DNA of 64,000 nt. It comes from Natrinema longum. Lineage in GTDB: Archaea; Halobacteriota; Halobacteria; Halobacteriales; Natrialbaceae. The notes beneath the pieces were generated by a model. It worked only from the letters and a program-made list of their open reading frames with translations. It searched no databases and was not told where the DNA came from. Location: positions 2,356,001 through 2,420,000 of the forward strand of contig NZ_CP071463.1 in NCBI RefSeq assembly GCF_017352095.1, in the 5' to 3' direction. Positions within the stretch are counted from its first letter, which is position 1, and every line of letters begins with the position of its first letter. The translations under genes and the position numbers were made by a program. This document shows, piece by piece, positions 1 through 64,000 of this stretch.

Positions 1-1391
1 TCCGCGACGAACGCAGCGTTGACGATTGCGACGGCGAGCAGGAGGTAGTACGAGAAGCGAACCTGTGTCGCCGCCATGCTGATCAAGAACAGCGACCAGA
101 CGATGATCAGGGTGTGCTCGGCACGTAATTTCCGGTCGAACAGCGGCCGGATCGCGAGGAATGCGAGGCCGGCGAGCATCGTATAGAACGCGCTGCCGAA
201 CTCCCGGAAGACGCTCCCGAAGAAGTCCTCGGGTGGCGTTGCTTCCTGGATCGTGAGGTCGGTCGTCGCTCCACCGAACGGGAGCATACGGCGGGTCGCG
301 TTTCCGATGATGGTGTCGAACAGTCCCGGAAGGACGAGCCACATCACCAGCAACGCTGCGCCGATGAGTCCACCGACGGCGACAGGATAGTACGCGCGCT
401 CGAGGTCGCGGTCGTTCCACTGGCGGGCCAGCCATGCCATGAAGACACAGCCAGCGGCGACGAGAAGGGCCGTCAGCGGCTGGAGGAGGCCGAAGCTCGT
501 CGAACTCGTACTACCGGGTCGCTCTATCAACAGTGCCGTCAGGACGGCGGTCACGCCGAGACTCACCGCGCCGACGAAGGCGACGTGATCCGGCGAGATC
601 CCGCGGAGGTAATCGAGACAGAGCTGTACGGTGAAGAAGACGCCGAAGATACCGATCAGCAGGACCGCGGACGGCCAGACCCAGATGTACAGCGTGAGCG
701 CGAGGCCGGCGAGCCCGCTGTAGAGGGCGGGTGTCCGGAGCGCGTCCCAGTCCCCGTCGACGACCAGTTCGTAGATCGGCTTTTCGCGTTCCGCCACGGT
801 GAGCGCGACCATCATCGCGAGGACGGCGATCGCCATGAACAGGACCTCACCGACGTGGTGGTCGAGCTGTCCGACCGTCGAACGTGCGAGGAACTGTCCC
901 TTCGCGAGCGCGAGGACGAGTACGGCGACGATGCCGCCGATCGTCCCGCCGAGCCGGCGACCGGCATAAAAGACCGGGATCGCCACGAGTGCGGCCATCA
1001 CCGGAATCGCGAGCAGAGAAACGGCGTACAGCGTCTCGGTGGACGGATCGCCGAGCCCGACGATCATCGCCGCGGTGACGATGAGCTGGTCGAACAACGT
1101 CCCGAACTGCCCCACGTAGTTTCCGGACGGGAATCCCGTCCAGACCTCGTAGGGCATCGTCCGTGGATAGTTCTCGGCCGTCCAGCTGATCGTTCGCCAC
1201 TGATACCACGAGTCGATCCCGGCCAGCGCGGGCGTGCCGTCGTCGGTGATGAACCGCCCGTACGCCTGGGTTCGCAACCAGACCATAAACAGCATCACGA
1301 CCCCGAGAACGGGGAGATGATACCATTCCCGCCACGTCTCGAGGATGGAGGTTTCGGTCCCGTCCTCGACGTGTTCTGTGTCGGTACTCAT
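1..1391 (-). CDS. aglB: Oligosaccharyltransferase AglB (STT3 family), C-terminus outside window
   Basis: Transfers the lipid-linked glycan from dolichol phosphate to Asn of N-X-S/T sequons on surface proteins, outside the membrane. About 463 N-terminal residues are present and the gene runs off the left edge. Seen: a short acidic N-terminus, a first membrane helix at residues 27-39, then the first extracellular loop with DDGTPALAGIDSWYQW, which aligns with the metal-binding region of AglB. The second catalytic motif DHHVGE is near residue 178 and the loop motif TIQEATPP near 380. Many hydrophobic segments follow, including FSYYLLLAVAIV. The WWDYG motif and the soluble domain would lie beyond base 1. 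The start is the ATG at 1389-1391. It is divergent from the GT2 gene, from which it is separated by 173 bp. Family assignment is firm; the acceptor and glycan are unknown. Confidence 0.93.
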   Translation of the reverse strand, partial: MSTDTEHVEDGTETSILETWREWYHLPVLGVVMLFMVWLRTQAYGRFITDDGTPALAGIDSWYQWRTISWTAENYPRTMPYEVWTGFPSGNYVGQFGTLFDQLIVTAAMIVGLGDPSTETLYAVSLLAIPVMAALVAIPVFYAGRRLGGTIGGIVAVLVLALAKGQFLARSTVGQLDHHVGEVLFMAIAVLAMMVALTVAEREKPIYELVVDGDWDALRTPALYSGLAGLALTLYIWVWPSAVLLIGIFGVFFTVQLCLDYLRGISPDHVAFVGAVSLGVTAVLTALLIERPGSTSSTSFGLLQPLTALLVAAGCVFMAWLARQWNDRDLERAYYPVAVGGLIGAALLVMWLVLPGLFDTIIGNATRRMLPFGGATTDLTIQEATPPEDFFGSVFREFGSAFYTMLAGLAFLAIRPLFDRKLRAEHTLIIVWSLFLISMAATQVRFSYYLLLAVAIVNAAFVA

Positions 1392-1564
1392 TAGGTTGCA
1401 CCAGACCCAACCCAAGAATAAGTCTTGTTATATACTCGTGGAGTCGCTGACACTCGCTCCCCGATAGACCTCTCCCCTCGCTCAGCCCAGTACCGTGATC
1501 CTCGTTATAACGAGCCCACGTGAACGAAAAAGCTTATTCTGGCCTCTCCGAAATCCGTTTCCCA

Positions 1565-2524
1565 ATGAAGGTCTCCGTCGTCATTTGTACCTACGCGATG
1601 GAACGCTACGACGTCTTCTCGGAGTGTGTCGATAGCGTCCTCGCCCAGACGTACGACCCACTCGAGATCGTTCTCGTCGTCGACGGCAACGAGCCGGTCT
1701 TCGAGCGCGTCCAGGAGGATTACGGCGACCTCGACGACGTCGTCCTCCACTGTAACGAGGAGAATCAGGGGATTTCCTACAGTCGAACTCGCGGGGCGAA
1801 GATCGCGACGGGGGACGTGGTCGCGTTCATCGACGACGACGCTGTCGCCGAGCCCGACTGGATCGCTGAACTGGCTCGGGTCTACGACGAGACGGACGCG
1901 ATCGCGGTCGGCGGCCACGTCGCGCCCGACTGGGTCACCGACAAACCCGATTTCTTCCCCGAAGAGTTCTACTGGCTCGTCGGGTGTGACGAGCGCGGAA
2001 TGGGCGAGCACATGGAGGAGTTACGGAACACGTACGGTTCGAACATCTCGTTCCGGCGGGACGTGTTCCTGAACGTCGGCGGCTACGACGAGAATACGGG
2101 CCGAAAGGGCGATCGACATATCCAGGCCCACGAAGCGCCCATCTGTATTCGAATGGCAAACGAGTACGGGAAGGGCGTGATCTACAACACCGACGCGGTG
2201 GTCCACCACAAGCTGTTCGACTACCGTGGCGACTTCCAGTGGCTCGTGTTTCGGTCCTTCTGGCAGGGGTATTCCAAGCGGATCATGGATCTGCTCTTAC
2301 CGGAGGCCTCGGGGGACAAGAACGAGTACTTGGGTCAGCTCATGCTCGAGTTCGTTCCGGACCGGCTCTCGTCTCTCGTTGGAAAGCCGTCGATGCCACA
2401 GGTGAAACAGCTCGTGACGATCTTCGTCTTTACCGCGGCGGTCGGCTTTGGCTACCTCTATGGACTGATTGATGTCGATCGCTCGCGATTGATAGCCGGT
2501 CGGGACACTGGTGTCGGTAACTGA
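1565..2524 (+). CDS. Family 2 glycosyltransferase, AglG/AglI/AglE type
   Basis: 319 residues. Predicted to add a sugar (in relatives often a hexuronic acid) to dolichol-phosphate-linked glycan at the cytoplasmic face. Seen: GT-A start MKVSVVICTYAMERYD, the DxD-type FIDDDAV near residue 92, an acceptor-side region with GSNISFRRDVF and ENTGRKGDRH, and a C-terminal hydrophobic helix (IFVFTAAVGFGYLYGL, about residues 281-296), as in AglG/AglI relatives. An in-frame GTG at 1520 exists. The ATG at 1565 is preferred because it begins the conserved fold and an AAGCTTATTC box lies about 30 nt upstream, fitting a leaderless transcript. The neighbouring aglB is divergent. The exact Agl paralogue cannot be told from sequence alone. 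Confidence 0.88.
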   Translation: MKVSVVICTYAMERYDVFSECVDSVLAQTYDPLEIVLVVDGNEPVFERVQEDYGDLDDVVLHCNEENQGISYSRTRGAKIATGDVVAFIDDDAVAEPDWIAELARVYDETDAIAVGGHVAPDWVTDKPDFFPEEFYWLVGCDERGMGEHMEELRNTYGSNISFRRDVFLNVGGYDENTGRKGDRHIQAHEAPICIRMANEYGKGVIYNTDAVVHHKLFDYRGDFQWLVFRSFWQGYSKRIMDLLLPEASGDKNEYLGQLMLEFVPDRLSSLVGKPSMPQVKQLVTIFVFTAAVGFGYLYGLIDVDRSRLIAGRDTGVGN

Positions 2525-2578
2525 TCGGTCGGTTCCGTTCCGAGGTGTTTTTCACTCGGACGCTCGCTTACACAATCA

Positions 2579-3565
2579 ATGAAAATCCTGGTTACCGGAG
2601 GCGCAGGGTTCATCGGGGGCCATCTTGCCGAGCAGTTCGTTCGCGATGGACACGATGTCGTCGTTCTCGACTCTCTGGAACCGTTCTACGATATCGGTAT
2701 CAAGGAACGCAACGTCGAAGTCGCCAGAGAAGCCGCGGCGACAGGAGACGGTCACTACACCTTTCTCGAGGGGAGCATCACGGACGAAGACCTCGTAACG
2801 GACGCTATCTCTGATGTCGAATTCGTCTTCCATCAAGCCGCCCAAGCGGGAGTACACGCGAGTGTCGAAAACCCAGAAAAGACGACCCGGATAAACGTCG
2901 AAGGGACGTTTACTGTGCTTGAAGCGGCTCGAGCCGCCGGTGTGAATCGATTCGTAAACGCAAGTTCCTCTTCAGTGTACGGCAAGCCCGAGTATCTACC
3001 CTATGACGAGGATCATCCGACGACGCCCGTAAGCCCCTATGGGGCCTCCAAAGTCGCTACCGAACAGTACGTCCGCGTCTATAATGAGGTGTACGGACTT
3101 CCGACTGTCTCACTACGGTACTTTACGGTGTATGGCCCACGAATGCGACCAAATATGGCCTTCACGAACTTCGTTTCGCGGTGTTTCCACGACGAACCGC
3201 CTGTCATCTTCGGTGACGGATCACAGACGCGGGACTTTACTTACATTGACGACATCGTCGATGCGAACAAGCGATTGCTCGAGACCGACGCTGCCGACGG
3301 CGAGGTGATGAACGTCGGATCGACGGATCGAATTACGATCGATGAACTCGCCCACGTCATTCGGGACGAAATCGACCCGTCGATCGGGATCGAGTACGCC
3401 GACCCACGGGATGGCGATGCCCAGCATACGCACTCCGACGTGTCGAAAGCACGACGAGTGATCGGATACGAGCCCACCGTCTCGATCGAGGAGGGCACGA
3501 GGAAGTTCATCGGGTGGTACCGAGAGAACGAGGACTGGTACGATCCACTGGTTCGACGGTCGTGA
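2579..3565 (+). CDS. NAD-dependent sugar-nucleotide epimerase/dehydratase
   Basis: 328-residue extended short-chain dehydrogenase that acts on a nucleotide-activated sugar, most likely as a UDP-glucose/UDP-glucuronate 4-epimerase. Seen: N-terminal NAD-binding GGAGFIG (residues 7-13), a catalytic SxnYxxxK equivalent in SPYGASK, RYFTVYGPRMRPNMA after it, and the substrate-binding DFTYIDDI. Length is normal for the family. It sits between two glycosyltransferases of the glycosylation locus and probably supplies a sugar donor. ATG at 2579 follows the preceding stop by 54 bp. Codon usage is visibly less GC-biased than in aglF/aglM, as for the next several genes. Substrate specificity is inference. 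Confidence 0.88.
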   Translation: MKILVTGGAGFIGGHLAEQFVRDGHDVVVLDSLEPFYDIGIKERNVEVAREAAATGDGHYTFLEGSITDEDLVTDAISDVEFVFHQAAQAGVHASVENPEKTTRINVEGTFTVLEAARAAGVNRFVNASSSSVYGKPEYLPYDEDHPTTPVSPYGASKVATEQYVRVYNEVYGLPTVSLRYFTVYGPRMRPNMAFTNFVSRCFHDEPPVIFGDGSQTRDFTYIDDIVDANKRLLETDAADGEVMNVGSTDRITIDELAHVIRDEIDPSIGIEYADPRDGDAQHTHSDVSKARRVIGYEPTVSIEEGTRKFIGWYRENEDWYDPLVRRS

Positions 3566-3706
3566 TATACGGCTCCGGGGTCTCGTCCGAGAGCGAGTAC
3601 CGAACCGTCGGATCGGGTCTCGGAGACGTCTCGTCAGGAGAACCGATGCTGTTGGACGCCAAGCAAAGAGTATAACCAATCGCCGCGGCAACTCTGCTGT
3701 AATCGA

Positions 3707-4666
3707 ATGACAGCCGACGACAGCCTTCGGGTTCTCCATCTAGTCACTGCGAGGGAGATCTTTTTCGACCAACAGATCGAAGTTCTCCAGAAAAAAGGCA
3801 TCGACTGTACGGTGTGTGTCGTTCCAGGAGCCGAACAGATCGACGGTGACATGGGTGGGCGTCGCGGCATGAAAGAGTATCTCCAATACTTCCCTCGCGT
3901 CCGTCGGGAGTTGCGTCGTGGGGACTACGACCTCGTACACGCGAACTACGGGCTCACTGCACCGTATGCAGTTACACAGTTTCAACTCCCCGTCGTGTTG
4001 ACGCTGTGGGGATCGGACGTTGTCGGATTTGATGGACTGGTGACGAAGGCGTGTGCGTGGCAGTGTGATGCCGTGACAGTTCGAAGTCAAGAGATGCGCG
4101 AACTGCTAGGGCGTGACGACGCACACATCATCCCCAGTGGGGTCGATCTCGAGCGATTCAAACCGATCGACAGCCGTGTGGCGCGTGAGGAGGTCGGCTG
4201 GAGTACCGACCGGACGCACGTTCTCTTCCCCTACTCACCCGACTACGAACGGAAAAACTATCCACTGGCAGAGCGCGTCGTCGAGCGAACCCGAAAACGG
4301 GTCGATAGTGAGATCGAACTCCAGACGATATCCGGTATCAGTCACGAGGAAGTGCCACTGTATATGAACGCTGCCGACGTGCTCTTGCTCACTTCGGAGC
4401 ACGAGGGATCACCGAATACCGTGAAGGAAGCACTGGCGTGTAACCTCCCCGTCGTCTCGACGGACGTCGGTGACGTTCGGTCACGGCTCCGAAACGTCTC
4501 CCCGTCCGGTGTCGGTGAGACGGAAGACGAACTGGTCGCACAACTGGTCTCGGTACTCGATGCGGACACGCCCTCGAACGGTCGTGAAGCCGTCCGGGAG
4601 GTCAGCTGGGACCGGATCGGGGATCGCCTCAAAGAGATCTACGCTCGAACGATCGACTCGGCCTAG
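3707..4666 (+). CDS. Family 4 glycosyltransferase (GT-B fold)
   Basis: 319 residues. A cytoplasmic GT-B enzyme expected to use a nucleotide sugar to extend the surface glycan. Seen: a GT4 C-terminal signature with the acidic motif EHEGSPNTVKEALACNLPVV near residues 228-247 (E-x7-E arrangement), preceded by the nucleotide-binding region PSGVDLERF near residue 144. The N-terminal half has the donor/acceptor turn NYGLTAPYAVTQF and LWGSDVVG. An AGAGTATAACC box about 35 nt upstream supports the ATG at 3707. The gene ends in a CTAG that also carries the stop of the convergent sulfatase-like gene (4-bp overlap). Sugar specificity cannot be read. Confidence 0.87.
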   Translation: MTADDSLRVLHLVTAREIFFDQQIEVLQKKGIDCTVCVVPGAEQIDGDMGGRRGMKEYLQYFPRVRRELRRGDYDLVHANYGLTAPYAVTQFQLPVVLTLWGSDVVGFDGLVTKACAWQCDAVTVRSQEMRELLGRDDAHIIPSGVDLERFKPIDSRVAREEVGWSTDRTHVLFPYSPDYERKNYPLAERVVERTRKRVDSEIELQTISGISHEEVPLYMNAADVLLLTSEHEGSPNTVKEALACNLPVVSTDVGDVRSRLRNVSPSGVGETEDELVAQLVSVLDADTPSNGREAVREVSWDRIGDRLKEIYARTIDSA

Positions 4667-6021
4667 TCTTTGATTTCCAGGTAGCCCAACGCCTCGAGAT
4701 GTCCCTCGTCGACTTCGTCCTCGGGTGCCTCTAACTGCTCGGGATCCGACTCGAACAGTCGAGCCGGGATCTGCCGCTCGAACCTCGAGACGACCTTCGA
4801 GTGCTCGTCCGCGACCGATTTCGACTCCGTGGGATCGTTTTCGAGGTCGAATAACGATTTATCGTCTCCAACGGAGAGGTATTTCCACCCGTCACTTCGA
4901 GCAGCGGTAACTGATTCCCGCGAACACTGTGCGCCGATCGAGTACACGTCACGTTCGGCTCCCTCGAAGAGATTCGTCCCCAAAAACGGAAGCGTCTCCG
5001 TTTCGACATCGTGAAGTGCACAGATCGTCGGCGCGAGATCGATAAGTTCTCGTTGGTCGCTTATTGTTTCCGGATTCTCTTCCGGTGTTTTGGTGATCAG
5101 CGGGACGTGGATCAGTTCGTTGTATGGGTAATTCCGATGGAAATACTTCCCGTGATCCCCAAACTCTTCGCCGTGATCACTGGAGAATAGTATCGCAGTT
5201 TCCTCCCAGAGGTCCAATTTCGAGAGTTCGTCGAACAGCCTCGAGAGATGCTGTGAACAATAGCGGAGATCGGAATCGTACAAGTCGATAAGCGTCTCCC
5301 GTTCCGCAGCTGAAACGGCTTCCGGATCCGTTCCGGCTTTCTTCATTAACTCCCGGATTCGAGTCTCCGATACCCCGTCGTGATATGCGGGACTGTTGGT
5401 GTGGACTCCGTATGGCCGATGACCTTCCATATAGTGCAGCCACAGAAAAAACTCATCGTCGCCTTGCTTCTGTAGCCAGTCGTTTGCAGTATCGGTCAGA
5501 ACTTCGGCACTAGTGTATCCCTTGAACTCGAACCCTTCCCCCAATACGGCGTCGTATGCCCGTTTCGCTTGCTCGTAAACGGGACTCTCTTCCGGAATTT
5601 TATCACCGATGTACTGTGCGGCCCGTCGGGTTCCCTGCGATAGTCGTTCGATCGGTCCACGGGTTTGATTTGCTTCTTCGTAATAGGTGTCCCGCCCGAG
5701 ATCGACGAATTCGTCGAACATCAGGCCGCCTTCGTACTGTCTAAATCCCGTCCGTGTTCCGATCGCTGCCGTCTGGATTCCCGCGTCGCTGACCGTCGAT
5801 CCGATCGTCGGGAGTTCGTCCAATCGCTCGTATGCTAGATACCGGGACGTGTGAAACGAGGGGACCGAGATGCGTGTGTATGGCCCGTTAGCAAAGGCGT
5901 TGGTAAACTTCGTTCCGTCCGCCAACAGCCGGTCGAGAGCCGGCATCGTCTCGCGTTCGTAGCCGTATTGACCGAGATGATCCGCACGAAGAGCATCGAC
6001 GGTGATCAGAATCGTATTCAT
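4663..6021 (-). CDS. Sulfatase-like hydrolase (alkaline phosphatase superfamily), copy 1
   Basis: 452 residues. Superfamily members hydrolyse or transfer sulfate or phosphate esters. Seen: N-terminal metal ligand region ILITVDALRADHLGQYGY, and late metal site SSDHGEEFGDHG. At the position where sulfatases carry C/S-x-P-x-R the protein reads SVPSFHTSRY, so there is Ser and no Cys that could become formylglycine. The function could therefore be a Ser-type sulfatase or a phospho-/phosphoglycerol transferase acting on glycans. No signal peptide is seen, which is unusual for a periplasmic-type hydrolase. It lies 12 bp downstream of copy 2 and is likely co-transcribed with it from the promoter at about 7530. 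Its stop overlaps the convergent GT4 stop. Confidence 0.85.
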   Translation of the reverse strand: MNTILITVDALRADHLGQYGYERETMPALDRLLADGTKFTNAFANGPYTRISVPSFHTSRYLAYERLDELPTIGSTVSDAGIQTAAIGTRTGFRQYEGGLMFDEFVDLGRDTYYEEANQTRGPIERLSQGTRRAAQYIGDKIPEESPVYEQAKRAYDAVLGEGFEFKGYTSAEVLTDTANDWLQKQGDDEFFLWLHYMEGHRPYGVHTNSPAYHDGVSETRIRELMKKAGTDPEAVSAAERETLIDLYDSDLRYCSQHLSRLFDELSKLDLWEETAILFSSDHGEEFGDHGKYFHRNYPYNELIHVPLITKTPEENPETISDQRELIDLAPTICALHDVETETLPFLGTNLFEGAERDVYSIGAQCSRESVTAARSDGWKYLSVGDDKSLFDLENDPTESKSVADEHSKVVSRFERQIPARLFESDPEQLEAPEDEVDEGHLEALGYLEIKD

Positions 6022-6033
6022 ACTTTCCTCTGT

Positions 6034-7503
6034 TCATCGATAGCCGAGTGCCTCAAGTCTATCCATCATTTCCTCCTCGTCGTCGTAGGTGATCTCGCCG
6101 TCGGATTCCGATCTGTTTTGTGTTAGTTCCTCGACCCGATCCTCCATCCGTGCTGAAAGATCGGTTGCTATATCTCGGTTCTCTTCGATGACGTTCCGGT
6201 TCTCTTCCGGATCCTCCTCGAGATTGTACAACTCCTCACGAGCAGCGTGTTGTCGATCACAGTACCGACAGGTTCCGTCATCGAGAGCCCGTATATACTT
6301 CCAGTTATCTGTTAGTATCGCACGACGGCGCTGGGCATTGGCCTCTCCAGCAAGGATTTCCGTTCGATCGACCGATTCACCGTCTTCGATGACCGGTCGC
6401 AGCGACTGACCGTCCGTCGGAGGTGCATCATCTATCCCTGCATAATCATACATCGTCGGGAGAACGTCCATTATGCTCACGAGTTGGTTGATCTCTGTCG
6501 GTTGCTGACCCGGAACGTGAAGCAATAACGGGATACGGACTGTACACTCGTAGAGACCGTGGTGCTCGTAATAAATTCCGTGTTCACCGAGGGATTCTCC
6601 GTGATCCGAGAGCGCGACGATCATGGTCGAGTCGTACAACCCTCGACTTCGAAGTTCCGATACCAGGGCACCGAGTTTGGCATCACTGTATCGCACTGCA
6701 GCGTCGTATCGAGCATCGATAAGTCCCGTCTCTGGGTCGGACTCCGTTTCGATCCAGGGTTCGGATCCCTCGTAGACGACACCGCCAGATCGGAGACTGT
6801 TCGCAGTTATTGATTCCTCCGGGTACTCGGAGGCGACGGCTTCCAGCGATCTGGAATCGCCGTATTCGTACCGATCGAGACATTCTTCGACGTACCCCTT
6901 CGGTGCGGAGTACGGGGTGTGCGTATCCATCCAGTGGACGAAGCTATACGCGCGGTCATCGTCTTCGAGAGTTTCGACGATTTCGTCCGCCGCTTCCTCG
7001 GGCTCCGCATAGTCGGTTTCTCCGGACTCGAATATTTTGTTGTAGACGCCGGATATCGTATCCCCGATCGACGGATGAACGTTATACAGGAGTTTGCTCA
7101 TCCGTTTTTCGAACGCACGTCGATGCCAGTGAGTCGATGAAACGTTCGGATACTCGTCGAACCCGCGCTTGTGCCATCGGCCGAGGGGACGCCCGATCTT
7201 GGACGTTGCGAACCCGTTTCGTTTGAATACCTCGGGTGCAGCTTCGACGGCTTCGACGGCTGCCTTCTCCTCACTGGTCACGTGCGTTCCGTGATTACGC
7301 ACCCCGTGTGACAGTGGATGCCGTCCCGTTTGCAGCGAGGTAACTGCCGGGTCCGTGGCAGTCGTCGTACTGTACGCCTGGCTAAAGAATACGCTATCGC
7401 TCGCAAGCTCGTCTAAATAAGGGGTGAGATCTCGACCATCGTCGGACTTGACCCTGTCCGCACGGAGTGCATCGAGGACAACGACGATGACATTGTCGAT
7501 CAT
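6034..7503 (-). CDS. Sulfatase-like hydrolase (alkaline phosphatase superfamily), copy 2
   Basis: 489 residues. Seen: VVVLDALRADR near the N-terminus, HWMDTHTPY in the middle and the metal-binding ALSDHGESLGEHG near residue 320. The nucleophile region reads TATDPAVTSLQTGRHP, placing Thr where sulfatases have Cys or Ser. This argues against a classical formylglycine sulfatase and fits Thr-nucleophile phosphotransferases of the superfamily equally well. The start at 7503 is chosen over an upstream in-frame codon because an AATATATATT box lies 27 nt upstream, the expected leaderless spacing, and the fold begins at MIDNVIVVVLDAL. It is first gene of a two-gene unit with copy 1. A role in modifying surface glycan is inferred from context. 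Confidence 0.86.
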   Translation of the reverse strand: MIDNVIVVVLDALRADRVKSDDGRDLTPYLDELASDSVFFSQAYSTTTATDPAVTSLQTGRHPLSHGVRNHGTHVTSEEKAAVEAVEAAPEVFKRNGFATSKIGRPLGRWHKRGFDEYPNVSSTHWHRRAFEKRMSKLLYNVHPSIGDTISGVYNKIFESGETDYAEPEEAADEIVETLEDDDRAYSFVHWMDTHTPYSAPKGYVEECLDRYEYGDSRSLEAVASEYPEESITANSLRSGGVVYEGSEPWIETESDPETGLIDARYDAAVRYSDAKLGALVSELRSRGLYDSTMIVALSDHGESLGEHGIYYEHHGLYECTVRIPLLLHVPGQQPTEINQLVSIMDVLPTMYDYAGIDDAPPTDGQSLRPVIEDGESVDRTEILAGEANAQRRRAILTDNWKYIRALDDGTCRYCDRQHAAREELYNLEEDPEENRNVIEENRDIATDLSARMEDRVEELTQNRSESDGEITYDDEEEMMDRLEALGYR

Positions 7504-7637
7504 TAGTTGCCCGCAGTAATCAAAGGCAGAATATATATTTGTCGACCAAGAACCTGGAATCGATCGACCCGTGGACAACTATTTCAGAGACGGCACGAGC
7601 GTGGGCCTATTGGTATATTCTGGCTGCCTCTAATACG
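7504..7637. promoter_or_regulatory. Divergent promoter region between sulfatase-like copy 2 and GT61
   Basis: AT-rich island in GC-rich DNA. Leftward TATA-like element at about 7530-7539 (ATATATATT), 27 nt before the ATG at 7503. Rightward TATATT at 7614-7619, 24 nt before the ATG at 7638. Both spacings match leaderless haloarchaeal transcripts. Confidence 0.6.
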
Positions 7638-8861
7638 ATGACGGAATTATCCACTCGAGCATACCGAAAATATCAGCAAAACGGTCTCCAAAGTGTTCTC
7701 CTGAACGGCTGGGACATCGCGTACCGAAAATCGCTGTTAAAGCGATTCGTTGCACCGACACTTCTCTCGCGTACGTCTCGGCCGGTACTCGATACGAACT
7801 CGTTTGCTGTCTGGGCGGATCAGCATGGACGGCGGTGGGATGTTCCAACCGAGGCGGTTCGACCGGAAATCCCGACGAAGGACGTTACGGACACCCAGGA
7901 TGGATTCGATTCACTCGAGCATCGAGAACCCCCAGAGCCGTTCGTCTGTGACGTACCCAATGCGCAACTCTGGGCCGCTGCCGGCCTCGGTCTTACGGGT
8001 GATGGCTCGTTTATCGGCGATACGATCTCGTTTCAGTGGAATCTCGAAAATCGCCTTCAGACAGCTCTCTCAGTTGTCCTGCACGAAAGTAATCCGATCC
8101 AAACAGGACGGCGGACGCTTACCAGAAATGGAACACGGTCACGGGATGGACCAACGGTCGATTCGGTCTGTACACTCGTCCCGCTCTGGGACAACTATTA
8201 TCATTGGACGGCAGAATCGCTCACGAAACTCATGGGCGTCTCCTTGTACGAGCGCGAAACGGACAGATCGCCGAAACTCTTGCTGCCAACCGATCCTCCC
8301 TCGTGGATGACCGAGTCTCTCGAGTTGCTCGGGTTCGGTCCACGGAGATGGATCCAAACGGGTGCTGACACGATGCAGGTCGATCATCTCGTCGTCCCAT
8401 CGTTTCCCGACCCCTCGCCCGAAGAATGTCAGTGGCTGCGTCAGCGTGCCTACGATCAGCTCGGTATCGATACCCCCGGAAACGACGAGCGGATCTACGT
8501 CTCGCGGTCCAACGCAACTCGCAGACGAATCGCGAACGAGGCGGACGTAATGTCGACACTCGAACAGTTCGGCTTTACGTCCTATGAACTCGAGGCTCTC
8601 ACGGTCAAAGAACAGATCGAGCTGTTCGCGAACGCTGACATCGTGGTCGGACCGCACGGAGCAGGGCTCATCAATACCATCTACTCGTCGGATACCACTG
8701 TCGTGGAGTTGTTCGGCGATTGGCTCAAATCGACGTTCTATCGGATCGCCCGTTTACAGGGTCTCGAGTACGGGTATCTACAGTGTGAAAGCCGGGGGAT
8801 CGATCTCCACGTCGATACTGCTGAACTGGAACGGAAATTAGAACGGCGAATCGAAGCGTAG
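7638..8861 (+). CDS. Family 61 (DUF563-type) glycosyltransferase
   Basis: 407 residues. GT61-type enzymes transfer pentoses, hexoses or GlcNAc in capsule and glycoprotein synthesis. Seen: CTLVPLWDNYYHWTAESL in the N-terminal half, a hallmark of the family, RIYVSRSNATRRRIANE in the centre, and the C-terminal signature VGPHGAGLINTIYSSDTTVV followed by ELFGDW. An in-frame TTG at 7539 gives a longer reading, but the ATG at 7638 has a TATATT box 24 nt upstream and is preferred. No signal peptide or membrane helix is evident, so it probably works in the cytoplasm on a nucleotide-sugar donor. It lies 85 bp upstream of the third sulfatase-like gene. Confidence 0.82.
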   Translation: MTELSTRAYRKYQQNGLQSVLLNGWDIAYRKSLLKRFVAPTLLSRTSRPVLDTNSFAVWADQHGRRWDVPTEAVRPEIPTKDVTDTQDGFDSLEHREPPEPFVCDVPNAQLWAAAGLGLTGDGSFIGDTISFQWNLENRLQTALSVVLHESNPIQTGRRTLTRNGTRSRDGPTVDSVCTLVPLWDNYYHWTAESLTKLMGVSLYERETDRSPKLLLPTDPPSWMTESLELLGFGPRRWIQTGADTMQVDHLVVPSFPDPSPEECQWLRQRAYDQLGIDTPGNDERIYVSRSNATRRRIANEADVMSTLEQFGFTSYELEALTVKEQIELFANADIVVGPHGAGLINTIYSSDTTVVELFGDWLKSTFYRIARLQGLEYGYLQCESRGIDLHVDTAELERKLERRIEA

Positions 8862-8946
8862 GCGACGTTGTTCGCGTCTAGAATGGTTGCCTCGATGTTA
8901 TCCCAGCTATCGAAGTATACAAATACGCTCGTTTAGATCCCTATCT

Positions 8947-10368
8947 ATGAGCCAGCCGAACGTCCTCCTCGTCGTTCTCGACAGCGTTCGCGCTCAGAAC
9001 GTCGGTCACCTCGGCTATCCGCGCGACACAACGCCTCATCTGGACGAGTTTGCCGCTCGAGCAACGAGCTATACCAATACGAGGGCACCGGGAATTCATA
9101 GTATCTCGAGTCACGTGAGTCTCTTCACTGGCTATCACGTCGCTGAACATCGAGCGACGTCACACGGTGCGAGCCTGGCCCCGGGACACACCATTTGGGA
9201 GGAACTGGCTGACGACGGCTATCGAACTGGTCTGTTCACACCGAACGCGATCGTTGCCGAATCGTCGAACCTCGCTTCTTTCTTCGACGATGTGACGGGA
9301 CCGAAACGAAACGTGTTACTCTTCCCGGAGGCGCTCGGGCCCGAAAGCATCTCGGGGGATCCGAGTTATCTGGAATACGTCCGAGCGTGTCTCGAGAGTG
9401 AGTCACCGGCCAAGGCTATCGTGAACGGGCTAGCGAGGGAGTTTGGCAGTTCGAGCGCAGCACACGATCCCGAAAGAGAACACGGCGGCGAGTACGTCCA
9501 GGAGTTCCTCGAGTGGCGGGAATCGAGCTCCGACCCGTGGGCAGCATGCATCAATCTCATGGACGCCCATTATCCGTATTTGCCCCAAGAGAGGTATGAT
9601 CTATGGGGGGGTGATGTCTTGCGGGGCCTCCATCGAGAGGCGATGGGAGGGCCGCTCACGACCCAATATCTCGGCGACCGTCCGTTCTGGGAACTCGAGG
9701 CGTGCATGAGTCTGTACGATGGCTGTATTAAACAGGCCGACGCGTACCTCTCCGAACTGTTCGAGGGACTCGAGGCAGCGAACGAACTCGAGGAGACGCT
9801 GATTGTTGTGACGAGCGATCATGGAGAGGGATTCGGCGAGTACAGCGTTGTAAACGACGCGGTACGCTTGATCGACCATAGCTGGGGGATCGGTAATGAG
9901 GTCGCACACGTCCCTCTGGTCGTGAAGTATCCCGACCAGTCGACAGGTGAAACCGTAACCGAACCCGCCTCACTGACTCGATTTCCGTCCGTCGTTAGAA
10001 ACTGTATAAACGGTGAAAGGGGTGGTTTCGTCCCGGAAACTGGGCACGCAATCACGACTTCGTATCGAATCGAGGAACCCGGAGAGGGATTGCCGATCCC
10101 GGAGTCCGACCGAGAACCGTACTTTGGGCCGTGGCATGCCGTCTGTCACGAACAGGGTGGCGCGACGGTCGTTGACGCGGTCCGTCGCGAAGATGAGGTC
10201 CGATTCGAATCTTCGATTCCCGACCAGCAAGCAACGAGAGCACACGCGGATCGGGAGTTTATCGAGTCAACCGTTGACGAACTAGACCCTATCGACATTA
10301 CGGAAGCCGACGGAGAGATCGAAGCCGCAGTGGAGCAGCGATTGCACGAACTCGGCTATCGCGCATAA
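8947..10368 (+). CDS. Sulfatase-like hydrolase (alkaline phosphatase superfamily), copy 3
   Basis: 473 residues. Seen: VLLVVLDSVRAQNVGHLGY, NLMDAHYPY, and the metal site VTSDHGEGFGEY near residue 296. The second His of the usual DHGExxGxHG is replaced (EYSVV). The nucleophile segment is APGIHSISSHVSLFTGYH: Ser at the Cys position, and Ser in place of the conserved Pro. Catalytic sulfatase activity is therefore doubtful and the substrate is unknown. The ATG at 8947 has GTATACAAATA about 27 nt upstream, and an earlier in-frame ATG at 8887 would put the box inside the gene. The C-terminal HELGYRA is shared in style with copies 1 and 2 (EALGYLE, EALGYR), so the three look like one family. Confidence 0.84.
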   Translation: MSQPNVLLVVLDSVRAQNVGHLGYPRDTTPHLDEFAARATSYTNTRAPGIHSISSHVSLFTGYHVAEHRATSHGASLAPGHTIWEELADDGYRTGLFTPNAIVAESSNLASFFDDVTGPKRNVLLFPEALGPESISGDPSYLEYVRACLESESPAKAIVNGLAREFGSSSAAHDPEREHGGEYVQEFLEWRESSSDPWAACINLMDAHYPYLPQERYDLWGGDVLRGLHREAMGGPLTTQYLGDRPFWELEACMSLYDGCIKQADAYLSELFEGLEAANELEETLIVVTSDHGEGFGEYSVVNDAVRLIDHSWGIGNEVAHVPLVVKYPDQSTGETVTEPASLTRFPSVVRNCINGERGGFVPETGHAITTSYRIEEPGEGLPIPESDREPYFGPWHAVCHEQGGATVVDAVRREDEVRFESSIPDQQATRAHADREFIESTVDELDPIDITEADGEIEAAVEQRLHELGYRA

Positions 10369-10444
10369 TAGAACTACCCTCGTTCTGTCTCGCCGGTCGA
10401 ATAGAAAAGGTGCTCTTTTTGTATTCTCGCTCACCGGTAGGGAT

Positions 10445-11890
10445 ATGCGGCTAGGCCAGACATCAGTAATTCATTTCACCTCCAGGTTTTTTGCGTCTCT
10501 GCTGGGGTTCGTCGCGACGATATTCATCGCACGGTTTCTCGGTTCCGGAACGCTTGGGACCTATTATCTCGTTCTTTCGACGGTATCCTGGTTAGGGATC
10601 GCAGTGGAAATGGGGGTTCCGAGCGCTATCAACAAACGAGTGAGCGAGGACGAAGACGAGGCCGCTTACGCGATCGCTGGCGGGGTAATCGCCTTTTGCC
10701 TGTTTCTGGTCGTTTCCGTTTTGATTCTCCTCTTTCGACACCATATAAATGATTATATCGGATATCCGGCTGCACAGATCGTGGTACTGTTCTTGTTCGT
10801 CAACCTTATTCAGTCGTCCGTGAATTCGATACTCAACGGGCAACACCTCGTCCATATCTCGGGAATATTCAATCCGATTCGTACCGGAACGCGGAGTATT
10901 GTACAGATCAGCGCGATCCTTCTCGGACTCAAAATCACAGGCCTATTCATCGGATACACCGCTGGTTACGCGCTCGTGTCCGTACTCGGACTATGGATTG
11001 CGGTTCGGAACTTTCCATCGGTCTCTCTGCCAACGCTCGAACACTACCGTCGGATCATCTCCTACGCGGAGTATTCGTGGCTCGGTGAGATCCGTTCCCG
11101 TGCGTTCAACTGGGTCGACGTAGCCGTCCTCGGATTCTTCGTATCGTCGTCGCTCGTCGGTATCTACACGGCGGCCTGGAACATCGCCGTGTTTCTGATA
11201 CTGTTCGGTGGATCGCTGAGCCAGACGCTGTTCCCCGAGATGAGTTCACTCTCGGCCGAAGAAGACGCACAATCGGTAGCAGACCTGTTCGAAACCGCAC
11301 TCACGTACGGCGGCTTGATTCTCATTCCGGGACTCGTCGGGGGAACGCTACTCGGGGAGCGTCTCCTTCGAATATACGGAGAGGAATTCACACAAGGGAC
11401 AGTCGTACTCTCGGTACTCATCGTTGCAACACTCATCCAGGGATACCAGCGTCAGTTCACGACAACACTCGATGCCATCGACAGACCGGATGTCTCTTTC
11501 AGAGTGAATGCCGTATTCATCGGTGCAAACGTGATTTTAAACGTCAGTCTGATCCCCCCCTTCGAGGTCGTGGGTGCAGCGGCGGCGACCGCTGCATCGG
11601 TCGCCATCAGCCTCGTCGTAGCCTACTTCTCGCTCTCGTCACTGATCGAGTTCTCCGTTCCGCTCGGCGAGATTGGGAAACAGTGGACTGCAGCAGCCGT
11701 TATGGGGGTAGTCGTCTATACTGGCCTCTGGCTCGAGTCAGCGCACATCTCAGTCGGCAATAACCTCGTCGTAGTGATAACGCTCGTCGGTTTCGGTGCA
11801 GCGGTATACTTCGGAACGCTGTTTGCCATCTCCTCGTATTTCCGGACAACCGTCGACCAAAACCTCCCGATCGATTTCCCGACGGTTTGA
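10445..11890 (+). CDS. Polysaccharide/lipid-linked glycan flippase (Wzx/AglR-like)
   Basis: 481 residues with about 12-14 hydrophobic helices throughout. It belongs to the multidrug/oligosaccharidyl-lipid/polysaccharide exporter superfamily and is predicted to flip lipid-linked oligosaccharide or dolichol phosphate across the membrane before AglB acts. Seen: the family N-terminus TSRFFASLLGFVATIFIARF, then LGTYYLVLSTVSWLGIA, a central loop with SYAEYSWLGEIRSRAFNWVD, and a C-terminal half typical of polysaccharide biosynthesis proteins. A T5 run and TTTGTATTC box lie 27-35 nt upstream of the ATG at 10445. The gene is among the most AT-rich in the window. Haloferax AglR plays this role; orthology is inferred. 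Confidence 0.85.
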   Translation: MRLGQTSVIHFTSRFFASLLGFVATIFIARFLGSGTLGTYYLVLSTVSWLGIAVEMGVPSAINKRVSEDEDEAAYAIAGGVIAFCLFLVVSVLILLFRHHINDYIGYPAAQIVVLFLFVNLIQSSVNSILNGQHLVHISGIFNPIRTGTRSIVQISAILLGLKITGLFIGYTAGYALVSVLGLWIAVRNFPSVSLPTLEHYRRIISYAEYSWLGEIRSRAFNWVDVAVLGFFVSSSLVGIYTAAWNIAVFLILFGGSLSQTLFPEMSSLSAEEDAQSVADLFETALTYGGLILIPGLVGGTLLGERLLRIYGEEFTQGTVVLSVLIVATLIQGYQRQFTTTLDAIDRPDVSFRVNAVFIGANVILNVSLIPPFEVVGAAAATAASVAISLVVAYFSLSSLIEFSVPLGEIGKQWTAAAVMGVVVYTGLWLESAHISVGNNLVVVITLVGFGAAVYFGTLFAISSYFRTTVDQNLPIDFPTV

Positions 11891-12189
11891 AATCAATGAC
11901 CGGGCGGCGATCGCCACTCGATCGACAGGCTCGGAGGACGATCTAATTTATCGACACGTCCGCTCATCTCAGGAATCCGGTCGACGTGTGGCTGGATCCA
12001 CGATCACGCCGGCAGACTTCCGACGGGCAGCCGTCGACAACGCCGGTCGGCGACGATTCTCCCTCTCAGTACGGGTTTTGCACCTCGTTGCGCGATGGTG
12101 CAGAAACTACCACGGTGTTCAGTCGAACACACACTAAGGCAACGACAATCCCCGAAAACATATAACACTCAAGTAGAATCTGTGTGCAC
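11891..12189. other. Intergenic region before aglF
   Basis: About 300 bp without a convincing gene; short open frames here lack the acidic composition of the neighbours. The only signal seen is the aglF promoter, ACATATAACAC at about 12158-12168, some 28 nt before the ATG. GC content rises across this stretch from the AT-richer island to the GC-rich aglF-aglM-aglJ block. Confidence 0.5.
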
Positions 12190-12924
12190 ATGCAAGCAGT
12201 CGTGCTGGCCGCAGGAAAGGGTACCCGCCTCCGGCCGCTCACCGAAGACAAGCCGAAGGTCCTCGTCGAAGTCGACGGCAAACCGCTCGTCGAGGACGTC
12301 ATGGACAACCTCATCGAGGTCGGCGCAACCGAATTCGTCCTCGTCGTCGGCTACATGAAAGAGAAGATCATCGAGCGCTACGGCGACGAGTACGAGGGCG
12401 TTCCGATCACCTACGCGCACCAGCGGGAACAGCTCGGGCTCGCCCACGCCATCCTCCAGGCGGAACCCCATGTCGACGACGACTTCATGCTCATGCTCGG
12501 GGACAACGTCTTCCGGGCGAACCTCGGCGACGTGATCAACCGCCAGCAGGAAGAACGGGCCGACGCCGCGTTCCTCGTCGAGGAAGTCCCCTACGAGGAG
12601 GCCTCGAGATACGGCGTCCTCGACACCAACGAGTACGGCGAGATCGTCGAGGTGATGGAGAAACCCGAGGATCCGCCGTCGAACCTCGTCATGACCGGGT
12701 TCTACACGTTCACGCCCGAGATCTTCCACGCGTGTCACCTCGTCCAGCCCTCGGATCGCGGCGAGTACGAACTGCCGGACGCGATCGATCTGCTCATCCA
12801 GTCGGGTCGGACCATCGATGCGATCCGAATGGACGGCTGGCGCATCGACGTCGGCTACCCCGAAGACAGGGATCGCGCCGAGGAGCGACTCACGGACCAC
12901 CCAGCCGAGCCGGTCGAACAGTAG
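12190..12924 (+). CDS. aglF: Glucose-1-phosphate uridylyltransferase AglF
   Basis: 244 residues, the size of Haloferax AglF. Makes UDP-glucose from UTP and glucose-1-phosphate, the precursor oxidised by AglM. Seen: the nucleotidyltransferase signature VLAAGKGTRLRPLT followed by KPKVLVEVDGKPL at residues 4-29, the catalytic/metal region MLMLGDNVFRANL near 100, GVLDTNEYGEIVEVMEKP in the middle, and IDVGYPEDRDRAEERL at the C-terminus. A GTG six bases upstream (12184) is also possible. The ATG at 12190 was chosen from family alignment and TATA spacing. The next gene is aglM, 90 bp downstream, and the pair reconstructs UDP-glucuronate synthesis. Confidence 0.88.
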   Translation: MQAVVLAAGKGTRLRPLTEDKPKVLVEVDGKPLVEDVMDNLIEVGATEFVLVVGYMKEKIIERYGDEYEGVPITYAHQREQLGLAHAILQAEPHVDDDFMLMLGDNVFRANLGDVINRQQEERADAAFLVEEVPYEEASRYGVLDTNEYGEIVEVMEKPEDPPSNLVMTGFYTFTPEIFHACHLVQPSDRGEYELPDAIDLLIQSGRTIDAIRMDGWRIDVGYPEDRDRAEERLTDHPAEPVEQ

Positions 12925-13014
12925 TTACTCCCCCGAACGAGTCCGTCCTCGAGTTGTCGAACGACTCGAGGACGACCCAAAAGGGACTAATCGTCCCCGT
13001 TCCTTGCAGGTCAC

Positions 13015-14304
13015 ATGAACGTCTCCATCGTCGGGAGCGGCTACGTCGGCACGACCGTCGCTGCCTGTCTCGCCGATCTCGGCCACACCGTGACCAACGT
13101 CGAGATCGACGAGGACATCGTCGAGGCGATAAACGCCGGCGAGGCCCCGATCCACGAGTCCGGCCTCGCGGAGCGAATCGCGGCACACGCCGGCACGACG
13201 CTCCGTGCGACGACGAACTACGAGGACGTCCGCGAGACGGACGTCACGTTCCTCTGTTTGCCCACGCCACAGTCCGACGACGGGAGTCTCGACCTCGCGA
13301 TCATGCAGGCTGGCGCGGAATCGCTCGGGCGCGCACTCGCCGAGAAGGACGACGATCACCTCGTGGTCGTCAAGAGCACGGTCCTGCCCGGCACCACCGA
13401 AGACGTCGTCGGTCCGATCCTCGAGGCCGAATCCGGAACCGAGATCGGTGACGGGCTCGAGCTCGCGATGAACCCCGAGTTCCTCCGGATGGGAACCGCA
13501 GTCGAGGACTTCCTCGAGCCGGACAAGGTCGTCTTCGGGACGGCCAGCGACGAGGCCCCCGCGACGCTTCGCGAACTGTACGCGCCGATCCTCGAGCGAG
13601 ACGACACGGACCTCGTCGAGACCGATATCCGCGAGGCGGAACTCATCAAGTACGCGAACAACGCCTTCCTCGCCTCGAAGGTCTCGCTGGTCAACGAGCT
13701 GGGGAATATCGCACGGGAGTACGACGCGGACGCCTACGAGGTGCTCGAGGCGGTCGGGCTCGACGATCGGATCTCCGACCGGTTCATGCGCTCCGGACTG
13801 GGCTGGGGTGGGTCCTGTTTCCCGAAGGACGTCAACGCCTTGCGGGCCGGCGCTCGCGAACAGGGGTACGACCCCGAACTGCTCGATGCGGTCGTCGCGG
13901 TCAACGACGAGCAACCGCGACGGCTCGTCGAGTTGCTCGCGGCCCACGTCGACCTCGAGGGGGCCCGGATCGCGGTGCTGGGTCTGTCGTTCAAGCCCGG
14001 CACCGACGACATCCGCAAGTCGCGCGCACTCGACGTGATCGATCACCTGACGGATCGCGGCGCTGTCGTCGTCGCCTTCGACCCGGTCGCGATCGAGAAC
14101 GTCCGGCCCGACTATCCCGACATCGAGTACGCCGACTCGGCGGCGGGGGCCCTCGAGGGCGCGGACGGGGCCGTCGTTGCGACCGACTGGCCGGCGTTCG
14201 ACGACCTCTCCTTCGAGGGGATGGCCCGCAGCGTCGTCGTCGATGGGCGGCGGATCGACGTCGACGAGGACGCGCTCGAGGTCTACGAGGGACTGACCTG
14301 GTAG
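13015..14304 (+). CDS. aglM: UDP-glucose 6-dehydrogenase AglM
   Basis: 429 residues, matching the family. Oxidises UDP-glucose to UDP-glucuronate with two NAD+, giving the hexuronic acid donors of haloarchaeal N-glycans. Seen: Rossmann motif GSGYVGTTVAACLADLGH (residues 7-24), the STVLPGTT loop, the catalytic Lys/Asn region KYANNAFLASKVSLVNE near 217, the catalytic Cys in GSCFPKDVNAL near 264, and the C-terminal domain with GLSFKPGTDDIRKSRA. It lies between aglF and aglJ. A palindromic element (14306-14381) starts one base after the stop codon. Confidence 0.92.
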   Translation: MNVSIVGSGYVGTTVAACLADLGHTVTNVEIDEDIVEAINAGEAPIHESGLAERIAAHAGTTLRATTNYEDVRETDVTFLCLPTPQSDDGSLDLAIMQAGAESLGRALAEKDDDHLVVVKSTVLPGTTEDVVGPILEAESGTEIGDGLELAMNPEFLRMGTAVEDFLEPDKVVFGTASDEAPATLRELYAPILERDDTDLVETDIREAELIKYANNAFLASKVSLVNELGNIAREYDADAYEVLEAVGLDDRISDRFMRSGLGWGGSCFPKDVNALRAGAREQGYDPELLDAVVAVNDEQPRRLVELLAAHVDLEGARIAVLGLSFKPGTDDIRKSRALDVIDHLTDRGAVVVAFDPVAIENVRPDYPDIEYADSAAGALEGADGAVVATDWPAFDDLSFEGMARSVVVDGRRIDVDEDALEVYEGLTW

Positions 14305-14305
14305 A

Positions 14306-14381
14306 GTCGCAACTGAAACGGTTCATACACTGATCGCAACGCTGTCGTGCGATCAGGTGTACAATGACTTTCAGTGGCGAC
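14306..14381. repeat. Palindromic dispersed element, copy A
   Basis: Terminal inverted repeat GTCGCAACTGAAA (14306-14318) / TTTCAGTGGCGAC (14369-14381), one mismatch. An inner perfect stem CTGATCGCA / TGCGATCAG (14330-14338 / 14348-14356) encloses the loop ACGCTGTCG. By eye it matches about 62 of 70 positions of copy C read on the other strand. It sits directly after the aglM stop, where it could act as a 3' structure. Confidence 0.75.
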
Positions 14382-14478
14382 GATAGTGGTGGCTGATTCG
14401 CGTCGGACCGACTGACCGTAAAAACCCGACACTGCTCAATCAGTAGCCTTTTGCGGTTCGGTAGGGGAGTTGTGTTCG

Positions 14479-15486
14479 ATGGAAGACGATGCGGTTCGAA
14501 CAGGCTCGGGCCCCCTCTCGGACGGCGGCGAGGCGATAGCCGTTACGGACGAGACCGAGGAAATCTCGCCCGACGAGGTGTGCGTTCTCATTCCGACGCT
14601 CAACGAGGCGGCGACGATCGCCGACGTGATCGAGGGCTTCGCCGAGCGGGGATACACGAACGTCCTCGTCGTCGACGGCGATTCGACCGACGATACCCGT
14701 GAGATCGCCCGCGACCACGGGGCGGAGGTACTGGTCCAGTCGGGCGACGGCAAGGGGCAAGCGGTCCGCGAGGCGCTCGAGTACGTCACCGTTCCGTACG
14801 TCTTGATGCTCGACGGCGACGGGACCTACGATCCGGCCGACGCCGACAGGATGCTCGAACCGCTCTCGCGGGGGTACGAACACGTGATCGGCAACCGATT
14901 CGCCGACATGGACGACGACGCGATGCGCGCGTTGAACGGCTTTGGCAACCGGATGATAAACCGCGCGTTCGGGTTCGTCCACGGGGCCAACTACGAGGAC
15001 ATCCTCTCGGGGTATCGGGCCTTTACCGTCGACTCGTTCAAACGGCTGTCCCTCGATTCGGACGGGTTCACCATCGAGACCGAACTGGCCGTCGAATGCG
15101 TCAAACACGGCGTCGAGACGACGGTCGTTCCGGTCAGTTACAGCGCTCGACCCGACGAATCCGAGACGAACCTGCACCCGGTCAAAGACGGCGGGACGAT
15201 TCTCCTCGCTCTGTACTCGCTGGCCAAGACGAACAACCCCCTGTTCTACTTCGGCAGTCTCGGCGTTGCCGGCATCCTCTCGGGGAGCCTCATCGCGGTG
15301 TACGTCCTCTGGGAGTGGGTTCAGTACCACCAGAGCCACGAAGTCATGGCGCTCGCCTCGGCGGCTGCCATCCTGCTGGGCGTCCAGTTGCTCATGTTCG
15401 GCGTCCTCTCGGACATGCTCGTGACCTTACACCGCGAACAGCGCCGCCGCCTCGAGCGGATCGCTCGAGACGCGGACGACGAGTAA
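14479..15486 (+). CDS. aglJ: Dolichol-phosphate glycosyltransferase AglJ (family 2)
   Basis: 335 residues. AglJ attaches the first sugar of the N-glycan to dolichol phosphate. Seen: GT2 start VCVLIPTLNEAATIADVIEG at about residues 35-54, then VVDGDSTDDT, GDGKGQAVREALEYV and the DxD motif MLDGDGTYDP. ILSGYRAFTVDSFKRL is typical of dolichyl-phosphate transferases. The C-terminus has two membrane helices (about 257-275 and 291-311) and a charged tail. The ATG at 14479 is chosen over an in-frame TTG at 14470. The family is clear; the AglJ assignment rests on motif similarity and on neighbouring aglF/aglM. Confidence 0.87.
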   Translation: MEDDAVRTGSGPLSDGGEAIAVTDETEEISPDEVCVLIPTLNEAATIADVIEGFAERGYTNVLVVDGDSTDDTREIARDHGAEVLVQSGDGKGQAVREALEYVTVPYVLMLDGDGTYDPADADRMLEPLSRGYEHVIGNRFADMDDDAMRALNGFGNRMINRAFGFVHGANYEDILSGYRAFTVDSFKRLSLDSDGFTIETELAVECVKHGVETTVVPVSYSARPDESETNLHPVKDGGTILLALYSLAKTNNPLFYFGSLGVAGILSGSLIAVYVLWEWVQYHQSHEVMALASAAAILLGVQLLMFGVLSDMLVTLHREQRRRLERIARDADDE

Positions 15487-15497
15487 GGGAGACTGCG

Positions 15498-15827
15498 CTA
15501 GAACGGTAACAGCGAGCGAACCTGTGCGACGACGCCACTCGAGTGGCGCTGGCGGTGCTTTTCGAAGGGGCGATGGAGTGCGTTCAGCAACTCCTGCCGA
15601 GAGTCGAACCGCTCGGCCCGGACTTCGGCGAGCATCTCGCCCAGCGCCACGTCGTTTCCGTGGACGTCGTAGGGGATGCGTTCGTGACCGAGTTCGGCTC
15701 GGACGTCGTCTTTCGTGGCCGGAAAAGACAGATCCGCGTCCCTGAGGTGGGCGTCGACGGCAGCGATACCGAACTCGACGCTGTCGGGCTCCTCGTCGTC
15801 TCCGCTCGATGGTGGCCGGACTCCCAT
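15498..15827 (-). CDS. Small conserved haloarchaeal protein (DUF5789-like)
   Basis: 109 residues, cytoplasmic, function unknown. Seen: an acidic N-terminus, then a conserved-looking core FGIAAVDAHLRDADLSFPAT, DVRAELGHERIPYD and ERFDSRQELLNALH, which I recognise as the DUF5789 pattern (from memory, not searched). The ATG at 15827 is preferred to an upstream codon because the residues before it are basic and unlike haloarchaeal protein. It is convergent with aglJ, 11 bp from its stop. Confidence 0.78.
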   Translation of the reverse strand: MGVRPPSSGDDEEPDSVEFGIAAVDAHLRDADLSFPATKDDVRAELGHERIPYDVHGNDVALGEMLAEVRAERFDSRQELLNALHRPFEKHRQRHSSGVVAQVRSLLPF

Positions 15828-15997
15828 GCTATACCTCTCGCTATGGAGCCTGATACAAAAATGGCTGGGGAGACGATCGACCAGCCGCGACGGAACACGA
15901 CGGTCGACCGAACCGGGTCGCGACACCCCGCCTATCGGACCCGTCTCGGCGATCCAGTCGTCGACACTCCTTTGGGGACCGGGACGGAGTATGGCGT

Positions 15998-16207
15998 ATG
16001 ACCGACTACACCACGGTGTCGATCCCGAAGGACCTCGCGGATCGGGTCGAGGAGACCATCGAGGGGACGAGTTTCCAGAGCACGAGCGACCTCGTCCGGT
16101 TCCTGTTGCGAAGCATCGTCATCCAACACCAGAAGGAAGGCGAACTCACCGAAGCCGAGTTCGAAGAGATCACCGAACAGCTCCGCGGACTCGGCTACCT
16201 CGAGTGA
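15998..16207 (+). CDS. Ribbon-helix-helix (CopG-like) small protein
   Basis: 69 residues. Seen: an N-terminal strand YTTVSIPKDLADRVEETI and helices TSDLVRFLLRSIVIQHQ, the classic ribbon-helix-helix layout that dimerises to bind DNA, followed by an acidic tail ending LRGLGYLE. Likely a transcription factor or DNA-binding accessory protein; no toxin partner is adjacent. The ATG at 15998 lies 170 bp beyond the start of the divergent DUF5789-like gene. Confidence 0.8.
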   Translation: MTDYTTVSIPKDLADRVEETIEGTSFQSTSDLVRFLLRSIVIQHQKEGELTEAEFEEITEQLRGLGYLE

Positions 16208-16305
16208 GGGAGGCGGCTCCACGCCCTGCTATCGACCGGCACGGTCCCACGGTCGGGACCTTCCGAGCGGAGCACGGTTTCGACTCGAGACGAGATCCGC
16301 TCGAT

Positions 16306-16728
16306 TCAGTCCGTCAGCGACTGCCCCGGTGGTGAGGCGTCGACGATTTCGAGGGGCTGGCGCTTGCCGCTCCGGTCGAACGCGGCGAACGAGCCGTCGT
16401 CGACTTCCCACGGCGGGACGGCGACGAAGACGATTTCGGCGAGATCGTCCCGGCGTGTTACCTCGAGTTCGCCGACGGGGTGGGAGATGAACCGCCCCTG
16501 GGCCTGACGAGCGGGCGTCGAGAGGTCGACGCCGAAGACGGCGTTGACGGCGTTGCCAGGATCGGGGAGGAAGAAGTCGGTAAATACCGGCATCGCTTCG
16601 GGGAGGCCGTCCGCGCCCTCGAGTTCGCTGGCGGGCGTGATCGAAACGCCGGTCGTCACGTCGTTGGGATCGGCATCGCTGGCCAGGTCCAGTAGGACGT
16701 CGACGAGTGCACGGGTTACGTAGACCAC
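16306..16728 (-). CDS. Conserved haloarchaeal protein of unknown function
   Basis: 140 residues, soluble and acidic. Seen: YVTRALVDVLLDLA at the start, PVFTDFFLPDPGNAVNAVFG in the middle and IVFVAVPPWEVDDGSFAAFD near the end; no catalytic motif can be assigned. The GTG at 16728 is chosen because a strong Shine-Dalgarno-like AAAGGAGGG sits just upstream on the coding strand, unusual in this mostly leaderless genome and decisive for this start. I do not recognise the family by name. Confidence 0.72.
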   Translation of the reverse strand: MVYVTRALVDVLLDLASDADPNDVTTGVSITPASELEGADGLPEAMPVFTDFFLPDPGNAVNAVFGVDLSTPARQAQGRFISHPVGELEVTRRDDLAEIVFVAVPPWEVDDGSFAAFDRSGKRQPLEIVDASPPGQSLTD

Positions 16729-16804
16729 AGCCCCTCCTTTGAGTGGCTGCTAGTTAGATGTATGCCCGATAGCGGTCGGGTTTCCGGTCGCGTCCGGTGG
16801 CCGA

Positions 16805-17488
16805 TCAGACGGGAAGCAGGGCTCGGACCATCTCTCCGTACAGCCGTGGGGTTCGCTTGCGGGACCCGGCGAGTGCGTCCTCGAGCGGTCGCGCTGCAGC
16901 CGCCATGACACCGGGGCCGTGGGCGACGAGTACCCGTTCGGGAGCCACGTTGCGAAGCGCTTCCCGTGGTGGATTGAGCCGTAACATGGGGTGGACGCCG
17001 AGTTCCTCGTCGCCGGCCAGGAAGTAGTCGGCCGCTCCCACCGTTTCGGGGACGATGAGCGTTCCGTCAGCCGGGTTGTACAGTGCGACTTCCTGCCAGA
17101 AGCGGTTGTCGACCACGGGAAACGCCTGGAGTCCGGTATCGGCGAGTTCGTCGTCGAAGCGAGCGACCGGCGCGTCGAGTTCCTCGCTGACCCCCTCGAA
17201 GAACCGGGGGACGTAGACGGGAACGTCGTGGCGGTTCGCGATGGCGGCGGCGTCTCGTTTGTGCCGGTCGAGCATGACGACGACGCCGGCGACGTCGCCG
17301 AACTCCGCGAATAGCTCGTCGATCCCCGCGGCGTCGACGGGGTCGAACACCCAGACCTCGCCGTCGATTTCGAGGGCGTGACTGGCACGTTTCATCGTCT
17401 CCTCGGGATAGGCGATCCAGCCGACGCCGCCGTCGAACCGATCGATCTCCTCGAAACCGCTCGGCCGCTCGTCGACATGTGAGCTCAT
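16805..17488 (-). CDS. Metallo-beta-lactamase-fold-like protein without metal motif
   Basis: 227 residues. The order of strands (SHALEIDGEVWVFDPVDAAG, then GVVVMLDRHKRDAAAIANRH, later VLVAHGPGV) resembles the metallo-beta-lactamase fold. The HxHxDH signature is replaced by LDRHKRDA, so metal binding is doubtful and the role is unknown. The ATG at 17488 is chosen; upstream residues in the same frame are basic and non-conserved. A 17-bp perfect palindrome at 17495-17511 lies between the TATA region and the start, suggesting repression at this promoter. Confidence 0.72.
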   Translation of the reverse strand: MSSHVDERPSGFEEIDRFDGGVGWIAYPEETMKRASHALEIDGEVWVFDPVDAAGIDELFAEFGDVAGVVVMLDRHKRDAAAIANRHDVPVYVPRFFEGVSEELDAPVARFDDELADTGLQAFPVVDNRFWQEVALYNPADGTLIVPETVGAADYFLAGDEELGVHPMLRLNPPREALRNVAPERVLVAHGPGVMAAAARPLEDALAGSRKRTPRLYGEMVRALLPV

Positions 17489-17494
17489 ACCGAA

Positions 17495-17511
17495 GGTTAC
17501 GTAACGTAACC
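17495..17511. promoter_or_regulatory. Operator-like 17-bp palindrome
   Basis: GGTTACGTAACGTAACC, perfect 8-bp arms around a single central base, 7 nt upstream of the start of the leftward gene at 17488. In a leaderless promoter this position overlaps the transcription start, so a bound dimer would block initiation. The regulator is unknown. Confidence 0.5.
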
Positions 17512-17625
17512 CCATAAGCGTAAGTAAACGGTCCCTCGATGGCTTCCCGTTGTTTCGGGTCGGTAGGGAAGTGGATCGGTGGGACCGTGCCGGTCCTGAC
17601 GGCGGCCGCTGCTCTCGGAACGACT

Positions 17626-17689
17626 GCAACTGTTACACACTGATCGCACGGCTATCGGGCGAGTCAGGTGTGCGGTGACGCGCAGTGGC
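17626..17689. repeat. Palindromic dispersed element, copy B (degenerate)
   Basis: Starts GCAACTGTTACACACTGATC and ends CAGTGGC, with the inner stem CTGATCGC facing GCGAGTCAG. The order of blocks is as in copies A and C but several bases differ and it is 6 bp shorter. It lies about 105 bp upstream of the VOC gene. Confidence 0.6.
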
Positions 17690-17793
17690 TCCTCTCGTCC
17701 CCTCCCGACCTCGGCACTGATCGGTGGCGGACTACCGCTTTCGCACCGACTGCCGTCCAACAGTATATGCTCCTCCCCCGCGTACGTCCTCGC

Positions 17794-18480
17794 ATGCTAA
17801 CCGGGCTGGCCTGGCTGGCACTCGAGGCGAAATCCCTCGAGTCGGCACGTGAGTTCTATGCGGAGCGGCTGGGACTGACCGTCCGCGAGCGCGGGGATCG
17901 GGAACTGGTCTTTACAGCGGGCGATACCGATCTCGTGGTCCGCCGTCCCGACGGCCTCCCACGGGGCGGATTGCACACCCACTACGCGTTCTCGATTCCC
18001 GACGCCGAGTACGACGAGTGGTGGACCCGGCTCGACGACGACTACGACCTCGAGGAAGCGCAGTTTGGCCCCACGCGGTCGCTGTATCTGTACGATCCCG
18101 ACGGCAACTGCGTCGAACTCGGTCAACAGGATGTCGCCGGTCCGGGGATCGATGGGCTCTTCGAGGTCGTCCTGGAGGTCGCGGCTCTCGAGCGTTCACG
18201 GGCCTTCTACGAGGACCTGGGGTTCGAACCCGTCGACGAAGGCCACGGCCGCAAACGCGTGCGACTGCAGGGTCCGATGGCGCTCGAGCTCTGGGAACCT
18301 CAACTGGGAATCGCCGACGCTCGCGGCGGCGTCCACGTCGATCTCGGGTTCGAGACGGCCGATCCGGAGGCGGCGCTCGCGGCGGTCGACGATCGAATCC
18401 GGTCGCTCGAGCGGGAGACGGACGAAGCAGTCGTCGTTCGCGATCCGGACGGTCACTTCGTGACGTTCGTCTCGACGTGA
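17794..18480 (+). CDS. VOC-superfamily protein with two glyoxalase/dioxygenase-like domains
   Basis: 228 residues. Two repeated beta-alpha-beta-beta-beta units: domain 1 from LAWLALEAKSLESAREFYAE to LYLYDPDGNCVELGQQ, domain 2 from FEVVLEVAALERSRAFYEDL to VVVRDPDGHFVTFVS. Candidate metal ligands are the His in HTHYAFSI, the Glu in CVELG and His/Glu equivalents in domain 2 (GVHVDLG). VOC members include glyoxalases, ring-cleaving dioxygenases and resistance proteins; the substrate here is unknown. The ATG at 17794 has a GTATATGC box 27 nt upstream. Confidence 0.84.
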   Translation: MLTGLAWLALEAKSLESAREFYAERLGLTVRERGDRELVFTAGDTDLVVRRPDGLPRGGLHTHYAFSIPDAEYDEWWTRLDDDYDLEEAQFGPTRSLYLYDPDGNCVELGQQDVAGPGIDGLFEVVLEVAALERSRAFYEDLGFEPVDEGHGRKRVRLQGPMALELWEPQLGIADARGGVHVDLGFETADPEAALAAVDDRIRSLERETDEAVVVRDPDGHFVTFVST

Positions 18481-18525
18481 GAGCGGTGCCTTCGATATCG
18501 GTGCTGCCGTCGTGTCGTGGGGGTC

Positions 18526-18816
18526 TTAGAGTCGGTCCATACTCACGTCCACGCCCGGCGGCGTCACGAGCAGAAACCCACGGAAGTGGACGAGGCTGCC
18601 GCCCGCTTCCTTGAGATCCCGTGCGAACCCTGCAGCCAACTCGTTGACGTCCCCCTCGACGTTGAGGACGAGGACGTTTCCGTTCGAAACCGACTCGAGC
18701 CACTCGTCGTCGGGTGTCGTCCCATCGAGGACGCCGAGGACGATACTCCCCTCGAGGTCGAGTTCCTCGTCGATGTGGTCCTCGACAGCCCGGAGGTCGA
18801 GGTCGAAATCGCTCAT
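18526..18816 (-). CDS. Small conserved haloarchaeal protein (DUF5779-like)
   Basis: 96 residues, acidic, soluble. Seen: LRAVEDHIDEELDLEGSIVL, a central NVLVLNVEGDVNELAAGFAR and a C-terminal GGSLVHFRGFLLVTPPG. I associate this pattern with DUF5779 from memory; no function is known. It is convergent with the VOC gene (45 bp). The hairpin array begins about 60 bp upstream of its start. Confidence 0.72.
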   Translation of the reverse strand: MSDFDLDLRAVEDHIDEELDLEGSIVLGVLDGTTPDDEWLESVSNGNVLVLNVEGDVNELAAGFARDLKEAGGSLVHFRGFLLVTPPGVDVSMDRL

Positions 18817-18876
18817 ACCCGGTGGGTCGAACCGGGGCGAGAAAAACGTTCGCCTCCGAACTTTTGCGCTGTCGTT

Positions 18877-19071
18877 CGGAAGACGCTACGCGTCTTCCGT
18901 GATGACGAAAGGCGCGGAGCGCCTTTCGAACCACGGGCGCGCCTTCGGCGCGCCCTCGGCAAAATCTCGAGAGAGCGCGAAGCGCTCTCTCGGACCTCGC
19001 GGGAGCGAAGCTCCCGCTTAGCTTCGATGAAAAGCCTGCGTCACCCCCTCAGCCGCGCCGGAGGCGCGGCT
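18877..19071. repeat. Array of six perfect hairpins with three-base loops
   Basis: Six successive perfect inverted repeats with different stem sequences: 18877-18899 (10-bp arms, loop TAC), 18906-18928 (10, GGA), 18935-18955 (9, TTC), 18968-18992 (11, GAA), 18999-19017 (8, GAA) and 19051-19071 (9, GGA). Spacers between the first five are 6-12 bp. No ORF with haloarchaeal composition covers it. It fills the region between the divergent starts/ends of the DUF5779-like and ferritin-like genes. Confidence 0.85.
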
Positions 19072-19124
19072 TCGAGAGTTCCTCGGCCCGCTCGCTCACT
19101 GCGTTCGCTCGCGGAGACGATCGG

Positions 19125-19580
19125 TCAGTCCATCGGGAACTCCTTCTGGAAGCCCCGAAACTCGGTGCGGTGGGCCTCCTCGTCGGCGAGGATCGTCACC
19201 GCGACGTCCTCCGTGACGGGGTCGTTGGCCTCGGTCGCGGCCTCGATCAGCGACCGGTAGGTCTCGACGGCGCTCTCCTCGGCCTCGAGGACGCCCTCGA
19301 TCACCGACTGGACGTCGGTCGTGTCTTCGGGCGGCTGGAGGCTGTGCTGGTTGGCTTCGAACGACTCCGAGCCCGGCGGCGACTCGTCGAGTTGCTTCAG
19401 CCGTTCGCCGAGTATCTGGGCGTGCTCGAGTTCCTCCTGGATGTCCTCCTCGAGACTCGCCTTGACCTCTTCGGCGTGGATGCCGTCGAGGACGATCGCG
19501 TTGGTCAGGTAGTTCATTACGGTCTCGAGTTCGTCGATGTACGCTGCGGTCAGTAGATCGGTAATCTCGTCGGTCGTCAT
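19125..19580 (-). CDS. Ferritin-like four-helix-bundle protein
   Basis: 151 residues. Seen: helix-rich sequence with Glu/His pairs typical of ferritin-like di-iron sites: YIDELETVMNYLTNAI, EDIQEELEHAQILGER, VLEAEESAVETYRSLIEA and ILADEEAHRTEFRGF. These give E-x2-H and D-E-x-x-H-type ligands on successive helices. Such proteins store or oxidise iron or protect from peroxide. The ATG at 19580 is preferred because GACTATATGCCC lies about 27 nt upstream; an earlier ATG at 19607 would overlap that box. Most similar in size to Dps/bacterioferritin-like small ferritins; the precise subfamily is not resolved. Confidence 0.85.
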   Translation of the reverse strand: MTTDEITDLLTAAYIDELETVMNYLTNAIVLDGIHAEEVKASLEEDIQEELEHAQILGERLKQLDESPPGSESFEANQHSLQPPEDTTDVQSVIEGVLEAEESAVETYRSLIEAATEANDPVTEDVAVTILADEEAHRTEFRGFQKEFPMD

Positions 19581-20035
19581 GCGCACCGTCCTATCACGAC
19601 CGGGCATATAGTCCTCACACGCGCGCTCGTTTCGCGAACGCCGACAGGAGTTTCGGGGCTTCAGCTTGCGGCGACTCCGAAACCACGAGCCCGTCGGGGG
19701 AGGAGTTGTGATTCTCGAGCCTGACACCGTCCGACCGAGCGTTCGTGACCTCAATCGCCCGATATTTGGACGATCTACTGAAATCGGCTGCTATCGAAGA
19801 TCATATCGACCGAACGTCCACCATCGAGCGCGCGCCAGCGCTCGAGCGAGGTCAGCGGGGGAAAACGGGCGGCAATTCGAGGTGAGCAGCCGTCGATTGG
19901 GCCAGTCGTCCGCCGATCACTAGAGAGTACTAGGAGAGGGGGATACCATAATAGGTCGTCGCTGTCTTGCGATTTTCGGAACACCACGAACGATAACAGC
20001 CTGTTGGCCGCCACCCAGCGCCAGTCACAGCGATA
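19581..20035. other. Long intergenic region upstream of leuA
   Basis: About 455 bp with promoters at both ends (the ferritin-like gene leftward, leuA rightward). The open frames inside have basic, non-haloarchaeal composition, and I see no gene, RNA or clear repeat. Confidence 0.5.
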
Positions 20036-20036
20036 G

Positions 20037-20048
20037 TTTTATATATAT
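20037..20048 (+). promoter_or_regulatory. leuA promoter (TATA box)
   Basis: TTTTATATATA centred about 31 nt upstream of the ATG at 20073, the strongest TATA match in this part of the window. It supports that ATG as the true leuA start even though it is out of frame with the rest of the gene. Confidence 0.6.
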
Positions 20049-20072
20049 CGTCGCACGTCGGGTTCAGATACA

Positions 20073-21306
20073 ATGTCTTCACAAGACAGCCCATCCTCTG
20101 ATACCAATCAGGGGGGTCGAGTTCTTCCAGGGCACGTTAGATTCCACTGACGAAATAGAGTCAGCACGTGTCTTCGATACGACCCTCCGGGACGGCGAGC
20201 AGTCACCCGGCACATCGTTTTCCTACGACGACAAACGGCAGATCGCGTCCATCCTGGACGAGATGGGAACCCACGTCATCGAGGCCGGGTTCCCCGTCAA
20301 CTCGGACGCCGAGTTCGAGGCCGTTCGTGATATCGCTTCGGCAACCAGTTCGACGACCTGCGGGTTAGCCCGCGTCGTCGACAAGGACATCGAAGCGGCA
20401 CTCGATTCCGGCGTCGAGATGGTGCATACGTTCGTGTCCACCAGCGACGTCCAGATCGAGGATTCGATGCACGCCACCCGGGAGGAAGTCGTACAGCGCG
20501 CAGTCGAGTCGGTCGAACGCATCAAAGACGCGGGCGTGACCTGCATGTTCTCGCCGATGGATGCGACCCGAACCGACGAGGAGTTCCTGATCGACGTGAT
20601 CGAAGCGGTCACCGAAGCGGGAACCGACTGGATCAACATTCCCGACACCTGCGGCGTCGCCACGCCGACCCGATTCCGGGCCATGATCGAGAAGGTCTGT
20701 GCCCACACGGACGCACAGGTCGACGTCCACACCCACGACGACTTCGGGCTGGCCACCGCTAACGCCCTGGCCGGCATCGAAGCCGGCGCGGCCCAGGCAC
20801 AGGTGTCGGTCAACTCGATCGGCGAACGCGCCGGCAACGCCGCCTACGAGGAGTACGTGATGGCCGTCGAGTCGCTCTACCAGACCGATACGGGGATCGA
20901 CACGACACGCATCACCGAACTCTCGAACGTCGTCGAGGAGAAAAGCGGCATGGACACGCCGGGCAACAAGCCCGTCGTCGGTGCCAACGCCTTCTCCCAC
21001 GAGAGCGGCATCCACGCCGCCGGCGTCATCGAGAACTCCGATACCTTCGAACCCGGCGTCATGACCCCCGAGATGGTCGGTGCACAACGCCGACTGGTCA
21101 TGGGGAAACACACCGGGACCCACTCGGTCCGCGAACGGCTCGTCGAGTGTGGCTTTGCGCCCACCGACGAGCAGGTTCGAGCGGTCACCCGCCGCGTCAA
21201 AGACTACGGGGCCGAGAAGCGCCAGGTCACCGTCGACGACCTCGAGCGCTTCGCGACGGAGGCTGGCGTCGAACGCCAGCAGGACCACGAGGAGGTGCGC
21301 GCCTGA
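20073..21306 (+). CDS. leuA: 2-isopropylmalate synthase-type LeuA, apparent +1 frameshift near the start
   Basis: Condenses acetyl-CoA with 2-oxoisovalerate in leucine synthesis. From 20116 the frame reads VEFFQGTLDSTDEIESARVF, then DTTLRDGEQSPGTS (metal ligand and catalytic Arg), later VDVHTHDDFGLATANA and GERAGNAAYEEY, all hallmarks of the HMGL/LeuA family. No start codon exists in that frame before the essential DTTLRDGEQSPG; the first ATG is at 20263. The promoter-supported ATG at 20073 encodes MSSQDSPSSDTNQGG in another frame, which stops at 20150. Removing one G from the G6 run at 20111-20116 joins the two into a protein of about 410 residues. Either a sequencing error, a real mutation or a recoding site. 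The usual C-terminal regulatory domain is absent. Confidence 0.82.
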
Positions 21307-21418
21307 GGGATGTCCGCCCCGTTTGCCTCCGTTGGCGAGCCCCGGCTATCGCGGTCGAGCGATCGGGCTCGAGCGACTCGTAAGGATTATGATCCTCGAC
21401 GGAACTACGTATACAGTA

Positions 21419-21505
21419 ATGACGGTCCGCGCTCCCCTGTCGGCTCGCGTTCGCACGGTCGACACCAGCGCGTTCGCTTCGATTCGTATTGTAGGGGCTC
21501 TATAG
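21419..21505 (+). CDS. Possible 28-codon leader peptide upstream of ilvB
   Basis: Short ORF starting MTVRAPLSARVRTV and ending ASIRIVGAL, with 8 of 28 residues Val, Ile or Leu and a cluster IRIVGAL at the end. A GGATTATGATCC box centred about 32 nt upstream fits a leaderless transcript beginning near this ATG, 214 nt before ilvB. A hairpin covers the stop codon. The layout resembles amino acid attenuation leaders of ilv operons in bacteria; in an archaeon this is unproven. Chance ORF is the alternative. Confidence 0.35.
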   Translation: MTVRAPLSARVRTVDTSAFASIRIVGAL

Positions 21506-21509
21506 CCCC
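21494..21509 (+). promoter_or_regulatory. Hairpin over the leader-peptide stop codon
   Basis: GGGGCT-CTAT-AGCCCC, a perfect 6-bp GC-rich stem. The stop TAG of the 28-codon ORF (21503-21505) lies at the loop/right-arm border, so a ribosome at the last Val-Gly-Ala-Leu codons would melt or mask the stem. Confidence 0.45.
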
Positions 21510-21632
21510 ATCTCTAGTACTTCGTAGCTTCGGACCCGACGGCGTATCGTTCTTCGAGCGATCACCACCCCACCAGATGACACCACACTACCGTACACCA
21601 CTCGATCGCCAGCAACCGGCGGGAGATAACAG

Positions 21633-23453
21633 ATGAGCGAACGCGCAGCAAAGGTCACGCCAGCGGACGACGAACAGGACGACGATCAGATCACTGACAG
21701 CGCCGCGCCCGATGCGGTCACCGAGGACGACGCGGCAGGTGACGACGCCGAATCGCCGGCCGAGCCGGTCACGACGGGTGCCGAATCCGTCGTTCGAGCC
21801 CTCGAGAACGCGGGCGTCGAGTACGCCTTCGGCGTCCAGGGCGGGGCGATCATGCCCGTCTACGACGCCCTCTACGATTCGGATATCCGTCACGTGACGA
21901 TGGCCCACGAACAGGGCGCGGCCCACGCGGCCGACGCCTACGGCATCGTTTCCGGCGAGCCGGGCGTCTGCCTGGCGACGTCGGGGCCGGGTGCGACCAA
22001 CCTGGTCACCGGCATCGCGGACGCCGATATGGACTCGGATCCGATGGTCGCGCTGACGGGACAGGTCCCGACGGAGTTCGTCGGCAACGACGCCTTCCAG
22101 GAGACCGACACCACCGGGGTCACGACGCCAGTCACGAAGGACAACACGTTCGCGAGCGATTCGGATCGCGTCGGCAGCGACGTCAGCGAGGCGTTCGCAC
22201 TCGCCCGCGAGGGCCGACCGGGGCCGACTCTGGTCGACCTGCCGAAAGACGTCACGAACGGCGAGACCGACCGCGAGCCCGACGCCCCGACCGTTCCGGA
22301 CACCTACCAGGTGCAAGAGCGGGCGGATTCGGAGATCGTCGACGCGGCGGCCGAGCGGATCGAGAACTGCGCTCGTCCGGTGATGTTGCTCGGCGGCGGC
22401 GTCATCAAGGGCGAGGCCAGCGAGGCCTGCCGCGAGTTCGCCATCGAACACGAGATTCCGGTCATCACCACGATGCCCGGCATCGGCGCGTTCCCCGAAG
22501 ACCACGAACTGTCCCTCGAGATGGCGGGCATGCACGGCACCGGCTACGCGAACATGGCGGTCACCCACTGTGACACGCTGATCGGGATCGGGACCCGGTT
22601 CGACGACCGACTGACCGGTGGCATCGAGACCTTCGCGCCCGACGCGGAGGTCATCCACGTCGACATCGACCCCGCGGAGATCTCGAAGAACATCCACGCG
22701 GACTACCCGCTGGTCGGCGACGCCGAAACCGTCGTCGAGCAACTGAGCGAGGCGGTCGATTCCTCGCCGGAAGCGAAGAAGTGGCGCGCGCAGTGCCAGC
22801 AGTGGAAATCCGACTACTCGATGGCCTACGACGCGCCCGAGGACAAGCCGGTCCAGCCGGAGTTCGTCGTCGAGGCCTTAGACGAGGCCACGAGCGACCG
22901 GGCGATCGTTACCACCGGCGTCGGCCAACACCAGATGTGGGCCTGTCAGTACTGGACGTACACCGAGCCCCGGACCTGGGTCTCGAGTCACGGCCTCGGC
23001 GCGATGGGGTACGGACTGCCCTCGGCGATCGGCGCGCGGCTCGCGGCCGACGACGACCAAGAAGTCGTCTGCATCGACGGCGACGGCTCGTTCCTGATGA
23101 CGCTGCAGGGCCTGTCGGTCGCCGTCCGCGAGGAGCTCGACATCACGGTCGCCGTGCTCAACAACGAGTACATCGGCATGGTCCGTCAGTGGCAAGACGC
23201 CTTCTTCGACGGGCGTCACTCCGCGTCGGACTACGGCTGGATGCCCGAGTTCGACAAACTCGCCGAGGCGTTTGGCGCGTGTGGCTTCCGAATCGACGAC
23301 TACGACGACGTCGCCGAGACGATCGACGACGCCATCGCGTACGACGGCCCCTCGGTGATCGACGTCCACATCGATCCCGACGCCAACGTCTATCCGATGG
23401 TTCCAAGCGGCGGCGACAACGGCCAGTTCGCACTCACGGAGGACCAGCTATGA
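21633..23453 (+). CDS. ilvB: Acetolactate synthase large subunit
   Basis: 606 residues. ThDP- and FAD-dependent enzyme making acetolactate or acetohydroxybutyrate for valine, leucine and isoleucine. Seen: an acidic N-terminal extension of about 45 residues, then the catalytic Glu in MAHEQGAAHAADAYG, a central FAD-binding domain with PVMLLGGGVIKG and GIGTRFDDRLTGG, and the ThDP motif GDGSFLMTLQGLSVAV to VAVLNNEYIGMVRQWQ. The N-terminal extension is longer than in bacterial enzymes. Its stop overlaps the ATG of a 35-codon ORF (ATGA), which in turn overlaps ilvN. A leader with a possible peptide lies upstream. Confidence 0.95.
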   Translation: MSERAAKVTPADDEQDDDQITDSAAPDAVTEDDAAGDDAESPAEPVTTGAESVVRALENAGVEYAFGVQGGAIMPVYDALYDSDIRHVTMAHEQGAAHAADAYGIVSGEPGVCLATSGPGATNLVTGIADADMDSDPMVALTGQVPTEFVGNDAFQETDTTGVTTPVTKDNTFASDSDRVGSDVSEAFALAREGRPGPTLVDLPKDVTNGETDREPDAPTVPDTYQVQERADSEIVDAAAERIENCARPVMLLGGGVIKGEASEACREFAIEHEIPVITTMPGIGAFPEDHELSLEMAGMHGTGYANMAVTHCDTLIGIGTRFDDRLTGGIETFAPDAEVIHVDIDPAEISKNIHADYPLVGDAETVVEQLSEAVDSSPEAKKWRAQCQQWKSDYSMAYDAPEDKPVQPEFVVEALDEATSDRAIVTTGVGQHQMWACQYWTYTEPRTWVSSHGLGAMGYGLPSAIGARLAADDDQEVVCIDGDGSFLMTLQGLSVAVREELDITVAVLNNEYIGMVRQWQDAFFDGRHSASDYGWMPEFDKLAEAFGACGFRIDDYDDVAETIDDAIAYDGPSVIDVHIDPDANVYPMVPSGGDNGQFALTEDQL

Positions 23454-23557
23454 GCGCCGGACGAGCCGCGTCCGACTGCAATCGAAACCCCGAGACGACG
23501 TCGCCGTCTCGAGCGGTTCCCCACGCCGTGCAGCGACACACGAGGTGTTTCGCATGA
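23450..23557 (+). CDS. 35-codon linker ORF between ilvB and ilvN
   Basis: Begins in the ATGA that ends ilvB (23450-23453) and ends in the ATGA that starts ilvN (23554-23557), so it fills the gap between the two subunit genes. The peptide starts MSAGRAASDCNRNPETT; it is basic and Ser/Arg-rich, unlike the acidic neighbours. No known domain. It may exist only to pass ribosomes from ilvB to ilvN, or may be a chance frame. Confidence 0.4.
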   Translation: MSAGRAASDCNRNPETTSPSRAVPHAVQRHTRCFA

Positions 23558-24216
23558 AGAAAGGACTCGAAGGCCCGCCGCCGGCGGACCGACCGACGCC
23601 AGCCGGGCGACGCAACAAGCAAGGCATTCGTATCGATCCCGAGGTCGAAGCGACTCACGAGCCTCGCCGCACCGTCATCTCCGCGCTGGTCACGCACGAA
23701 CCGGGCGTGCTCTCCGACGTCTCGGGGCTGTTCTCGAGACGGCAGTTCAACATCGAGAGCCTGACCGTCGGCCCCACGGAAGACGAGGATCACGCGCGGA
23801 TCACGATCGTCGTCGAGGAGCCCGATCCTGGCATCGACCAGATCGAGAAACAGCTCCGCAAACTCGTGCCGGTGATCTCCGTGCGCGAACTCGAGCCCGA
23901 CGCGATGCGCCGGGAGCTGGCGTTGATCAAGGTCGACGCCAGCCGGCCGGATCAGGTCGCTGCCGTCGCGGAGATGTACGGCGGAAAGACCGTCGACTCG
24001 AGTCCGGAGACCGCGACGATCGAAGTGACCGGCGCGCGCCAGAAGATCGAGGCCGCGATCGATACCTTCAGCCAGTTCGGCGTTCGGGAGATCTCCCGAA
24101 CGGGGACGACGGCACTGGCCCGCGGTACCGATCGGACCGCAGCCAGTTCGACGGCACAGCCCGCCGACGAGGCGAACTACGAAGACCAATACACACACAC
24201 TGCTAACGATGACTGA
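23554..24216 (+). CDS. ilvN: Acetolactate synthase small (regulatory) subunit
   Basis: 220 residues. Binds and activates IlvB and mediates feedback inhibition by valine. Seen: an N-terminal tail of about 38 residues, then an ACT domain ([36 protein letters not shown]), a second ACT-like half ([36 protein letters not shown]) and a disordered Ala/Thr-rich tail. The ATG at 23554 is chosen over a GTG at 23545 because a GAGGTG Shine-Dalgarno lies 7 nt upstream. It overlaps ilvC by 8 bp, indicating an operon. Confidence 0.92.
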
Positions 24217-25258
24217 CGAATTCACCACCGAGATTTATTACGACGACGACGCAGACGTATCGACGCTTGACAACGAGACCGTGGCCGTGCTCGGCTACGG
24301 GAGCCAGGGACACGCCCACGCGCTGAGCCTCGACGACAGCGGCGTCGACGTGGTCGTCGGCCTCCACGAGGGATCGTCCTCGCGCGATACCGCCGAAGCC
24401 GACGGTCTCACGGTTACGACGCCCGCCGACGCGGCCGCACAGGCCTCCTACGTCTCCGTGCTCATTCCCGATACGGTCCAGCCGGACGTCTACGAGAACG
24501 CCATCGAGCCGAACCTCGAGGCAGGCGACACGCTCCAGTTCGCTCACGGGCTGAACATCCACTACAACCAGATCGAGCCGCCCGAAGACGTCGACGTGAC
24601 GATGATCGCTCCCAAGAGCCCGGGCCACCTCGTCCGCCGTAACTACGTCAACGGCGAGGGGACGCCCGGTCTGTTCGCGGTCTACCAGGATACGACCGGC
24701 GACGCGGCCGACCGCGCGCTGGCGTACGCGAAGGGAATCGGCTGTACCCGTGCCGGCGTCATCGAGACGACGTTCCAGGAGGAGGTCGAATCCGACATCT
24801 TCGGCGAGCAGGCCGTCCTCTGTGGCGGCGTCACCTCGCTGGTCAAACACGGCTTCGAGACGCTCGTCGACGCCGGCTACTCGCCGGAGATCGCCTACTT
24901 CGAGTGTCTCAACGAACTCAAGCTGATCGTCGACCTGATGTACGAGGGTGGCCACGCCGAGATGTGGGACTCCGTCTCCGACACCGCCGAATACGGCGGC
25001 CTGAGCCGTGGCGACCGCATCGTCGACGAGACCGTCCGCGAGAACATGGAAGAGGTCCTCGAGGAGGTCCAGAACGGCGAGTTCACGCGCGAGTGGATCC
25101 TCGAGAACCAGGCCGGTCGTCCGAGCTACAACCAGCTTCGGGAGGCCGAGAAGAACCACGAGATCGAGCAGGTCGGCGAACGACTGCGCGATCTGTTCGC
25201 CTGGGCCGAGACAGCGGAGAGCGAAGACGAGTCCGCCACGGTGCAGGCGGACGACTAA
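24209..25258 (+). CDS. ilvC: Ketol-acid reductoisomerase
   Basis: 349 residues, class I length. Isomerises and reduces acetolactate to dihydroxyisovalerate with NAD(P)H and Mg2+. Seen: Rossmann motif [15 protein letters not shown] near residues 30-44, [11 protein letters not shown] in the middle, and the metal-binding C-terminal knotted domain with [20 protein letters not shown] and [19 protein letters not shown]. An acidic C-terminal tail suits high salt. It overlaps ilvN and is followed 18 bp later by a small conserved ORF. Confidence 0.95.
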
Positions 25259-25276
25259 CTACGGACCCGAACGACG

Positions 25277-25570
25277 ATGAACGAAACCGACGACACGACA
25301 GAGACGATGGCCGACGTCAGCCACACGAATCCCTACACGGGACGAACGGCTGGCCAGCTGTTCAGCCGCGGGCCGACCGTCGCAGCGGACGGCGGCGAGC
25401 CGGACTCGGCTACAGCGGAGCCCGACGAGGCTGACGGGGCCGACGAACGGACGGAGCGACAAACGAAAATGCGCGACGTCGACCACACGCCGCCCAACAG
25501 TGCCGACGACGCGAACCGCGTCTTCGAACGCGGCGTCGAGCACGGTGACTCCGTAGAGGACGACGAATGA
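25277..25570 (+). CDS. Small conserved protein between ilvC and leuC
   Basis: 97 residues, acidic and probably largely disordered. Seen: [20 protein letters not shown] and [20 protein letters not shown], two short segments that look conserved, separated by a low-complexity Glu/Asp/Ala linker. Start could be 25277 or the internal ATG at 25307, where the conserved part begins. Its stop overlaps the leuC ATG (ATGA, 25567-25570), so it is in the operon. I recall such a gene at this position in other haloarchaea, but no function is known. Confidence 0.72.
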
Positions 25571-26988
25571 GCGAGGATACACTGTATGACAAGGTGTGGG
25601 ATCGACACAAAGTAACCCGCCTGCCGACCGGACAGGACCAGCTGTTCGTCGGGCTCCACCTCATCCACGAGGTGACCAGCCCGCAGGCCTTCGGCATGCT
25701 CCGCGAGCGCGACCTCGAGGTCGCCTATCCGGAACTGACCCACGCGACGGTCGACCACATCGTCCCAACGGCTGACCAGTCCCGGCCCTACGAGGAGGAC
25801 GCGGCCGAGGAGATGATGGCCGAACTCGAGGAAAACGTCCGCGAGGCCGGCATCGAGTTCTCGGATCCGACGACGGGCGATCAGGGGATCGTCCACGTCA
25901 TCGGACCGGAGCAGGGGATCACCCAACCCGGCAAGACCATCGTCTGTGGCGACAGCCACACCTCGACGCACGGTGCCTTCGGCGCGCTCGCCTTCGGCAT
26001 CGGGACCTCCCAGATCCGCGACGTGCTCGCGACGGGCACCGTCGCCATGGAGAAACAGAAGGTCCGCAAGATCCAGGTCGACGGCGAACTCGGCGACGGC
26101 GTCGAGGCCAAGGACGTGATCCTCGAGATCATCCGTCGCCTGGGCACCGAGGGCGGCGTCGGCTACGTCTACGAGTACGCCGGCGAAGCCATCGAGTCGC
26201 TGGGGATGGAAGGACGGATGTCGATCTGTAACATGTCCATCGAGGGCGGCGCTCGCGCGGGCTACGTCAACCCCGACGAGACCACCTACGAGTGGCTGAA
26301 AGAGACGGACTACTTCCAGGACAATCCCGAGAAGTTCGACGAACTCGAGCCCTACTGGGAGTCCATCCGCTCCGACGACGACGCCGAGTACGACGACGTC
26401 GTTCACATCGACGCGAACGAACTCGAGCCGGTCGTCACCTGGGGGACCACGCCCGGGCAGGGAGTCGGCATCTCCGATCCGATTCCGGAGCCGGAGTCGC
26501 TCCCCGCGGAGAAGCAAGACACCGCCCGGCGTGCGCAGGAACACATGCGCGTCGAACCCGGCGAGACGATGGAGGGCTACAATATCGACGTCGCCTTCCT
26601 TGGCTCCTGTACGAACGCCCGCCTGCCTGACCTGCGACGCGCCGCCCGGATCGTCGAGGGACGGGAGGTCGCCGACGACGTCCGCGCGATGGTCGTCCCC
26701 GGCAGCCAGCGCGTCCAGCGCGCTGCCGAGGAGGAAGGGCTCAAGGACACCTTCGAGGAGGCCGGCTTCGAGTGGCGCAACGCCGGCTGTTCGATGTGTC
26801 TGGGGATGAACGAGGACCAACTCGAGGGCGACGAGGCTTGTGCCTCCTCCTCGAACCGGAACTTCGTCGGCCGCCAGGGATCGAAGGACGGGCGAACCGT
26901 CCTGATGAACCCGCGGATGGTCGCCGCGGCGGCGATTACCGGCGAAGTCTCCGACGTGCGCGATCTGAAGGAGGTGAACCTCGCATGA
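25567..26988 (+). CDS. leuC: 3-isopropylmalate dehydratase large subunit
   Basis: 473 residues. Aconitase-family enzyme isomerising 2- to 3-isopropylmalate with LeuD. Seen: [20 protein letters not shown] at the start, [20 protein letters not shown], and the [4Fe-4S] ligands Cys in [18 protein letters not shown] and the pair in [39 protein letters not shown] is typical for LeuC. The ATG overlaps the previous stop and the gene's stop overlaps the leuD start (ATGA), giving tight translational coupling. Confidence 0.95.
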
Positions 26989-27620
26989 CGGATGAAGTCG
27001 AGATTCCGGAGGTCAACTACGTTTCCGGTTCGGGCGTCCCGATCCGGGGCAACGACATCGACACCGACCAGATCATCCCCGCGCGGTTCATGAAGGTCGT
27101 CACCTTCGACGGACTGGGCGAGTTCGCGTTCTTCGACCTGCGGTTCGACGACGACGACGACCAGAAAGAGCACCCGTTCAACGAGGACCGGTTTCAGGAC
27201 TCCTCGGTGATGGTCGTCAACTCGAACTTCGGGTGTGGCTCCTCGCGCGAGCACGCGCCCCAGGCGCTGATGCGCTGGGGGATCGACGCGATCATCGGCG
27301 AGAGCTTCGCCGAAATCTTCGCGGGCAACTGTCTGGCCCTCGGGATTCCGACCGTGACCGCCGACAGCGAGACGATCGAGGACCTCCAGGAGTGGGTCGA
27401 CGCGAACCCCGACGGCGACCTCGAGATCGACGTCGAGGCCGAAACAGTGACCTACGGCGATCGGACCATCGACGTCACCGTCGACGACGCCCAGCGCAAG
27501 GCCCTCGTCGACGGCGTCTGGGACACGACGGCGCTGATGAAGTCCAACGCCGGCGCAGTCCGAGAGACGGCTCGAGAGTTGCCCTACGTCGACGACGCGG
27601 CGATTCCCGACGCCGAGTAA
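26985..27620 (+). CDS. leuD: 3-isopropylmalate dehydratase small subunit
   Basis: 211 residues. Swivel-domain partner of LeuC. Seen: [17 protein letters not shown] near the start, the active-site loop [17 protein letters not shown], and [17 protein letters not shown]. The ATG at 26985 lies in the ATGA overlap with leuC and is preceded by an AGGAGGTGA Shine-Dalgarno, a good match to the 16S tail; internal operon genes thus use SD while first genes are leaderless. A T6 run follows 20 bp after the stop. Confidence 0.94.
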
Positions 27621-27640
27621 CGTAGCGATCGTCCGTCCCG

Positions 27641-27646
27641 TTTTTT
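27641..27646 (+). terminator. T-tract terminator after leuD
   Basis: TTTTTT 20 bp after the leuD stop in otherwise GC-rich sequence, with no convincing stem before it. Oligo-T tracts are the usual archaeal intrinsic terminator. It would separate the leuA/ilv/leuCD transcript from the EamA gene and leuB. Confidence 0.5.
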
Positions 27647-27856
27647 CGAAAATCGATCCAACTGCGATTGGAGTGAGTTGCCCTCTCTTCGTCCTCGTTC
27701 TCCGGAGCCGAGCCTCCGGTACCGTCGCGTCGGTACGATCGACTCCGCCGTGGACTGAAGCCGTCGCCTGCTGGCGTCACTCCCCCCTCTTGTGGTCGCG
27801 GCAGCGGGCCACCGAAACCGCGAGGTATTTCGGCGATTGCCCCGATATCGTTTTGT

Positions 27857-28771
27857 ATGTCTCGTTCCCTCGACGTGTCGCTTTTCTTGGTGCTCGCCGT
27901 GTTGTGGGGCTTTTCGTTTCCGGCCATCTCCGTCGGCCTCGAGTCCCTTCCGCCGTTGCTGTTCGCAGCCGTTCGGTACGACATCGCGGCGGTGATACTG
28001 TTGACCTACGCCGCGCTCCGGGTCGACGACTGGGTGCCCACCCGACGAAACGACCTGGTCGCGGTCGTGGGCGGTGGCGTGTTCCTGATCGGCGGCAACG
28101 GACTCCTGTTCATCGGCCAGCAGACCGTCCCGAGCGGGATCGCAGCGATCATTCAGGGGCTGGTCCCGATCGTCACTGCGCTGTGGGCGATCGTCCTGCT
28201 GGGCGAACGACTCTCCCCGCTCGGTGCCGTCGGCGCGGCGATCGGCTTCTTCGGCGTCGGCCTCGTCGTCCAGCCGGATCCGAGTAATCTCCTCGGGGGG
28301 GACGCCGCCGGCCGACTGCTCGTCGTCGGCCAGGTCTGTAGCGTCGCACTCGGCGGCGTCCTGATTCAGCGCGCCGGCCCGACCATCGAGCGGGCGTCGC
28401 TCGTCGGCTGGTCGATGTTCGTCGGCGGGATCGTCCTGCACACGGTCAGCTTCGGGGCTGGTGAGTTCCCGTCACCGGACGTCCTCGTCCCGACCGCGGT
28501 CGGCGCAGTGATCTATCTCGGGGTCTTCGCGACCGCGATCGCCTTTCTGATCTACTTCAGGGTCCTCGAGGAACACGGCGCGTTCGAGGCGGCGCTGATC
28601 GGCTATCTGGTCCCGATCGTCGCGACGATCGCTGGCGTCGTCTTGCTCGACGAGACGGTCGGGGCGATGACGATCGCTGGCTTCGGGCTGGTCGTCGTCG
28701 GGTTCGCACTGCTCAAACGGCGCTCGATCGCCGACGCGGTGGGGACCGCGACCGGCGTCGGCAGTCCGTAA
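27857..28771 (+). CDS. EamA/DMT-family membrane transporter
   Basis: 304 residues with ten predicted membrane helices in two EamA repeats of about 140 residues. Seen: [20 protein letters not shown] in the first helix, [20 protein letters not shown] closing repeat 1, and [20 protein letters not shown] with [20 protein letters not shown] in repeat 2. Relatives export amino acids or metabolites; the position inside the leucine cluster might hint at branched-chain amino acid export, but this is speculation. A separate promoter is expected, since a T-tract and 236 bp precede it. leuB follows after 65 bp. Confidence 0.86.
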
Positions 28772-28794
28772 CCCATCACCTGCGTTCGCATGAC

Positions 28795-28806
28795 GGTATC
28801 GATACC
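28795..28806. promoter_or_regulatory. Perfect 12-bp palindrome upstream of leuB
   Basis: GGTATCGATACC, ending 30 nt before the leuB ATG at 28837, i.e. at the TATA/BRE position of a leaderless promoter. It may be a promoter element, an operator, or both. Confidence 0.35.
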
Positions 28807-28836
28807 CTCTTTTCGCCCCCACATCGATGTTTGGGC

Positions 28837-29820
28837 ATGACTCACGAAATCGCCGTTATTCCGGGCGACGGAATCGGACAGGAAGTAACACCCGCCGCCG
28901 TCGAGGTCCTCGAGTCGTTCCCGATCGACTTCGAGTTCGTCGAGGCCGAGGCCGGCGACGCGGTCCTCGCGGAGACGGGCGAGGCGCTGCCCCAGGAGAC
29001 CTACGATCTGGCGGCGTCGGCCGACGCGACCCTGTTCGGCGCGGTCGGTGAGACTGCCGCCGACGTCATCCTGCCGCTTCGAACGGCGGTCGATTCGTTC
29101 GTCAATATCCGCCCCGCGAAGGCGTATCCGGGAGTCGACGCCGTGCGACCCGAGACGGACCTGGTCTTCCTCCGGGAGAACACCGAAGGCGTCTACTCGG
29201 GGCTCGAGGATCGACTGACACAGGACGTCTCGACGCTGACGCGCGTCGTCACGGAGTCGGCCTCGAAGCGACTCGCTGAATTCGCCTGCGACTACGTCGC
29301 CGGCGACGAACACGACGGTTTCTCGATCGTCCACAAGGCCAACGTCATGCGGGAGACGGACGGTCTCTTCCGTGATACGGTTCGCGACGTCGCCGAGGAG
29401 CAGGGCGTCGAGACGAACGAAGTGTTGATGGACGCCTTCGCGACGCGGGTCTGTCTCGACCCCGAACAGTTCGACGTCGTCGTCTGTCCCAACCTCGCGG
29501 GCGACGTGCTCTCGGATCTCGCGGCCGGACTCGTGGGCGGGCTGGGCCTGCTCCCCTCGGCGAACATCGGTCCCGAGCGCGCCGTGTTCGAACCCGTCCA
29601 CGGCACCGCGCCCGACATCGCGGGTGAGGGGATCGCGAACCCCGCCGCGATGATCCTCTCGACCGCCATGTTGCTCGAGTATCTGGGCTACGAGGCGGAA
29701 AGCGAGGCCGTCAACGACGCCGTCGAGGCCACGCTCGAGGAGGGGCCACGCACGGCGGATCTGGGCGGCGACGCCTCGACGGACGACGTGACCGAAGCGA
29801 TCATCGACCGACTCTCATAG
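28837..29820 (+). CDS. leuB: 3-isopropylmalate dehydrogenase
   Basis: 327 residues. NAD-dependent oxidative decarboxylation of 3-isopropylmalate to 2-oxoisocaproate, the last specific step to leucine. Seen: [12 protein letters not shown] at the start, the substrate loop [17 protein letters not shown], the Lys in [16 protein letters not shown], the metal-binding [19 protein letters not shown] and NAD-binding [20 protein letters not shown]. The ATG at 28837 is chosen over a TTG 6 bp upstream. It completes the pathway with leuA, leuC and leuD. Confidence 0.93.
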
Positions 29821-29956
29821 ACCGGACAGCAGTCGATACGAAGACGAGCGTCTTTACGTCGTTCCGTTCGGCAGTAGACGCGACGACGCGTGCGAGCGTC
29901 GTTTCCGCACGCATTTTCGGGAGACAGGATGGCCGTGTGAGTGAACTGCACTGACC

Positions 29957-30190
29957 ATGGATCGCAACGACAGGGCCGTGACGGCATTTGCCATGCTCGG
30001 CCACGCCGTGTTCCACACCTACGAGCTGGTCATTCCGATCTTCGTCGTCAGTTGGCTCGAGGCGTTCTCGACGACGGCGGCGTTTCTCGGCGTCGTCGCC
30101 GCCTGCGCCGTGATCGCCGCCCTCCTCGGCGGGACGCTCCGCTCCCGCTCCGGACGGCGGGCCGGGGACGGCGTCACTGCGGACGATTGA
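29957..30190 (+). pseudogene. MFS transporter remnant (N- and C-terminal ends fused)
   Basis: 77 codons. The first part, RAVTAFAMLGHAVFHTYELV and IPIFVVSWLEAFSTTAA, is the recognisable N-terminus and first helix of a haloarchaeal major facilitator transporter. After residue 43 it jumps to FLGVVAACAVIAALLGGTLR and a charged tail, which look like the last helix and C-terminus. About 300 residues are missing, so an internal deletion is the simplest explanation. A real two-helix protein cannot be excluded. Confidence 0.6.
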
Positions 30191-30270
30191 CCGAACGTCG
30201 GTCCGACCGAACGGCTCAGCGACCGAGTCTCGGCCCGAGAGTTATCAGGGGGGCCGTAGTACCCGCGGCC

Positions 30271-31356
30271 ATGACTCGAGACGACACCCTCGCTGGGGTC
30301 GACTCGCGAACCGTCGACACTGATCGACTCGAGACACACGTCCTCGAGTCGGGGGGCAACGGTCGAGCCGACGGGGAGGACCGAACTATCGTTTTCCTCC
30401 ACGGAAACGTCTCGTCCTCGCGGTTCTTCGAGGACGTACTGGCCGATCTCCCGGCTCATCACCGTGCGATCGCATCTGATCTTCGCGGGTACGGCGATTC
30501 GGAAACGAAACCGGTCGATGCGACGAACGGGCTCGGCGACTTCGCGGGGGACTTTCGAGCGCTCGTCGACGAACTCGCCCTCCCGAAACCGTTCGTTCTC
30601 GTCGGCTGGTCGAACGGCGGCGGGGTCGCGATGCGGTACGCGATCGATCATCCCGGAGCCGTCGCCGACCTCGTTCTCGTCAACCCGATCTCGCCGTACG
30701 GCTTCGGCGGCACGAACGATACGGAGGGAACGCCCTGCTTCGACGACTACGCCGGCTCCGGCGGGGGGATCGGCAACGACGGGTTCGTGGCGGGGCTGGC
30801 GACCCGCGATCGGAGCGAGGAGGGCCAGACCTCGCCGCGAAAGGTGTTGCGAACGTACTACGTCGACCCGACCCACGAGTTCGACGCCGACCGCGAGGAG
30901 TCGTACCTGACCGGAATGCTCGATACGGCCACCGGCGACGGGAACTATCCGGGCACCTCGAAACCGAGCGACAACTGGCCCGGCATCGCGCCGGGCGAAA
31001 CCGGAGTGAACAACGCCATCTCGCCGAAGTACTGCGACCTCGAGGGGATCACCGAGATCGATCCCGACGAGAAACCGCCCGTCCTGTGGATCCGCGGCGA
31101 TTCCGACCAGATCGTCTCGAACGCCTCCCTGTTCGATCTCGGGACGCTCGGTCGGATGGGGCAACTCCCGGAGTGGCCCGGCGAGGACGTCTTCCCGCCC
31201 CAACCGATGGTCGACCAGACCCGTGCCGTCCTCGAGATCTACGCCGATCGCGGCGGCGAGTTCGAGGAAGTCGTCTTCGGCAATACGGGGCATACACCGC
31301 ATCTCGAGGTTCCGGGGGACTTCCGCGACCGGCTCGAGTCCGTGCTGGGCGGCTGA
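30271..31356 (+). CDS. Alpha/beta-hydrolase
   Basis: 361 residues. Seen: oxyanion-hole HGNVSSSRFFEDVL, SDLRGYGDSETKP, nucleophile Ser in VLVGWSNGGGVAMRYA, an acid in WIRGDSDQIVS and a His in GNTGHTPHLE, giving a full catalytic triad. An insertion rich in Gly and Asp (about residues 150-260) forms a large lid. The substrate is unknown; esterase, epoxide hydrolase or haloalkane dehalogenase-type activity are all possible. The ATG at 30271 has GAGTTATCAGG about 27 nt upstream. Longer reading frames upstream would run through the MFS remnant in another frame. Confidence 0.85.
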   Translation: MTRDDTLAGVDSRTVDTDRLETHVLESGGNGRADGEDRTIVFLHGNVSSSRFFEDVLADLPAHHRAIASDLRGYGDSETKPVDATNGLGDFAGDFRALVDELALPKPFVLVGWSNGGGVAMRYAIDHPGAVADLVLVNPISPYGFGGTNDTEGTPCFDDYAGSGGGIGNDGFVAGLATRDRSEEGQTSPRKVLRTYYVDPTHEFDADREESYLTGMLDTATGDGNYPGTSKPSDNWPGIAPGETGVNNAISPKYCDLEGITEIDPDEKPPVLWIRGDSDQIVSNASLFDLGTLGRMGQLPEWPGEDVFPPQPMVDQTRAVLEIYADRGGEFEEVVFGNTGHTPHLEVPGDFRDRLESVLGG

Positions 31357-31390
31357 GGGGACGCGGTGTGGCCGCCGCGTTCAGTGGGAC

Positions 31391-32227
31391 TTACGACCGC
31401 GCGTTTCGTGCCGGGGCCGCGTCGCCGTCCCGTTCTTCTTCCGCTTCGTCGGTCGCCCCCTCGCTGCGCATCGATCGCAGCGTCGACAGCCCGCGTTTTC
31501 GGGTCACCCCTTTCGAGATTCTGACGCCGTCGAACGTGCCCTCCCAGCGCTCGTCGCTCGCGCCGAGGTGGTCCATGTAGTACGCGAAGGCACCGAGCCA
31601 CAGGAGGACGGCCGTGAGTGCGAGGAAGGTCACCGCCGAGACGATCGTCGACGGATCGAGCGCGCCGACCGCGATCCCGGCGACGACGTAGACGAACGCG
31701 GCGATCACCATGAGGACGGTGATCGTCGCGAACATGTCGTTGACGGCCGTCACCCGGGCGTTGTACTCGATCCACCGGCCGTAGCTGCGAAGCAGTCGCA
31801 CCTCGAACCGGTCCGCGTCGGCTGTGGGGTCGCCGCGAGCCGTCGCGAGGGCGACCTCGACCGCATCGCCGTCGATACCCCCTCTGAGGTTCGACGCCGT
31901 GTACGTCACGCCGGCGAGTCCCGTCGACGCCAGCAGGAGGAGCGCACTGGTGATCGAAAAGAGGTTGATGAAGGGGCCGATGTCGAGGTCGGTCTGGACG
32001 ACGATCGACCCACCCGTGACGACCAGCCCGATCAACAGGAGGTTCGCTTTCAGAATTTCGATGGCCTTCTCGTCTATTTCCTGCACCCGGGTTACCTGGG
32101 AGTCGAACGTCGACCGAAGCTCTTCGTGGGCCAACTCGAACGTCTCCCGGTCGAAGTCGCTCCGCTCGCTGGCCGCCGTCGACCCGTCCCCACGGGCCGA
32201 ATCGTCCGTGACCTCCCGACCGCTCAT
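31391..32227 (-). CDS. Haloarchaeal membrane protein of unknown function
   Basis: 278 residues. Seen: an acidic N-terminus and helical FELAHEELRSTFDSQVTRVQ, likely coiled coil, then two helices (AIEILKANLLLIGLVVTGGS, INLFSITSALLLLASTGLAG), a soluble segment, and two more (ATITVLMVIAAFVYVVAGIA, IVSAVTFLALTAVLLWLGAF). The pattern of two helix pairs with cytoplasmic ends resembles small sensor or SLATT-like membrane proteins, but no family can be named. The ATG at 32227 is 43 bp downstream of the dph5 stop, so it may be co-transcribed with dph5. Confidence 0.72.
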   Translation of the reverse strand: MSGREVTDDSARGDGSTAASERSDFDRETFELAHEELRSTFDSQVTRVQEIDEKAIEILKANLLLIGLVVTGGSIVVQTDLDIGPFINLFSITSALLLLASTGLAGVTYTASNLRGGIDGDAVEVALATARGDPTADADRFEVRLLRSYGRWIEYNARVTAVNDMFATITVLMVIAAFVYVVAGIAVGALDPSTIVSAVTFLALTAVLLWLGAFAYYMDHLGASDERWEGTFDGVRISKGVTRKRGLSTLRSMRSEGATDEAEEERDGDAAPARNARS

Positions 32228-32270
32228 GGGCCACCCTTTCCCGCCCCGACCGTAAATCTGCCGGCGTCGA

Positions 32271-33044
32271 TCAGGCGATCTCGAGGGCGTCCCGGTCGGC
32301 TCCTGCCAGTTCGACGAGGGCGTCGGCCTCGAGCAGGTGACACTCGCCCGGCACGACGAGCAGATGCAGCGGATCGCCAAACTCTCGACCAGCGAGTTCG
32401 GACATCGTCCCCGCTTCGACGAGCGGCTCGGGACTGCCCGCGCGGGCGACGACGACGCCCACGAGGTCGGGATACTCCTCGGCGAGCAGTGTCGCACCCG
32501 TGTCGGCGGTCATGTACTCCTCTCGTTCTACCTTGATATCCAGATAGACGACCGTGTGCAGCCCGTCGGCCCGGTTGTCGTCGATCGTCTCCGTTACGCT
32601 CGCGGGGAGCCCATCGGCCCCGTGGGCGTAGGGAAACGGCAGCGTCGTCGCTTTTCCGAAGCGGTAGTTCTGTAGGCCGGTCAGCGCGCTGGTGGCCGTC
32701 TGGGCGGTGACCCCGTGGATCACTCGCGTCTCGATCCCGCGGTCGTGGGCCCGCAGGCGGAGGTCGACGTGAGTCGTCGAGATCATCGTGTCGCCCGCCG
32801 TCAGAAACGCGACGTCCTCGCTCTCGGCCGCCTCGAGCATCTCCTCCGGGTGTTGCTCGACGCCCGCGCGGTCCCGAACCTCGATCTCGGCGTCGTGATA
32901 GGACTCGAGGTCGTCGATTGTCGTTCCAATCAGTTCGCTGGTGTAGAACTCTGCGTAGACGCGGTCGGCCGCCCGAAGCGCCTCCCGTCCCTCGACGGTG
33001 ATCGAGCGCTCGTCGTAGAGACCGAGGCCGATGAAGGTGAGCAT
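32271..33044 (-). CDS. dph5: Diphthine synthase
   Basis: 257 residues. SAM-dependent methyltransferase forming diphthine on the modified His of elongation factor 2, an archaeal/eukaryotic step. Seen: start MLTFIGLGLYDERSITVEGR, then YAEFYTSELIGTTIDDLESY, the AGDTMISTTHVDLRLRA loop, VIHGVTAQTATSALTGLQNY and TLPFPYAHGADGLPASV. The C-terminal YMTADTGATLLAEEYPDLVG and GSPEPLVEAGTMSELA also match. The ATG at 33044 is chosen from this conserved start; GGGTATTCC lies about 30 nt upstream. Confidence 0.93.
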   Translation of the reverse strand: MLTFIGLGLYDERSITVEGREALRAADRVYAEFYTSELIGTTIDDLESYHDAEIEVRDRAGVEQHPEEMLEAAESEDVAFLTAGDTMISTTHVDLRLRAHDRGIETRVIHGVTAQTATSALTGLQNYRFGKATTLPFPYAHGADGLPASVTETIDDNRADGLHTVVYLDIKVEREEYMTADTGATLLAEEYPDLVGVVVARAGSPEPLVEAGTMSELAGREFGDPLHLLVVPGECHLLEADALVELAGADRDALEIA

Positions 33045-33117
33045 AGGCGGTCGTACTGCCAGCACTCGGAATACCCTTTCGAGACGACTCACGGCCCCCG
33101 GCGTTCGGACTCGCTCG

Positions 33118-33265
33118 TTAGTCGTCCACGGTCGCGACTGCCTCGATCTCGACCAGGTGCTCGGGATCGATCGACCGCTGTCCCTCGACCATGCTACACG
33201 CTGGCCGAACGTCGGCGAAGAACTCGCCGACCGCTTCCCAGTCCTCGATGGGCGGTCGCTTCGGA
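33118..33265 (-). pseudogene. RidA-family remnant (C-terminal end only)
   Basis: In one leftward frame ending at the TAA at 33118-33120 the DNA reads DWEAVGEFFADVRPACSMVE, then an acidic stretch and HLVEIEAVATVDD. This is the C-terminal third of the RidA/YjgF fold, with the VEIEA strand intact. The upstream part is missing: the frame runs into the end of the Rieske gene. About 49 codons survive and no start is evident. Confidence 0.55.
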
Positions 33266-33739
33266 TCAGAAGCCGATGTGCGACGTCGATGCGGGGCCGT
33301 CGTCGTCGTTCTCGTCGTCCCCGTCGTCGATCCCGCCCGCGTGGGCGAACGTCAGGTCGTCGTCGGTCAGGTAGACGACGCCGTCATCGACGCTGATATC
33401 GACGGACGGCAAGGTCGTATCGGCAGCTTCACCGTTGTCACAGTAGCCCGAGCAGGCGTCGAACATCGAGCCGTGTTTCGGACAGATGAGTTGGCCGTCG
33501 CGCATCGCGACCCCACGTCCCGTATCGAACCGCTGGGCTTCGTGGGTACAACGATTGATCCACGCTTCGACGCCGTCGTCGGCCCCGGGCCGACTGTTCG
33601 TGGAACCGTGCTCGACACCGTCCTCGCAGGGGACGAGGATCGCTTCGTCGGGTTCGCCGTACTGATCCCGAACCGTAAACAGCCACGATCGATTCTCGTA
33701 GACCGTCTCGACGGTCGTGAGTCGCGTCCAGTCGCTCAT
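33266..33739 (-). CDS. Rieske [2Fe-2S] protein
   Basis: 157 residues, soluble, no membrane anchor. Seen: the two cluster motifs C-x-H in NRCTHEAQRFDTG and C-x2-H in LICPKHGSMFDACSGYCDNG, 16 residues apart, as in ferredoxin-type Rieske proteins (nitrite reductase small subunit and dioxygenase ferredoxin types). PSVDISVDDGVVYLTDDDL follows, and a Asp/Glu-rich tail is likely a halophilic extension. The ATG at 33739 has TTTTCTATTGG about 26 nt upstream. It may feed electrons to the adjacent flavoprotein at 33813-34718, but it has its own promoter. Confidence 0.88.
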   Translation of the reverse strand: MSDWTRLTTVETVYENRSWLFTVRDQYGEPDEAILVPCEDGVEHGSTNSRPGADDGVEAWINRCTHEAQRFDTGRGVAMRDGQLICPKHGSMFDACSGYCDNGEAADTTLPSVDISVDDGVVYLTDDDLTFAHAGGIDDGDDENDDDGPASTSHIGF

Positions 33740-33812
33740 CTCGGGCGAACGGTATGGGCGTCCAATAGAAAACGATCCCGGCGACACACAACGACGACCT
33801 GGCTCCGGTCGC

Positions 33813-34718
33813 TCACTCGCCCTCCATCTCCCGTGCCGCCTGGCGGATCAGGTCGTCGTCGACGTGCTCGAGCAGTCGTTTCTGCCCGCGCTCGGTCCGG
33901 CGCTCGATCTCGTCCGCGGAGAGATACGTCCCGAGCCTGCGGTCGATTTCCCGCTCGCGGAGCTCGGCGAGTCGCGCCGCCTCGAGGTCGTGATCGTCGG
34001 GCAATCGCTCGTCGAAGCGTTCGCCCAACTGCTCGCGGTCGCCGCGTTCGTCGTCGAGTTCCACCCTGCGACGCATCCAATCGTAGTAGTTGGCTATCGG
34101 GTCGGGGTAGCCCCGCGCTCGTCGGACGGCCTCGACGACGGTGATCCCCACTCGCGTGCCGCGTCCGGCCGCCATACTCGCCTGGTAGCCGGTTTCTCCG
34201 TACGGTGATGCGACGAAGAGCCCGTCGACAGGCGTGGTCCCGTCGCGCTCGGCGTAGCTCTTGTCGAAGTGCTCGCGTTCTTCGCCGTCGTACTCGAACG
34301 TCTCGAACATCGCCGTCTCGTCGTCGAGCCCGCGCATGTACTCGCCGTCGTAGCGCGTTGCCGCGATCACCCGACGAGCGGTGACCCGATCACCCTCCTG
34401 CGTACGAACGCGAAACCCCTGGTGATCCTCGCTGCGCTCGAGTGACTCGACGAGGTCGGTCACGATCTCACACCCCGCTTGCCCGGCGTGATCGTGTATC
34501 AGTCCATACAGCGTCTCGATGTCGATCCCCGCCGGGAAGCCGAGGTAGTTCTCGAGGTAGGCACAGCGCTGTATCGAGGAGCGCCCGCGGTCGAAGACGA
34601 CCGTGTCCAGACCGTATCGGGCGGTGAAGACGCCGGCTGCACAGCCTGCGGGACCACCGCCGACCACGACGACGTCGTGATCGAACGCCGCCGCGTGGTT
34701 CATCTCCGGCGACGTCAT
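33813..34718 (-). CDS. Thioredoxin-reductase-like FAD-dependent oxidoreductase
   Basis: 301 residues. Seen: FAD-binding VVVVGGGPAGCAAGVFTARY (residues 16-35), LGFPAGIDIETLYGLI, and VDGLFVASPYGETGYQASMA, the C-terminal FAD motif. There is no CxxC active-site pair and no second NAD(P)-binding GxGxxG domain, so it is not a true thioredoxin reductase; a long helical charged tail follows (residues 220-300). Its start overlaps the stop of the siderophore-binding lipoprotein gene (ATGA, 34715-34718), so it belongs to the iron operon. A role in reducing ferric siderophore inside the cell is inference. Confidence 0.8.
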   Translation of the reverse strand: MTSPEMNHAAAFDHDVVVVGGGPAGCAAGVFTARYGLDTVVFDRGRSSIQRCAYLENYLGFPAGIDIETLYGLIHDHAGQAGCEIVTDLVESLERSEDHQGFRVRTQEGDRVTARRVIAATRYDGEYMRGLDDETAMFETFEYDGEEREHFDKSYAERDGTTPVDGLFVASPYGETGYQASMAAGRGTRVGITVVEAVRRARGYPDPIANYYDWMRRRVELDDERGDREQLGERFDERLPDDHDLEAARLAELREREIDRRLGTYLSADEIERRTERGQKRLLEHVDDDLIRQAAREMEGE

Positions 34719-35848
34719 CGCTCGAACGCTCCGGTGACGATATCTGCGACCCGCTGGCGGTCGAACAGCCGTTCGTCTCCGAACTCCTCGGGGTAGAGGT
34801 CACGAGCCGCTCGCTCGAGCTGGAAGAGGTGGATGATCGGCCCCTGGTAGGTCAGGCCGCCGTAGATGACGCGGTCGTTTTGGACCGCCCGCAGCTCGCT
34901 CGCGACCTCGTGGTTCCGGAGGTGTGAGACGATCTCGTCCTCGAAGTACGCCTGCGTGATCTCGCCTTGCATCCTGATCGCGATGGCGTCCGGATCGATC
35001 TCCAACAGCGTTTCGTAGTCGATGATGCCCCCGCCAGCCTGCGCGTCCGCGATGCCGTTCCGAGCCAGACTGTCTCCGACGTTCAGGTCGTTCCAGTGTT
35101 TGGACTGCGTCCCGGAGCCGATCAGGTACGGGTAGAACGATTCCGGCGGCACCTCGGCCGGGTAGAGAACGGCGATGTCGGGCGTTTCGTCCGGAATCCG
35201 CGCTCGAACGTCCGCGAGCACGTCGTCGTGATACTCGTTGAACGCCTCGTACCGTGCCTGCTCCTGGAACACGTCCGCGACCGTTTCGAACGCCTCGTAC
35301 ATCGTGTACGCCGTGTAGTCGTGCCAGTCGTAGACGCGAGAGAAGATCGTGTTGCCGACGAACGGCGCGACGGTCTCTCGGATCTCGTCGACGTCGGCCC
35401 GACTCCACTGGAGGCGGTTCACGATGAAGTTCGGGTCGATGAGGTGGACGTCGGCCTCGAGTTCGTAGAAGACCTCTTTGCCGGTGCCGTCCCGATAGAG
35501 TTCGACGAGGTCGTTCTCGTCGACGGAGACGCCCGGTAGCTCGTCGTAGACGTGCGATGCGAACCGAGCGTGGACGCCGACGGCTGCCAGTCCATCGCCC
35601 TGGCCGAGTGCGACGCCCATGTCCGCGTAATCGCCCGTGTAGGGGAACCACGTTTCGGGAACCTCGTCGAACTCGACGGTGCCCACGGGGTCCATCGTCA
35701 CCGAGTACGATCCGTCCGTGTCCTCGGGTGATTCCGTTCCCGGGTTACCCGTACAGCCGGCGAGCAGTCCGCCGCCGAGTACGGTGCCGCCGTATTCCAG
35801 TGCATCTCTGCGCGTCGGTCCCGCAGTCGTGTCGTCGGTCTCTTTCAT
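34715..35848 (-). CDS. Iron-siderophore ABC transporter binding lipoprotein, paralogue 1
   Basis: 377 residues. Captures ferric siderophore at the cell surface for the FecCD-type permease. Seen: Tat-type N-terminus TRRDALEYGGTVLGGGLLAG followed by the lipobox Cys (LLAGC), a PBP2 (type III periplasmic-binding) fold with VPETWFPYTGDYADMGVALG near 60-80, the backbone helix region, FYPYLIGSGTQSKHWNDLNV and LLEIDPDAIAIRMQGE. It overlaps both the preceding 60-codon ORF and the following flavoprotein gene by ATGA. The sequence is clearly related to paralogues 2 and 3. Confidence 0.9.
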   Translation of the reverse strand: MKETDDTTAGPTRRDALEYGGTVLGGGLLAGCTGNPGTESPEDTDGSYSVTMDPVGTVEFDEVPETWFPYTGDYADMGVALGQGDGLAAVGVHARFASHVYDELPGVSVDENDLVELYRDGTGKEVFYELEADVHLIDPNFIVNRLQWSRADVDEIRETVAPFVGNTIFSRVYDWHDYTAYTMYEAFETVADVFQEQARYEAFNEYHDDVLADVRARIPDETPDIAVLYPAEVPPESFYPYLIGSGTQSKHWNDLNVGDSLARNGIADAQAGGGIIDYETLLEIDPDAIAIRMQGEITQAYFEDEIVSHLRNHEVASELRAVQNDRVIYGGLTYQGPIIHLFQLERAARDLYPEEFGDERLFDRQRVADIVTGAFER

Positions 35849-36027
35849 AGATCGCTCTCTCCATTACCGATGTCCGTCCTGTTGGTACTCGAACCGCCGT
35901 GTGGCCTCACGGAGGCGGAACGGTTGCCGCTCTTTCCATCCGGGCCGACCTGTGAGTCCGAACGCGTACCGGCTCGAGACGACTCTCCTCGGCTCTCGTC
36001 TGTCGTCTGGGTCGTGTCGTCCCACAT
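35845..36027 (-). CDS. Possible 60-codon hydrophilic ORF before binding protein 1
   Basis: Begins MWDDTTQTTDESRGESSRAG and is Ser/Gly/Asp-rich with no hydrophobic segment. Its TGA overlaps the ATG of the binding protein gene (ATGA, 35845-35848) and its ATG follows the preceding small gene's stop by 9 bp, so it fits the operon spacing exactly. No homologous family is recognised; a chance frame that couples translation is possible. Confidence 0.4.
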   Translation of the reverse strand: MWDDTTQTTDESRGESSRAGTRSDSQVGPDGKSGNRSASVRPHGGSSTNRTDIGNGESDL

Positions 36028-36036
36028 CGATCAGAG

Positions 36037-36210
36037 CTATCGTCTGACCCTCACCGGGCGGTCGGCGGCGATGAACGGCTCTCCGTCCTCGTCGGCGAAC
36101 ACCAGCCTGCCACAGTCACTGCGACGGACGTGCCACGCCGGCAGGGTGGGAATGTCGTACTCTTCCGGCTCACGGAAGGCTCCTGCGATCACCCACTCTC
36201 GAGCGCGCAT
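36037..36210 (-). CDS. Small 57-residue protein in the siderophore operon
   Basis: Begins MRAREWVIAGAFREPEEYDI, contains LPAWHVRRSDCGRLVFADED and ends PFIAADRPVRVRR. The mix of aromatic and charged residues looks like a real compact domain. Start and stop fit the gap between binding proteins 2 and 1: its ATG directly abuts the stop of gene 36211-37377. Function unknown. Confidence 0.6.
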   Translation of the reverse strand: MRAREWVIAGAFREPEEYDIPTLPAWHVRRSDCGRLVFADEDGEPFIAADRPVRVRR

Positions 36211-37377
36211 TCACCGTGCCCCCGTGATGATATCTGCGACCCGCTGGCGGTCGAACAGGTCGTTCTTACTGGTGACGTCGCCGAACGTGTCCGGGTAGAG
36301 TTGTTGCGCCCCGCGTTCGGTCAGGAAGAGATTGTGGATCGGTCCCTGACGGAGATAGCCGCCCCGGTAGACACGGCCGTTCCTGACGGCTGTCAGTTCA
36401 CTGGCGATGGGGTGGTCTCGCATGTACTCGAGGACCGTTTCGCGGAACGCCGACGCTGACTTGTGTTCGTGCCCGCGAACGAGGAGGACGTCGGGATCGA
36501 TCTCGAGGAGGGTCTCGTAATCGAGTTCGCTGCGGTTCTCGGTGCTGAGATTCTCGATGCCGGTCCCGGTGAGCGCGTCCGCAACGCCGAGGTCGTTCCA
36601 CTGCTTTTTGCTCGTTCCCGTATCATTGAGTCGGTAGGGCGAGAACGTTTCCGGTTCGTCCGTTCCTTCGTACGTCAGGAGGACGTTCGGGCGTTCGTCC
36701 GCGGGCGGAATTCGCGACTGAACGTCGGCGATAAGCTCGTCGTGGAGTCGTTTGAGGGCCTCGAACCGCTCTTTCTCCTGAAACAGTGCCGCCATCTTTT
36801 CGAACGCCTGGTACAGCGTGTAGTACCGGTACTCGTGCCAGCTGTCGGACTGTCTGAAAATCATGTTCCCGACGAACGGGCCGACGGCTTCGCTGAGCTC
36901 CTCGATATCGGATTGGTCCCAATCGAACCAGTTGCGTAGCATTCCAGTGTCGATGACGTGGACGTCGTTGTCCATCTCGTAGAACAGTTCTTTGTCCATC
37001 TCCGCCTCGACCAAGTCGTTCGTCGCGATCCGCTCGCGATCGACGCTCACTCCCGGGAGTTCGTCATAGACGTCGGTATAGTACTCACTGGCCTGACCGA
37101 TGCCGGTCATTCCGTCTGCCTGCCCCAGTGCAACGCCCATATCGGCGTAATCCCCGCCGTACGGAACCCATCTCGTCGGGACGGATTCGAACGTCACCTC
37201 GCCCATCGGCTCCATCGTCACCGAGTGCGAGCCGTTCTTGGATGGTTCGGTCTGTTCGCTCTGGCCAACGAGGTCCGAACAGCCTGCGAGGGAAACGCCG
37301 GCCACGAGCGTCCCGCCGTATTTTAGTGCGTCTCTGCGCGTCGGTACCACGGTCGTGCTATTGGTTTCGTCGTTCAT
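36211..37377 (-). CDS. Iron-siderophore ABC transporter binding lipoprotein, paralogue 2
   Basis: 388 residues. Seen: PTRRDALKYGGTLVAGVSLA with lipobox Cys (SLAGC), VPTRWVPYGGDYADMGVALG, the substrate-domain helix LYQAFEKMAALFQEKERFEA, FSPYRLNDTGTSKKQWNDLG and LLEIDPDVLLVRGHE. Residue-level similarity with paralogue 1 is high across the whole length, indicating tandem duplication. The ATG at 37377 overlaps the stop of paralogue 3 (ATGA, 37374-37377); upstream in-frame residues are basic and were excluded. Different ligand-loop residues suggest different siderophores. Confidence 0.9.
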   Translation of the reverse strand: MNDETNSTTVVPTRRDALKYGGTLVAGVSLAGCSDLVGQSEQTEPSKNGSHSVTMEPMGEVTFESVPTRWVPYGGDYADMGVALGQADGMTGIGQASEYYTDVYDELPGVSVDRERIATNDLVEAEMDKELFYEMDNDVHVIDTGMLRNWFDWDQSDIEELSEAVGPFVGNMIFRQSDSWHEYRYYTLYQAFEKMAALFQEKERFEALKRLHDELIADVQSRIPPADERPNVLLTYEGTDEPETFSPYRLNDTGTSKKQWNDLGVADALTGTGIENLSTENRSELDYETLLEIDPDVLLVRGHEHKSASAFRETVLEYMRDHPIASELTAVRNGRVYRGGYLRQGPIHNLFLTERGAQQLYPDTFGDVTSKNDLFDRQRVADIITGAR

Positions 37378-38564
37378 GCGTTGCTGTCTCCAGTGATGAT
37401 ATCGGCAACCGCTTGTCGGTCGAACAACTGTTCGTCCGCGGGAATCTCGGGATACGGGCCCTCGGTGTAGGTCGGCCACTCGCCGAAGTGCTCGGGATAG
37501 AGCTGTTTGGCCGTCATCTCGAGTTGGAACAGGTTCAGGATCGGTCCCTGATACCGCGCCCCCTGGGCGTAGATTCCATCGGCTTCGACCGCGGAGAGGT
37601 GCTGTCCGACGGCGTGGGTCCGTAACCCTTCTCGGATCCCGGGCATCTCCGTTTCTGGGTGCATTCCGCCCAGTACGAAGATGACGTCCGGATCCGCCTC
37701 GAGCAGCATCTCCATGTCGACTGCGTCACCGGAGGAAACCTCGTCACCGAAAGCATCGGTCGGCGCGAGCGGACGGACGTGTGCGGTCAGGAAGCCGGGC
37801 GTATCAACAGTGTAGACGTACGGGTTCTCGACGTCGCTGAACCCAGCCAGCACCGCAGTCGGACGGTCGCGTTCCGGGGGGAGGTTTTCTTCGATCGTCT
37901 CCAGCAGGTTCGTGTGGATCGTCGAGAGCGCCTCGTACCGCGACTCCTCTCGGAATACTGTTGCGACCTTCTCGAAGATCTCCCAAAGGGTGTAATACTG
38001 GTAGCGGTCGATCCAGTCGGCTGGCGGCTGGTCGCGTCTGTCGCTGAATTTGTTACCGAACCACGGAGAGATGCGCTCTCGTACCTCCTCGATGTCTTCC
38101 CCATCCCAGCTATCGAGGGCGTCCACGCTCGCCGGGTCGGTGAGGTGAATATCGCTGTCGAGTTGGTAGAGCGTCTCCTTGTCCGGCTCCCAGGACGAGT
38201 ACAACCCCCTCCAGTCCACCGTGACACCGGGTAGTCGGTCGGTGAATTGGGCCCACAATCGATCGTAGTACTCGGGCGCGTGCATCGCGTTCACGTCGTC
38301 CCCGCGTCCGAGGGCGAACGCCATCCCCGCCAGGTGGGTCAGTCGCGTGAATATGCTCACTGGCGGTGAGTCGAACTCGACGGCTCCCATCGGGGCCATT
38401 GTGACCGAATACGAACCGCCGCTGGACGGTCCCGTGGTCTCGTCTCCTTTTCCCTGACCGGCCAGATCCGAACATCCCGAGAGGGTGACACCGGTTGTGA
38501 GCGTCATGCCGTATTTCAGTGCATCTCTGCGCGTCGGTGGCCCGCGTCTCGTTTCGCCTCCCAT
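37374..38564 (-). CDS. Iron-siderophore ABC transporter binding lipoprotein, paralogue 3
   Basis: 396 residues. Seen: PPTRRDALKYGMTLTTGVTL, lipobox (TLSGC), the shared SYSVTMAPMGAVEFDSPP start of the mature domain, LWEIFEKVATVFREESRYEA and LLEADPDVIFVLGGMHPE. It is more diverged than copies 1 and 2: the GDYADMGVALG block is replaced by LTHLAGMAFALGRGDDV. First gene of the operon; the TATA box (TTTATTATT) is flanked by two iron boxes at 38570-38585 and 38604-38619. Confidence 0.9.
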   Translation of the reverse strand: MGGETRRGPPTRRDALKYGMTLTTGVTLSGCSDLAGQGKGDETTGPSSGGSYSVTMAPMGAVEFDSPPVSIFTRLTHLAGMAFALGRGDDVNAMHAPEYYDRLWAQFTDRLPGVTVDWRGLYSSWEPDKETLYQLDSDIHLTDPASVDALDSWDGEDIEEVRERISPWFGNKFSDRRDQPPADWIDRYQYYTLWEIFEKVATVFREESRYEALSTIHTNLLETIEENLPPERDRPTAVLAGFSDVENPYVYTVDTPGFLTAHVRPLAPTDAFGDEVSSGDAVDMEMLLEADPDVIFVLGGMHPETEMPGIREGLRTHAVGQHLSAVEADGIYAQGARYQGPILNLFQLEMTAKQLYPEHFGEWPTYTEGPYPEIPADEQLFDRQAVADIITGDSNA

Positions 38565-38568
38565 TACG

Positions 38569-38620
38569 TTTTAGGCCCACCTAAAAAATAATAAACCCTC
38601 TGATTTAGGATGGCCTAAAA
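38569..38620 (-). promoter_or_regulatory. Iron-responsive operator pair and promoter of the binding-protein operon
   Basis: Two inverted repeats TTTAGG-N4-CCTAAA: 38570-38585 (spacer CCCA) and 38604-38619 (spacer ATGG), centres 34 bp apart. The TATA box GTTTATTATT (leftward) lies between them. The pattern fits the TTAGGnnnnCCTAA-type sites of DtxR/IdeR-family iron repressors. The proximal site covers the expected transcription start, so binding with iron would silence the operon. Confidence 0.78.
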
Positions 38621-38904
38621 TATTGGCTCGCCATCGACCACTTCACGAGAGTACGGGTCGATGATCTCGACAGCTGTGCGCTCTACAGTGTGGCAGACGG
38701 GCCCTGCGCCGCGAGCACCTCCTCGTGGTGTTTCGCTCGACGATCCGTCCGTCTGCCAGCGAACCGATCGCATCGATATTTCTGACAGTTCACATGCGCT
38801 GGGCAAGCACCGGCGTCGGCCGGTCGGAAGGGTTCGAGGGACACCTGAGCCAGCGCGATCCGGTGGTGCTGCTCGCCCGACAGCTGTCCACGTTCAGATT
38901 TCAC
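38615..38904 (-). pseudogene. Degraded ABC ATPase (FecE/BtuD type) remnant
   Basis: Between the permease and binding protein genes, where the ATPase is expected, three leftward frames carry pieces of one: LSGEQHHRIALAQ (signature motif, starting about 38883), then LADGRIVERNTT in a second frame, HEEVLAAQGP in the first and VEIIDPYSREVVDGEPIF in a third frame. These match the order at the end of a siderophore ABC ATPase, but only about 26 residues lie between signature and LADGRIVE instead of about 75, so Walker B is gone, and Walker A is missing. The last stop is inside the distal iron box. Confidence 0.55.
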
Positions 38905-40024
38905 CCATGTTTTCCTGTTTTCGCATCAGATAGAGGAAGTACGGACCACCGAGGAGGCCGGTGACGATGCCGACGGGGATCTGGGTGGGACTCAGCGCGA
39001 GTCGCGCGCCCACGTCGGCACCGACCATCAGTGCCGGACCGACGAACAGAGAGCCGACGATCAACTTCTTCGAGTCGCTCCCGACGAGGTTTCGGACCAT
39101 GTGCGGAACGATGAGGCCGACGAAGCCGACGATACCAGCGACCGCGATGCTCGCCGCTGCCGCGAGGACCGCGACGCCGGACAGCGCGAACCGGACTTTC
39201 TCGATCGACATTCCCAGCGATTTCGCCGTCCGTTCGCCAAGGAGGAGGACGTTCATCTGGCGCGATCCCGCGATGGAGAGCAAGACGACCACGACCGTCC
39301 ACGGAAGCACGAGCCGAACCTGTTCCCAGTCCGTCCCGGTGAGCGAACCCGTGGTCCACGCGATGGCCGACTGGACGATGCCGATATCGTCCGCGAAGAA
39401 AAACAGCGCCGTCTGGAGCGAGCCGAAGACCGTCCCGACGATGACCCCCGCGAGGACCAGCCGAACCGGGGACGTTCCGTTCTTCCAGGCGATCACGTAG
39501 ACGATGAGAAAGGCACCGGCACCACCGAGAGCGGCGATCAGCGGGAGAAACGCCGTCAAACTCCCGAACACGACGAGCGTCAGCAGGATCATCAATCCCG
39601 CACCGGAGGAGACGCCGAGAATGAACGGACTCGCGAGTTCGTTCCGAGTTACGGCCTGGAAAATCGCCCCGGAGACGCCGAGGTTCATTCCGACGAGGGC
39701 CCCAACCAAGACCCGCGGAAGCCGAATGTTCCAGACGATGAGACTTTCCTGGCTCATCTCTGGCATCGCCTCTCCCAGCAAGAAGGCGTCCCAGGCCTGC
39801 GGATTGAACACGACATCCGGGTTGAATACCGCACGCCACGCCTCGAGGAACGTCATCGAGTAAGCGCCGAAGCTCACTTGGATCAATCCGCCGGCGACGA
39901 CGATAGCGAGGCTACCGAGGACCACCGTGAGGAGTGCCGGATCGAAGAGCCAGCCGACCCGTGTCTCGTTTCGCGTCGCTGTCGCGGTCCGATCCGTCTC
40001 GATGCGCGAGCGTTCCCCGCTCAT
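38894..40024 (-). CDS. Iron-siderophore ABC transporter permease (FecCD/BtuC family)
   Basis: 376 residues with about ten membrane helices. Seen: a charged N-terminal tail, first helix LLTVVLGSLAIVVAGGLIQV, the family motif WNIRLPRVLVGALVGMNLGV followed by SGAIFQAVTRNELASPFILG, the ATPase-coupling region GIVGFVGLIVPHMVRNLVG, and SPTQIPVGIVTGLLGGPYFL near the C-terminus. It should form the homodimeric channel for the binding lipoproteins. The ATG at 40024 overlaps the stop of a 63-codon ORF. No intact ATPase is in the window, so an ATPase from elsewhere would be needed. Confidence 0.92.
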   Translation of the reverse strand: MSGERSRIETDRTATATRNETRVGWLFDPALLTVVLGSLAIVVAGGLIQVSFGAYSMTFLEAWRAVFNPDVVFNPQAWDAFLLGEAMPEMSQESLIVWNIRLPRVLVGALVGMNLGVSGAIFQAVTRNELASPFILGVSSGAGLMILLTLVVFGSLTAFLPLIAALGGAGAFLIVYVIAWKNGTSPVRLVLAGVIVGTVFGSLQTALFFFADDIGIVQSAIAWTTGSLTGTDWEQVRLVLPWTVVVVLLSIAGSRQMNVLLLGERTAKSLGMSIEKVRFALSGVAVLAAAASIAVAGIVGFVGLIVPHMVRNLVGSDSKKLIVGSLFVGPALMVGADVGARLALSPTQIPVGIVTGLLGGPYFLYLMRKQENMGEI

Positions 40025-40212
40025 CGCGGACCCTCATCGAGCGGTTCGACTAGGATCGTGTGCGAGACTCGGTCTCGCCGTCTGTTTGCCGCCCCATCGT
40101 CGTCTCTTGGGAACTCCGACCACCTCGAGAGCGACACGCCGCCGATGACCGGCGTGTCGTATTTTCGGTGGTGTCGACCAGTCGGTGTGCCGATGTCCCC
40201 GAGTTCGTTCAT
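40021..40212 (-). CDS. Possible 63-residue first gene of the permease operon
   Basis: Begins MNELGDIGTPTGRHHRKYDT and contains IGGVSLSRWSEFPRDDDGAA; soluble, no known family. It is the first ORF after the iron-box promoter at 40221-40270 and overlaps the permease by ATGA (40021-40024), so it is probably translated. The start ATG lies 8 bp from the proximal iron box. It could be a small accessory protein or a leader that couples translation. Confidence 0.5.
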   Translation of the reverse strand: MNELGDIGTPTGRHHRKYDTPVIGGVSLSRWSEFPRDDDGAANRRRDRVSHTILVEPLDEGPR

Positions 40213-40219
40213 CGTATTC

Positions 40220-40270
40220 TTTTAGGCCAACCTAAACAATAAAACCGTTCCGATTTTAGGTCGGCCTAAT
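40220..40270 (-). promoter_or_regulatory. Iron-responsive operator pair and promoter of the permease operon
   Basis: TTTAGG-CCAA-CCTAAA at 40221-40236 and TTTAGG-TCGG-CCTAAT at 40255-40270, centres 34 bp apart as at 38.57 kb. TTTTATTG on the leftward strand between them is the TATA box. The two promoters share the same architecture, so the two operons should be co-regulated by iron. Confidence 0.78.
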
Positions 40271-40282
40271 ACGCTACCACTC

Positions 40283-41281
40283 TCAGCGGGGCCCACCGCA
40301 TCGCGGACACATCGGCGGTCCCGGTTCGGGAAGGGCACAGCCACAATGGGGACACTCGTCACCGTCGGGAGCGGTGATCTCGTGGACGATTTCGTCGGTT
40401 CGTTCGCGGATCGACTCGACCGTCCCGATTCCTTCGGGCGCGGTCGCTCCCGATCCGTCGTCGCTCCCGTCGGTCGCGAAGCGAATCCGCTCGAGGAGGA
40501 ACTGCTCGGCATCGTCCTCCGCGGCCGACCGCACGTCCGGTATCGAGACGTCCGTCCCCGACCGAGCCAGCAAGCCGAGGGCTTCGACCGCCCGTCCCCG
40601 CACGTACGGGTTCTCGTCGTCCAGACGATCGACCAGGGCGTCGACGCGCTCGGACAGCGCGTTCGGATCCCCACAGCCGACCGCGACGAGTGCGGTACAG
40701 AGGTGATAGCGCACGAGTTCGTTCGAGTCGGTGAGATGCTCGGTCAGTTCCCCGACGTGATCGCTGAGTCGGTCCTGGTCGCCCAGCGCTACGTACTCGA
40801 GCGCTTTCGCCAGTTTCTCCCGTACCTCGGGTTCGTCGAACGAGAGCCCGATTCGCAGGTCCGCCAGCACCGCGGGTGAGGCGACGTCTTCGGGACGGGC
40901 CAGTGCGGCGTAGCCCAGCGCCTCTGCCGACCGTGCGCGTACGTAGTAGAACTCGTCGGCGTCAGCCAACCGGTCAGCGAGCGGCGAGACGACCGACGAG
41001 ACGGCGTCCGGGTCGGCCTCGGCGAGGGTGACGAACAGTTTCGCAGTCCTCAACCGGATCGATCGCTCCTCGTCGGTAAGGAACGCCGAAAGCGGCGCGA
41101 GTACGGGCTCGAGTGCGGTCGGCTGCGTTTCGGCGACCTCTCGGAGCGCTCGAAGCGCCGTTTTCCGCGTCTCGGCGTCGTCTCGTTCGACCCCTTCGAG
41201 CCACGTCACGGCCTCGGTGGGCGTGTCGGTGAGGGAGGCCTCGAGTCGCTCGAGCGACGACGGCTGTGTCGAATCGTCCAT
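40283..41281 (-). CDS. HEAT-repeat protein with C-terminal zinc ribbon
   Basis: 332 residues. Seen: six or seven helical pairs of about 35-40 residues (for example DAETRKTALRALREVAETQP, ERSIRLRTAKLFVTLAEADP, YYVRARSAEALGYAALARPE, PYVRGRAVEALGLLARSG), followed by a helical linker and a zinc ribbon with CPHCGC and CPRCGG at the very end. A protein-protein or nucleic-acid-interaction scaffold is likely; the partner is unknown. The ATG at 41281 is chosen because earlier in-frame residues are basic. It is divergent from trm5. Confidence 0.82.
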   Translation of the reverse strand: MDDSTQPSSLERLEASLTDTPTEAVTWLEGVERDDAETRKTALRALREVAETQPTALEPVLAPLSAFLTDEERSIRLRTAKLFVTLAEADPDAVSSVVSPLADRLADADEFYYVRARSAEALGYAALARPEDVASPAVLADLRIGLSFDEPEVREKLAKALEYVALGDQDRLSDHVGELTEHLTDSNELVRYHLCTALVAVGCGDPNALSERVDALVDRLDDENPYVRGRAVEALGLLARSGTDVSIPDVRSAAEDDAEQFLLERIRFATDGSDDGSGATAPEGIGTVESIRERTDEIVHEITAPDGDECPHCGCALPEPGPPMCPRCGGPR

Positions 41282-41463
41282 CTGTGGCCGCCTACCGGTA
41301 ACTGCCCGCTTCGCAATAAACGTCCCCGTCGATGGTCGTCCGAAACTGGTTGCCGGTGGCCGCGTCCTGATTTGATATCGCAACAATTAGTTTATGCTGA
41401 GGTCGTGCTCCCACCGTGTCGGCCAAACGTCAGCGTTACGGCGACTCACCGGTCAGTTCGGGT

Positions 41464-42456
41464 ATGGACGTTCCGTGCGTTCGCGTCGCTCCCGAAGCCG
41501 GGGAAGCGACGCGTTCGACGCTCGCCGACGCGGATCTGATCGACGACGAGTACGAGATCGACGTCGAGGACGGCTGGCTCTACGTTCCAGTCGTCGATCC
41601 CGACGCTGCTCGGGCGACGCTCGACGACGCTGTCGAGGTCGTTTCGCGGACGGTGCCGGCCCGCGACCAGCAGACCATGCCCGCGGATCTCCTCGAGGCA
41701 ACCCCCTCCTACGAGCGCCTCGGACGGGCTGCCCTCATCGACGAGGACGACGCCGACCGTGCGCGTGCGATCGCGGATGCGATCCTCGAGTCGGATCTCC
41801 CCGTCGAGACGGTGCTGAACAAGGCCTCGAAGGTCAAAGGCGAGACCCGAGTTCGGGACTGGGAGTTGCTCGCGGGCGAAAACACCGAGGTCGTCCACCG
41901 GGAGTACGGCTGTGAGTTCCTGCTGGACCTCGCGGCGGTGTACTTTTCGCCGCGACTCGCGACCGAACGCCATCGGGTGACCGAACAGGTGACTACAGGC
42001 GAGCACGCGTTCGACATGTTCGCCGGCGTCGGCCCCTTCGTGATCCCGTTCGCGAAACGCGGCGCGGAGTGCGTCGGCGTCGATATCAATACGGACGCGA
42101 TCGACTACCTCCGCGAGAACGCCCGCCGGAACGGCGTCGAGGATCGGGTAACCGCGATCAACGACGACGTTCGCGACGTCGCCGCCGAGTACGAGGGCTG
42201 GGCCGACCGGATCGTGATGAACCTCCCACACAGCGCCGACGAGTTCCTCGAGTCGGCCGTGAGTCTGGCCAGCGAGGACTGTACCCTCCACTACTACGAC
42301 ATCCAACACGAGGACGACCCCTTCGGACCGGGCGAGCGTGCGATCCGCGCAGCCGCCGAGCCCGACTACGAGGTGACGGTCGAGACCCGCCACACCGTCC
42401 GATCGTACGCGCCCCACGAGCTGAACGTCTGTCTGGACGTCCGACTCGAGCGCTAA
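41464..42456 (+). CDS. trm5: tRNA (guanine37-N1)-methyltransferase Trm5
   Basis: 330 residues. Methylates G37 next to the anticodon, preventing +1 frameshifting. Seen: MDVPCVRVAPEAGEATRSTL at the start, NKASKVKGETRVRDWELLAG, the SAM-binding FDMFAGVGPFVIPFAKRGAE and VGVDINTDAIDYL, and the catalytic NLPHSADEFL. VYFSPRLATERHRVTEQV is typical of class I Trm5. A GTG at 41416, in frame and 26 nt after a TTAGTTTATGC box, may be the actual leaderless start and would add 16 residues; the family start is at 41464. It is 153 bp upstream of a tRNA gene. Confidence 0.9.
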   Translation: MDVPCVRVAPEAGEATRSTLADADLIDDEYEIDVEDGWLYVPVVDPDAARATLDDAVEVVSRTVPARDQQTMPADLLEATPSYERLGRAALIDEDDADRARAIADAILESDLPVETVLNKASKVKGETRVRDWELLAGENTEVVHREYGCEFLLDLAAVYFSPRLATERHRVTEQVTTGEHAFDMFAGVGPFVIPFAKRGAECVGVDINTDAIDYLRENARRNGVEDRVTAINDDVRDVAAEYEGWADRIVMNLPHSADEFLESAVSLASEDCTLHYYDIQHEDDPFGPGERAIRAAAEPDYEVTVETRHTVRSYAPHELNVCLDVRLER

Positions 42457-42609
42457 CCGAGCGTGGGCTCGGTTCTCGAGTCGCGCAACTCACTCACACG
42501 ACCGGATCGATTCGCAACCCTTATGGACGATATCGAGCGTACGAATGAATGCGCGCCGGTGTGGGGCGACGGACGTCGCCGATGCACGGGACGCGACCGA
42601 AGCGAGTGT

Positions 42610-42683
42610 GCCGGTGTAGCTCAGACTGGCAGAGCGAATCCTTCGTAAGGATTAGGTCGAGGGTTCAAATCCCTCCACCGGCT
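42610..42683 (+). tRNA. tRNA-Thr (anticodon CGT)
   Basis: Full cloverleaf: acceptor GCCGGTG/CACCGGC, D stem GCTC/GAGC, anticodon stem AATCC/GGATT with loop TTCGTAA (anticodon CGT at 42644-42646), T arm GAGGG-TTCAAAT-CCCTC, discriminator T. CCA is not encoded and there is no intron. It reads ACG codons. A TTTT run at 42686 is the likely terminator. Confidence 0.95.
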
Positions 42684-43115
42684 TGTTTTACTGCGAGCAA
42701 ATTCGCGAGCAGCAACTCCGTCAGGGTGATTTGAACCAGGGAGCAGCTTCGCTGCGACCGTGGGTCCCCCCTACTGGCTTCCCCATTGACTTCCGTTTTC
42801 GCAGTCTGCATCCACCGATACCGGCGCTCGAGCGACGCGCAGTTCCGGTTTCACGTCGCTCGAGTCGATCACGGATCCGATCTCGTGGGGACGAGTCGTT
42901 CCCACTGGGAGTCCCGATCTACGGGTCCCCGTTCGTCTGCAACCCGGTTCTTCGCACCCACTGGAATAAACCAATAGCCGCGATATCGAACCGGCAGGGT
43001 GTGGGTCGACGATGCGAGCCGAACCGATCGATGCGGCGGCTCACTCGAGAACGACGACGCGGCGGCTCGCTCGAGAGCAACGACGGTATCCGTCTCGTTC
43101 CCGAACGTCTGGCCG
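42684..43115. other. Intergenic region after tRNA-Thr with a tandem duplication
   Basis: About 430 bp without a convincing gene. It contains a small hairpin GCAGC-TTC-GCTGC (42743-42755) and a 26-bp tandem direct repeat, 43033-43058 and 43059-43084, differing at three positions. The possible longer start of the next gene (42999) would include the repeat but is rejected because those residues are not conserved-looking. Confidence 0.6.
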
Positions 43116-44117
43116 ATGCTTTCGAAGGAGTGGCTCCAGCGGCGGCAGGTCGCCATCTACGCGGTCGCCGTTTTGCTCGCCGGCGGGTTCGGGCTCGGCC
43201 TCCCCGCGTCGGCCGCCCTGTTCGAGCGACTCATCACTCCCGTCCTGGCCGTTCTCCTGTATGCGACCTTCCTCGAGGTGCCGTTCGTCCGATTTCGTCG
43301 TGCCTTCACGAACGGTCGGTTCATGGCCCTGGCGCTCGGGCTGAACTTCCTCGTCGTCCCGGTCGTAGTCTACGGCCTCACTCGAGTGCTCCCCCAGGAG
43401 CCGATCCTCCTGGTCGGCGCGTTGCTGGTGTTGCTGACGCCGTGTATCGACTACGTTATCCCCTTTAGCGACCTCGCGGGCGGCGACGCCGAGCAAGTCA
43501 CTGCCGCGACGCCGGTCTTGCTCGTCGTGCAGTTGCTCTTGCTTCCGGTGTATCTCTGGCTGTTCGTGGGGCGTCGGATGGCCGACATCGTCGAAGCGGG
43601 ACCGTTCCTCGAGGCGTTTTTCGTCCTCATCGGCGTGCCGCTGACGCTCGCGTGGCTCACCGAGCTCTGGGCGAACCGCTCGGAGACGGGCGAGCGGTGG
43701 CAGGCGACGATCGGGTGGGTGCCCGTCCCGATGATGGCCGCCACGCTGCTGGTGGTCATCGCGTCCCAACTTCCTCGCGTGTGGGATTCTATCGGACAGA
43801 TCGCGGCCGTCGTTCCCGTCTACGTCGCCTTCCTCGTCGTCATGCCGCTGGTCGGTCGGTTGGCGGCGGGGCTGGGTGGGCTGGACGTCGGCGAGGCGCG
43901 CGCGCTCGTGTTCACGGCGACGACGCGGAACTCGCTGGTCGTCCTGCCACTGGCGCTCGCGTTGCCGGCGGGCTACGAACTGGCACCGGCGGTCGTCGTC
44001 ACGCAGACGCTGGTCGAACTGATCGGGATGGTCGTTCTCACTCGAGTCGTGCCCGCCTGGCTCGTCCCCGATGCCCCTGCGGGGCTCCCAGCGCCGACTC
44101 TCCGCCGAGACGAGTGA
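43116..44117 (+). CDS. Bile acid:sodium symporter / arsenite-type (BASS) permease
   Basis: 333 residues, about ten membrane helices. Seen: an amphipathic start MLSKEWLQRRQVAIYAVAVL, LITPVLAVLLYATFLEVPF, the central unwound-helix region LLVLLTPCIDYVIPFSDLAG and the second crossover-like ALVFTATTRNSLVVLPLALA. The two inverted five-helix halves are typical of the superfamily that includes bile acid symporters and Acr3 arsenite pumps. The substrate is not resolvable; annotations of near relatives as arsenic resistance proteins are common. The ATG at 43116 is chosen by topology. Confidence 0.78.
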   Translation: MLSKEWLQRRQVAIYAVAVLLAGGFGLGLPASAALFERLITPVLAVLLYATFLEVPFVRFRRAFTNGRFMALALGLNFLVVPVVVYGLTRVLPQEPILLVGALLVLLTPCIDYVIPFSDLAGGDAEQVTAATPVLLVVQLLLLPVYLWLFVGRRMADIVEAGPFLEAFFVLIGVPLTLAWLTELWANRSETGERWQATIGWVPVPMMAATLLVVIASQLPRVWDSIGQIAAVVPVYVAFLVVMPLVGRLAAGLGGLDVGEARALVFTATTRNSLVVLPLALALPAGYELAPAVVVTQTLVELIGMVVLTRVVPAWLVPDAPAGLPAPTLRRDE

Positions 44118-44181
44118 TGGTTCGCTGGTGAGCGAGGCTGCCGCCGAATCCGTTTTACGGGGGCTGTTTCGGCACTCTCGA

Positions 44182-44200
44182 GAGACGGTTCACCCGTCTC
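44182..44200. terminator. Hairpin between convergent genes
   Basis: GAGACGG-TTCAC-CCGTCTC, a perfect 7-bp stem between the BASS gene and ecfT stops. A bidirectional terminator or simple boundary is possible; there is no T-tract. Confidence 0.3.
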
Positions 44201-44230
44201 GAGCGCTTCGGTGACTCCGTCGCGAACCGA

Positions 44231-44935
44231 TCAGTAGAGTGTAGAGAGTCCGAGGACGACGGCGACGGCGAGGACGGGGTAATCGACTCGAGAGAAAGCC
44301 AGCGGCGGAAGCGTGGGGTTCCACGCGAAACACCGTGCCTGGAGCGCGAGTGAGAGCCGATCGGCGCGGTCGAACGCGCGGGTCAGCCCGAGGATGCCGA
44401 TGGTGCTCGCGCGCTCGACCGCGCCGCGTTCGGTCCCCAATCGCGCGGCCATCGCCTCGCGGATCGTTCGGAGATCGTTCCGAACCACGGGGAGAAACCG
44501 GAAGACGAGGCCGACGCCGAGGCCCAGTAGCTGGCCGGGTTTCCCGGGAATCGTCCGCTGGATCGCGGCTCGAGACGCTCGTACCGGGGTCGAGCGGACG
44601 TAGGCCGCGCTGACGAGCAGGATGAGCAAGACTCGGTAGCTCGCGAGCCCCGACGCGACGGCGGCCGATCGATCGAACCAGGGCGGACCGAGCGTCACGC
44701 CCGCGAGCAGCGGCGCGAGGACGAGGACGAACAGTGCCATCCGATAGGCGACGAGGGTCCGACGGAGCGACACCCGCGCCGTGGCCATCACGAGCGCCGT
44801 CACTGCCGAGAGGACGACCAGCGCCCGCGGCGACGTATGTGCGAGGGCCGTCGCGGCGAACCCGATCTGGACCGCCAGCTTGGATCGAGGATCGACCCGG
44901 TGTGCGAACGTATCGTCGGGTTCGTACGTTAGCAT
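44231..44935 (-). CDS. ECF transporter transmembrane component EcfT (BioN-like)
   Basis: 234 residues, about five hydrophobic segments. Couples ATP hydrolysis by the EcfA dimer to substrate capture by BioY. Seen: start MLTYEPDDTFAHRVDPRSKL (the DPRxK motif of the family), a central helix set, and the two coupling helices with the Ala-Arg-Gly-type motif degenerate as REAMAARLGTERGAVERAST and ALQARCFAWNPTLPPL. Terminal gene of the unit bioY-ecfA-ecfT, 49 bp after ecfA. Biotin specificity is inferred from bioY. Confidence 0.84.
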   Translation of the reverse strand: MLTYEPDDTFAHRVDPRSKLAVQIGFAATALAHTSPRALVVLSAVTALVMATARVSLRRTLVAYRMALFVLVLAPLLAGVTLGPPWFDRSAAVASGLASYRVLLILLVSAAYVRSTPVRASRAAIQRTIPGKPGQLLGLGVGLVFRFLPVVRNDLRTIREAMAARLGTERGAVERASTIGILGLTRAFDRADRLSLALQARCFAWNPTLPPLAFSRVDYPVLAVAVVLGLSTLY

Positions 44936-44984
44936 CGCTCCGGTCCTCCTTGCCGTCTGGGTACCCCTGATTCGTCGCTCGCCA

Positions 44985-45689
44985 TCATCGGTCGGGAACG
45001 CGGACCTCGAGTCCCTCGAGTTCTCCGAGCGCGTCTTCGGGCGGGCCGTCGACGGCGACCTGTCCGTCCCGCATCGCGATCACCCGATCGGCCAGTCCAA
45101 GTACGTCCCGGAGATCGTGGGTCGCGAGCAGGACGCCGGTCCCGTCGGCCGAGAGGGCCTCGAGCCGAGCGAGGACCGACCGGCGCGCGGGCTCGTCGAG
45201 GCCGGTAAAGGGTTCGTCGAGAACGAGATGCGTCGGCTCCATCGCGAGCGCACCGGCGATAGCGACGCGGGACTGTTCGCCGCCGGAGAGGGCGTCGATC
45301 CGTTCGTCATCGCGGCCGGCCATGTTGACGGCCTCGAGGGCGGCTTCGACGCGGCGGTCGATCTCGGTACGCTCGAGGCCGAGGTTCTCGGGGCCGAACG
45401 CGACGTCCGCGCCGACGGTCGCCGAGACGAACTGATCGCGAGGATGCTGGAACACCATGCCGACGCTCGAGCGGGCCGCGATCAGGTCGTCCGCGACGGA
45501 TGTCTCGTCGACGAGAACCTGACCAGTGTCGGGCGTCAGTAACCCGTTGCAGTGACGCAGGAGCGTCGTCTTCCCGCTGCCGTTCGCGCCCGCGAGCAGG
45601 ACGAACTCGCCGTCGTCGATCGTCAGCGAGAGCTCCCCGAGAACGGGGACGTCGTCGAACGCGTAGGAAACCGATCGAAATTCGATCAT
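44985..45689 (-). CDS. ECF transporter ATPase (BioM/EcfA-like)
   Basis: 234 residues, a single nucleotide-binding domain. Seen: Walker A GANGSGKTTL near residue 35, Q-loop VGMVFQHPRDQFVSATVGAD, the signature ALSGGEQSRVAIAGALAM, Walker B HLVLDEPFTGLD and switch His in LLATHDLRDV. One ATPase gene suggests a homodimer, as in bacterial BioMNY. Start 45689 (ATG) or the GTG at 45710; the ATG begins the conserved MIEFRSVSYAF. bioY's stop lies 13 bp upstream of this ATG. Confidence 0.88.
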   Translation of the reverse strand: MIEFRSVSYAFDDVPVLGELSLTIDDGEFVLLAGANGSGKTTLLRHCNGLLTPDTGQVLVDETSVADDLIAARSSVGMVFQHPRDQFVSATVGADVAFGPENLGLERTEIDRRVEAALEAVNMAGRDDERIDALSGGEQSRVAIAGALAMEPTHLVLDEPFTGLDEPARRSVLARLEALSADGTGVLLATHDLRDVLGLADRVIAMRDGQVAVDGPPEDALGELEGLEVRVPDR

Positions 45690-45702
45690 CGTCTCGTCGG
45701 GA

Positions 45703-46293
45703 TCACGCACCGACAGGCGTGATCCGCCCGGATCTCACGATCGCGATCGCGGCGGCCATTTTGAAGATCTCGCCGGGAACGTACGGGAGCACGCCGGCCG
45801 TAATGGCTGCCCAGGGCGCCAGCTCGAAAAGCCACGCCAGGTAGGCAGCCCCCATGCCGTAGATGACGATCGTCGCCATACCGAGCGCGACGACGACGAT
45901 CGGAAGCGGGGCGGTACGGAGATCACGCAGCGTCGTTCCGCGGTGAACGACGAGGCCGGTCACGGCCGCAGCGACCGGATAGGCCCACAGATAGCCGGCC
46001 GTGTCTCCGACCAGGATGCCGAATCCGGACTCCATCCCGGCGAATACCGGGACGCCGACGGCACCCGCCGTGAGGTACAGCAGGATCGACGCCGTCCCCC
46101 AGACCGGTCCCAGAACGAGCCCGGCGAGGAAGACGAACAGCACCTGAAGCGTGATCGGCGGCGCCCCGGAGATGGGAACCGGAATCGTTACTAGTACCGA
46201 CGCGCCCATCAGCGCCGCGAGCATCGCCGCCCGAGCGAACTGCCGGACGACGGTGTCGTCGACCAATTCGACCGAATTCCGTTCCGTTGCCAT
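45703..46293 (-). CDS. bioY: Biotin transporter substrate-capture protein BioY
   Basis: 196 residues, six hydrophobic segments. S component that binds biotin in the membrane. Seen: FARAAMLAALMGASVLVTIP, the family motif ITLQVLFVFLAGLVLGPVWG, YLTAGAVGVPVFAGMESGFG, DTAGYLWAYPVAAAV, and PYVPGEIFKMAAAIAI at the C-terminus. The size and the LxPGD/E-type ending are as in bacterial BioY. First gene of bioY-ecfA-ecfT. A BirA-type operator lies 13 bp upstream at 46306-46337. Confidence 0.93.
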   Translation of the reverse strand: MATERNSVELVDDTVVRQFARAAMLAALMGASVLVTIPVPISGAPPITLQVLFVFLAGLVLGPVWGTASILLYLTAGAVGVPVFAGMESGFGILVGDTAGYLWAYPVAAAVTGLVVHRGTTLRDLRTAPLPIVVVALGMATIVIYGMGAAYLAWLFELAPWAAITAGVLPYVPGEIFKMAAAIAIVRSGRITPVGA

Positions 46294-46305
46294 ACCCTCG
46301 CTCTC

Positions 46306-46337
46306 TCGTAAACCGGGATCAACACTTCGGTTTCCGA
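46306..46337. promoter_or_regulatory. BirA-type biotin operator upstream of bioY
   Basis: TCGTAAACC (46306-46314), a 14-bp spacer, then GGTTTCCGA (46329-46337). The known BirA consensus TTGTAAACC-N14-16-GGTTTACAA matches 8 of 9 and 7 of 9 positions, with the right spacer. It overlaps the promoter region of bioY, as expected for repression by the HTH-bearing BirA at 61006-61947 when biotin is plentiful. Confidence 0.72.
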
Positions 46338-46339
46338 AG

Positions 46340-46789
46340 ACAGTGGCGAGTGGATTGACAGGTCCTCTCGAGGCGTGTCCCTCGCGAAATCGATTTCCGA
46401 ACGGTCCGAAACAGCGTGCTTCTACTCGGAACGTGCAACTATCACGGTTCCTATCAGGTGTTCCGTATTCTCCGGCTGGAAGCCACCACCCTGCCGTCCA
46501 CGCCGATCTCGAGTTCGGTCGAAGCGGGTAATGGTTGCTTGTCTCGGTTCGGAAACCGAAACGAACGGCGGTCTTATGCGCTCTTTCGACCCCGTGATGG
46601 AGAAATGCGTCTCGGTAGTAGGTGGACTGTCGATCGGGGGAATCGCGTCGCGAAACCGGGTGTCAAACGTGCCGACGACGTGACGACGCTTCGTTGGACG
46701 GGATGGCGCGTCCGCGAGCGTCCGGTTCGAGGACGCCCGGCCACGGCAACTGTAGCGGAAACGGAGGGAACAGCGGGAGGGCCGTCCCG
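46340..46789. other. Divergent intergenic region before the glutamine-rich repeat protein
   Basis: About 450 bp without a gene. The 13-bp palindrome TTCGGAAACCGAA at 46548-46560 also occurs, in the other orientation, at 46326-46338 within the biotin operator. A GTCTTATGCG box lies at 46571-46580. In-frame codons upstream of 46790 are basic and not part of the protein. Confidence 0.45.
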
Positions 46790-49700
46790 ATGAGCTGGAG
46801 TCGAACCACGATCGCGGTCGTTCTGGTCGCGGCTGCGATGGTCGGAAGCGTCGTTGCACTGCCGGTCCTCGGCGGCGGCCTCGAAACCGCCGAGCAGGGC
46901 GATCGCGCGGGTGCCGGCGCGGCCGTCGAACCCGTGCCCGCCGATGGGACGGCCTCGCCCGCGGGTGGGACAGGACCGTCACAGGCCGCGTTTCAGGTGG
47001 ATCAGGCCGATTCACAGCCGGCAGCCGACGCCGCGTTCGATCCGGTGGACCCGCCTGCGACCGGGATGGATGACGCTGCGACGGCTGACGACGGGAACGA
47101 ACGGGCCGTGGTGCAGGCTGACCACGAGGAAGCCCTCGAGGAAGGGGTCAGCGAGGGAGTCGCGCTCGTCCAGTCACAGGGCGTCGAGGTGACCCAGGAA
47201 CAGCGGGCGGCAGCGCTCGAGGGTGCGCGAGAAGCGGCCGCGCAGTATCAGACCGTCGAGGCCGAGCAGGTCCAGGCGGCGACGAAAGGTGCGGTTCACG
47301 GCACGTTGATCCAGAAACAGTCGGTGAACGCGACGCAGATTCAGTCCGCGGTGGGCGGCGCGACCGACGGCGGGCTCTCGCAGTCCCAGTCGGTGAACGC
47401 GACCCAGCTGCAGAGCGCGACCTGGGGTGGGGCACACGGCGCGATCGCCCAGAGCCAGCACGTGACCGTCGAACAGTTGCAGGTCGCGACCAGCGGCGCG
47501 GCCGCGGGTGCCGCGAGCGAGGCCGGCGCGAAAGACGTCGGTGCCGTCGGGACGATTCAGGAAGCCGCGCAGGGGGCGGCGTACGGCGTCCTGACGCAGT
47601 ATCGGGCGATTTCGGTCGAACAGCGCCAGCGGGTGACCCTCGAGCACGTCCAACACGCGGCGGCCGGAGCCGCGGCGGGAGCGCTCGAGGGGAGCACGCG
47701 TGCGGTGCTCGAACAGGAGCAACGAGCCGACGTTCGACAGGAGCAACGAGCCGACGGAGGGCAGGAGGACGGCATCGAGGTCGAGCAACGCCAGCGGGTG
47801 ACGATCAAACAGGTGCAGACGGCCGCAGCCGGGGCGGCGAAGGGGGCGCTCGTGCAGGAACAGGCGGTCTCGGTCGAGCAGACGCAGGCCGCTGCCCGCG
47901 GTGCAAGCCGCGGCTCGCTGAAACAGCTCCAATCGGTCAGCATCGAGCAGTTCCAGCGGATCTCGATCGGGCAGGTCGCGGAGGCGTCCTCCGGTGCCGC
48001 GACGGGTTCGATTTCCCAGAGCCAGGACGCAACCGTCGAGCAGATCCAGGCCGCCGCTGACGGGAGCGCGGGCGGCGTGCTCCAGCGGCAGTCGGTCTCG
48101 ATCACCCAGATTCAGTCGGCTGCGATCGGTGCCGCGGAGGGTGCGGTCACCAGCGCGGTCCAGCGCCAGGAGGTGTCACTCGAGCAGGTACAGGCCGCGG
48201 CGTTCGGTGCCGGTTCGGGTGCGGTGACCCAGACGCAACTCGTCGGCGTGACGCAGGTCCAGCGCCTCGCCCAGGGCGGCGCGAGCGGCGCGCTCGTCCA
48301 GTCACAGGCGGCGACGGTCACGCAGGTCCAGACGGCGGCGCGAATCGCGACCGTGGAGACGGCTCGAGTCGTCCAGTCCCAACGGATCGGTATCACGCAA
48401 CTCCAGACGTTGACACAGGAGACGGCGGCCACCGCGACCGCCTATGCCATTCGGGAGGATACCGACGACGTCACGGTGATCTCCCAACGCGTCGAAGTCG
48501 AAGTCGTCCAGCGGATCGAGACGATCGATCGGATCGAGGGAACGGCTTCGATCGACTTCCGTGACCAGGAGTCCGACAGCGAGACCGTCACGATCGAGGA
48601 CGTCTCCCTCTCGGAGGGCGGCTTCGTGGCCGTCTATGGGGGGATCGCCGTCGACGCCGATCCCGACGATATCCTCGGCGTCTCGAGCTATCTCGAGGCG
48701 GGCGATCACGAGAACGTCACGGTCGAATTCGACGAACCGCTGGCGGAGGACACGTCGCTCGTGGCCGTCGTCCATCACGATACGAACGACGACGAAACCT
48801 TCGAGTACGCCGACTCCGGTGGCGAGGAGGATGTCCCGTACGTCGCCGAGAGCGGGGCACCGGTACTCGACGGCGCGTTCGTAACGGTGGCGGACGAACC
48901 GGGCGACGCTCCCGAGGCGACGCTGTCGGTCTCGGATCAGGTCGGCGACGGTGAAACGCTCGAGGTCGAGGCGGCGAACGCCTCGGTCCCGTACACCGTG
49001 ACCGCGGAGTACGACGGGAACGCCGTCGAGAGCGACACGTTCGACGCCGACGAAGGGGTGACTAACCTCACGCTCGACCTCGAGCCGCCACTCGAGGCGA
49101 ACGCGACCGTCGACGTCTCGGTCGTCGGCGAGGACGGGACGACGCTCGCGAACGACTCCATCGAGTACACCGTCGCGGACGACCCCGTCGACGAACCGAC
49201 GGCGACGCTCTCGGTCGACGATCAGGACGGCGAGGGAGAGACCCTCGAGATCGACGCGGCGAGTGCGTCCGTGCCATACGTCATCGCAGCCGAGTACGAC
49301 GGTGAACGGGTCGACAGCGAACGGTTCGAAGCGAACGAGACGGTCGCGGAACGGACGCTCGACCTCGAGCCGCCACTCGAGGCGAACACGAGCGTCGACG
49401 TCTCCGTTCGCGCCGTGGCCGACGACGCGGTGCTGGCAGCCGACACGATCGAGTACACGGTCGTCGAACCCGATCCCACGGACCCCACGGCGAACCTCAC
49501 GGTGGCCGATCAGACGGGTGACGGCGAGACGATTACCGTCACCGCGGCCAACGCGTCGGTCGAGTACGCCCTCACGGTCACCGACGAGAACGGCACGCAA
49601 CTCGCCGAGAGCGAGACGTTTGCGGCCAACCGGACGATCGGTCCGACGGAGTTGGCTCTCGAGCCAGCCCTCGAGGAGAACGCGACGCTGGACGTCGCCG

Positions 49701-51172
49701 TCGTCGCGGCCGAGGACGGAACGCCCATCGAGACGGACTCCGTCGCGTACACGGTCGACAGCGAACTCGAGTCCTTCGACGTCGAGTTCGAGAGTTGCTC
49801 GCGGGCAGTGGTCACCGCCTCGCTCGAGGAGGGCGATCAGGTCGCCGCGAGCACCGGTTTCTACGATCAGGCGGGCTTCGGGAACACCATCATCGAAGAT
49901 TACGTCACCGTCGGCGAGGACGTCGACGCACCGTTTACGGGTACGATCGTCTTCGAGATCGGCGAGGAACGCAACGTGACGACCGACGGCGACGAAGTGC
50001 TCGTCGAGGTGCCCGATTACGGCACGTTCGGCACGTACATCTCCGGTATCAGTTCGCCCGAGGCGATCCCCTTCGCCGGAATCGACTACCCGAATCCGTC
50101 GGCGAGGGCGTGTGACGAGGAGGCTCGTCCGGAACTCCCGTCGCTTTCGGTCGAGGAAACGACACCGACCGACGACGGCATCGACGTGACGTTCGGCTAC
50201 GAGAACCCGAACGATGCGGCGATCGCCGGAAACAGTCAGTTCGTCGAGGGAACGACGACCGACGAACCGCCGAGCGAACTCGAACCCGGCGAGGGAACGG
50301 TCACGGTCGAGTGGACGCCCGAGAGCGACGACGAACGGCTCGTCTGGGAAGTCGACTTCGCGAACTACGGCTACGACGACCCGGTGACTGCGGCCACGCC
50401 GCCCGCCGGCGATATCGAACCGGCCGATCCCGCGAATTTCAGCGTCTCGATCACCGACGTATCGAGTCCCATCGAACAGGGTGAGCAACTCGAGGTCGAA
50501 ACCGAGATCGGAAACGTCGGCGGCGAGGCGGGCACCCAGAACGTCTCGCTTGCGGTCGACGACCGCACGGTCGACTCGGAACCGATCTCCCTCGAACCCG
50601 GTGAGATCCAGGCCGTCTCGTTATCGACCGACACGGACGATCTCGAGCCCGGCGAGTACACGGTCGAGGTCGCGACCGACAACGAGACTGCCGAGGGGAC
50701 CGTCACCGTCGAGGAGAGCGGTGAGCCGGCGACGTTCGCCGTCGCCGACGTGTCAGCGCCTACGAGCGGGGAGCCCGGTGAAGAAGTGACGGTGACTGCG
50801 ACGGTCGAAAACCGGGGCGACCTCGAGGGAACGCAGACGGTGGCCTACAGCGTCGACGAGCAGCCCGTCGCCGAGGCCACCGTGACGCTCGCGGGCGGGG
50901 ACGCGGCCGAGATCGAATTCTCGTCGACGTTGCCGGCGGGCGCGTCGACGCACACGATCACGACCGACGACGATCAGGCGTCAGTGACGATCGAAGCGAC
51001 TCCACCGGCGGAACCTGGACCGCCCGCAGAACCGGGTCCACCCGACGAGCCGGGGCCGCCGGCGGAACCTGGGCTGCCTGCAGAATCGGACGCCCCCGAC
51101 GAATCGGGATCACTCGGCGAAGCCACTGCGTCCGCGCCGACCGAGACAGCGCCCGGTGGCGGTGACGGATAG
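46790..51172 (+). CDS. Giant secreted glutamine-rich repeat protein with DUF7282-like and CARDB-type domains
   Basis: 1460 residues. Signal peptide MSWSRTTIAVVLVAAAMVGS. Residues about 125-545 hold roughly 16-18 degenerate 23-residue repeats of the pattern QxQxVxxxQxQxAxxGAAxGx (for example QSQSVNATQLQSATWGGAHG). Next come a DUF7282-like beta domain (about 584-702), three repeats of about 95 residues (708-993) each containing D-G-E-T-L/I and a closing EYTV or AYTV, a Cys-containing domain (997-1190), two CARDB-like domains (1213-1403) and a Pro-rich tail of PPAEPG units. There is no C-terminal anchor or PGF motif. Many N-x-S/T sequons suggest N-glycosylation by AglB. Function unknown; adhesion or surface-layer association is plausible. 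Confidence 0.85.
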   Translation: MSWSRTTIAVVLVAAAMVGSVVALPVLGGGLETAEQGDRAGAGAAVEPVPADGTASPAGGTGPSQAAFQVDQADSQPAADAAFDPVDPPATGMDDAATADDGNERAVVQADHEEALEEGVSEGVALVQSQGVEVTQEQRAAALEGAREAAAQYQTVEAEQVQAATKGAVHGTLIQKQSVNATQIQSAVGGATDGGLSQSQSVNATQLQSATWGGAHGAIAQSQHVTVEQLQVATSGAAAGAASEAGAKDVGAVGTIQEAAQGAAYGVLTQYRAISVEQRQRVTLEHVQHAAAGAAAGALEGSTRAVLEQEQRADVRQEQRADGGQEDGIEVEQRQRVTIKQVQTAAAGAAKGALVQEQAVSVEQTQAAARGASRGSLKQLQSVSIEQFQRISIGQVAEASSGAATGSISQSQDATVEQIQAAADGSAGGVLQRQSVSITQIQSAAIGAAEGAVTSAVQRQEVSLEQVQAAAFGAGSGAVTQTQLVGVTQVQRLAQGGASGALVQSQAATVTQVQTAARIATVETARVVQSQRIGITQLQTLTQETAATATAYAIREDTDDVTVISQRVEVEVVQRIETIDRIEGTASIDFRDQESDSETVTIEDVSLSEGGFVAVYGGIAVDADPDDILGVSSYLEAGDHENVTVEFDEPLAEDTSLVAVVHHDTNDDETFEYADSGGEEDVPYVAESGAPVLDGAFVTVADEPGDAPEATLSVSDQVGDGETLEVEAANASVPYTVTAEYDGNAVESDTFDADEGVTNLTLDLEPPLEANATVDVSVVGEDGTTLANDSIEYTVADDPVDEPTATLSVDDQDGEGETLEIDAASASVPYVIAAEYDGERVDSERFEANETVAERTLDLEPPLEANTSVDVSVRAVADDAVLAADTIEYTVVEPDPTDPTANLTVADQTGDGETITVTAANASVEYALTVTDENGTQLAESETFAANRTIGPTELALEPALEENATLDVAVVAAEDGTPIETDSVAYTVDSELESFDVEFESCSRAVVTASLEEGDQVAASTGFYDQAGFGNTIIEDYVTVGEDVDAPFTGTIVFEIGEERNVTTDGDEVLVEVPDYGTFGTYISGISSPEAIPFAGIDYPNPSARACDEEARPELPSLSVEETTPTDDGIDVTFGYENPNDAAIAGNSQFVEGTTTDEPPSELEPGEGTVTVEWTPESDDERLVWEVDFANYGYDDPVTAATPPAGDIEPADPANFSVSITDVSSPIEQGEQLEVETEIGNVGGEAGTQNVSLAVDDRTVDSEPISLEPGEIQAVSLSTDTDDLEPGEYTVEVATDNETAEGTVTVEESGEPATFAVADVSAPTSGEPGEEVTVTATVENRGDLEGTQTVAYSVDEQPVAEATVTLAGGDAAEIEFSSTLPAGASTHTITTDDDQASVTIEATPPAEPGPPAEPGPPDEPGPPAEPGLPAESDAPDESGSLGEATASAPTETAPGGGDG

Positions 51173-51271
51173 CCGTTGCTGACGCTCTCGAGTCGCCGTT
51201 CTCTCGTTGACCCGTTCGCTACGATCGCTCGGTGTAGGTGGCTACTCGAGCGCCGAAGCGTGTCGCGGCCG

Positions 51272-51562
51272 TCAGTGCTGGTGGCCGGTCGCTTCGCCGA
51301 ACGTGACGCCGAACCGTTCCTCGAAGAGATCCATCACGCGGGCCTCCTGAGCCTCGAGTTCCTCGTCAGCGTCCTCGCCGTGGTGGACGATGTGGTGGGC
51401 GCGGCTGGCAAAGGAGAGCAACACGACGTCGCCGACCGTTTCGGTGTCGGTCTGATCGCCCTCGGCGACGAGGTCGATGAGGCCGGATGGAACCGTCACT
51501 TCGTCGGTCTCGCCGTCTTCGGAACTGATCGAGAAGGTCGTCGTCTGGACTTCGTCTGTCAT
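51272..51562 (-). CDS. Small conserved haloarchaeal protein (DUF7545-like)
   Basis: 96 residues, acidic. Seen: TTTFSISSEDGETDEVTVPS, GLIDLVAEGDQTD, ASRAHHIVHHGEDADEELEA and a C-terminal FEERFGVTFGEATGHQH. The His clusters may bind metal. I associate the pattern with DUF7545 from memory. The ATG at 51562 is preferred because the previous in-frame residues are basic. It is convergent with the giant repeat protein. Confidence 0.72.
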   Translation of the reverse strand: MTDEVQTTTFSISSEDGETDEVTVPSGLIDLVAEGDQTDTETVGDVVLLSFASRAHHIVHHGEDADEELEAQEARVMDLFEERFGVTFGEATGHQH

Positions 51563-51682
51563 ACTTCTACGGTCGGGAACCCTCCGTAAAGATGCTGTGG
51601 CTTGCACCGGAGCTGTGGGGGGGACCGCGTCGGGGGCCAGGCGACGCCAAACTGGCGTGATACGGTCTACTGTCCGTCATCG

Positions 51683-51717
51683 CCGGTGGGACCGAGACCG
51701 CCCTGCGGTCCCACCGG
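51683..51717. repeat. Hairpin with perfect 12-bp arms
   Basis: CCGGTGGGACCG - 11-base loop - CGGTCCCACCGG. It lies between the divergent DUF7545-like gene and the 47-residue gene. Possible transcript structure, mobile-element remnant or protein site; no second copy was found in the window. Confidence 0.6.
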
Positions 51718-51791
51718 TAAATCGGTACAGCAAACCGTATGAGACGTCGGCTCCCGTGGCGTTTTTGCTCGTCGACGACGAACGCTCGACT

Positions 51792-51935
51792 ATGCCATCC
51801 GTCGAACTCGAGGAAGAGACGCTCGAACGGCTGGATGCACTGCGTGTCGACGATGAATCCGACGACGAACTCATCAACGAACTCATCAACATCTACGAAA
51901 CGAGCGAGTACACGCTCTTTCACGCCGGGGACTGA
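51792..51935 (+). CDS. 47-residue conserved haloarchaeal protein (DUF7557-like)
   Basis: Short acidic helical protein: MPSVELEEETLERLDALRVD, then a helix ELINELINIYETSEYTLFHA. The first part resembles antitoxin/ribbon-helix-helix-like small proteins, and similar sequences are called DUF7557 (from memory). No toxin gene is adjacent. The ATG at 51792 is the only good start; a GTTTTTGC stretch lies about 28 nt upstream. Confidence 0.68.
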   Translation: MPSVELEEETLERLDALRVDDESDDELINELINIYETSEYTLFHAGD

Positions 51936-51977
51936 GGAGCGCGCCGGCCGGTCGGTCTCCGACTGACTGGCGGCGGC

Positions 51978-52439
51978 TTACTCGTCGCCAGCCGTGCGCC
52001 GGATCGTCTCCCACTTCCCCTTCGATTCCAGGTGGGACTGGAGTTCGTCGGCGTACTCCTGTGTGAGCCGCTCGGCCGCCTCGCGTTGTTCTCTCTCCGA
52101 CGGACCGCTGTTGCCGCCGATGCCGAGTGCACCCATGATAGAGTCGAACACGCCACCGCCCGACGAACTCGAGCCACCGCCGTCCCCCTGTCCGCCCATC
52201 GCACCCATCCCCGTCTGTACGTTCTCGAGTTCGGGGATGATCCCGTCTATCTTGTCGGTGTTGGCCACGATTCGTGCCCGATCGGGATCGGCGGGGTGCT
52301 CGATCTCGAACTCCGTGGCGGTCATGATCAGGCTCCACTGCTGGTTGGAAAACTGCGACGACTCGATCCGCGTCGAGAACTCCTGATCGACGGTCATTCG
52401 CTCCCCGACGATCCGGTCCGTCCACGGGTTGTCGCTCAT
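51978..52439 (-). CDS. Conserved haloarchaeal protein (DUF5799-like)
   Basis: 153 residues. Seen: MSDNPWTDRIVGERMTVDQE, SSQFSNQQWSLIMTATEFEI, a Gly/Ser-rich linker with GGGVFDSIMGALGIGGNSG and the helical tail LTQEYADELQSHLESKGKWE. This is a pattern I recognise as DUF5799, widespread in haloarchaea with no known function. The ATG at 52439 is the conserved start. Confidence 0.8.
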   Translation of the reverse strand: MSDNPWTDRIVGERMTVDQEFSTRIESSQFSNQQWSLIMTATEFEIEHPADPDRARIVANTDKIDGIIPELENVQTGMGAMGGQGDGGGSSSSGGGVFDSIMGALGIGGNSGPSEREQREAAERLTQEYADELQSHLESKGKWETIRRTAGDE

Positions 52440-52629
52440 GGCCCCCGGTTCGATCGGTGGCTGTATCAGCGTTTCCCCTCGCCCTGCCGGCGGACGCTGT
52501 CGCTCGCGTTCACCGGTCCGTAGGGGATGATCCGCCGTTCGCGTTCCACAACCCCTCAATCCGCTCGACATTCTTTCGCGGTAGAACAACGTTCATATGG
52601 TGTCTTGTTGTATGATACCACACATCATA

Positions 52630-53106
52630 ATGTACGACCGCATTCTCGTTCCCACCGACGGCTCACGGGAGGTCGAGCGCGCACTCGAGTACGCGTTCGA
52701 TCTCGCGGAGCGACACGACGCGACGGTTCGCGCGCTCTACGTCGTGAACGCGGCCGGATACGGCGGGCTACCCATGGAAACAGCCCTCGAAGGAGTCAGT
52801 GATGCGCTTCGCGAGGAAGGTCGGTCGGCGATCCGGCGCGTCGAGGAACTCGCACCGGACGACGTGACGGTCGAAACCCAGGTTCTCGAGGGGACACCGA
52901 GTCAGGTCATCGTCCGGGAAGCCGATCCGTCGGCGTGCGATCTGATCGTGATGGGGACCCACGGCCGCGGCGGAATCGATCGACTGTTGCTCGGCAGCGT
53001 CACGGAACGGGTCGTCCGACGGGCCTCGGTCCCCGTACTGACGGTGCAGGTCGATCCCGACGAGATCGACGAGTGGGACGACGAGCCGCGACTCGCCGTC
53101 GAGTGA
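52630..53106 (+). CDS. Universal stress protein (UspA family)
   Basis: 158 residues, one Usp domain. Seen: start MYDRILVPTDGSREVERALE with the Asp of the ATP site, VVNAAGYGGL, and the ATP-binding signature GTHGRGGIDRLLLGSVTERV (G-2x-G-9x-G-S) near residue 118. Usp proteins bind ATP and respond to stress. The ATG at 52630 starts the fold; the in-frame upstream codons (from 52597) are discounted. A TATA-like element (TCATATGG) lies about 38 nt upstream. Confidence 0.9.
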   Translation: MYDRILVPTDGSREVERALEYAFDLAERHDATVRALYVVNAAGYGGLPMETALEGVSDALREEGRSAIRRVEELAPDDVTVETQVLEGTPSQVIVREADPSACDLIVMGTHGRGGIDRLLLGSVTERVVRRASVPVLTVQVDPDEIDEWDDEPRLAVE

Positions 53107-53195
53107 CGAGACCGAACCGGTCCGTCTCCGCCGACCGGTTCGACCGGAATCGGATTCGACCGGCCGCGGTACGCCGCCGGAACTGAGTGGGACCG

Positions 53196-53690
53196 CTACT
53201 GGCCGTCCGACAGCGCTGCCGGGAGAAACGGTCCCACGTCGTCGTGGACGAACTCGACGTAGTCGTCGTTCAATCGCCTGCAGAACAGCGTGAACGTCCC
53301 GTCGGAGTCGATGGTCTCGAGTTTCGACTGCCCGGAGGAGGGGTCGTAGTAGGCGGGAACGAACACGGCTGTCCGTCTCTCGGGATCCTTCTCGACGACG
53401 AGCAGGTAGATCATCCTGCCGTCTTCGGCACGGAAGACGTCCACGTCCGCGAACACGCAGTCCGCGGTCAGTGACTCGAGGTCCTCGTACTCGGGGCCCG
53501 GGAGGACCACGTCGAGGCCCGTCCGCATCTCGGAGTCGACGAGGACGGAGTCCCCAGGATGGAGTTCGAGGGTCGTCCAGCCGTCGTCGCGGTACTCCGC
53601 TGCAGTCGCCGCCATGTCCTCGATGACGGACTCCCAACCGGACTGTGCCGGACCGTTGCTGGTGGTTTCAGCCGTCGGGTTCTCGCTCAT
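53196..53690 (-). CDS. Conserved haloarchaeal protein (DUF7529-like)
   Basis: 164 residues, acidic. Seen: [52 protein letters not shown] and [20 protein letters not shown] with [14 protein letters not shown], followed by a C-terminal [10 protein letters not shown]. The pattern matches DUF7529 from memory; function unknown. It is divergent from the peptide transporter ATPase gene. Confidence 0.74.
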
Positions 53691-53772
53691 GTCTGCATCG
53701 CGTGCATCACCGGAGATAAACGTTCCCCAAATCCCGCAAACTATTTCATTATTGACTCAAGAACTCCTTTCA

Positions 53773-56763
53773 GTGAACGATCTTCTATCCGTCTCCGGAC
53801 TTCGCACGCAGTTCGATACCAAACGTGGCGCAGTGAAAGCCGTCGACGGTGTCGACCTCACGATCGAGGAGGGCGAGACCGTCGGCCTCGTCGGCGAGTC
53901 CGGATCTGGCAAGAGCGTGACCGCACTCTCAGCAATGGACCTCGTGGACGACCCTGGCGATGTCGTGGCCGGGCGCGTGTCCTTACGGCGCGCGAACCTC
54001 GCCGCCGAACTCGCAGTCGAGTTCGACGACGCCGTCGTTCCCTACCCCTTCGAACTCGTGGACGCCGTTCGGGAACTCGTCGCGGACCTCCGCATCGACA
54101 AGGGGGTGGAGTCGGCCGGGTCGGAACTGCGCGGCATGGCCGCCGACCTCACCGACCACGACGACCCTGCGGCGCTCGCGCCGGCCCTGCGCGACGCCGC
54201 CGATCGACTCGACGACGGGACGGACGAGTCGACGGTTGCGGACGCCCTCGAGGAGGCGGTCGAGGACGCCGCCGACGGGTTCGTTTACCTGGACGAGGCG
54301 GCGCGCGACCGACTCGAGCGCGACTCGAACGGCGACCCACCCGCGGTCGAGGAGGGCGTCGTCGATCTGACGGCCGCGCCCGAGGAGGCGATGCGGAAGG
54401 TCCGGGGCAGCGAAATGGGGATGATCTTCCAGGACCCGATGACGTCGCTGAACCCCGCGGTGACCGTCGGCGAACAGGTCGCGGAGTCCCTGCGACTCCA
54501 CCAGTACGGCGAACGGAAACGGGACACGTGGGTAAACGCCGTCCGGGAGATCCTCCCGAAGTTCCGTGGCAAAGAACACGACGAGGAGGTCATGGCGGAC
54601 GTCGTCGAGATCCTCACCGAGGTCGGCATCCCGGAGGCGACAACGCGCCTCGAAGAGTATCCCCACGAGTTCTCCGGTGGCATGCGCCAGCGCGTCCTCA
54701 TCGCGATCGCGCTCGCGTGCCAGCCGAGCCTCCTCATCGCCGACGAGCCCACGACCGCCCTCGACGTGACCATCCAGGCCCAGATACTCGACCTCATCGA
54801 CGATCTTCAGGAGGAGTTCGGGATGTCGGTGCTGATGATCACCCACGACCTCGGCGTGGTCGCGGAGACCTGCGACCGAGTCGCGGTGATGTACGCCGGC
54901 GAAATCGTCGAAGAGGGGCCCGTCGAGGAAATCTTCACCAACCCGAGCCACCCGTACACGTACACGCTGCTGGAGTCGATCCCAACGGAGGAGAAAGACC
55001 GTCTGACGCCCATCGAGGGCAACGTCCCGGACCTCATTGACATGCCCGACGGCTGCCACTTCGCCGACCGGTGTCCGTGGGCCCAGCCCGAGTGCCGCGA
55101 CGGCGAGATTCCGTTCCGCCAGCACGGTCCGGACGACATCGACCACCGCTCGAAGTGTATACTCGAGTCCTTCGACGAGGACGAGTACGGCGACGAGGGC
55201 GTCGCCTCCGCGGTCGAGCACGACGTCGGCGAGCCCATCGTCGAACTCCGCGAGATGCGGAAATACTATCAGCAGGAAGACGGCGTCCTCGACCGATTCC
55301 TCGGCGAGAAACCGAGCGTGAAGGCCGTCGACGGCGTGAGCTTCGACGTTCACGAGGGCGAGACGCTCGGACTGGTCGGCGAGTCCGGCTGTGGCAAGTC
55401 GACTGCCGGTCGTGCCATCCTCCACCTCAATCCGCCGACGGACGGGACGGTGGTGTTCGCCGGTGAAGAGCTCGGCGACCTCTCGAAGTCGGAGCTCCGG
55501 GAGAAGCGCAAGGACATGCAGATGGTGTTCCAGGACCCGATGTCGAGTCTCGATCCGCGGATGACTGTCGGGCAGACCATCATGGAGCCGCTGAAGATAC
55601 ACGGTCTCCCGGAGACCGATCCCGACGTGGTGACGCGCGCTGCGGTCTCGACGACGGGTATCTCGGCGGATGCGGTGTCGGTCGACGTCGCGGACAACGT
55701 GGACGCGTTACTCGGGAGTACCGACGGGGAGGTCGTTGTCCCCGTGGAGGTCGCGGTCGCAGACGGCGACGTTACCGTCGACGTCGAGGGCGCACTCGAC
55801 GTGACGACGGACGTCACGCGCGAGGACGGCCGCATCACGAGCGTACAGGTGGACGTGTCTGCGGGGGGCTCGAAGCGCACGCTCCTCCGTCGCCGCGTCT
55901 TCCAGCTCCTCGAGGAGGTCGGGCTCGACGAGAGTCAGTACGGCCGCTATCCCCACGAGCTCTCCGGCGGGCAGCGCCAGCGCGTCGGTATCGCTCGCGC
56001 CCTGGCGGTGGATCCGGACTTCATCGTCGCCGACGAACCGGTGTCGGCACTGGACGTGTCGGTCCAGGCCCAGATCATCAATCTCCTGGAGGACCTCCAA
56101 GAGGAGTTCGGGTTGACGTACCTGTTCATCGCTCACGATCTTTCGGTCGTCCGGCATATCTCGGATCGCGTGGCCGTGATGTACCTCGGCGAAATCGTGG
56201 AGATCGCAGCGACCGACGACCTGTTCGCGGACCCGAAACATCCGTACACGAACGCGTTGCTGTCGGCGATTCCCGAGCCGGATCCCCTGGCGGACACCGA
56301 CGACCGCACCATCCTGAAGGGTGACGTCCCCTCCCCCATCGACCCGCCGTCGGGCTGTCACTTCCGGACGCGGTGTCCGTCGATCATTCCACCCGCGGAC
56401 CTCGACATCGAACAGGAGCGCTACCGCGAAGTCATGTTCTACCGGCAGCGCGTGGAGTCCCGAGACATCGATCTCGAGGCAGCTCGGGAGAAAGCCCCCG
56501 ATGAGGAACCAGTGGCCCGCGCGGTCGCAGATGGCGGCAGTAGCTTCGCGGCGGCCCTCGACGCACAGTTCTTCGACGGACCGCTGTCAGGTCGGGCTCG
56601 CGAGGCCGTCGACGCGTCCTACCGCCACCTCGACGACGGCGACTGGGACGCCGCCGCGGCCGTCCTCGCGGACACGTTCGAAAGCGTCTGCGAGCGGTCG
56701 AACCCCACACTCGAGGACGGAGACCATCCGGCAGCCTGCCATCTCTTCACCGACGCCGAGTAG
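53773..56763 (+). CDS. Peptide/oligopeptide ABC transporter: fused DppD-DppF ATPases with domain insertions
   Basis: 996 residues with two nucleotide-binding domains. Domain 1: Walker A GESGSGKS near residue 40, Q-loop [14 protein letters not shown] near 213, signature FSGGMRQRV near 300, Walker [13 protein letters not shown] near 319. Domain 2: [10 protein letters not shown] near 536, [19 protein letters not shown] near 583, LSGGQRQRV near 730, [12 protein letters not shown] near 749. Each ends with the oligopeptide_HPY Cys motif ([18 protein letters not shown]). Domain 1 has an insertion of about 130 residues between Walker A and the Q-loop, domain 2 one of about 90 residues after the Q-loop. 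GTG at 53773 follows an AT-rich TCATTATTG box. First gene of the importer operon, before the binding protein. Confidence 0.86.
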
Positions 56764-56943
56764 ACGGACCGAGCCCACGCCGCTGTGCCAGTTGTCCTCC
56801 GGTACCGTCTCCGTAAGCGGCCAACACGGCACCGAGATAGTTTCGGACAACTTAATTAAATATTTACCCCAATATGGGGAAAACTTGGTCGATTTTGACT
56901 TCTTTTGTCCGTCAACTGTTTAATTCCCATGCGCATCCGTAAG

Positions 56944-56953
56944 TACTATATAC
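56944..56953 (+). promoter_or_regulatory. Promoter of the peptide-binding protein gene
   Basis: TACTATATAC centred about 27 nt before the ATG at 56975, in an AT-rich stretch unlike the rest of the operon. The palindrome CCCCA-ATA-TGGGG (56867-56879) lies upstream. The second promoter would allow excess binding protein over ATPase. Confidence 0.55.
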
Positions 56954-56974
56954 ATCGATGCACGCCGTAGTGTT

Positions 56975-58615
56975 ATGTCAGGCGATAGTGGCCAATTTGA
57001 CAGACGCAGTTTCCTGAAGTCCGCCGGAAGCGCGACGGTCGTCGCAACCGCAGCGAGTTCTCTTTCCGGCTGTCTCGGCGGTGACAGTGGCAACGGAAGC
57101 ACGCTCCGATACGGTCGCAGTGCACACTCGAAAACCCTCGACCCACAGAACACGACCAGTGGCGAGGTTTCGAAAGTCACGAACCAGATTTACGACGGAC
57201 TCATCGACTTCGAACCCGGCGAGGCGGCCATCACGAAGAGCCTCGCGACCGACTGGTCGATGGACGGCAAAGACGTCACGCTCGAGCTCCGCGAGGACGC
57301 CCAGTTCGACGACGGGACCGACTTCACCGCCGACGACTTCATCGCGACCTACCGGCGGTTCGTCGACGAGGAGTACGAGTACTACGTCGAGGAGAGTTCC
57401 GTCTACGGGCCGTTCACGCTCGGTAACTGGATCGACTCCGTTTCGGCCGACGGCGACTACACGCTGAACATCACGCTTACGGATCCCTACGCACCGTTCC
57501 TGCGAAATCTCGCGATGTTCGCTGCCGTCGTCCTTCCCAAAGACGGTATCGAGAACGACTTCGACTTCACCGCAGACGCTAACGGGACCGGCCCGTTCCA
57601 GCTCGACGAACTCGACGACTCGAACGGCCGTATCCTGCTGACCCCCAACGACAACTACTGGGGCGATGGCCCGAACGTGGACGAGCTCCTGTTCCTCGAG
57701 CGCGGCCAGAACTCGACGCGCACGCAGGCGCTCGTCGAGGGCGAACTCGATATCATCGACAACCTCGGTCCCGACAACATCGGCACGGTCGAGGAATCCG
57801 ATGCCGCAGAGATCCAGTCCGGACAGGGTATCAACGTCGGCTACATGTCGATGAACCAGTCCCGGATGGAGGCGTTCCGCGATCCCAAGGTCCGGAAGGC
57901 GATCAGTTACGCCATCGACACCGAATCCATCGTCAACGAGGTCTACTCCGGTATCGCGGAACAAGCCGATCAGCCGTGTCCGCCGGCTCTCTTCGGGCAC
58001 AACGACGATCTCAGTCCGTACGCCTACGATCCGGAGGAGGCCCAGTCCCTGCTGGACGAAACGGAGTACAGTGACGGCTTCTCCTTCGACTTGACGACCT
58101 TCCAGAACGCCCGTGGCTACAACCCGGCACCGCTTCCGACGGCGGAAACCATCCGAACGAACCTCGCCGAGATCGGCATTGACGTCACGATCGACGAACG
58201 GCAGTTCTCGGACTACCTCACCTACACTTCCGAGGGGAAACACGACGCGTCCCTGGCCGGTTGGTACACGGACAACGCCGACCCGGACAACTTCTACTAC
58301 GTCCTCCTCCACCCGCAAGTCGAGTCCCCCGACGGACAGGACTGGGTGGACTGGGGAACGGAGGGATTCAACACGTCCAACCGGAGCGCGTGGGCGAACC
58401 AGGACTACATGGAACTCGTCGAGGAAGCCCAACAGACGTCAGACGAGGACGAGCGTACCACCCTCTACCACGAGGCGGCCCAGATCGCTCGCGAGGAAGC
58501 GCCGTGGGTCTTCATCGACTACGCCGACGAAATCCGGGGCGTTCGTAACAACGTGAACAATTACACGATTTCGGCTATCGGTGGTCCACACCTCCACCTG
58601 GTCGACCTCGAGTAG
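56975..58615 (+). CDS. Peptide/nickel ABC transporter binding lipoprotein (DppA/OppA family)
   Basis: 546 residues. Seen: Tat motif DRRSFLKSAGSATVV with lipobox SLSGCLGG near residue 33, then TLRYGRSAHSKTLDPQNTTS at the start of the mature domain, WSMDGKDVTLELREDAQFDD, FRDPKVRKAISYAIDTESIV in the middle, and APWVFIDYADEIRGVRNNVN near the end, all typical of SBP family 5. Anchored outside the membrane by lipid, it captures oligopeptides (or another SBP5 ligand such as nickel complexes). The permease genes follow 49 bp after its stop. Confidence 0.93.
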   Translation: MSGDSGQFDRRSFLKSAGSATVVATAASSLSGCLGGDSGNGSTLRYGRSAHSKTLDPQNTTSGEVSKVTNQIYDGLIDFEPGEAAITKSLATDWSMDGKDVTLELREDAQFDDGTDFTADDFIATYRRFVDEEYEYYVEESSVYGPFTLGNWIDSVSADGDYTLNITLTDPYAPFLRNLAMFAAVVLPKDGIENDFDFTADANGTGPFQLDELDDSNGRILLTPNDNYWGDGPNVDELLFLERGQNSTRTQALVEGELDIIDNLGPDNIGTVEESDAAEIQSGQGINVGYMSMNQSRMEAFRDPKVRKAISYAIDTESIVNEVYSGIAEQADQPCPPALFGHNDDLSPYAYDPEEAQSLLDETEYSDGFSFDLTTFQNARGYNPAPLPTAETIRTNLAEIGIDVTIDERQFSDYLTYTSEGKHDASLAGWYTDNADPDNFYYVLLHPQVESPDGQDWVDWGTEGFNTSNRSAWANQDYMELVEEAQQTSDEDERTTLYHEAAQIAREEAPWVFIDYADEIRGVRNNVNNYTISAIGGPHLHLVDLE

Positions 58616-58664
58616 GCGTCCAGTTGACGGAAACGTTTGAAAATCCTACACGTACATCCGAATA

Positions 58665-59678
58665 ATGGTCTCAAAGCGGTTCGTAGCCAAACGTCTGCTG
58701 TTGCTCGGTCCGGTGTTGTTCGGAGTGGCAACAGTCGTCTTCGCTATCCTCCACCTCTCGCCGGGAGATCCTGCGGTAGCCATCGCGGGCCAACGGGCGA
58801 GCCAGGAGTTCATCGAACAGGTTCGAACGGATCTCGGACTCAACGATCCGTTGTGGCAACAATACGTCCGATTCCTTCAGGACACTGCGACGCTGGATTT
58901 CGGACAATCCTACCAGGTCCGGCGTGGCAGCGATGTGAGTGACATCCTCGCCGACCGGCTTCCGATCACCATCGAACTCGCAATTCTCGGCCAGGCTGCG
59001 GGCCTGCTGTTCGGGCTCCCGCTCGGTATATTGAGCGCCGTCAAACAGGACACGCTGACCGACCACTTCTCTCGGGTCGGGGCCCTCGCAGGTATCAGCA
59101 TCCCGATCTACTGGAGCGGTCCGCTCCTCATACTGCTGTTCGCCCAGATTCTGGGCGTGCTGCCGACGAGTGGCCGTCTCGGGTCGACGTACTTCATCGA
59201 TTCGACGACCGGGTTCATCCTCGTCGACACGCTGCTGGCCGGGGACATGGCGGCGTTCCAGTCCGCTGCTCGCCATCTGCTCATGCCCGTCGTCGTCCTC
59301 GGTGTCTATTCGATGGCGTTTATCTCCCGAATGATGCGGTCGTCGATGCTGGAGGTCGTCCGACAGGATTACATGCGGACGGCCCGCGCGAAAGGGCAGG
59401 GCGCGAAGACGACCATCATGAAACACGGGCTCCGGAACGCGTTTATCCCCGTTATCACCATCATCGGTATCCAGTTCGGCTCGATGCTCGGCGGCTCCGT
59501 ACTGACCGAGACCGTCTTCGAGATCAACGGCATCGGGACGCTGCTCGTGTCCGCGATCAACCAGAGCGACTACCCGGTGGTACAGGCGACCGTTCTCGTG
59601 TTCGCGTTCATGTACACGATCGTGAATCTCCTCGTCGACATCACGTACTCCATCCTCGACCCACGGATCGACCAATGA
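58665..59678 (+). CDS. Peptide ABC transporter permease (DppB/OppB type)
   Basis: 337 residues, six membrane helices. Seen: KRLLLLGPVLFGVATVVFAI in the first helix, LSPGDPAVAIAGQRASQEFI, and the ATPase-contact EAA loop VVRQDYMRTARAKGQGAKTT followed by HGLRNAFIPVITIIGIQFGS. The C-terminal NLLVDITYSILDPRID is the family ending. Stop and the next start overlap (ATGA, 59675-59678), so it is coupled to the second permease gene. Confidence 0.94.
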   Translation: MVSKRFVAKRLLLLGPVLFGVATVVFAILHLSPGDPAVAIAGQRASQEFIEQVRTDLGLNDPLWQQYVRFLQDTATLDFGQSYQVRRGSDVSDILADRLPITIELAILGQAAGLLFGLPLGILSAVKQDTLTDHFSRVGALAGISIPIYWSGPLLILLFAQILGVLPTSGRLGSTYFIDSTTGFILVDTLLAGDMAAFQSAARHLLMPVVVLGVYSMAFISRMMRSSMLEVVRQDYMRTARAKGQGAKTTIMKHGLRNAFIPVITIIGIQFGSMLGGSVLTETVFEINGIGTLLVSAINQSDYPVVQATVLVFAFMYTIVNLLVDITYSILDPRIDQ

Positions 59679-60592
59679 GCACGGAAACCCAATCGTCAGA
59701 CATCGAGCGCAGTACTGTGGATCGCCTCCGCGCCAGTCCGTTCCTCACGGAACTGCTGTCGAATCGCATCGCCGTGATCGGCCTCGCCATCATCGGTGGG
59801 ATGTTCGCCGTCGCCATCTACGCGCGGTTCGCGTACGATCTCGGCGCGGTCGTCGACACACAGTTCGGATCGAACCCGACGCAAGCAAGTCCGAGCGCCG
59901 AGTACTGGTTCGGGACCGACGGACAGGCCCGCGACATCTTCCCCCGTGTTCTCTACGGCGCGTGGTTCGCACTGAAGTTCGGGACCGCGACCGTCCTCGC
60001 GTCGACGATCCTCGGCATCACTGCCGGCATCGTCGCCGCCTACTACGGCGACCTCACCGACAATGTTATCATGCGGACGATGGACGTGCTGCTGTCGTTC
60101 CCGTCGCTACTACTGGCGCTTGCACTCGTCACGATCTTCCCCGATTCGCTGGGGTTGTGGCGTGCGGTCGCCGCACTCACGCTCGTCTACACGCCGCGGT
60201 TCGCCCGCGTCGTCCGTGGCGCAGCGCTCAAAGTCCTCGAGGACGAGTACATCGAGGCGACGCGCGCCCTCGGCGCGACCGATCCGCGGCTGTTGATTCG
60301 GCACGTCCTGCCCAACTGCTTGGCACCGATCACCGTTCAGTCGACGCTGAACTACGGCCTGGCGATCATCGACATCGCGGCGCTGTCGTTCCTCGGGTTC
60401 GGCGCGAGCCCGGGCGACCCCTCGTGGGGGATGATGCTCTCCGAGGGCGTCCAGCGGGGCCTGTTCTCGGGGGCCTGGTGGTGGTCGTTCTTCCCAGGGC
60501 TGTTCCTCGCCCTCACCGTGTTGGGATTCAATCTCCTCGGTGACGGGATGCGAGACGCCCTCGACCCCCGCATGAGGGATGCCGTCGACTGA
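59675..60592 (+). CDS. Peptide ABC transporter permease (DppC/OppC type)
   Basis: 305 residues, six helices. Seen: a soluble N-terminal segment, then AVIGLAIIGGMFAVAIYARF, the conserved WFGTDGQARDIFPRVLYGAW, and the EAA loop EDEYIEATRALGATDPRLLI followed by RHVLPNCLAPITVQST. SFLGFGASPGDPSWGMMLSE is typical of DppC. It forms the channel heterodimer with the DppB-like protein. Its end overlaps the next gene by 14 bp. Confidence 0.94.
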   Translation: MSTETQSSDIERSTVDRLRASPFLTELLSNRIAVIGLAIIGGMFAVAIYARFAYDLGAVVDTQFGSNPTQASPSAEYWFGTDGQARDIFPRVLYGAWFALKFGTATVLASTILGITAGIVAAYYGDLTDNVIMRTMDVLLSFPSLLLALALVTIFPDSLGLWRAVAALTLVYTPRFARVVRGAALKVLEDEYIEATRALGATDPRLLIRHVLPNCLAPITVQSTLNYGLAIIDIAALSFLGFGASPGDPSWGMMLSEGVQRGLFSGAWWWSFFPGLFLALTVLGFNLLGDGMRDALDPRMRDAVD

Positions 60593-60956
60593 TTCTCGCG
60601 TCCCCTCGGAGCCCCTCCTCGAGCGCACTCTCGCGCTCGTGGTCGCCGCTGCTCGCTGGGCCGCCGTCGGCGGCGTCGTCGGTGTCGCCGTCTCGCTCGC
60701 GCTGCTGACGATCTGGTCGCCGCGAGCCGCGACCGACACGGCGTTCGCACTCGGCGCGCTCGTTCTCGGGTTCGGCGTCACCGCGTGGTCGACGGCGGTC
60801 GGTCTCGGGAGAACCATCGAGGGGATGAAGGACCGACTCGAGGTCAGCTCCGGCTGGACGGAGGCCGGTGCTCGCGAGGCGTTTTTCGTGCTGTCGTGGG
60901 TGGGTGCAGGGTGGGTCGTCGCCGCAGCCGCCAGTTCGATCCTCCTCGTCGTCTAA
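60579..60956 (+). CDS. Small membrane protein (DUF7268-like)
   Basis: 125 residues with about four hydrophobic segments (LALVVAAARWAAVGGVVGVA, AFALGALVLGFGVTAWSTAV, a charged amphipathic RTIEGMKDRLEVSSGWTEAG, and FVLSWVGAGWVVAAAASSIL). The pattern resembles DUF7268 by memory. It overlaps the dppC-like gene by 14 bp, suggesting co-transcription, but a role in peptide transport is not indicated by sequence. Confidence 0.68.
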   Translation: MPSTDSRVPSEPLLERTLALVVAAARWAAVGGVVGVAVSLALLTIWSPRAATDTAFALGALVLGFGVTAWSTAVGLGRTIEGMKDRLEVSSGWTEAGAREAFFVLSWVGAGWVVAAAASSILLVV

Positions 60957-61005
60957 GCGGCCCTCGCGTCGCCCCATCCGCCACGCCCTGCGTTCGGCTC
61001 GTCTC

Positions 61006-61947
61006 TCAGACGGGACGCAGGTGTTCGCAGTCGCCCGCCGAGACCGTCACCCGCTCGTCGTCGTCGGTCTCGATGACGAGCGCGCCGGAATCGGTCACGT
61101 CGATCGCCTCGCCGACGACCTCGCCCGCGGAACGCTCGACTCGCACGCGCTGGCCGAGCGTCAGCGCCAGTTCGCGCCACGCGGGGACGACCGCCTCGAG
61201 ATCGGTCCGGTACCGATCGAACTCCTCGAGGAGCCGCTGGACGAAGTGACGGCGGTCGACGTCGCCGGCCTCGTCGCGGATGCTGGTCGCACCCTCGGGG
61301 AGCCCGTCGGAATCGAGGTTCGCGTTGACACCGATACCGGGAACGAGCCAGTCCACCCGATCGGTCTGGCCTTCCATCTCCGTGAGAATCCCCGCGAGCT
61401 TCCGGTAGTCTCCGTCCTCGCCGACCGGGACGACCACGTCGTTTGGCCACTTGATCCGGGCGTCGACGCCGGCCTCTCGCGCAACCGTCGCGATCGCGAC
61501 CGACGCTGCGAGCGTGTACAGCGGTGCCTGCGCGGGCGTGATAGTCGGCCGCGTTACGATACTCACCCAGACGCCGCCCGCGGGTGCGGACCACTCGCGC
61601 TCGAGGCGGCCGCGACCGCCCGTCTGTTCGTTCGCGACGACGGCGACGTCGGTCTCTCCGTCGTTCGCGAGTTCGCGCGCTCGGTCGTTCGTACTTCCCA
61701 CGGAGTCGTGGTAGTCGATCGAAAACGGTGCCTCGAGTTCGAACTCGATCGCCGGGGCGTTGTAGGCGTCGACGGCCGTGAGTTCGTACCCGTTGGCCCC
61801 GCTTTCGATCTCGAACTCCGCCTCGCGAAGCCCCTCGATGTGCTTCCAGACGGCCGCCCGCGAAATATCGAGCGAGTCGGCCAGTTCGGGTCCGGACACC
61901 GGGCCGTCCGCGAGTGCCTCGAGGATCGCTCGTCGCGTCTCGTTCAT
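61006..61947 (-). CDS. birA: Bifunctional biotin-protein ligase / HTH biotin repressor BirA
   Basis: 313 residues. Charges biotin to biotinyl-AMP and transfers it to biotin-dependent carboxylases. Seen: an N-terminal winged HTH (RRAILEALADGPVSGPELAD, LDISRAAVWKHIEGLREAEF) making it a group II regulator-type ligase; the catalytic domain with GSTNDRARELAN, the ATP/biotin motif GGRGRLEREWSAPAG, KWPNDVVV and GIGVNAN; and a C-terminal SH3-like domain. The ATG at 61947 is chosen. A matching operator lies upstream of bioY at 46306-46337; none was found upstream of birA itself. Confidence 0.92.
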   Translation of the reverse strand: MNETRRAILEALADGPVSGPELADSLDISRAAVWKHIEGLREAEFEIESGANGYELTAVDAYNAPAIEFELEAPFSIDYHDSVGSTNDRARELANDGETDVAVVANEQTGGRGRLEREWSAPAGGVWVSIVTRPTITPAQAPLYTLAASVAIATVAREAGVDARIKWPNDVVVPVGEDGDYRKLAGILTEMEGQTDRVDWLVPGIGVNANLDSDGLPEGATSIRDEAGDVDRRHFVQRLLEEFDRYRTDLEAVVPAWRELALTLGQRVRVERSAGEVVGEAIDVTDSGALVIETDDDERVTVSAGDCEHLRPV

Positions 61948-62091
61948 AGCCTCGCAAGGGGCCCGCCCGTACTTCAATCGGCGGGATCCGTCGATCTCCG
62001 GCCCCGTTTTCACCGTCGTAACGTATCGGTCTGTCTGCCGGTCCCTGGGCTTTTGCCGGTCGTACTCGGTCGTTCGTACGGGGTGGAAAGC

Positions 62092-62175
62092 TATAGTAGC
62101 AACTGAAAGTCATTGCGTTCCTGATCGCACGACAGCGTTGCGATCAGTGTGTCAATCGTTTCAGTTGCTACTATA
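62092..62175. repeat. Palindromic dispersed element, copy C (longest)
   Basis: Perfect 17-bp terminal inverted repeat TATAGTAGCAACTGAAA (62092-62108) / TTTCAGTTGCTACTATA (62159-62175), with the inner stem CTGATCGCA / TGCGATCAG around the loop CGACAGCGT. Read on the reverse strand it matches copy A. It lies between the divergent birA and the zinc-finger gene, ending 9 bp before the latter's ATG. Confidence 0.85.
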
Positions 62176-62184
62176 ACAAGACCC

Positions 62185-62355
62185 ATGAGAATCGGAGAGC
62201 GCTGTACGGTCTGTGAAACGCGCATCGGCAAGGGAGAGATCCGGTACTACGAGACGTGCGGTCGGGGACTCCACGAGCCGTGTGCGGAGGACAAAACGAC
62301 GTTCGAATGTCGCCACTGCGGGGACGAGACGTGGATCGGGGCGGTCGAGTTCTGA
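62185..62355 (+). CDS. Small zinc-finger protein
   Basis: 56 residues: MRIGERCTVCETRIGKGEIR, then CGRGLHEPC and CRHCGDETWIG. Cys/His spacing (CxxC, C-x4-HxxC, CxxC) gives two zinc sites in a LIM/RING-like cross-brace. Typical of the many small Zn-finger proteins of haloarchaea. The ATG at 62185 is preferred over codons inside the palindromic element. The palindrome's right arm occupies its promoter/5' region, so copy C may affect its expression. Confidence 0.78.
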   Translation: MRIGERCTVCETRIGKGEIRYYETCGRGLHEPCAEDKTTFECRHCGDETWIGAVEF

Positions 62356-62380
62356 CGGGGGCGGCCGTATTTCGACGCGT

Positions 62381-63520
62381 CTAGAGCAACTGCTCGGCGA
62401 TGATGCCCTTCTGGATCTCGCTCGTCCCGTCGTAGATCTTCGTGATCCGGGCGTCCCGGTAGAAGCGCTCGACCGGGTGATCCGAGACGTAGCCCGCGCC
62501 TCCGTGAACCTGTAGCGCCTCGTCGGTGACGTCGACGGCTCGCTCGCTCGCGAACAGCTTCGCCATCGAGGCGAGTCGCGTCGCGCGGTCGTCCTCGCCC
62601 GACTCGAGTGCAGCCCCCGCCCGATAGGCGAGCGACCGCGCCGCCTCGACGTTCGTCGCCATCTCGGCGATCTTGTGCCGGATGGCCTGGAACTCCGAGA
62701 TGGGCTGCTCGAACTGTTCGCGCGCTTGCGCGTAGGCGATGGCTTCCTCGAGGGCGGCCTGTGCGACGCCGGTCGCCTGCGCGGCGACGTCGGCGCGAGC
62801 GGGTGCGAAAAAGCGCATGAGCTGGTAGAACCCCTCGTCGACCTCGCCGACGACGTTTGCCTCGGGGACGCGGAGGCCATCGAGGACGATCTCGGCGGTA
62901 TCCTGCGCTTTGATCCCGAGCTTGTTCGTGATCGCCGTCGCCTCGTAGCCGTCGACGTCCGTTGGGGTGAGGAACGCGGTGATCCCGTTGTGGTCCTTCT
63001 CGGGCGACGTTTTGGCCATGACGATCGCGACGTCGGCGACGGTGCCGTTGGTGATCCACATCTTCCCCCCGTCGATCACCCACTCGGTCCCGTCTTTCCT
63101 GGCGCGCGTTTCCATCCCCGCCACGTTCGACCCGTGTGCGGGTTCGGAAATCCCGGTCGCGATCGGCGTCTCGCCTGCGGTGACCCGCGGCAGCCACTCC
63201 TCGCACATCCACTCGTCGCCGTACTCGACGAGCATTCCCGTACCGAAATCCGCCGCGGCGATCGAGCCGCCGACCCCGGGATCGGCGCGCCAGAGTTCTT
63301 CCGTGACGATGATCGTCGAAATCGGATCCATCCCCGCGCCGCCGTACGCCTCGGGAACGTGGGGTGCCACGAGGTCGAGATCGGCTGCTGCCGCGAGCAA
63401 TTCGGACGGATAGCGGTGTTCGGCTTCGTACTCCGCGGCGACTGGCCGGATCTCTGCATCCCCGAACTCCCGGACCGCGTCGCGGATCGCTCGTTGCTCC
63501 GCGGTGAGCTGAAACGACAT
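62381..63520 (-). CDS. Acyl-CoA dehydrogenase
   Basis: 379 residues. FAD-dependent alpha,beta-dehydrogenation of acyl-CoA, with electrons passed to ETF. Seen: start MSFQLTAEQRAIRDAVREFG, GGAGMDPISTIIVTEELWRA, the FAD/substrate region ATGISEPAHGSNVAGMETRA, KMWITNGTVADVAIVMAKTS, the CoA-binding AREQFEQPISEFQAIRHKIA, VHGGAGYVSDHPVERFYRDA and the C-terminal ITKIYDGTSEIQKGIIAEQL. The usual catalytic base is the Glu of YEGT; here it is Asp (IYDGT), a conservative but notable change. Start 63520. Substrate unknown. Confidence 0.93.
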   Translation of the reverse strand: MSFQLTAEQRAIRDAVREFGDAEIRPVAAEYEAEHRYPSELLAAAADLDLVAPHVPEAYGGAGMDPISTIIVTEELWRADPGVGGSIAAADFGTGMLVEYGDEWMCEEWLPRVTAGETPIATGISEPAHGSNVAGMETRARKDGTEWVIDGGKMWITNGTVADVAIVMAKTSPEKDHNGITAFLTPTDVDGYEATAITNKLGIKAQDTAEIVLDGLRVPEANVVGEVDEGFYQLMRFFAPARADVAAQATGVAQAALEEAIAYAQAREQFEQPISEFQAIRHKIAEMATNVEAARSLAYRAGAALESGEDDRATRLASMAKLFASERAVDVTDEALQVHGGAGYVSDHPVERFYRDARITKIYDGTSEIQKGIIAEQLL

Positions 63521-63774
63521 ACCACGACCTCGGGCGGGGGGATGGTCAATCCATCGGCGAGCGCCGGTGAAACGGCATCAGTGACGGAGCCCAGACGCGG
63601 CATCACCGTTCGCAGAAGCGACATATCGTCTCCGAATACGAGCGTCTGTCCTTGCTATCCAAGGAGAAACGGGCCAGTGCTGTGGAGTCGATAGTCCCGT
63701 ATGGAACGCGGAGGCCGTCGGCTGAAAAACGCCGTCGAAGTCGAGTAACCTCGAGCGTCGAGGGGACCGACCGG

Positions 63775-64000
63775 TTAGTCTCGAATCTCGCGTAGCTTCT
63801 CACGGCCCGGCGCGATCAGCTCGTCGAGGTAGGTCGCGAGGGTCCCCTTCGCGTCGGCGGGGTGGAGCTCGCCCGACTCGAGGTCCGCGGCCAGCGCCTC
63901 GTACTCCTCGTAGGTCAGGTCGCCGCCGTACTTCTCGGGGCGCTCGACGACGATCTCGTCGAATCGCGGGAAGACGTGGTACTCGAAGAGTTCGAGGACG
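63775..64000 (-). CDS. tyrS: Tyrosyl-tRNA synthetase, C-terminal end (N-terminus outside window)
   Basis: The last 75 codons only. Seen: LELFEYHVFPRFDEIVVERP, GDLTYEEYEALAADLESGEL, HPADAKGTLATYLDELIAPG and REKLREIRD before the stop. This matches the C-terminal anticodon-binding part of archaeal TyrS, whose ends share EYHVFPRFD and GREKLR. The catalytic KMSKS and HIGH regions lie beyond base 64000. The 254-bp gap to the acyl-CoA dehydrogenase start holds no other gene. Confidence 0.82.
   Translation of the reverse strand, partial: VLELFEYHVFPRFDEIVVERPEKYGGDLTYEEYEALAADLESGELHPADAKGTLATYLDELIAPGREKLREIRD

What the first reader, a model, noticed from the sequence alone, without database searches (positions are those of the whole stretch)
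14306..14381. Three-copy palindromic element with outer and inner stems (copies A, B, C)
Copies at 14306-14381, 17626-17689 and 62092-62175 (reverse) share the order: outer arm AACTGAAA, inner stem CTGATCGC, conserved loop, inner stem, outer arm. Copies A and C match at about 62 of 70 positions by eye; copy C has perfect 17-bp terminal repeats. Inner stem and loop are better conserved than the flanks of the inner stem. This could be a MITE or an RNA with selected structure. I found no named element for it.
Basis: seen in the sequence. Interest (0 to 1): 0.62.

Follow-up and report, generated by a model that had tools for sequence, protein, structure and literature searches.

The report
Palindromic mobile repeat of salt-loving archaea
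The three repeats are copies of an 80-base hairpin-shaped "hitch-hiker" transposon that lacks its own moving enzyme, inserts at the sequence CTAG, and sits in dozens of copies in many salt-loving archaea, so the structure is real but of an essentially familiar kind.

Summary
Copies A and C are full 86-bp members, copy B a decayed one. The genome carries at least 60 copies. It is a MITE: non-coding, with long terminal inverted repeats, in positions that differ between close relatives. Empty sites show an 80-bp core inserted at TA, usually within CTAG, with a 2-bp TA duplication. Its ends resemble those of the ~1055-bp haloarchaeal IS630 elements (ISNpe3/ISNma7 group), which also insert at C^TA^G. 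It is in 161 of 391 sampled Halobacteria genomes. The inner stem covaries: 10 compensatory pairs in 69 sister comparisons, about 1 expected. But no strand is favoured, gene context is neutral, and the old copy B has lost its fold, which favours a DNA mobile element over a conserved RNA. Open points: this genome has no IS630 transposase above cut-off, so the mobilising enzyme is not identified, and why the palindrome stays symmetrical is unknown. One 2.2-kb block bounded by two copies behaves as a single insertion.

The parts
14301..14386 (+). Copy A, full-length element (86 bp including one flanking base and a TA on each side)
   Evidence: CM match 1-86, 91.8 bits; site empty in the same-species genome G060
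14302..14303 (.). left TA of the target duplication of copy A; it overlaps the TAG stop of the upstream ORF 13015-14304
   Evidence: empty site in G060 reads CTGGTAG; ORF
14384..14385 (.). right TA of the target duplication of copy A
17612..17697 (+). Copy B, diverged and decayed copy
   Evidence: CM match 1-86, 39.2 bits, E 2.7e-7; RNA fold z -0.56
62091..62176 (-). Copy C, full-length element with near-perfect arms
   Evidence: CM match 1-86, 99.8 bits; site empty in G068 and G069
62092..62093 (.). TA of the target duplication of copy C (low-coordinate side)
62174..62175 (.). TA of the target duplication of copy C (high-coordinate side)

Best explanation
[quoted passage not shown] Its core of 80 bp is almost wholly one imperfect palindrome: an outer stem of 18 pairs (counting the flanking TA and C/G), a middle stem, and a 9-bp inner stem with a 9-nt loop. 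Shown: it is non-coding, dispersed in many copies, absent at orthologous sites of close relatives, and inserts at TA, typically in CTAG, so that C-TA-G becomes C-TA-[80 bp]-TA-G. Shown: IS630 elements of the same organisms (ISNpe3/ISNma7 group) have the same target and terminal TATAGTA, with partial similarity behind it. Inferred: a transposase of that family recognises the two ends in trans, cuts the element out and pastes it into another CTAG; the enzyme that did this here is a lost or unsampled relative. Inferred: the intergenic bias reflects survival of harmless insertions. Inferred: symmetry of the two arms is kept either because both ends must be recognised, or by arm-to-arm copying when the palindrome folds back.
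For: Copies: 40 places by BLAST, 49 core matches against 0 for the control, more diverged ones from ends alone; 7 of 16 inspected G060 copies are letter-identical at different sites. Empty sites: in 6 of 9 filled/empty comparisons the 86 bp (2233 bp for the composite block) is replaced by exactly 4 bp (GTAG, ATAG, CTAG, CTAG, CCAG, CCAA); the other three leave 5, 6 and 6 bp. C and G flank the TA pair in 96 of 153 sites, 47 of 63 young ones. IS630 elements: C precedes the left TA in 44 of 51 readable rows (counted by eye; some rows are one element fetched twice); left ends agree at 16 of 27 and right ends at 18 of 27 positions with the IS consensus, and the match beyond the first 8 bases is reached in 0.42% of 100,000 position shuffles. 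ISNma7 sits inside a copy of this element on pNMAG02 as CAAC-TA-[IS]-TA-GTT. Tc1/mariner-type IS630 elements duplicate TA and IS630 prefers CTAG (PMC2170065: abstract, passages and a reference title). 43 of 45 own copies examined were not called intragenic (41 with resolved neighbours, 2 undetermined), while 1298 of 1668 random windows in the same loci are intragenic.
Against: No autonomous element with the exact ends TATAGTAGCAACTGAAA was found. Genomes with well-preserved copies lack the enzyme: DDE_3 and the ORF-A query give 0 hits in G000, G051, G063, G065 and G075; with NF033545 only 1 of 9 genomes passes the cut-off, and G060 has a 63-position fragment. Two of nine empty sites read CA, not TA. 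The end similarity beyond TATAGTAG is modest, and crossed left/right comparisons (16 and 16 of 27) are almost as good.
Confidence: 0.87

Rival explanations
1. A structured RNA (regulatory mRNA element or small RNA) spread through the genome and kept for its fold.
For: Strong predicted fold (z -8 to -9 for intact copies). Covariation above shuffles: inner stem 23 compensatory cells against 2.5 expected (max 7 in 500 shuffles), outer 92 against 34 (max 48). In 69 disjoint sister pairs inner 10 against about 1, outer 13 against 5.4; slid registers give 2-6 against 25. One compensatory difference (pair 8-79) separates two same-site copies, L010 and L493.
Against: G-T and A-C one-sided mismatches are about equal (74:65; inner stem 19:13), so no strand is favoured. 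Gene context is 21 tandem, 11 convergent, 9 divergent against 161, 78, 65 random; orientation 11:10. One-sided changes outnumber compensatory ones 322 to 25. Sites are not conserved between close relatives. No Rfam match at the element in three loci.
Confidence: 0.07
2. For the symmetry only, not for the identity of the element: the palindrome is kept symmetrical by DNA mechanics alone. Template switching between the arms during replication corrects one arm from the other, with no function for the fold.
For: Both strands are equivalent (74:65). IS630 elements, whose ends lie 1 kb apart, show only weak matching of left and right variants (14 against 6.8 expected, max of shuffles 17), while the 80-bp element shows it strongly. 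At the L008 site the G060 copy lies in the opposite orientation between the same flanks (L494).
Against: The unpaired bases between outer and middle stem stay as they are (positions 19, 20, 66, 67, 68 agree with the consensus at 0.85-1.00), which blanket correction would erase unless they are needed for end recognition. The orientation flip may be an independent second insertion, since CTAG sites are few (17 in 64 kb).
Confidence: 0.4
3. A REP-like or PATE-like element mobilised by a Y1 (IS200/IS605-type) transposase through single-stranded hairpins.
For: Hairpin shape, intergenic location, and such elements are common in Haloquadratum (PATEs, PMC3119063 passages).
Against: PATEs have no terminal inverted repeats and cause no target duplication (same passages); this element has both.
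Confidence: 0.02

Closest known systems
ISNpe3 / ISNma7 group of IS630-family insertion sequences (haloarchaea)
   Same: Terminal TATAGTA, insertion at C^TA^G with TA duplication, partial similarity of both ends over 27 bp.
   Different: About 1055 bp with two transposase frames (HTH domains, DDE_3); positions 9-17 differ; no inner palindrome.
MITE families of Haloquadratum walsbyi (PMC3119063, passages read)
   Same: Short repeats with inverted ends related to a transposon, target duplication, mobility even where no functional transposase was found.
   Different: Five families in a different genus; the paper's text has 0 occurrences of IS630 and I could not compare sequences.
ERIC, Correia and RUP elements of bacteria (partly PMC10969869 passages; TA duplication and the RUP-IS630 link are recalled)
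   Same: Small palindromic or TIR-bearing, mostly intergenic elements moved in trans.
   Different: Unrelated hosts; no match of this element in 20,395 E. coli records.

Membership tests
MITE (non-autonomous DNA transposon) | Short, non-coding, multi-copy, terminal inverted repeats | tested here: met
   86 bp, 18-bp arms, at least 60 places
MITE (non-autonomous DNA transposon) | Insertion polymorphism with target duplication | tested here: met
   9 filled/empty comparisons, 6 exact for a 2-bp duplication
MITE (non-autonomous DNA transposon) | Ends shared with an autonomous transposon | tested here: inconclusive
   First 7-8 bases shared with IS630 elements, then partial similarity; no element with the exact ends found
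MITE (non-autonomous DNA transposon) | Mobilised in trans by a transposase | not testable with these tools
   needs an experiment; own genome lacks a candidate above cut-off
IS630/Tc1-mariner superfamily | TA target duplicated, CTAG preference | tested here: met
   preference of IS630 from PMC2170065
IS630/Tc1-mariner superfamily | Encodes a DDE transposase | tested here: not met
   the core is 80 bp, so it is a non-autonomous relative, not an IS630 element
PATE / IS200-IS605 derivative | No terminal inverted repeats, no target duplication | tested here: not met
   has both; definition from PMC3119063 passages
REP element with RAYT transposase | Dedicated RAYT-type Y1 transposase gene in the genome | not tested
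   no search for Y1 transposases was made
Structured RNA family | Match to a known RNA family | tested here: not met
   cmscan of L001, L006 and L009 against Rfam 15, no match at the element
Structured RNA family | Covariation supporting the fold | tested here: met
   but the same is expected of a self-correcting DNA palindrome
Structured RNA family | Excess of G-U over A-C changes on one strand | tested here: not met
   G-T 74, A-C 65

The most novel reading that the evidence does not exclude
A transposon whose hairpin is actively kept symmetrical after insertion: the two arms correct each other in place (or are selected together), flipping and co-mutating within a species, and its spread no longer depends on any IS630 transposase of its host but on an unknown, possibly host-encoded, enzyme acting on CTAG.
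Probability: 0.12. Interest if true: 0.7.

Novelty: new member of a known kind. Interest (0 to 1): 0.42.

Why it matters
It explains a very common repeat of haloarchaeal genomes (161 of 391 genomes sampled) and gives its ends, target and duplication, so that gene and RNA annotation, strain typing and rearrangement studies can use it. It raises a testable question: what moved it so recently in genomes that hold no IS630 transposase. It also offers a natural, many-copy test of how palindromes in DNA keep their arms alike.

Tried and rejected
Autonomous partner: scanning the loci fetched by then for convergent ends 200-4000 bp apart gave 9 pairs, all of which include at least one complete short copy; L085, L119 and L129 were read for ORFs and showed no transposon with these ends. 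A viral-contig scan with a 15-base end gave 120 stretches that I treated as chance and left out of all counts (L217-L336). The phage collection had no match. Tandem pairs in G075 were dropped as evidence: an N lies at or next to each junction, so they look like assembly joins. The G060 transposase fragment has no recognisable ends. Alignment A3 mixes both strands and was not used for counts.

Dropped rows: the covariation counts use ungapped copies only (at least 58 of 86 letters as the consensus, 56 of 86), so copies with indels are missing. One search covers 45 own copies of at least 60, with home-made gene calls. Relatedness inflates the shuffled comparisons; the sister-pair count is the safer one. 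Matches per genome are capped at 35 and at 11.

Papers: PMC3119063, PMC10969869, PMC3402447, PMC5867850 and PMC2170065 were seen as passages. Searches for a printed description of this element; none of the listings showed one, but most subscription journals are not held and ISfinder is not on hand.

Full report
OBSERVATION. The window lies in a 3.59-Mb single-contig genome. All 42 stretches returned for an exact 30-base core in the named genome collection are Natrinema, and the same-species genome G060 has two contigs of the same lengths as Natrinema ejinorense JCM 13890. Copies A, B and C are at 14301-14386 (+), 17612-17697 (+) and 62091-62176 (-). Counting the union by eye gives at least 60.

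ANATOMY. The consensus is 86 bp including one flanking base and a TA on each side: C-TA-[80 bp]-TA-G. The outer 18 positions pair perfectly in intact copies, followed by a middle stem, a bulged A, a 9-bp inner stem and a 9-nt loop. The two halves are not identical: after the shared 18 bases they read CGATTTACAC and, from the other side, GTCATTGCAC.

EMPTY SITES. At copy A the same-species genome G060 has both flanks (identity 98-99%) and four bases, GTAG, in place of the 86. The TA overlaps the TAG stop codon of the upstream ORF, and the insertion re-creates the stop. At copy C the more distant G068 and G069 are empty, with 6 bases left in diverged flanks. Of the 14 own copies whose joined flanks I searched in G060, 5 single sites are empty (L004, L009, L012, L014, L025), 2 copies (L006 and L007) bound one empty site together, 2 are filled (L008, L010), 1 is rearranged (L018) and 4 could not be resolved (L002, L013, L015, L022). 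Of nine filled/empty comparisons, six leave exactly 4 bases, the result expected for a 2-bp duplication; one leaves 5 and two leave 6. Of the six exact ones four read GTAG, ATAG, CTAG and CTAG; two read CCAG and CCAA, against a TA target. Across 153 distinct sites C and G flank the TA pair in 96, and in 47 of 63 young ones.

RELATION TO IS630. Elements with the DDE_3 domain in the genus (18 of 29 genomes) and family (ORF-A query, 84 of 125 genomes) are mostly 1059 bp counting both TA, start and end with TATAGTA or close to it, and stand behind a C in 44 of 51 readable rows (counted by eye). The transposase is IS630 by NF033545 and has HTH and DDE_3 domains in Pfam; annotated members are ISNpe3 and ISNma7. 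The element's left end agrees with the IS left consensus at 16 of 27 positions and its right end with the IS right consensus at 18 of 27; crossed comparisons give 16 and 16. Beyond the first 8 bases the combined match is reached by 0.42% of shuffles. This is supportive rather than overwhelming. On pNMAG02 an ISNma7 copy lies inside a copy of the element with TA on both sides, which shows the target of the IS directly. IS630 and its relatives are known to duplicate TA, and IS630 to prefer CTAG (PMC2170065: abstract, passages and a reference title).

DISTRIBUTION. The model finds the element in 104 of 125 genomes of the family (E at most 1e-3) and in 161 of 391 sampled genomes of the class (E at most 1e-5, 41 of 86 genera, five families by my reading). 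On plasmids it is in 50 of 72,556 records, with Natrinema, Haloarcula and Natronorubrum the commonest names; a haloarchaeon TuA4 megaplasmid has the exact consensus. There was no match in 50,697 phage records or 20,395 E. coli records.

THE MISSING ENZYME. The own genome, G051, G063, G065 and G075, which hold some of the best-preserved copies, have no DDE_3 or ORF-A match. With the IS630 equivalog model only 1 of 9 searched genomes passes the cut-off; G060, with 7 letter-identical copies among 16 inspected, has one short fragment without recognisable ends. So trans-mobilisation by an IS630 enzyme is inferred from ends and target, not shown. A similar puzzle was noted for a Haloquadratum MITE (PMC3119063 passages).

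COVARIATION. Changes on both arms exceed shuffles. In 69 disjoint closest pairs there are 25 compensatory changes against 7.6 expected under independence and 2-6 in slid registers; the inner stem has 10 against about 1. One-sided changes still dominate (322). G-T and A-C mismatches are about equal (74:65), so no strand is favoured. IS630 ends, 1 kb apart, show much weaker matching (14 against 6.8, maximum of shuffles 17). Same-site copies L010/L493 differ by a compensatory pair, and L008/L494 lie in opposite orientation between the same flanks. Both facts fit arm-to-arm copying in a folded palindrome, but independent insertion into the same rare CTAG cannot be excluded (17 CTAG in 64 kb). CTAG is also scarce in Haloferax chromosomes and a CTAG methyltransferase is common in Halobacteria (PMC5867850 passages).

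CONTEXT. Of 45 own copies examined 2 are intragenic, while 1298 of 1668 random windows in the same loci are; the rest (21 tandem, 11 convergent, 9 divergent, 2 undetermined) are distributed like random intergenic windows (161, 78, 65, 66 undetermined). Orientation relative to tandem neighbours is 11 same, 10 opposite (my tally of those rows). This is what tolerated insertions would look like, and it speaks against a terminator, promoter or leader role.

CONSEQUENCES. Copies L007 and L006, two direct near-identical copies 2.1 kb apart, and the block between them are absent together from G060, where only CTAG stands. The simplest reading is a composite insertion using the outermost ends. The block holds ORFs of 106, 285 and 154 aa without Pfam match, the two larger ones also without NCBIfam match. 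At the L018 site the two flanks in G060 lie about 7 kb apart beside two oppositely oriented copies, the left flank inverted, which fits recombination between copies.

VERDICT. A real, abundant IS630-type MITE for which I found no printed description in the searches named; ordinary in kind, with two open questions: the enzyme and the symmetry.

Noticed in passing
window 51658-51742 (-): A second palindromic repeat family of similar size, ends TGATACGGTCTACTGT / TCATACGGTTTGCTGT, inner ACCGGTGGGACCG...CGGTCCCACCGG; at least 40 places in the genome. Probably another MITE.
   Followed up: partly
L402 (G000:C1:2062450-2065650): A copy of that second family sits inside the left arm of a copy of the element studied here.
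   Followed up: partly
L437 (G000:C1:2782700-2785400): Two direct copies flank about 2.1 kb with ORFs of no known family; the whole block is missing at one CTAG in G060.
   Followed up: partly
L491 and L492: Rearrangement between G000 and G060 with element copies at the breakpoints, left flank inverted.
   Followed up: partly
L471 (pNMAG02 of Natrialba magadii): ISNma7 inserted within a copy of the element, TA on both sides.
   Followed up: yes
L008 site versus L494: Element in opposite orientation between the same flanks in two strains: in-place flip or second insertion.
   Followed up: no
G075 C5:50920-51091, C48:137695-137865, C49:27970-28144: Apparent head-to-tail pairs of copies with an N at or next to the junction, probably assembly joins at identical repeats.
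   Followed up: partly

Follow-up and report, generated by a model that had tools for sequence, protein, structure and literature searches.

Related repeat and surface proteins

Helical tandem repeats occur in natural proteins such as TAL effectors, whose repeat unit of about 34 residues holds two helices. Glycine-zipper families (PF13441 and PF13436) pack helices through a GxxxG motif and are not known to form long, flat tandem arrays. Bacterial fibrillar adhesins are long surface proteins composed of adhesive and stalk domains (PMC8286594), while the alpha-helical tandem repeat FD15 (8ugc), described as flat, stems from a study of designed flat calcium carbonate templates (PMC10721895). Haloarchaeal surface proteins with DUF7282 (PF23951) and CARDB (PF07705) domains provide a further comparison. 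DUF7282 is without function in Pfam, and a search of the open-access literature returned no paper on this domain or on the 23-residue repeat considered here.

The protein analysed is encoded in Natrinema longum, within a 64,000-nucleotide stretch of contig NZ_CP071463.1 (hereafter the window), and carries a module of tandem glutamine-rich units without a sequence match in Pfam, NCBIfam or the PDB. Like FD15 and TAL effector repeats, the module is predicted to be a helical tandem repeat. Unlike FD15, to which it is unrelated by descent, it would consist of 23-residue one-helix units with a Gly zipper and Gln loops; it also differs from TAL effector repeats in unit size, in showing no sequence match to them and in belonging to a probably exported protein. 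The GxxxG motif recalls the glycine-zipper families, whose Pfam profiles match 9 of 51 members weakly (best E 7e-4) and the window protein itself not at all. Similarity to bacterial fibrillar adhesins concerns architecture only, namely a helical module with strings of predicted Ig-like domains, whereas the protein is haloarchaeal and contains no known adhesion domain by Pfam. Both DUF7282 and CARDB exceed their Pfam cut-offs, yet the array is part of neither family and some relatives carry it without these domains. This appears to be an undescribed surface-type protein.

A conserved 23-residue repeat

The open reading frame spans 46622-51172 on the forward strand, with a GTG at 46622 giving the longer frame. 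The ATG at 46790 is preferred because homologues start with a basic run and hydrophobic segment that match it; the resulting 1460-residue coding sequence (46790-51172, +) rests on the open frame, homologue N-termini and orthologues in the same genus.

The original prediction of 16-18 glutamine-rich units over about 420 residues was borne out. Across aa 121-550 (47150-48439), residue autocorrelation is maximal at lag 23 (0.263, against a 99.9% quantile of 0.182 for the shuffled maximum over lags 1-79). Scanning with a 23-position profile identifies 16 canonical units at aa 128-551 (47171-48442, +), each scoring 34-57 bits, while the 99% quantile for shuffled sequences is 11.7 bits. Their consensus, QxQxVxxxQxQxAxxGAAxGxLx, comprises a putative loop (QxQxV), an N-cap (S/T/N/D) and a helix (xxQxQxAxxGAAxGxL). 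One additional non-canonical unit, unit 6 (aa 244-277; 47519-47620, +), contains the most conserved motif of the array, QEAAQG[AS]A[YF]G, with E258, A259, G262, G266 and Y/F265 all at 100% among 51 homologues. The regular Gln spacing proposed earlier holds in so far as 23 residues is the dominant interval, but it is imperfect, with intervals of 22, 24, 25, 26 and 31 (23+8) also present. An insert rich in Q at aa 301-332 (47690-47785, +) differs in length among aligned species.

Glutamines are the most conserved sites of the unit. Mean conservation across the 51 homologues is 0.95-0.98 for these residues (Q1 0.96, Q3 0.98, Q9 0.95, Q11 0.98), followed by 0.90 for A13, 0.89 for G16 and 0.93 for G20. 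Positions 2, 4, 6, 12, 15, 19 and 23 are the most variable, and sites 12/15/19/23 are spaced as in a helix. Among 1,189 distinct units, 83% carry S/T/N/D/G at position 6, a sequence signature of a helix N-cap. The module is also biased in composition (Q 15.7%, A 19.3%). Aspartate and glutamate together make up 9.6% of it (47171-48529) versus 22-28% in the remainder of the same protein, and such low acidity is unusual for an exported haloarchaeal domain.

Predicted fold of the array

AlphaFold2 predicts regular stacked helices. For aa 105-307, five models agree (mean pLDDT 90.6-93.7; best pLDDT 93.7, pTM 0.91) on helices of 15-24 residues connected by loops. For aa 100-720 (621 residues), each unit is predicted as one helix of roughly 14-21 residues with short loops between, and an all-beta DUF7282 domain follows the array. 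The five models of this longer construct range widely (best 84.5, worst 43.9), and the Q-rich insert is poorly predicted (pLDDT <50 at model residues 209-234, aa 308-333). No beta-strands are predicted in the array of either construct, which led to rejection of a beta-solenoid, and the strands per unit expected of a curli-like or beta-solenoid protein are absent. Overconfidence of AlphaFold2 has been described for some repeats, in that case beta-solenoids (PMC11795689).

Helix direction was tested by mean-field coupling analysis (DCA) of 677 adjacent unit pairs (Neff 128). The strongest inter-helix couplings (21-14, 13-20, 18-13, 12-21, 14-19 and 16-17) fall on an antiparallel band (a+b ~33-35) that was never reached in 2,000 block permutations (p<1/2000). 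This band was recovered from Natrialbaceae alone (p 0.018) and from sequences outside Natrialbaceae (p<0.002, 0/500), and was absent from the controls with non-adjacent units (p 0.34) or shuffled partners (p 0.82). The alternation of positions 2, 4 and 6 had raised the option of a parallel, LRR-like solenoid (helix up, strand down) with true Gln ladders; this was rejected, as the 677 pairs show no parallel band (p 0.83). Because AlphaFold2 and DCA exploit information of one kind, in part from shared sequences, their results are not fully independent. As two lines of evidence, they indicate that each unit is one helix and that neighbours pack antiparallel through a Gly/Ala zipper.

The module therefore matches the alpha-helical tandem repeat class (alpha-solenoid in the broad sense) in having the same predicted helical element in every unit and, from the coupling band, antiparallel and touching consecutive helices. 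It appears to form a flat helical ribbon, neither a beta-solenoid nor a continuous Gln ladder. Of the earlier proposal of a solenoid or stacked-helix fibre with Gln ladders, the stacked helices stand. A continuous ladder is unsupported because Q1 and Q3 would lie in 7-residue loops on alternating edges, if packing is antiparallel, and Q9 and Q11 in the first helical turn. GAAxG, previously read as a turn, would instead form the helix-packing zipper.

Profiles of known repeat families (HEAT, ARM, TPR, Sel1, ankyrin) in Pfam or NCBIfam do not match the module. The best structural match in the PDB is FD15, which is weak (Z 8.6, rmsd 7.4, 195 aligned, TM 0.41), then come DHR designs and low-scoring natural helical repeats such as TAL effectors; for helical repeats, Z values of this size may reflect no more than a common arrangement. 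No convincing match to the predicted structure was found among natural folds in the PDB, a result that does not in itself establish the fold as new.

A candidate conserved face

Within 47297-47584 (+), several residues are 94-100% conserved at positions where most other units are variable. These are H170 of unit 2 (94%), W/Y/F212 (99% aromatic) and H216 (98%) of unit 4, and E258 (100%), Q261 (98%) and Y/F265 of unit 6. Conserved His, aromatic and Glu residues at exposed positions thus belong mainly to even units 2, 4 and 6; units 1 and 7 also hold conserved exposed residues, e.g. R.

Provided that all units are equivalent and each helix runs antiparallel to the next, the geometry would impose a two-fold screw along the ribbon, so that exposed helix sides would face opposite ways in odd and even units and loops would alternate edges. 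The conserved even-unit residues would then share one face, a lead from antiparallel packing and not proof. This face may be a binding or assembly site, a candidate defined by few positions.

Distribution and genomic context

The module is widespread among haloarchaea. Orthologues were present in 27/27 other genomes of the same genus in a sample of relatives, and a scan of genome records yielded 54 loci, mostly from Natrinema, Natronorubrum, Natrialba, Haloterrigena and related genera, with more distant ones from Halorussus, Haladaptatus, Halosimplex, Halorarius and Halomicrococcus. Even sampling of the order recovered the module from 87 of 293 genomes, belonging to 28 of 87 genera. In another family, which the loci suggest is the one containing Haladaptatus and Halorussus, 25/28 genomes carry it, often in more than one copy, and in a third family 4/57 do. 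Overall, its range covers nearly all Natrialbaceae and most Haladaptataceae, with sporadic occurrence in other haloarchaea. When 393 genomes were sampled evenly across the phylum, matches were confined to the order. Two plasmid records also contain relatives. A viral origin or carriage was rejected, as the module was not found in viral contigs (two scans), a phage collection or PHROGs.

The repeat module is ancient and strongly conserved. At the DNA level, tandem repeats within the array persist only as fragments, which suggests that the array is old. Orthologous arrays match one-to-one at 73-83% identity, while different units within one array share ~35%, indicating that units are not being homogenised. 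Unit number is also stable, with 16 units in 28 and 15 units in 11 of 41 Natrialbaceae.

In Natrialbaceae, virtually all loci with both sides present place the gene between a divergent bioY-bioM-bioN cluster and a DUF7545 gene. In the window, these flanks are BioN-BioM-BioY at 44231-46293 (-) and DUF7545/DUF5799 genes at 51272-52457 (-). No functional link to the BioY-BioM-BioN neighbours is claimed, since this synteny is absent from Halorussus and Haladaptatus loci. Further along the window, a 1117-residue frame (53410-56763, +) has at least two ABC ATPase domains with oligopeptide-type C-termini, an apparent OppD-OppF fusion, and is followed by a family 5 solute-binding protein (56924-58615). 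Two Natrinema orthologues (L009 and L013) have an in-frame stop, one TAA and one TGA, inside the aligned stretch; given open frames of 1413 and 1518 residues, this stop lies near the C-terminus.

Termini, outer domains and glycosylation

The N-terminal hydrophobic segment (aa 6-30; 46805-46879, +) may be a Sec signal peptide or an uncleaved signal anchor. A conserved A[LVF]PxL follows the hydrophobic run in 36 of 41 Natrialbaceae, in which the segment may be either a cleaved signal (e.g. SVVA|LP) or a retained anchor. The protein was originally described as lacking an anchor. This applies to the C-terminus in Natrialbaceae, but the long conserved N-terminal segment may itself be one. The hydrophilic C-terminus (...TETAPGGGDG) shows no PGF-CTERM/archaeosortase anchor (PGF motif, hydrophobic helix and basic end). 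A Pro-rich, non-hydrophobic tail, also proposed originally, is present (aa 1411-1460; 51020-51169, +) but not conserved among homologues. Halorussus relatives begin with an ordinary-looking signal peptide, followed by the module, Thr-rich linkers, DUF7282 domains and a C-terminal hydrophobic tail, while Haladaptatus forms are without this tail. Other relatives combine the module with TSP3 repeats and a CAP domain, or with a right-handed beta-helix.

DUF7282-like and CARDB-like domains do follow the array, as anticipated. DUF7282 (aa 586-699; 48545-48886, +) is matched by PF23951 (E 9.5e-36; 122.8 bits, gathering cut-off 27) and is predicted to be an Ig-like beta domain, with Ig-like structural matches of Z up to 8.2; the genome holds five matches to this family. 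CARDB-type domains (aa 1217 to about 1410; 50438-51019, +) are matched in two stretches by PF07705 (E 5.5e-9; 36.6 bits, gathering cut-off 22.7). Across the whole protein, Pfam otherwise gives only one sub-threshold Ig-like match, and NCBIfam none. Between these domains lie three tandem repeats of ~95 residues (aa 701-985; 48890-49744, +), the first two detected by TRF (period 285) and the third seen by eye in the translation. The following region (49745-50135, about aa 986-1115), with no Pfam name here, has relatives among numerous short proteins of the genus, and several of these contain an internal stop in the matched frame.

The protein contains 18 N-x-S/T sequons where 4.6 are expected (P 2e-8), 2 of them in the repeat array and 11 in the ~95-residue repeats (aa 706-985). 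This enrichment makes the protein a candidate for N-glycosylation by AglB. The connection drawn earlier to the AglB of the same window holds for the enrichment and for the presence of the gene (STT3/AglB, ~609-1301, -); proximity carries no specific link, because the gene lies at a distance of some 46 kb and is the sole copy in the genome. Near STT3/AglB, G+C drops to about 0.55-0.57 at 2-12 kb of the window, possibly marking a surface-glycan island.

Proposed role and alternative explanations

The protein is probably exported, multi-domain and similar to a fibrillar adhesin, with a flat helical ribbon bearing an even-unit site for ligand or assembly. Each unit would comprise a 7-residue loop (QxQxVxx) and one helix of about 16 residues, with consecutive helices packed antiparallel via Ala/Gly faces and Gln residues fixing the loops and helix N-termini. 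A stack of 16 to 18 helices would form a rigid slab roughly 15 nm long. The His, aromatic and Glu residues of units 2, 4 and 6 would make up one site, either for a ligand (a glycan, the S-layer or a neighbouring cell) or for assembly. In a fibrillar surface protein of this kind, the module may provide a rigid head or spacer, and the Ig-like, putatively N-glycosylated domains the stalk or outer modules. A surface role is argued from the signal or anchor segment, the Ig-like DUF7282, CARDB and the sequons, together with the Thr-rich stalk and hydrophobic tail in Halorussus. Should the signal peptide be cleaved in Natrialbaceae, the protein would be free in the medium and an adhesin role would be weaker.

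Two alternatives retain the same ribbon. It may have a structural role only, as a stiff spacer without a binding site that determines how high the outer Ig-like domains stand relative to the S-layer. The near-constant unit number in Natrialbaceae, the variety of attached domains in other taxa and the dominance of Gly/Ala packing in the conservation are all consistent with this. However, a bare spacer has no need of frozen H/W/E/Q/Y residues at exposed sites of units 2, 4 and 6, and the placement of the Halorussus module N-terminal to a Thr-rich stalk points to a distal end instead. A spacer is the less likely reading. Somewhat more doubtful is a self-assembling fibre or sheet, in which conserved Gln loops would join ribbons by their edges or faces into an extracellular matrix or an S-layer-associated sheet. 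A flat geometry would tile, the loop glutamines are almost invariant, and low acidity fits protein-protein contact, but DCA suggests that Q1/Q3 couple with Q9/Q11 and V7 inside the same unit, so these glutamines may merely stabilise the fold.

The remaining alternatives dispense with the ribbon. A beta-solenoid or curli-like amyloid repeat with inward Gln ladders would suit a period of 22-23 residues and the alternating QxQxV, but is very improbable given the all-helical array from AlphaFold2, the N-cap at position 6, the helical spacing of variable sites and inter-unit couplings that are antiparallel instead of forming a parallel in-register band. Least credible of all is a disordered, low-complexity Q/A/G sequence spread by repeat slippage. 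Its appeal lies in the biased composition, whereas the contrast in identity between orthologous arrays and between units marks an old, non-homogenised and constrained sequence, and unit number is conserved. The preferred reading of an adhesin-like ribbon can also be extended, speculatively, to a new natural architecture: a two-fold-screw, single-helix ribbon, Gly-zipper packed and Gln-clamped, forming a sticky or self-assembling fibre head with a His/aromatic site on one face.

Implications

Should the predicted structure be correct, the flat helical ribbon that protein designers construct as a template would already be in use in nature, and functional in near-saturated salt. The protein would also provide a named, testable surface component for haloarchaea, in which few structural proteins beyond the S-layer have been characterised. 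Finally, it would open a route to studying adhesion, aggregation or cell-cell contact in Natrialbaceae, a family in which nearly every member retains the gene at the same location.
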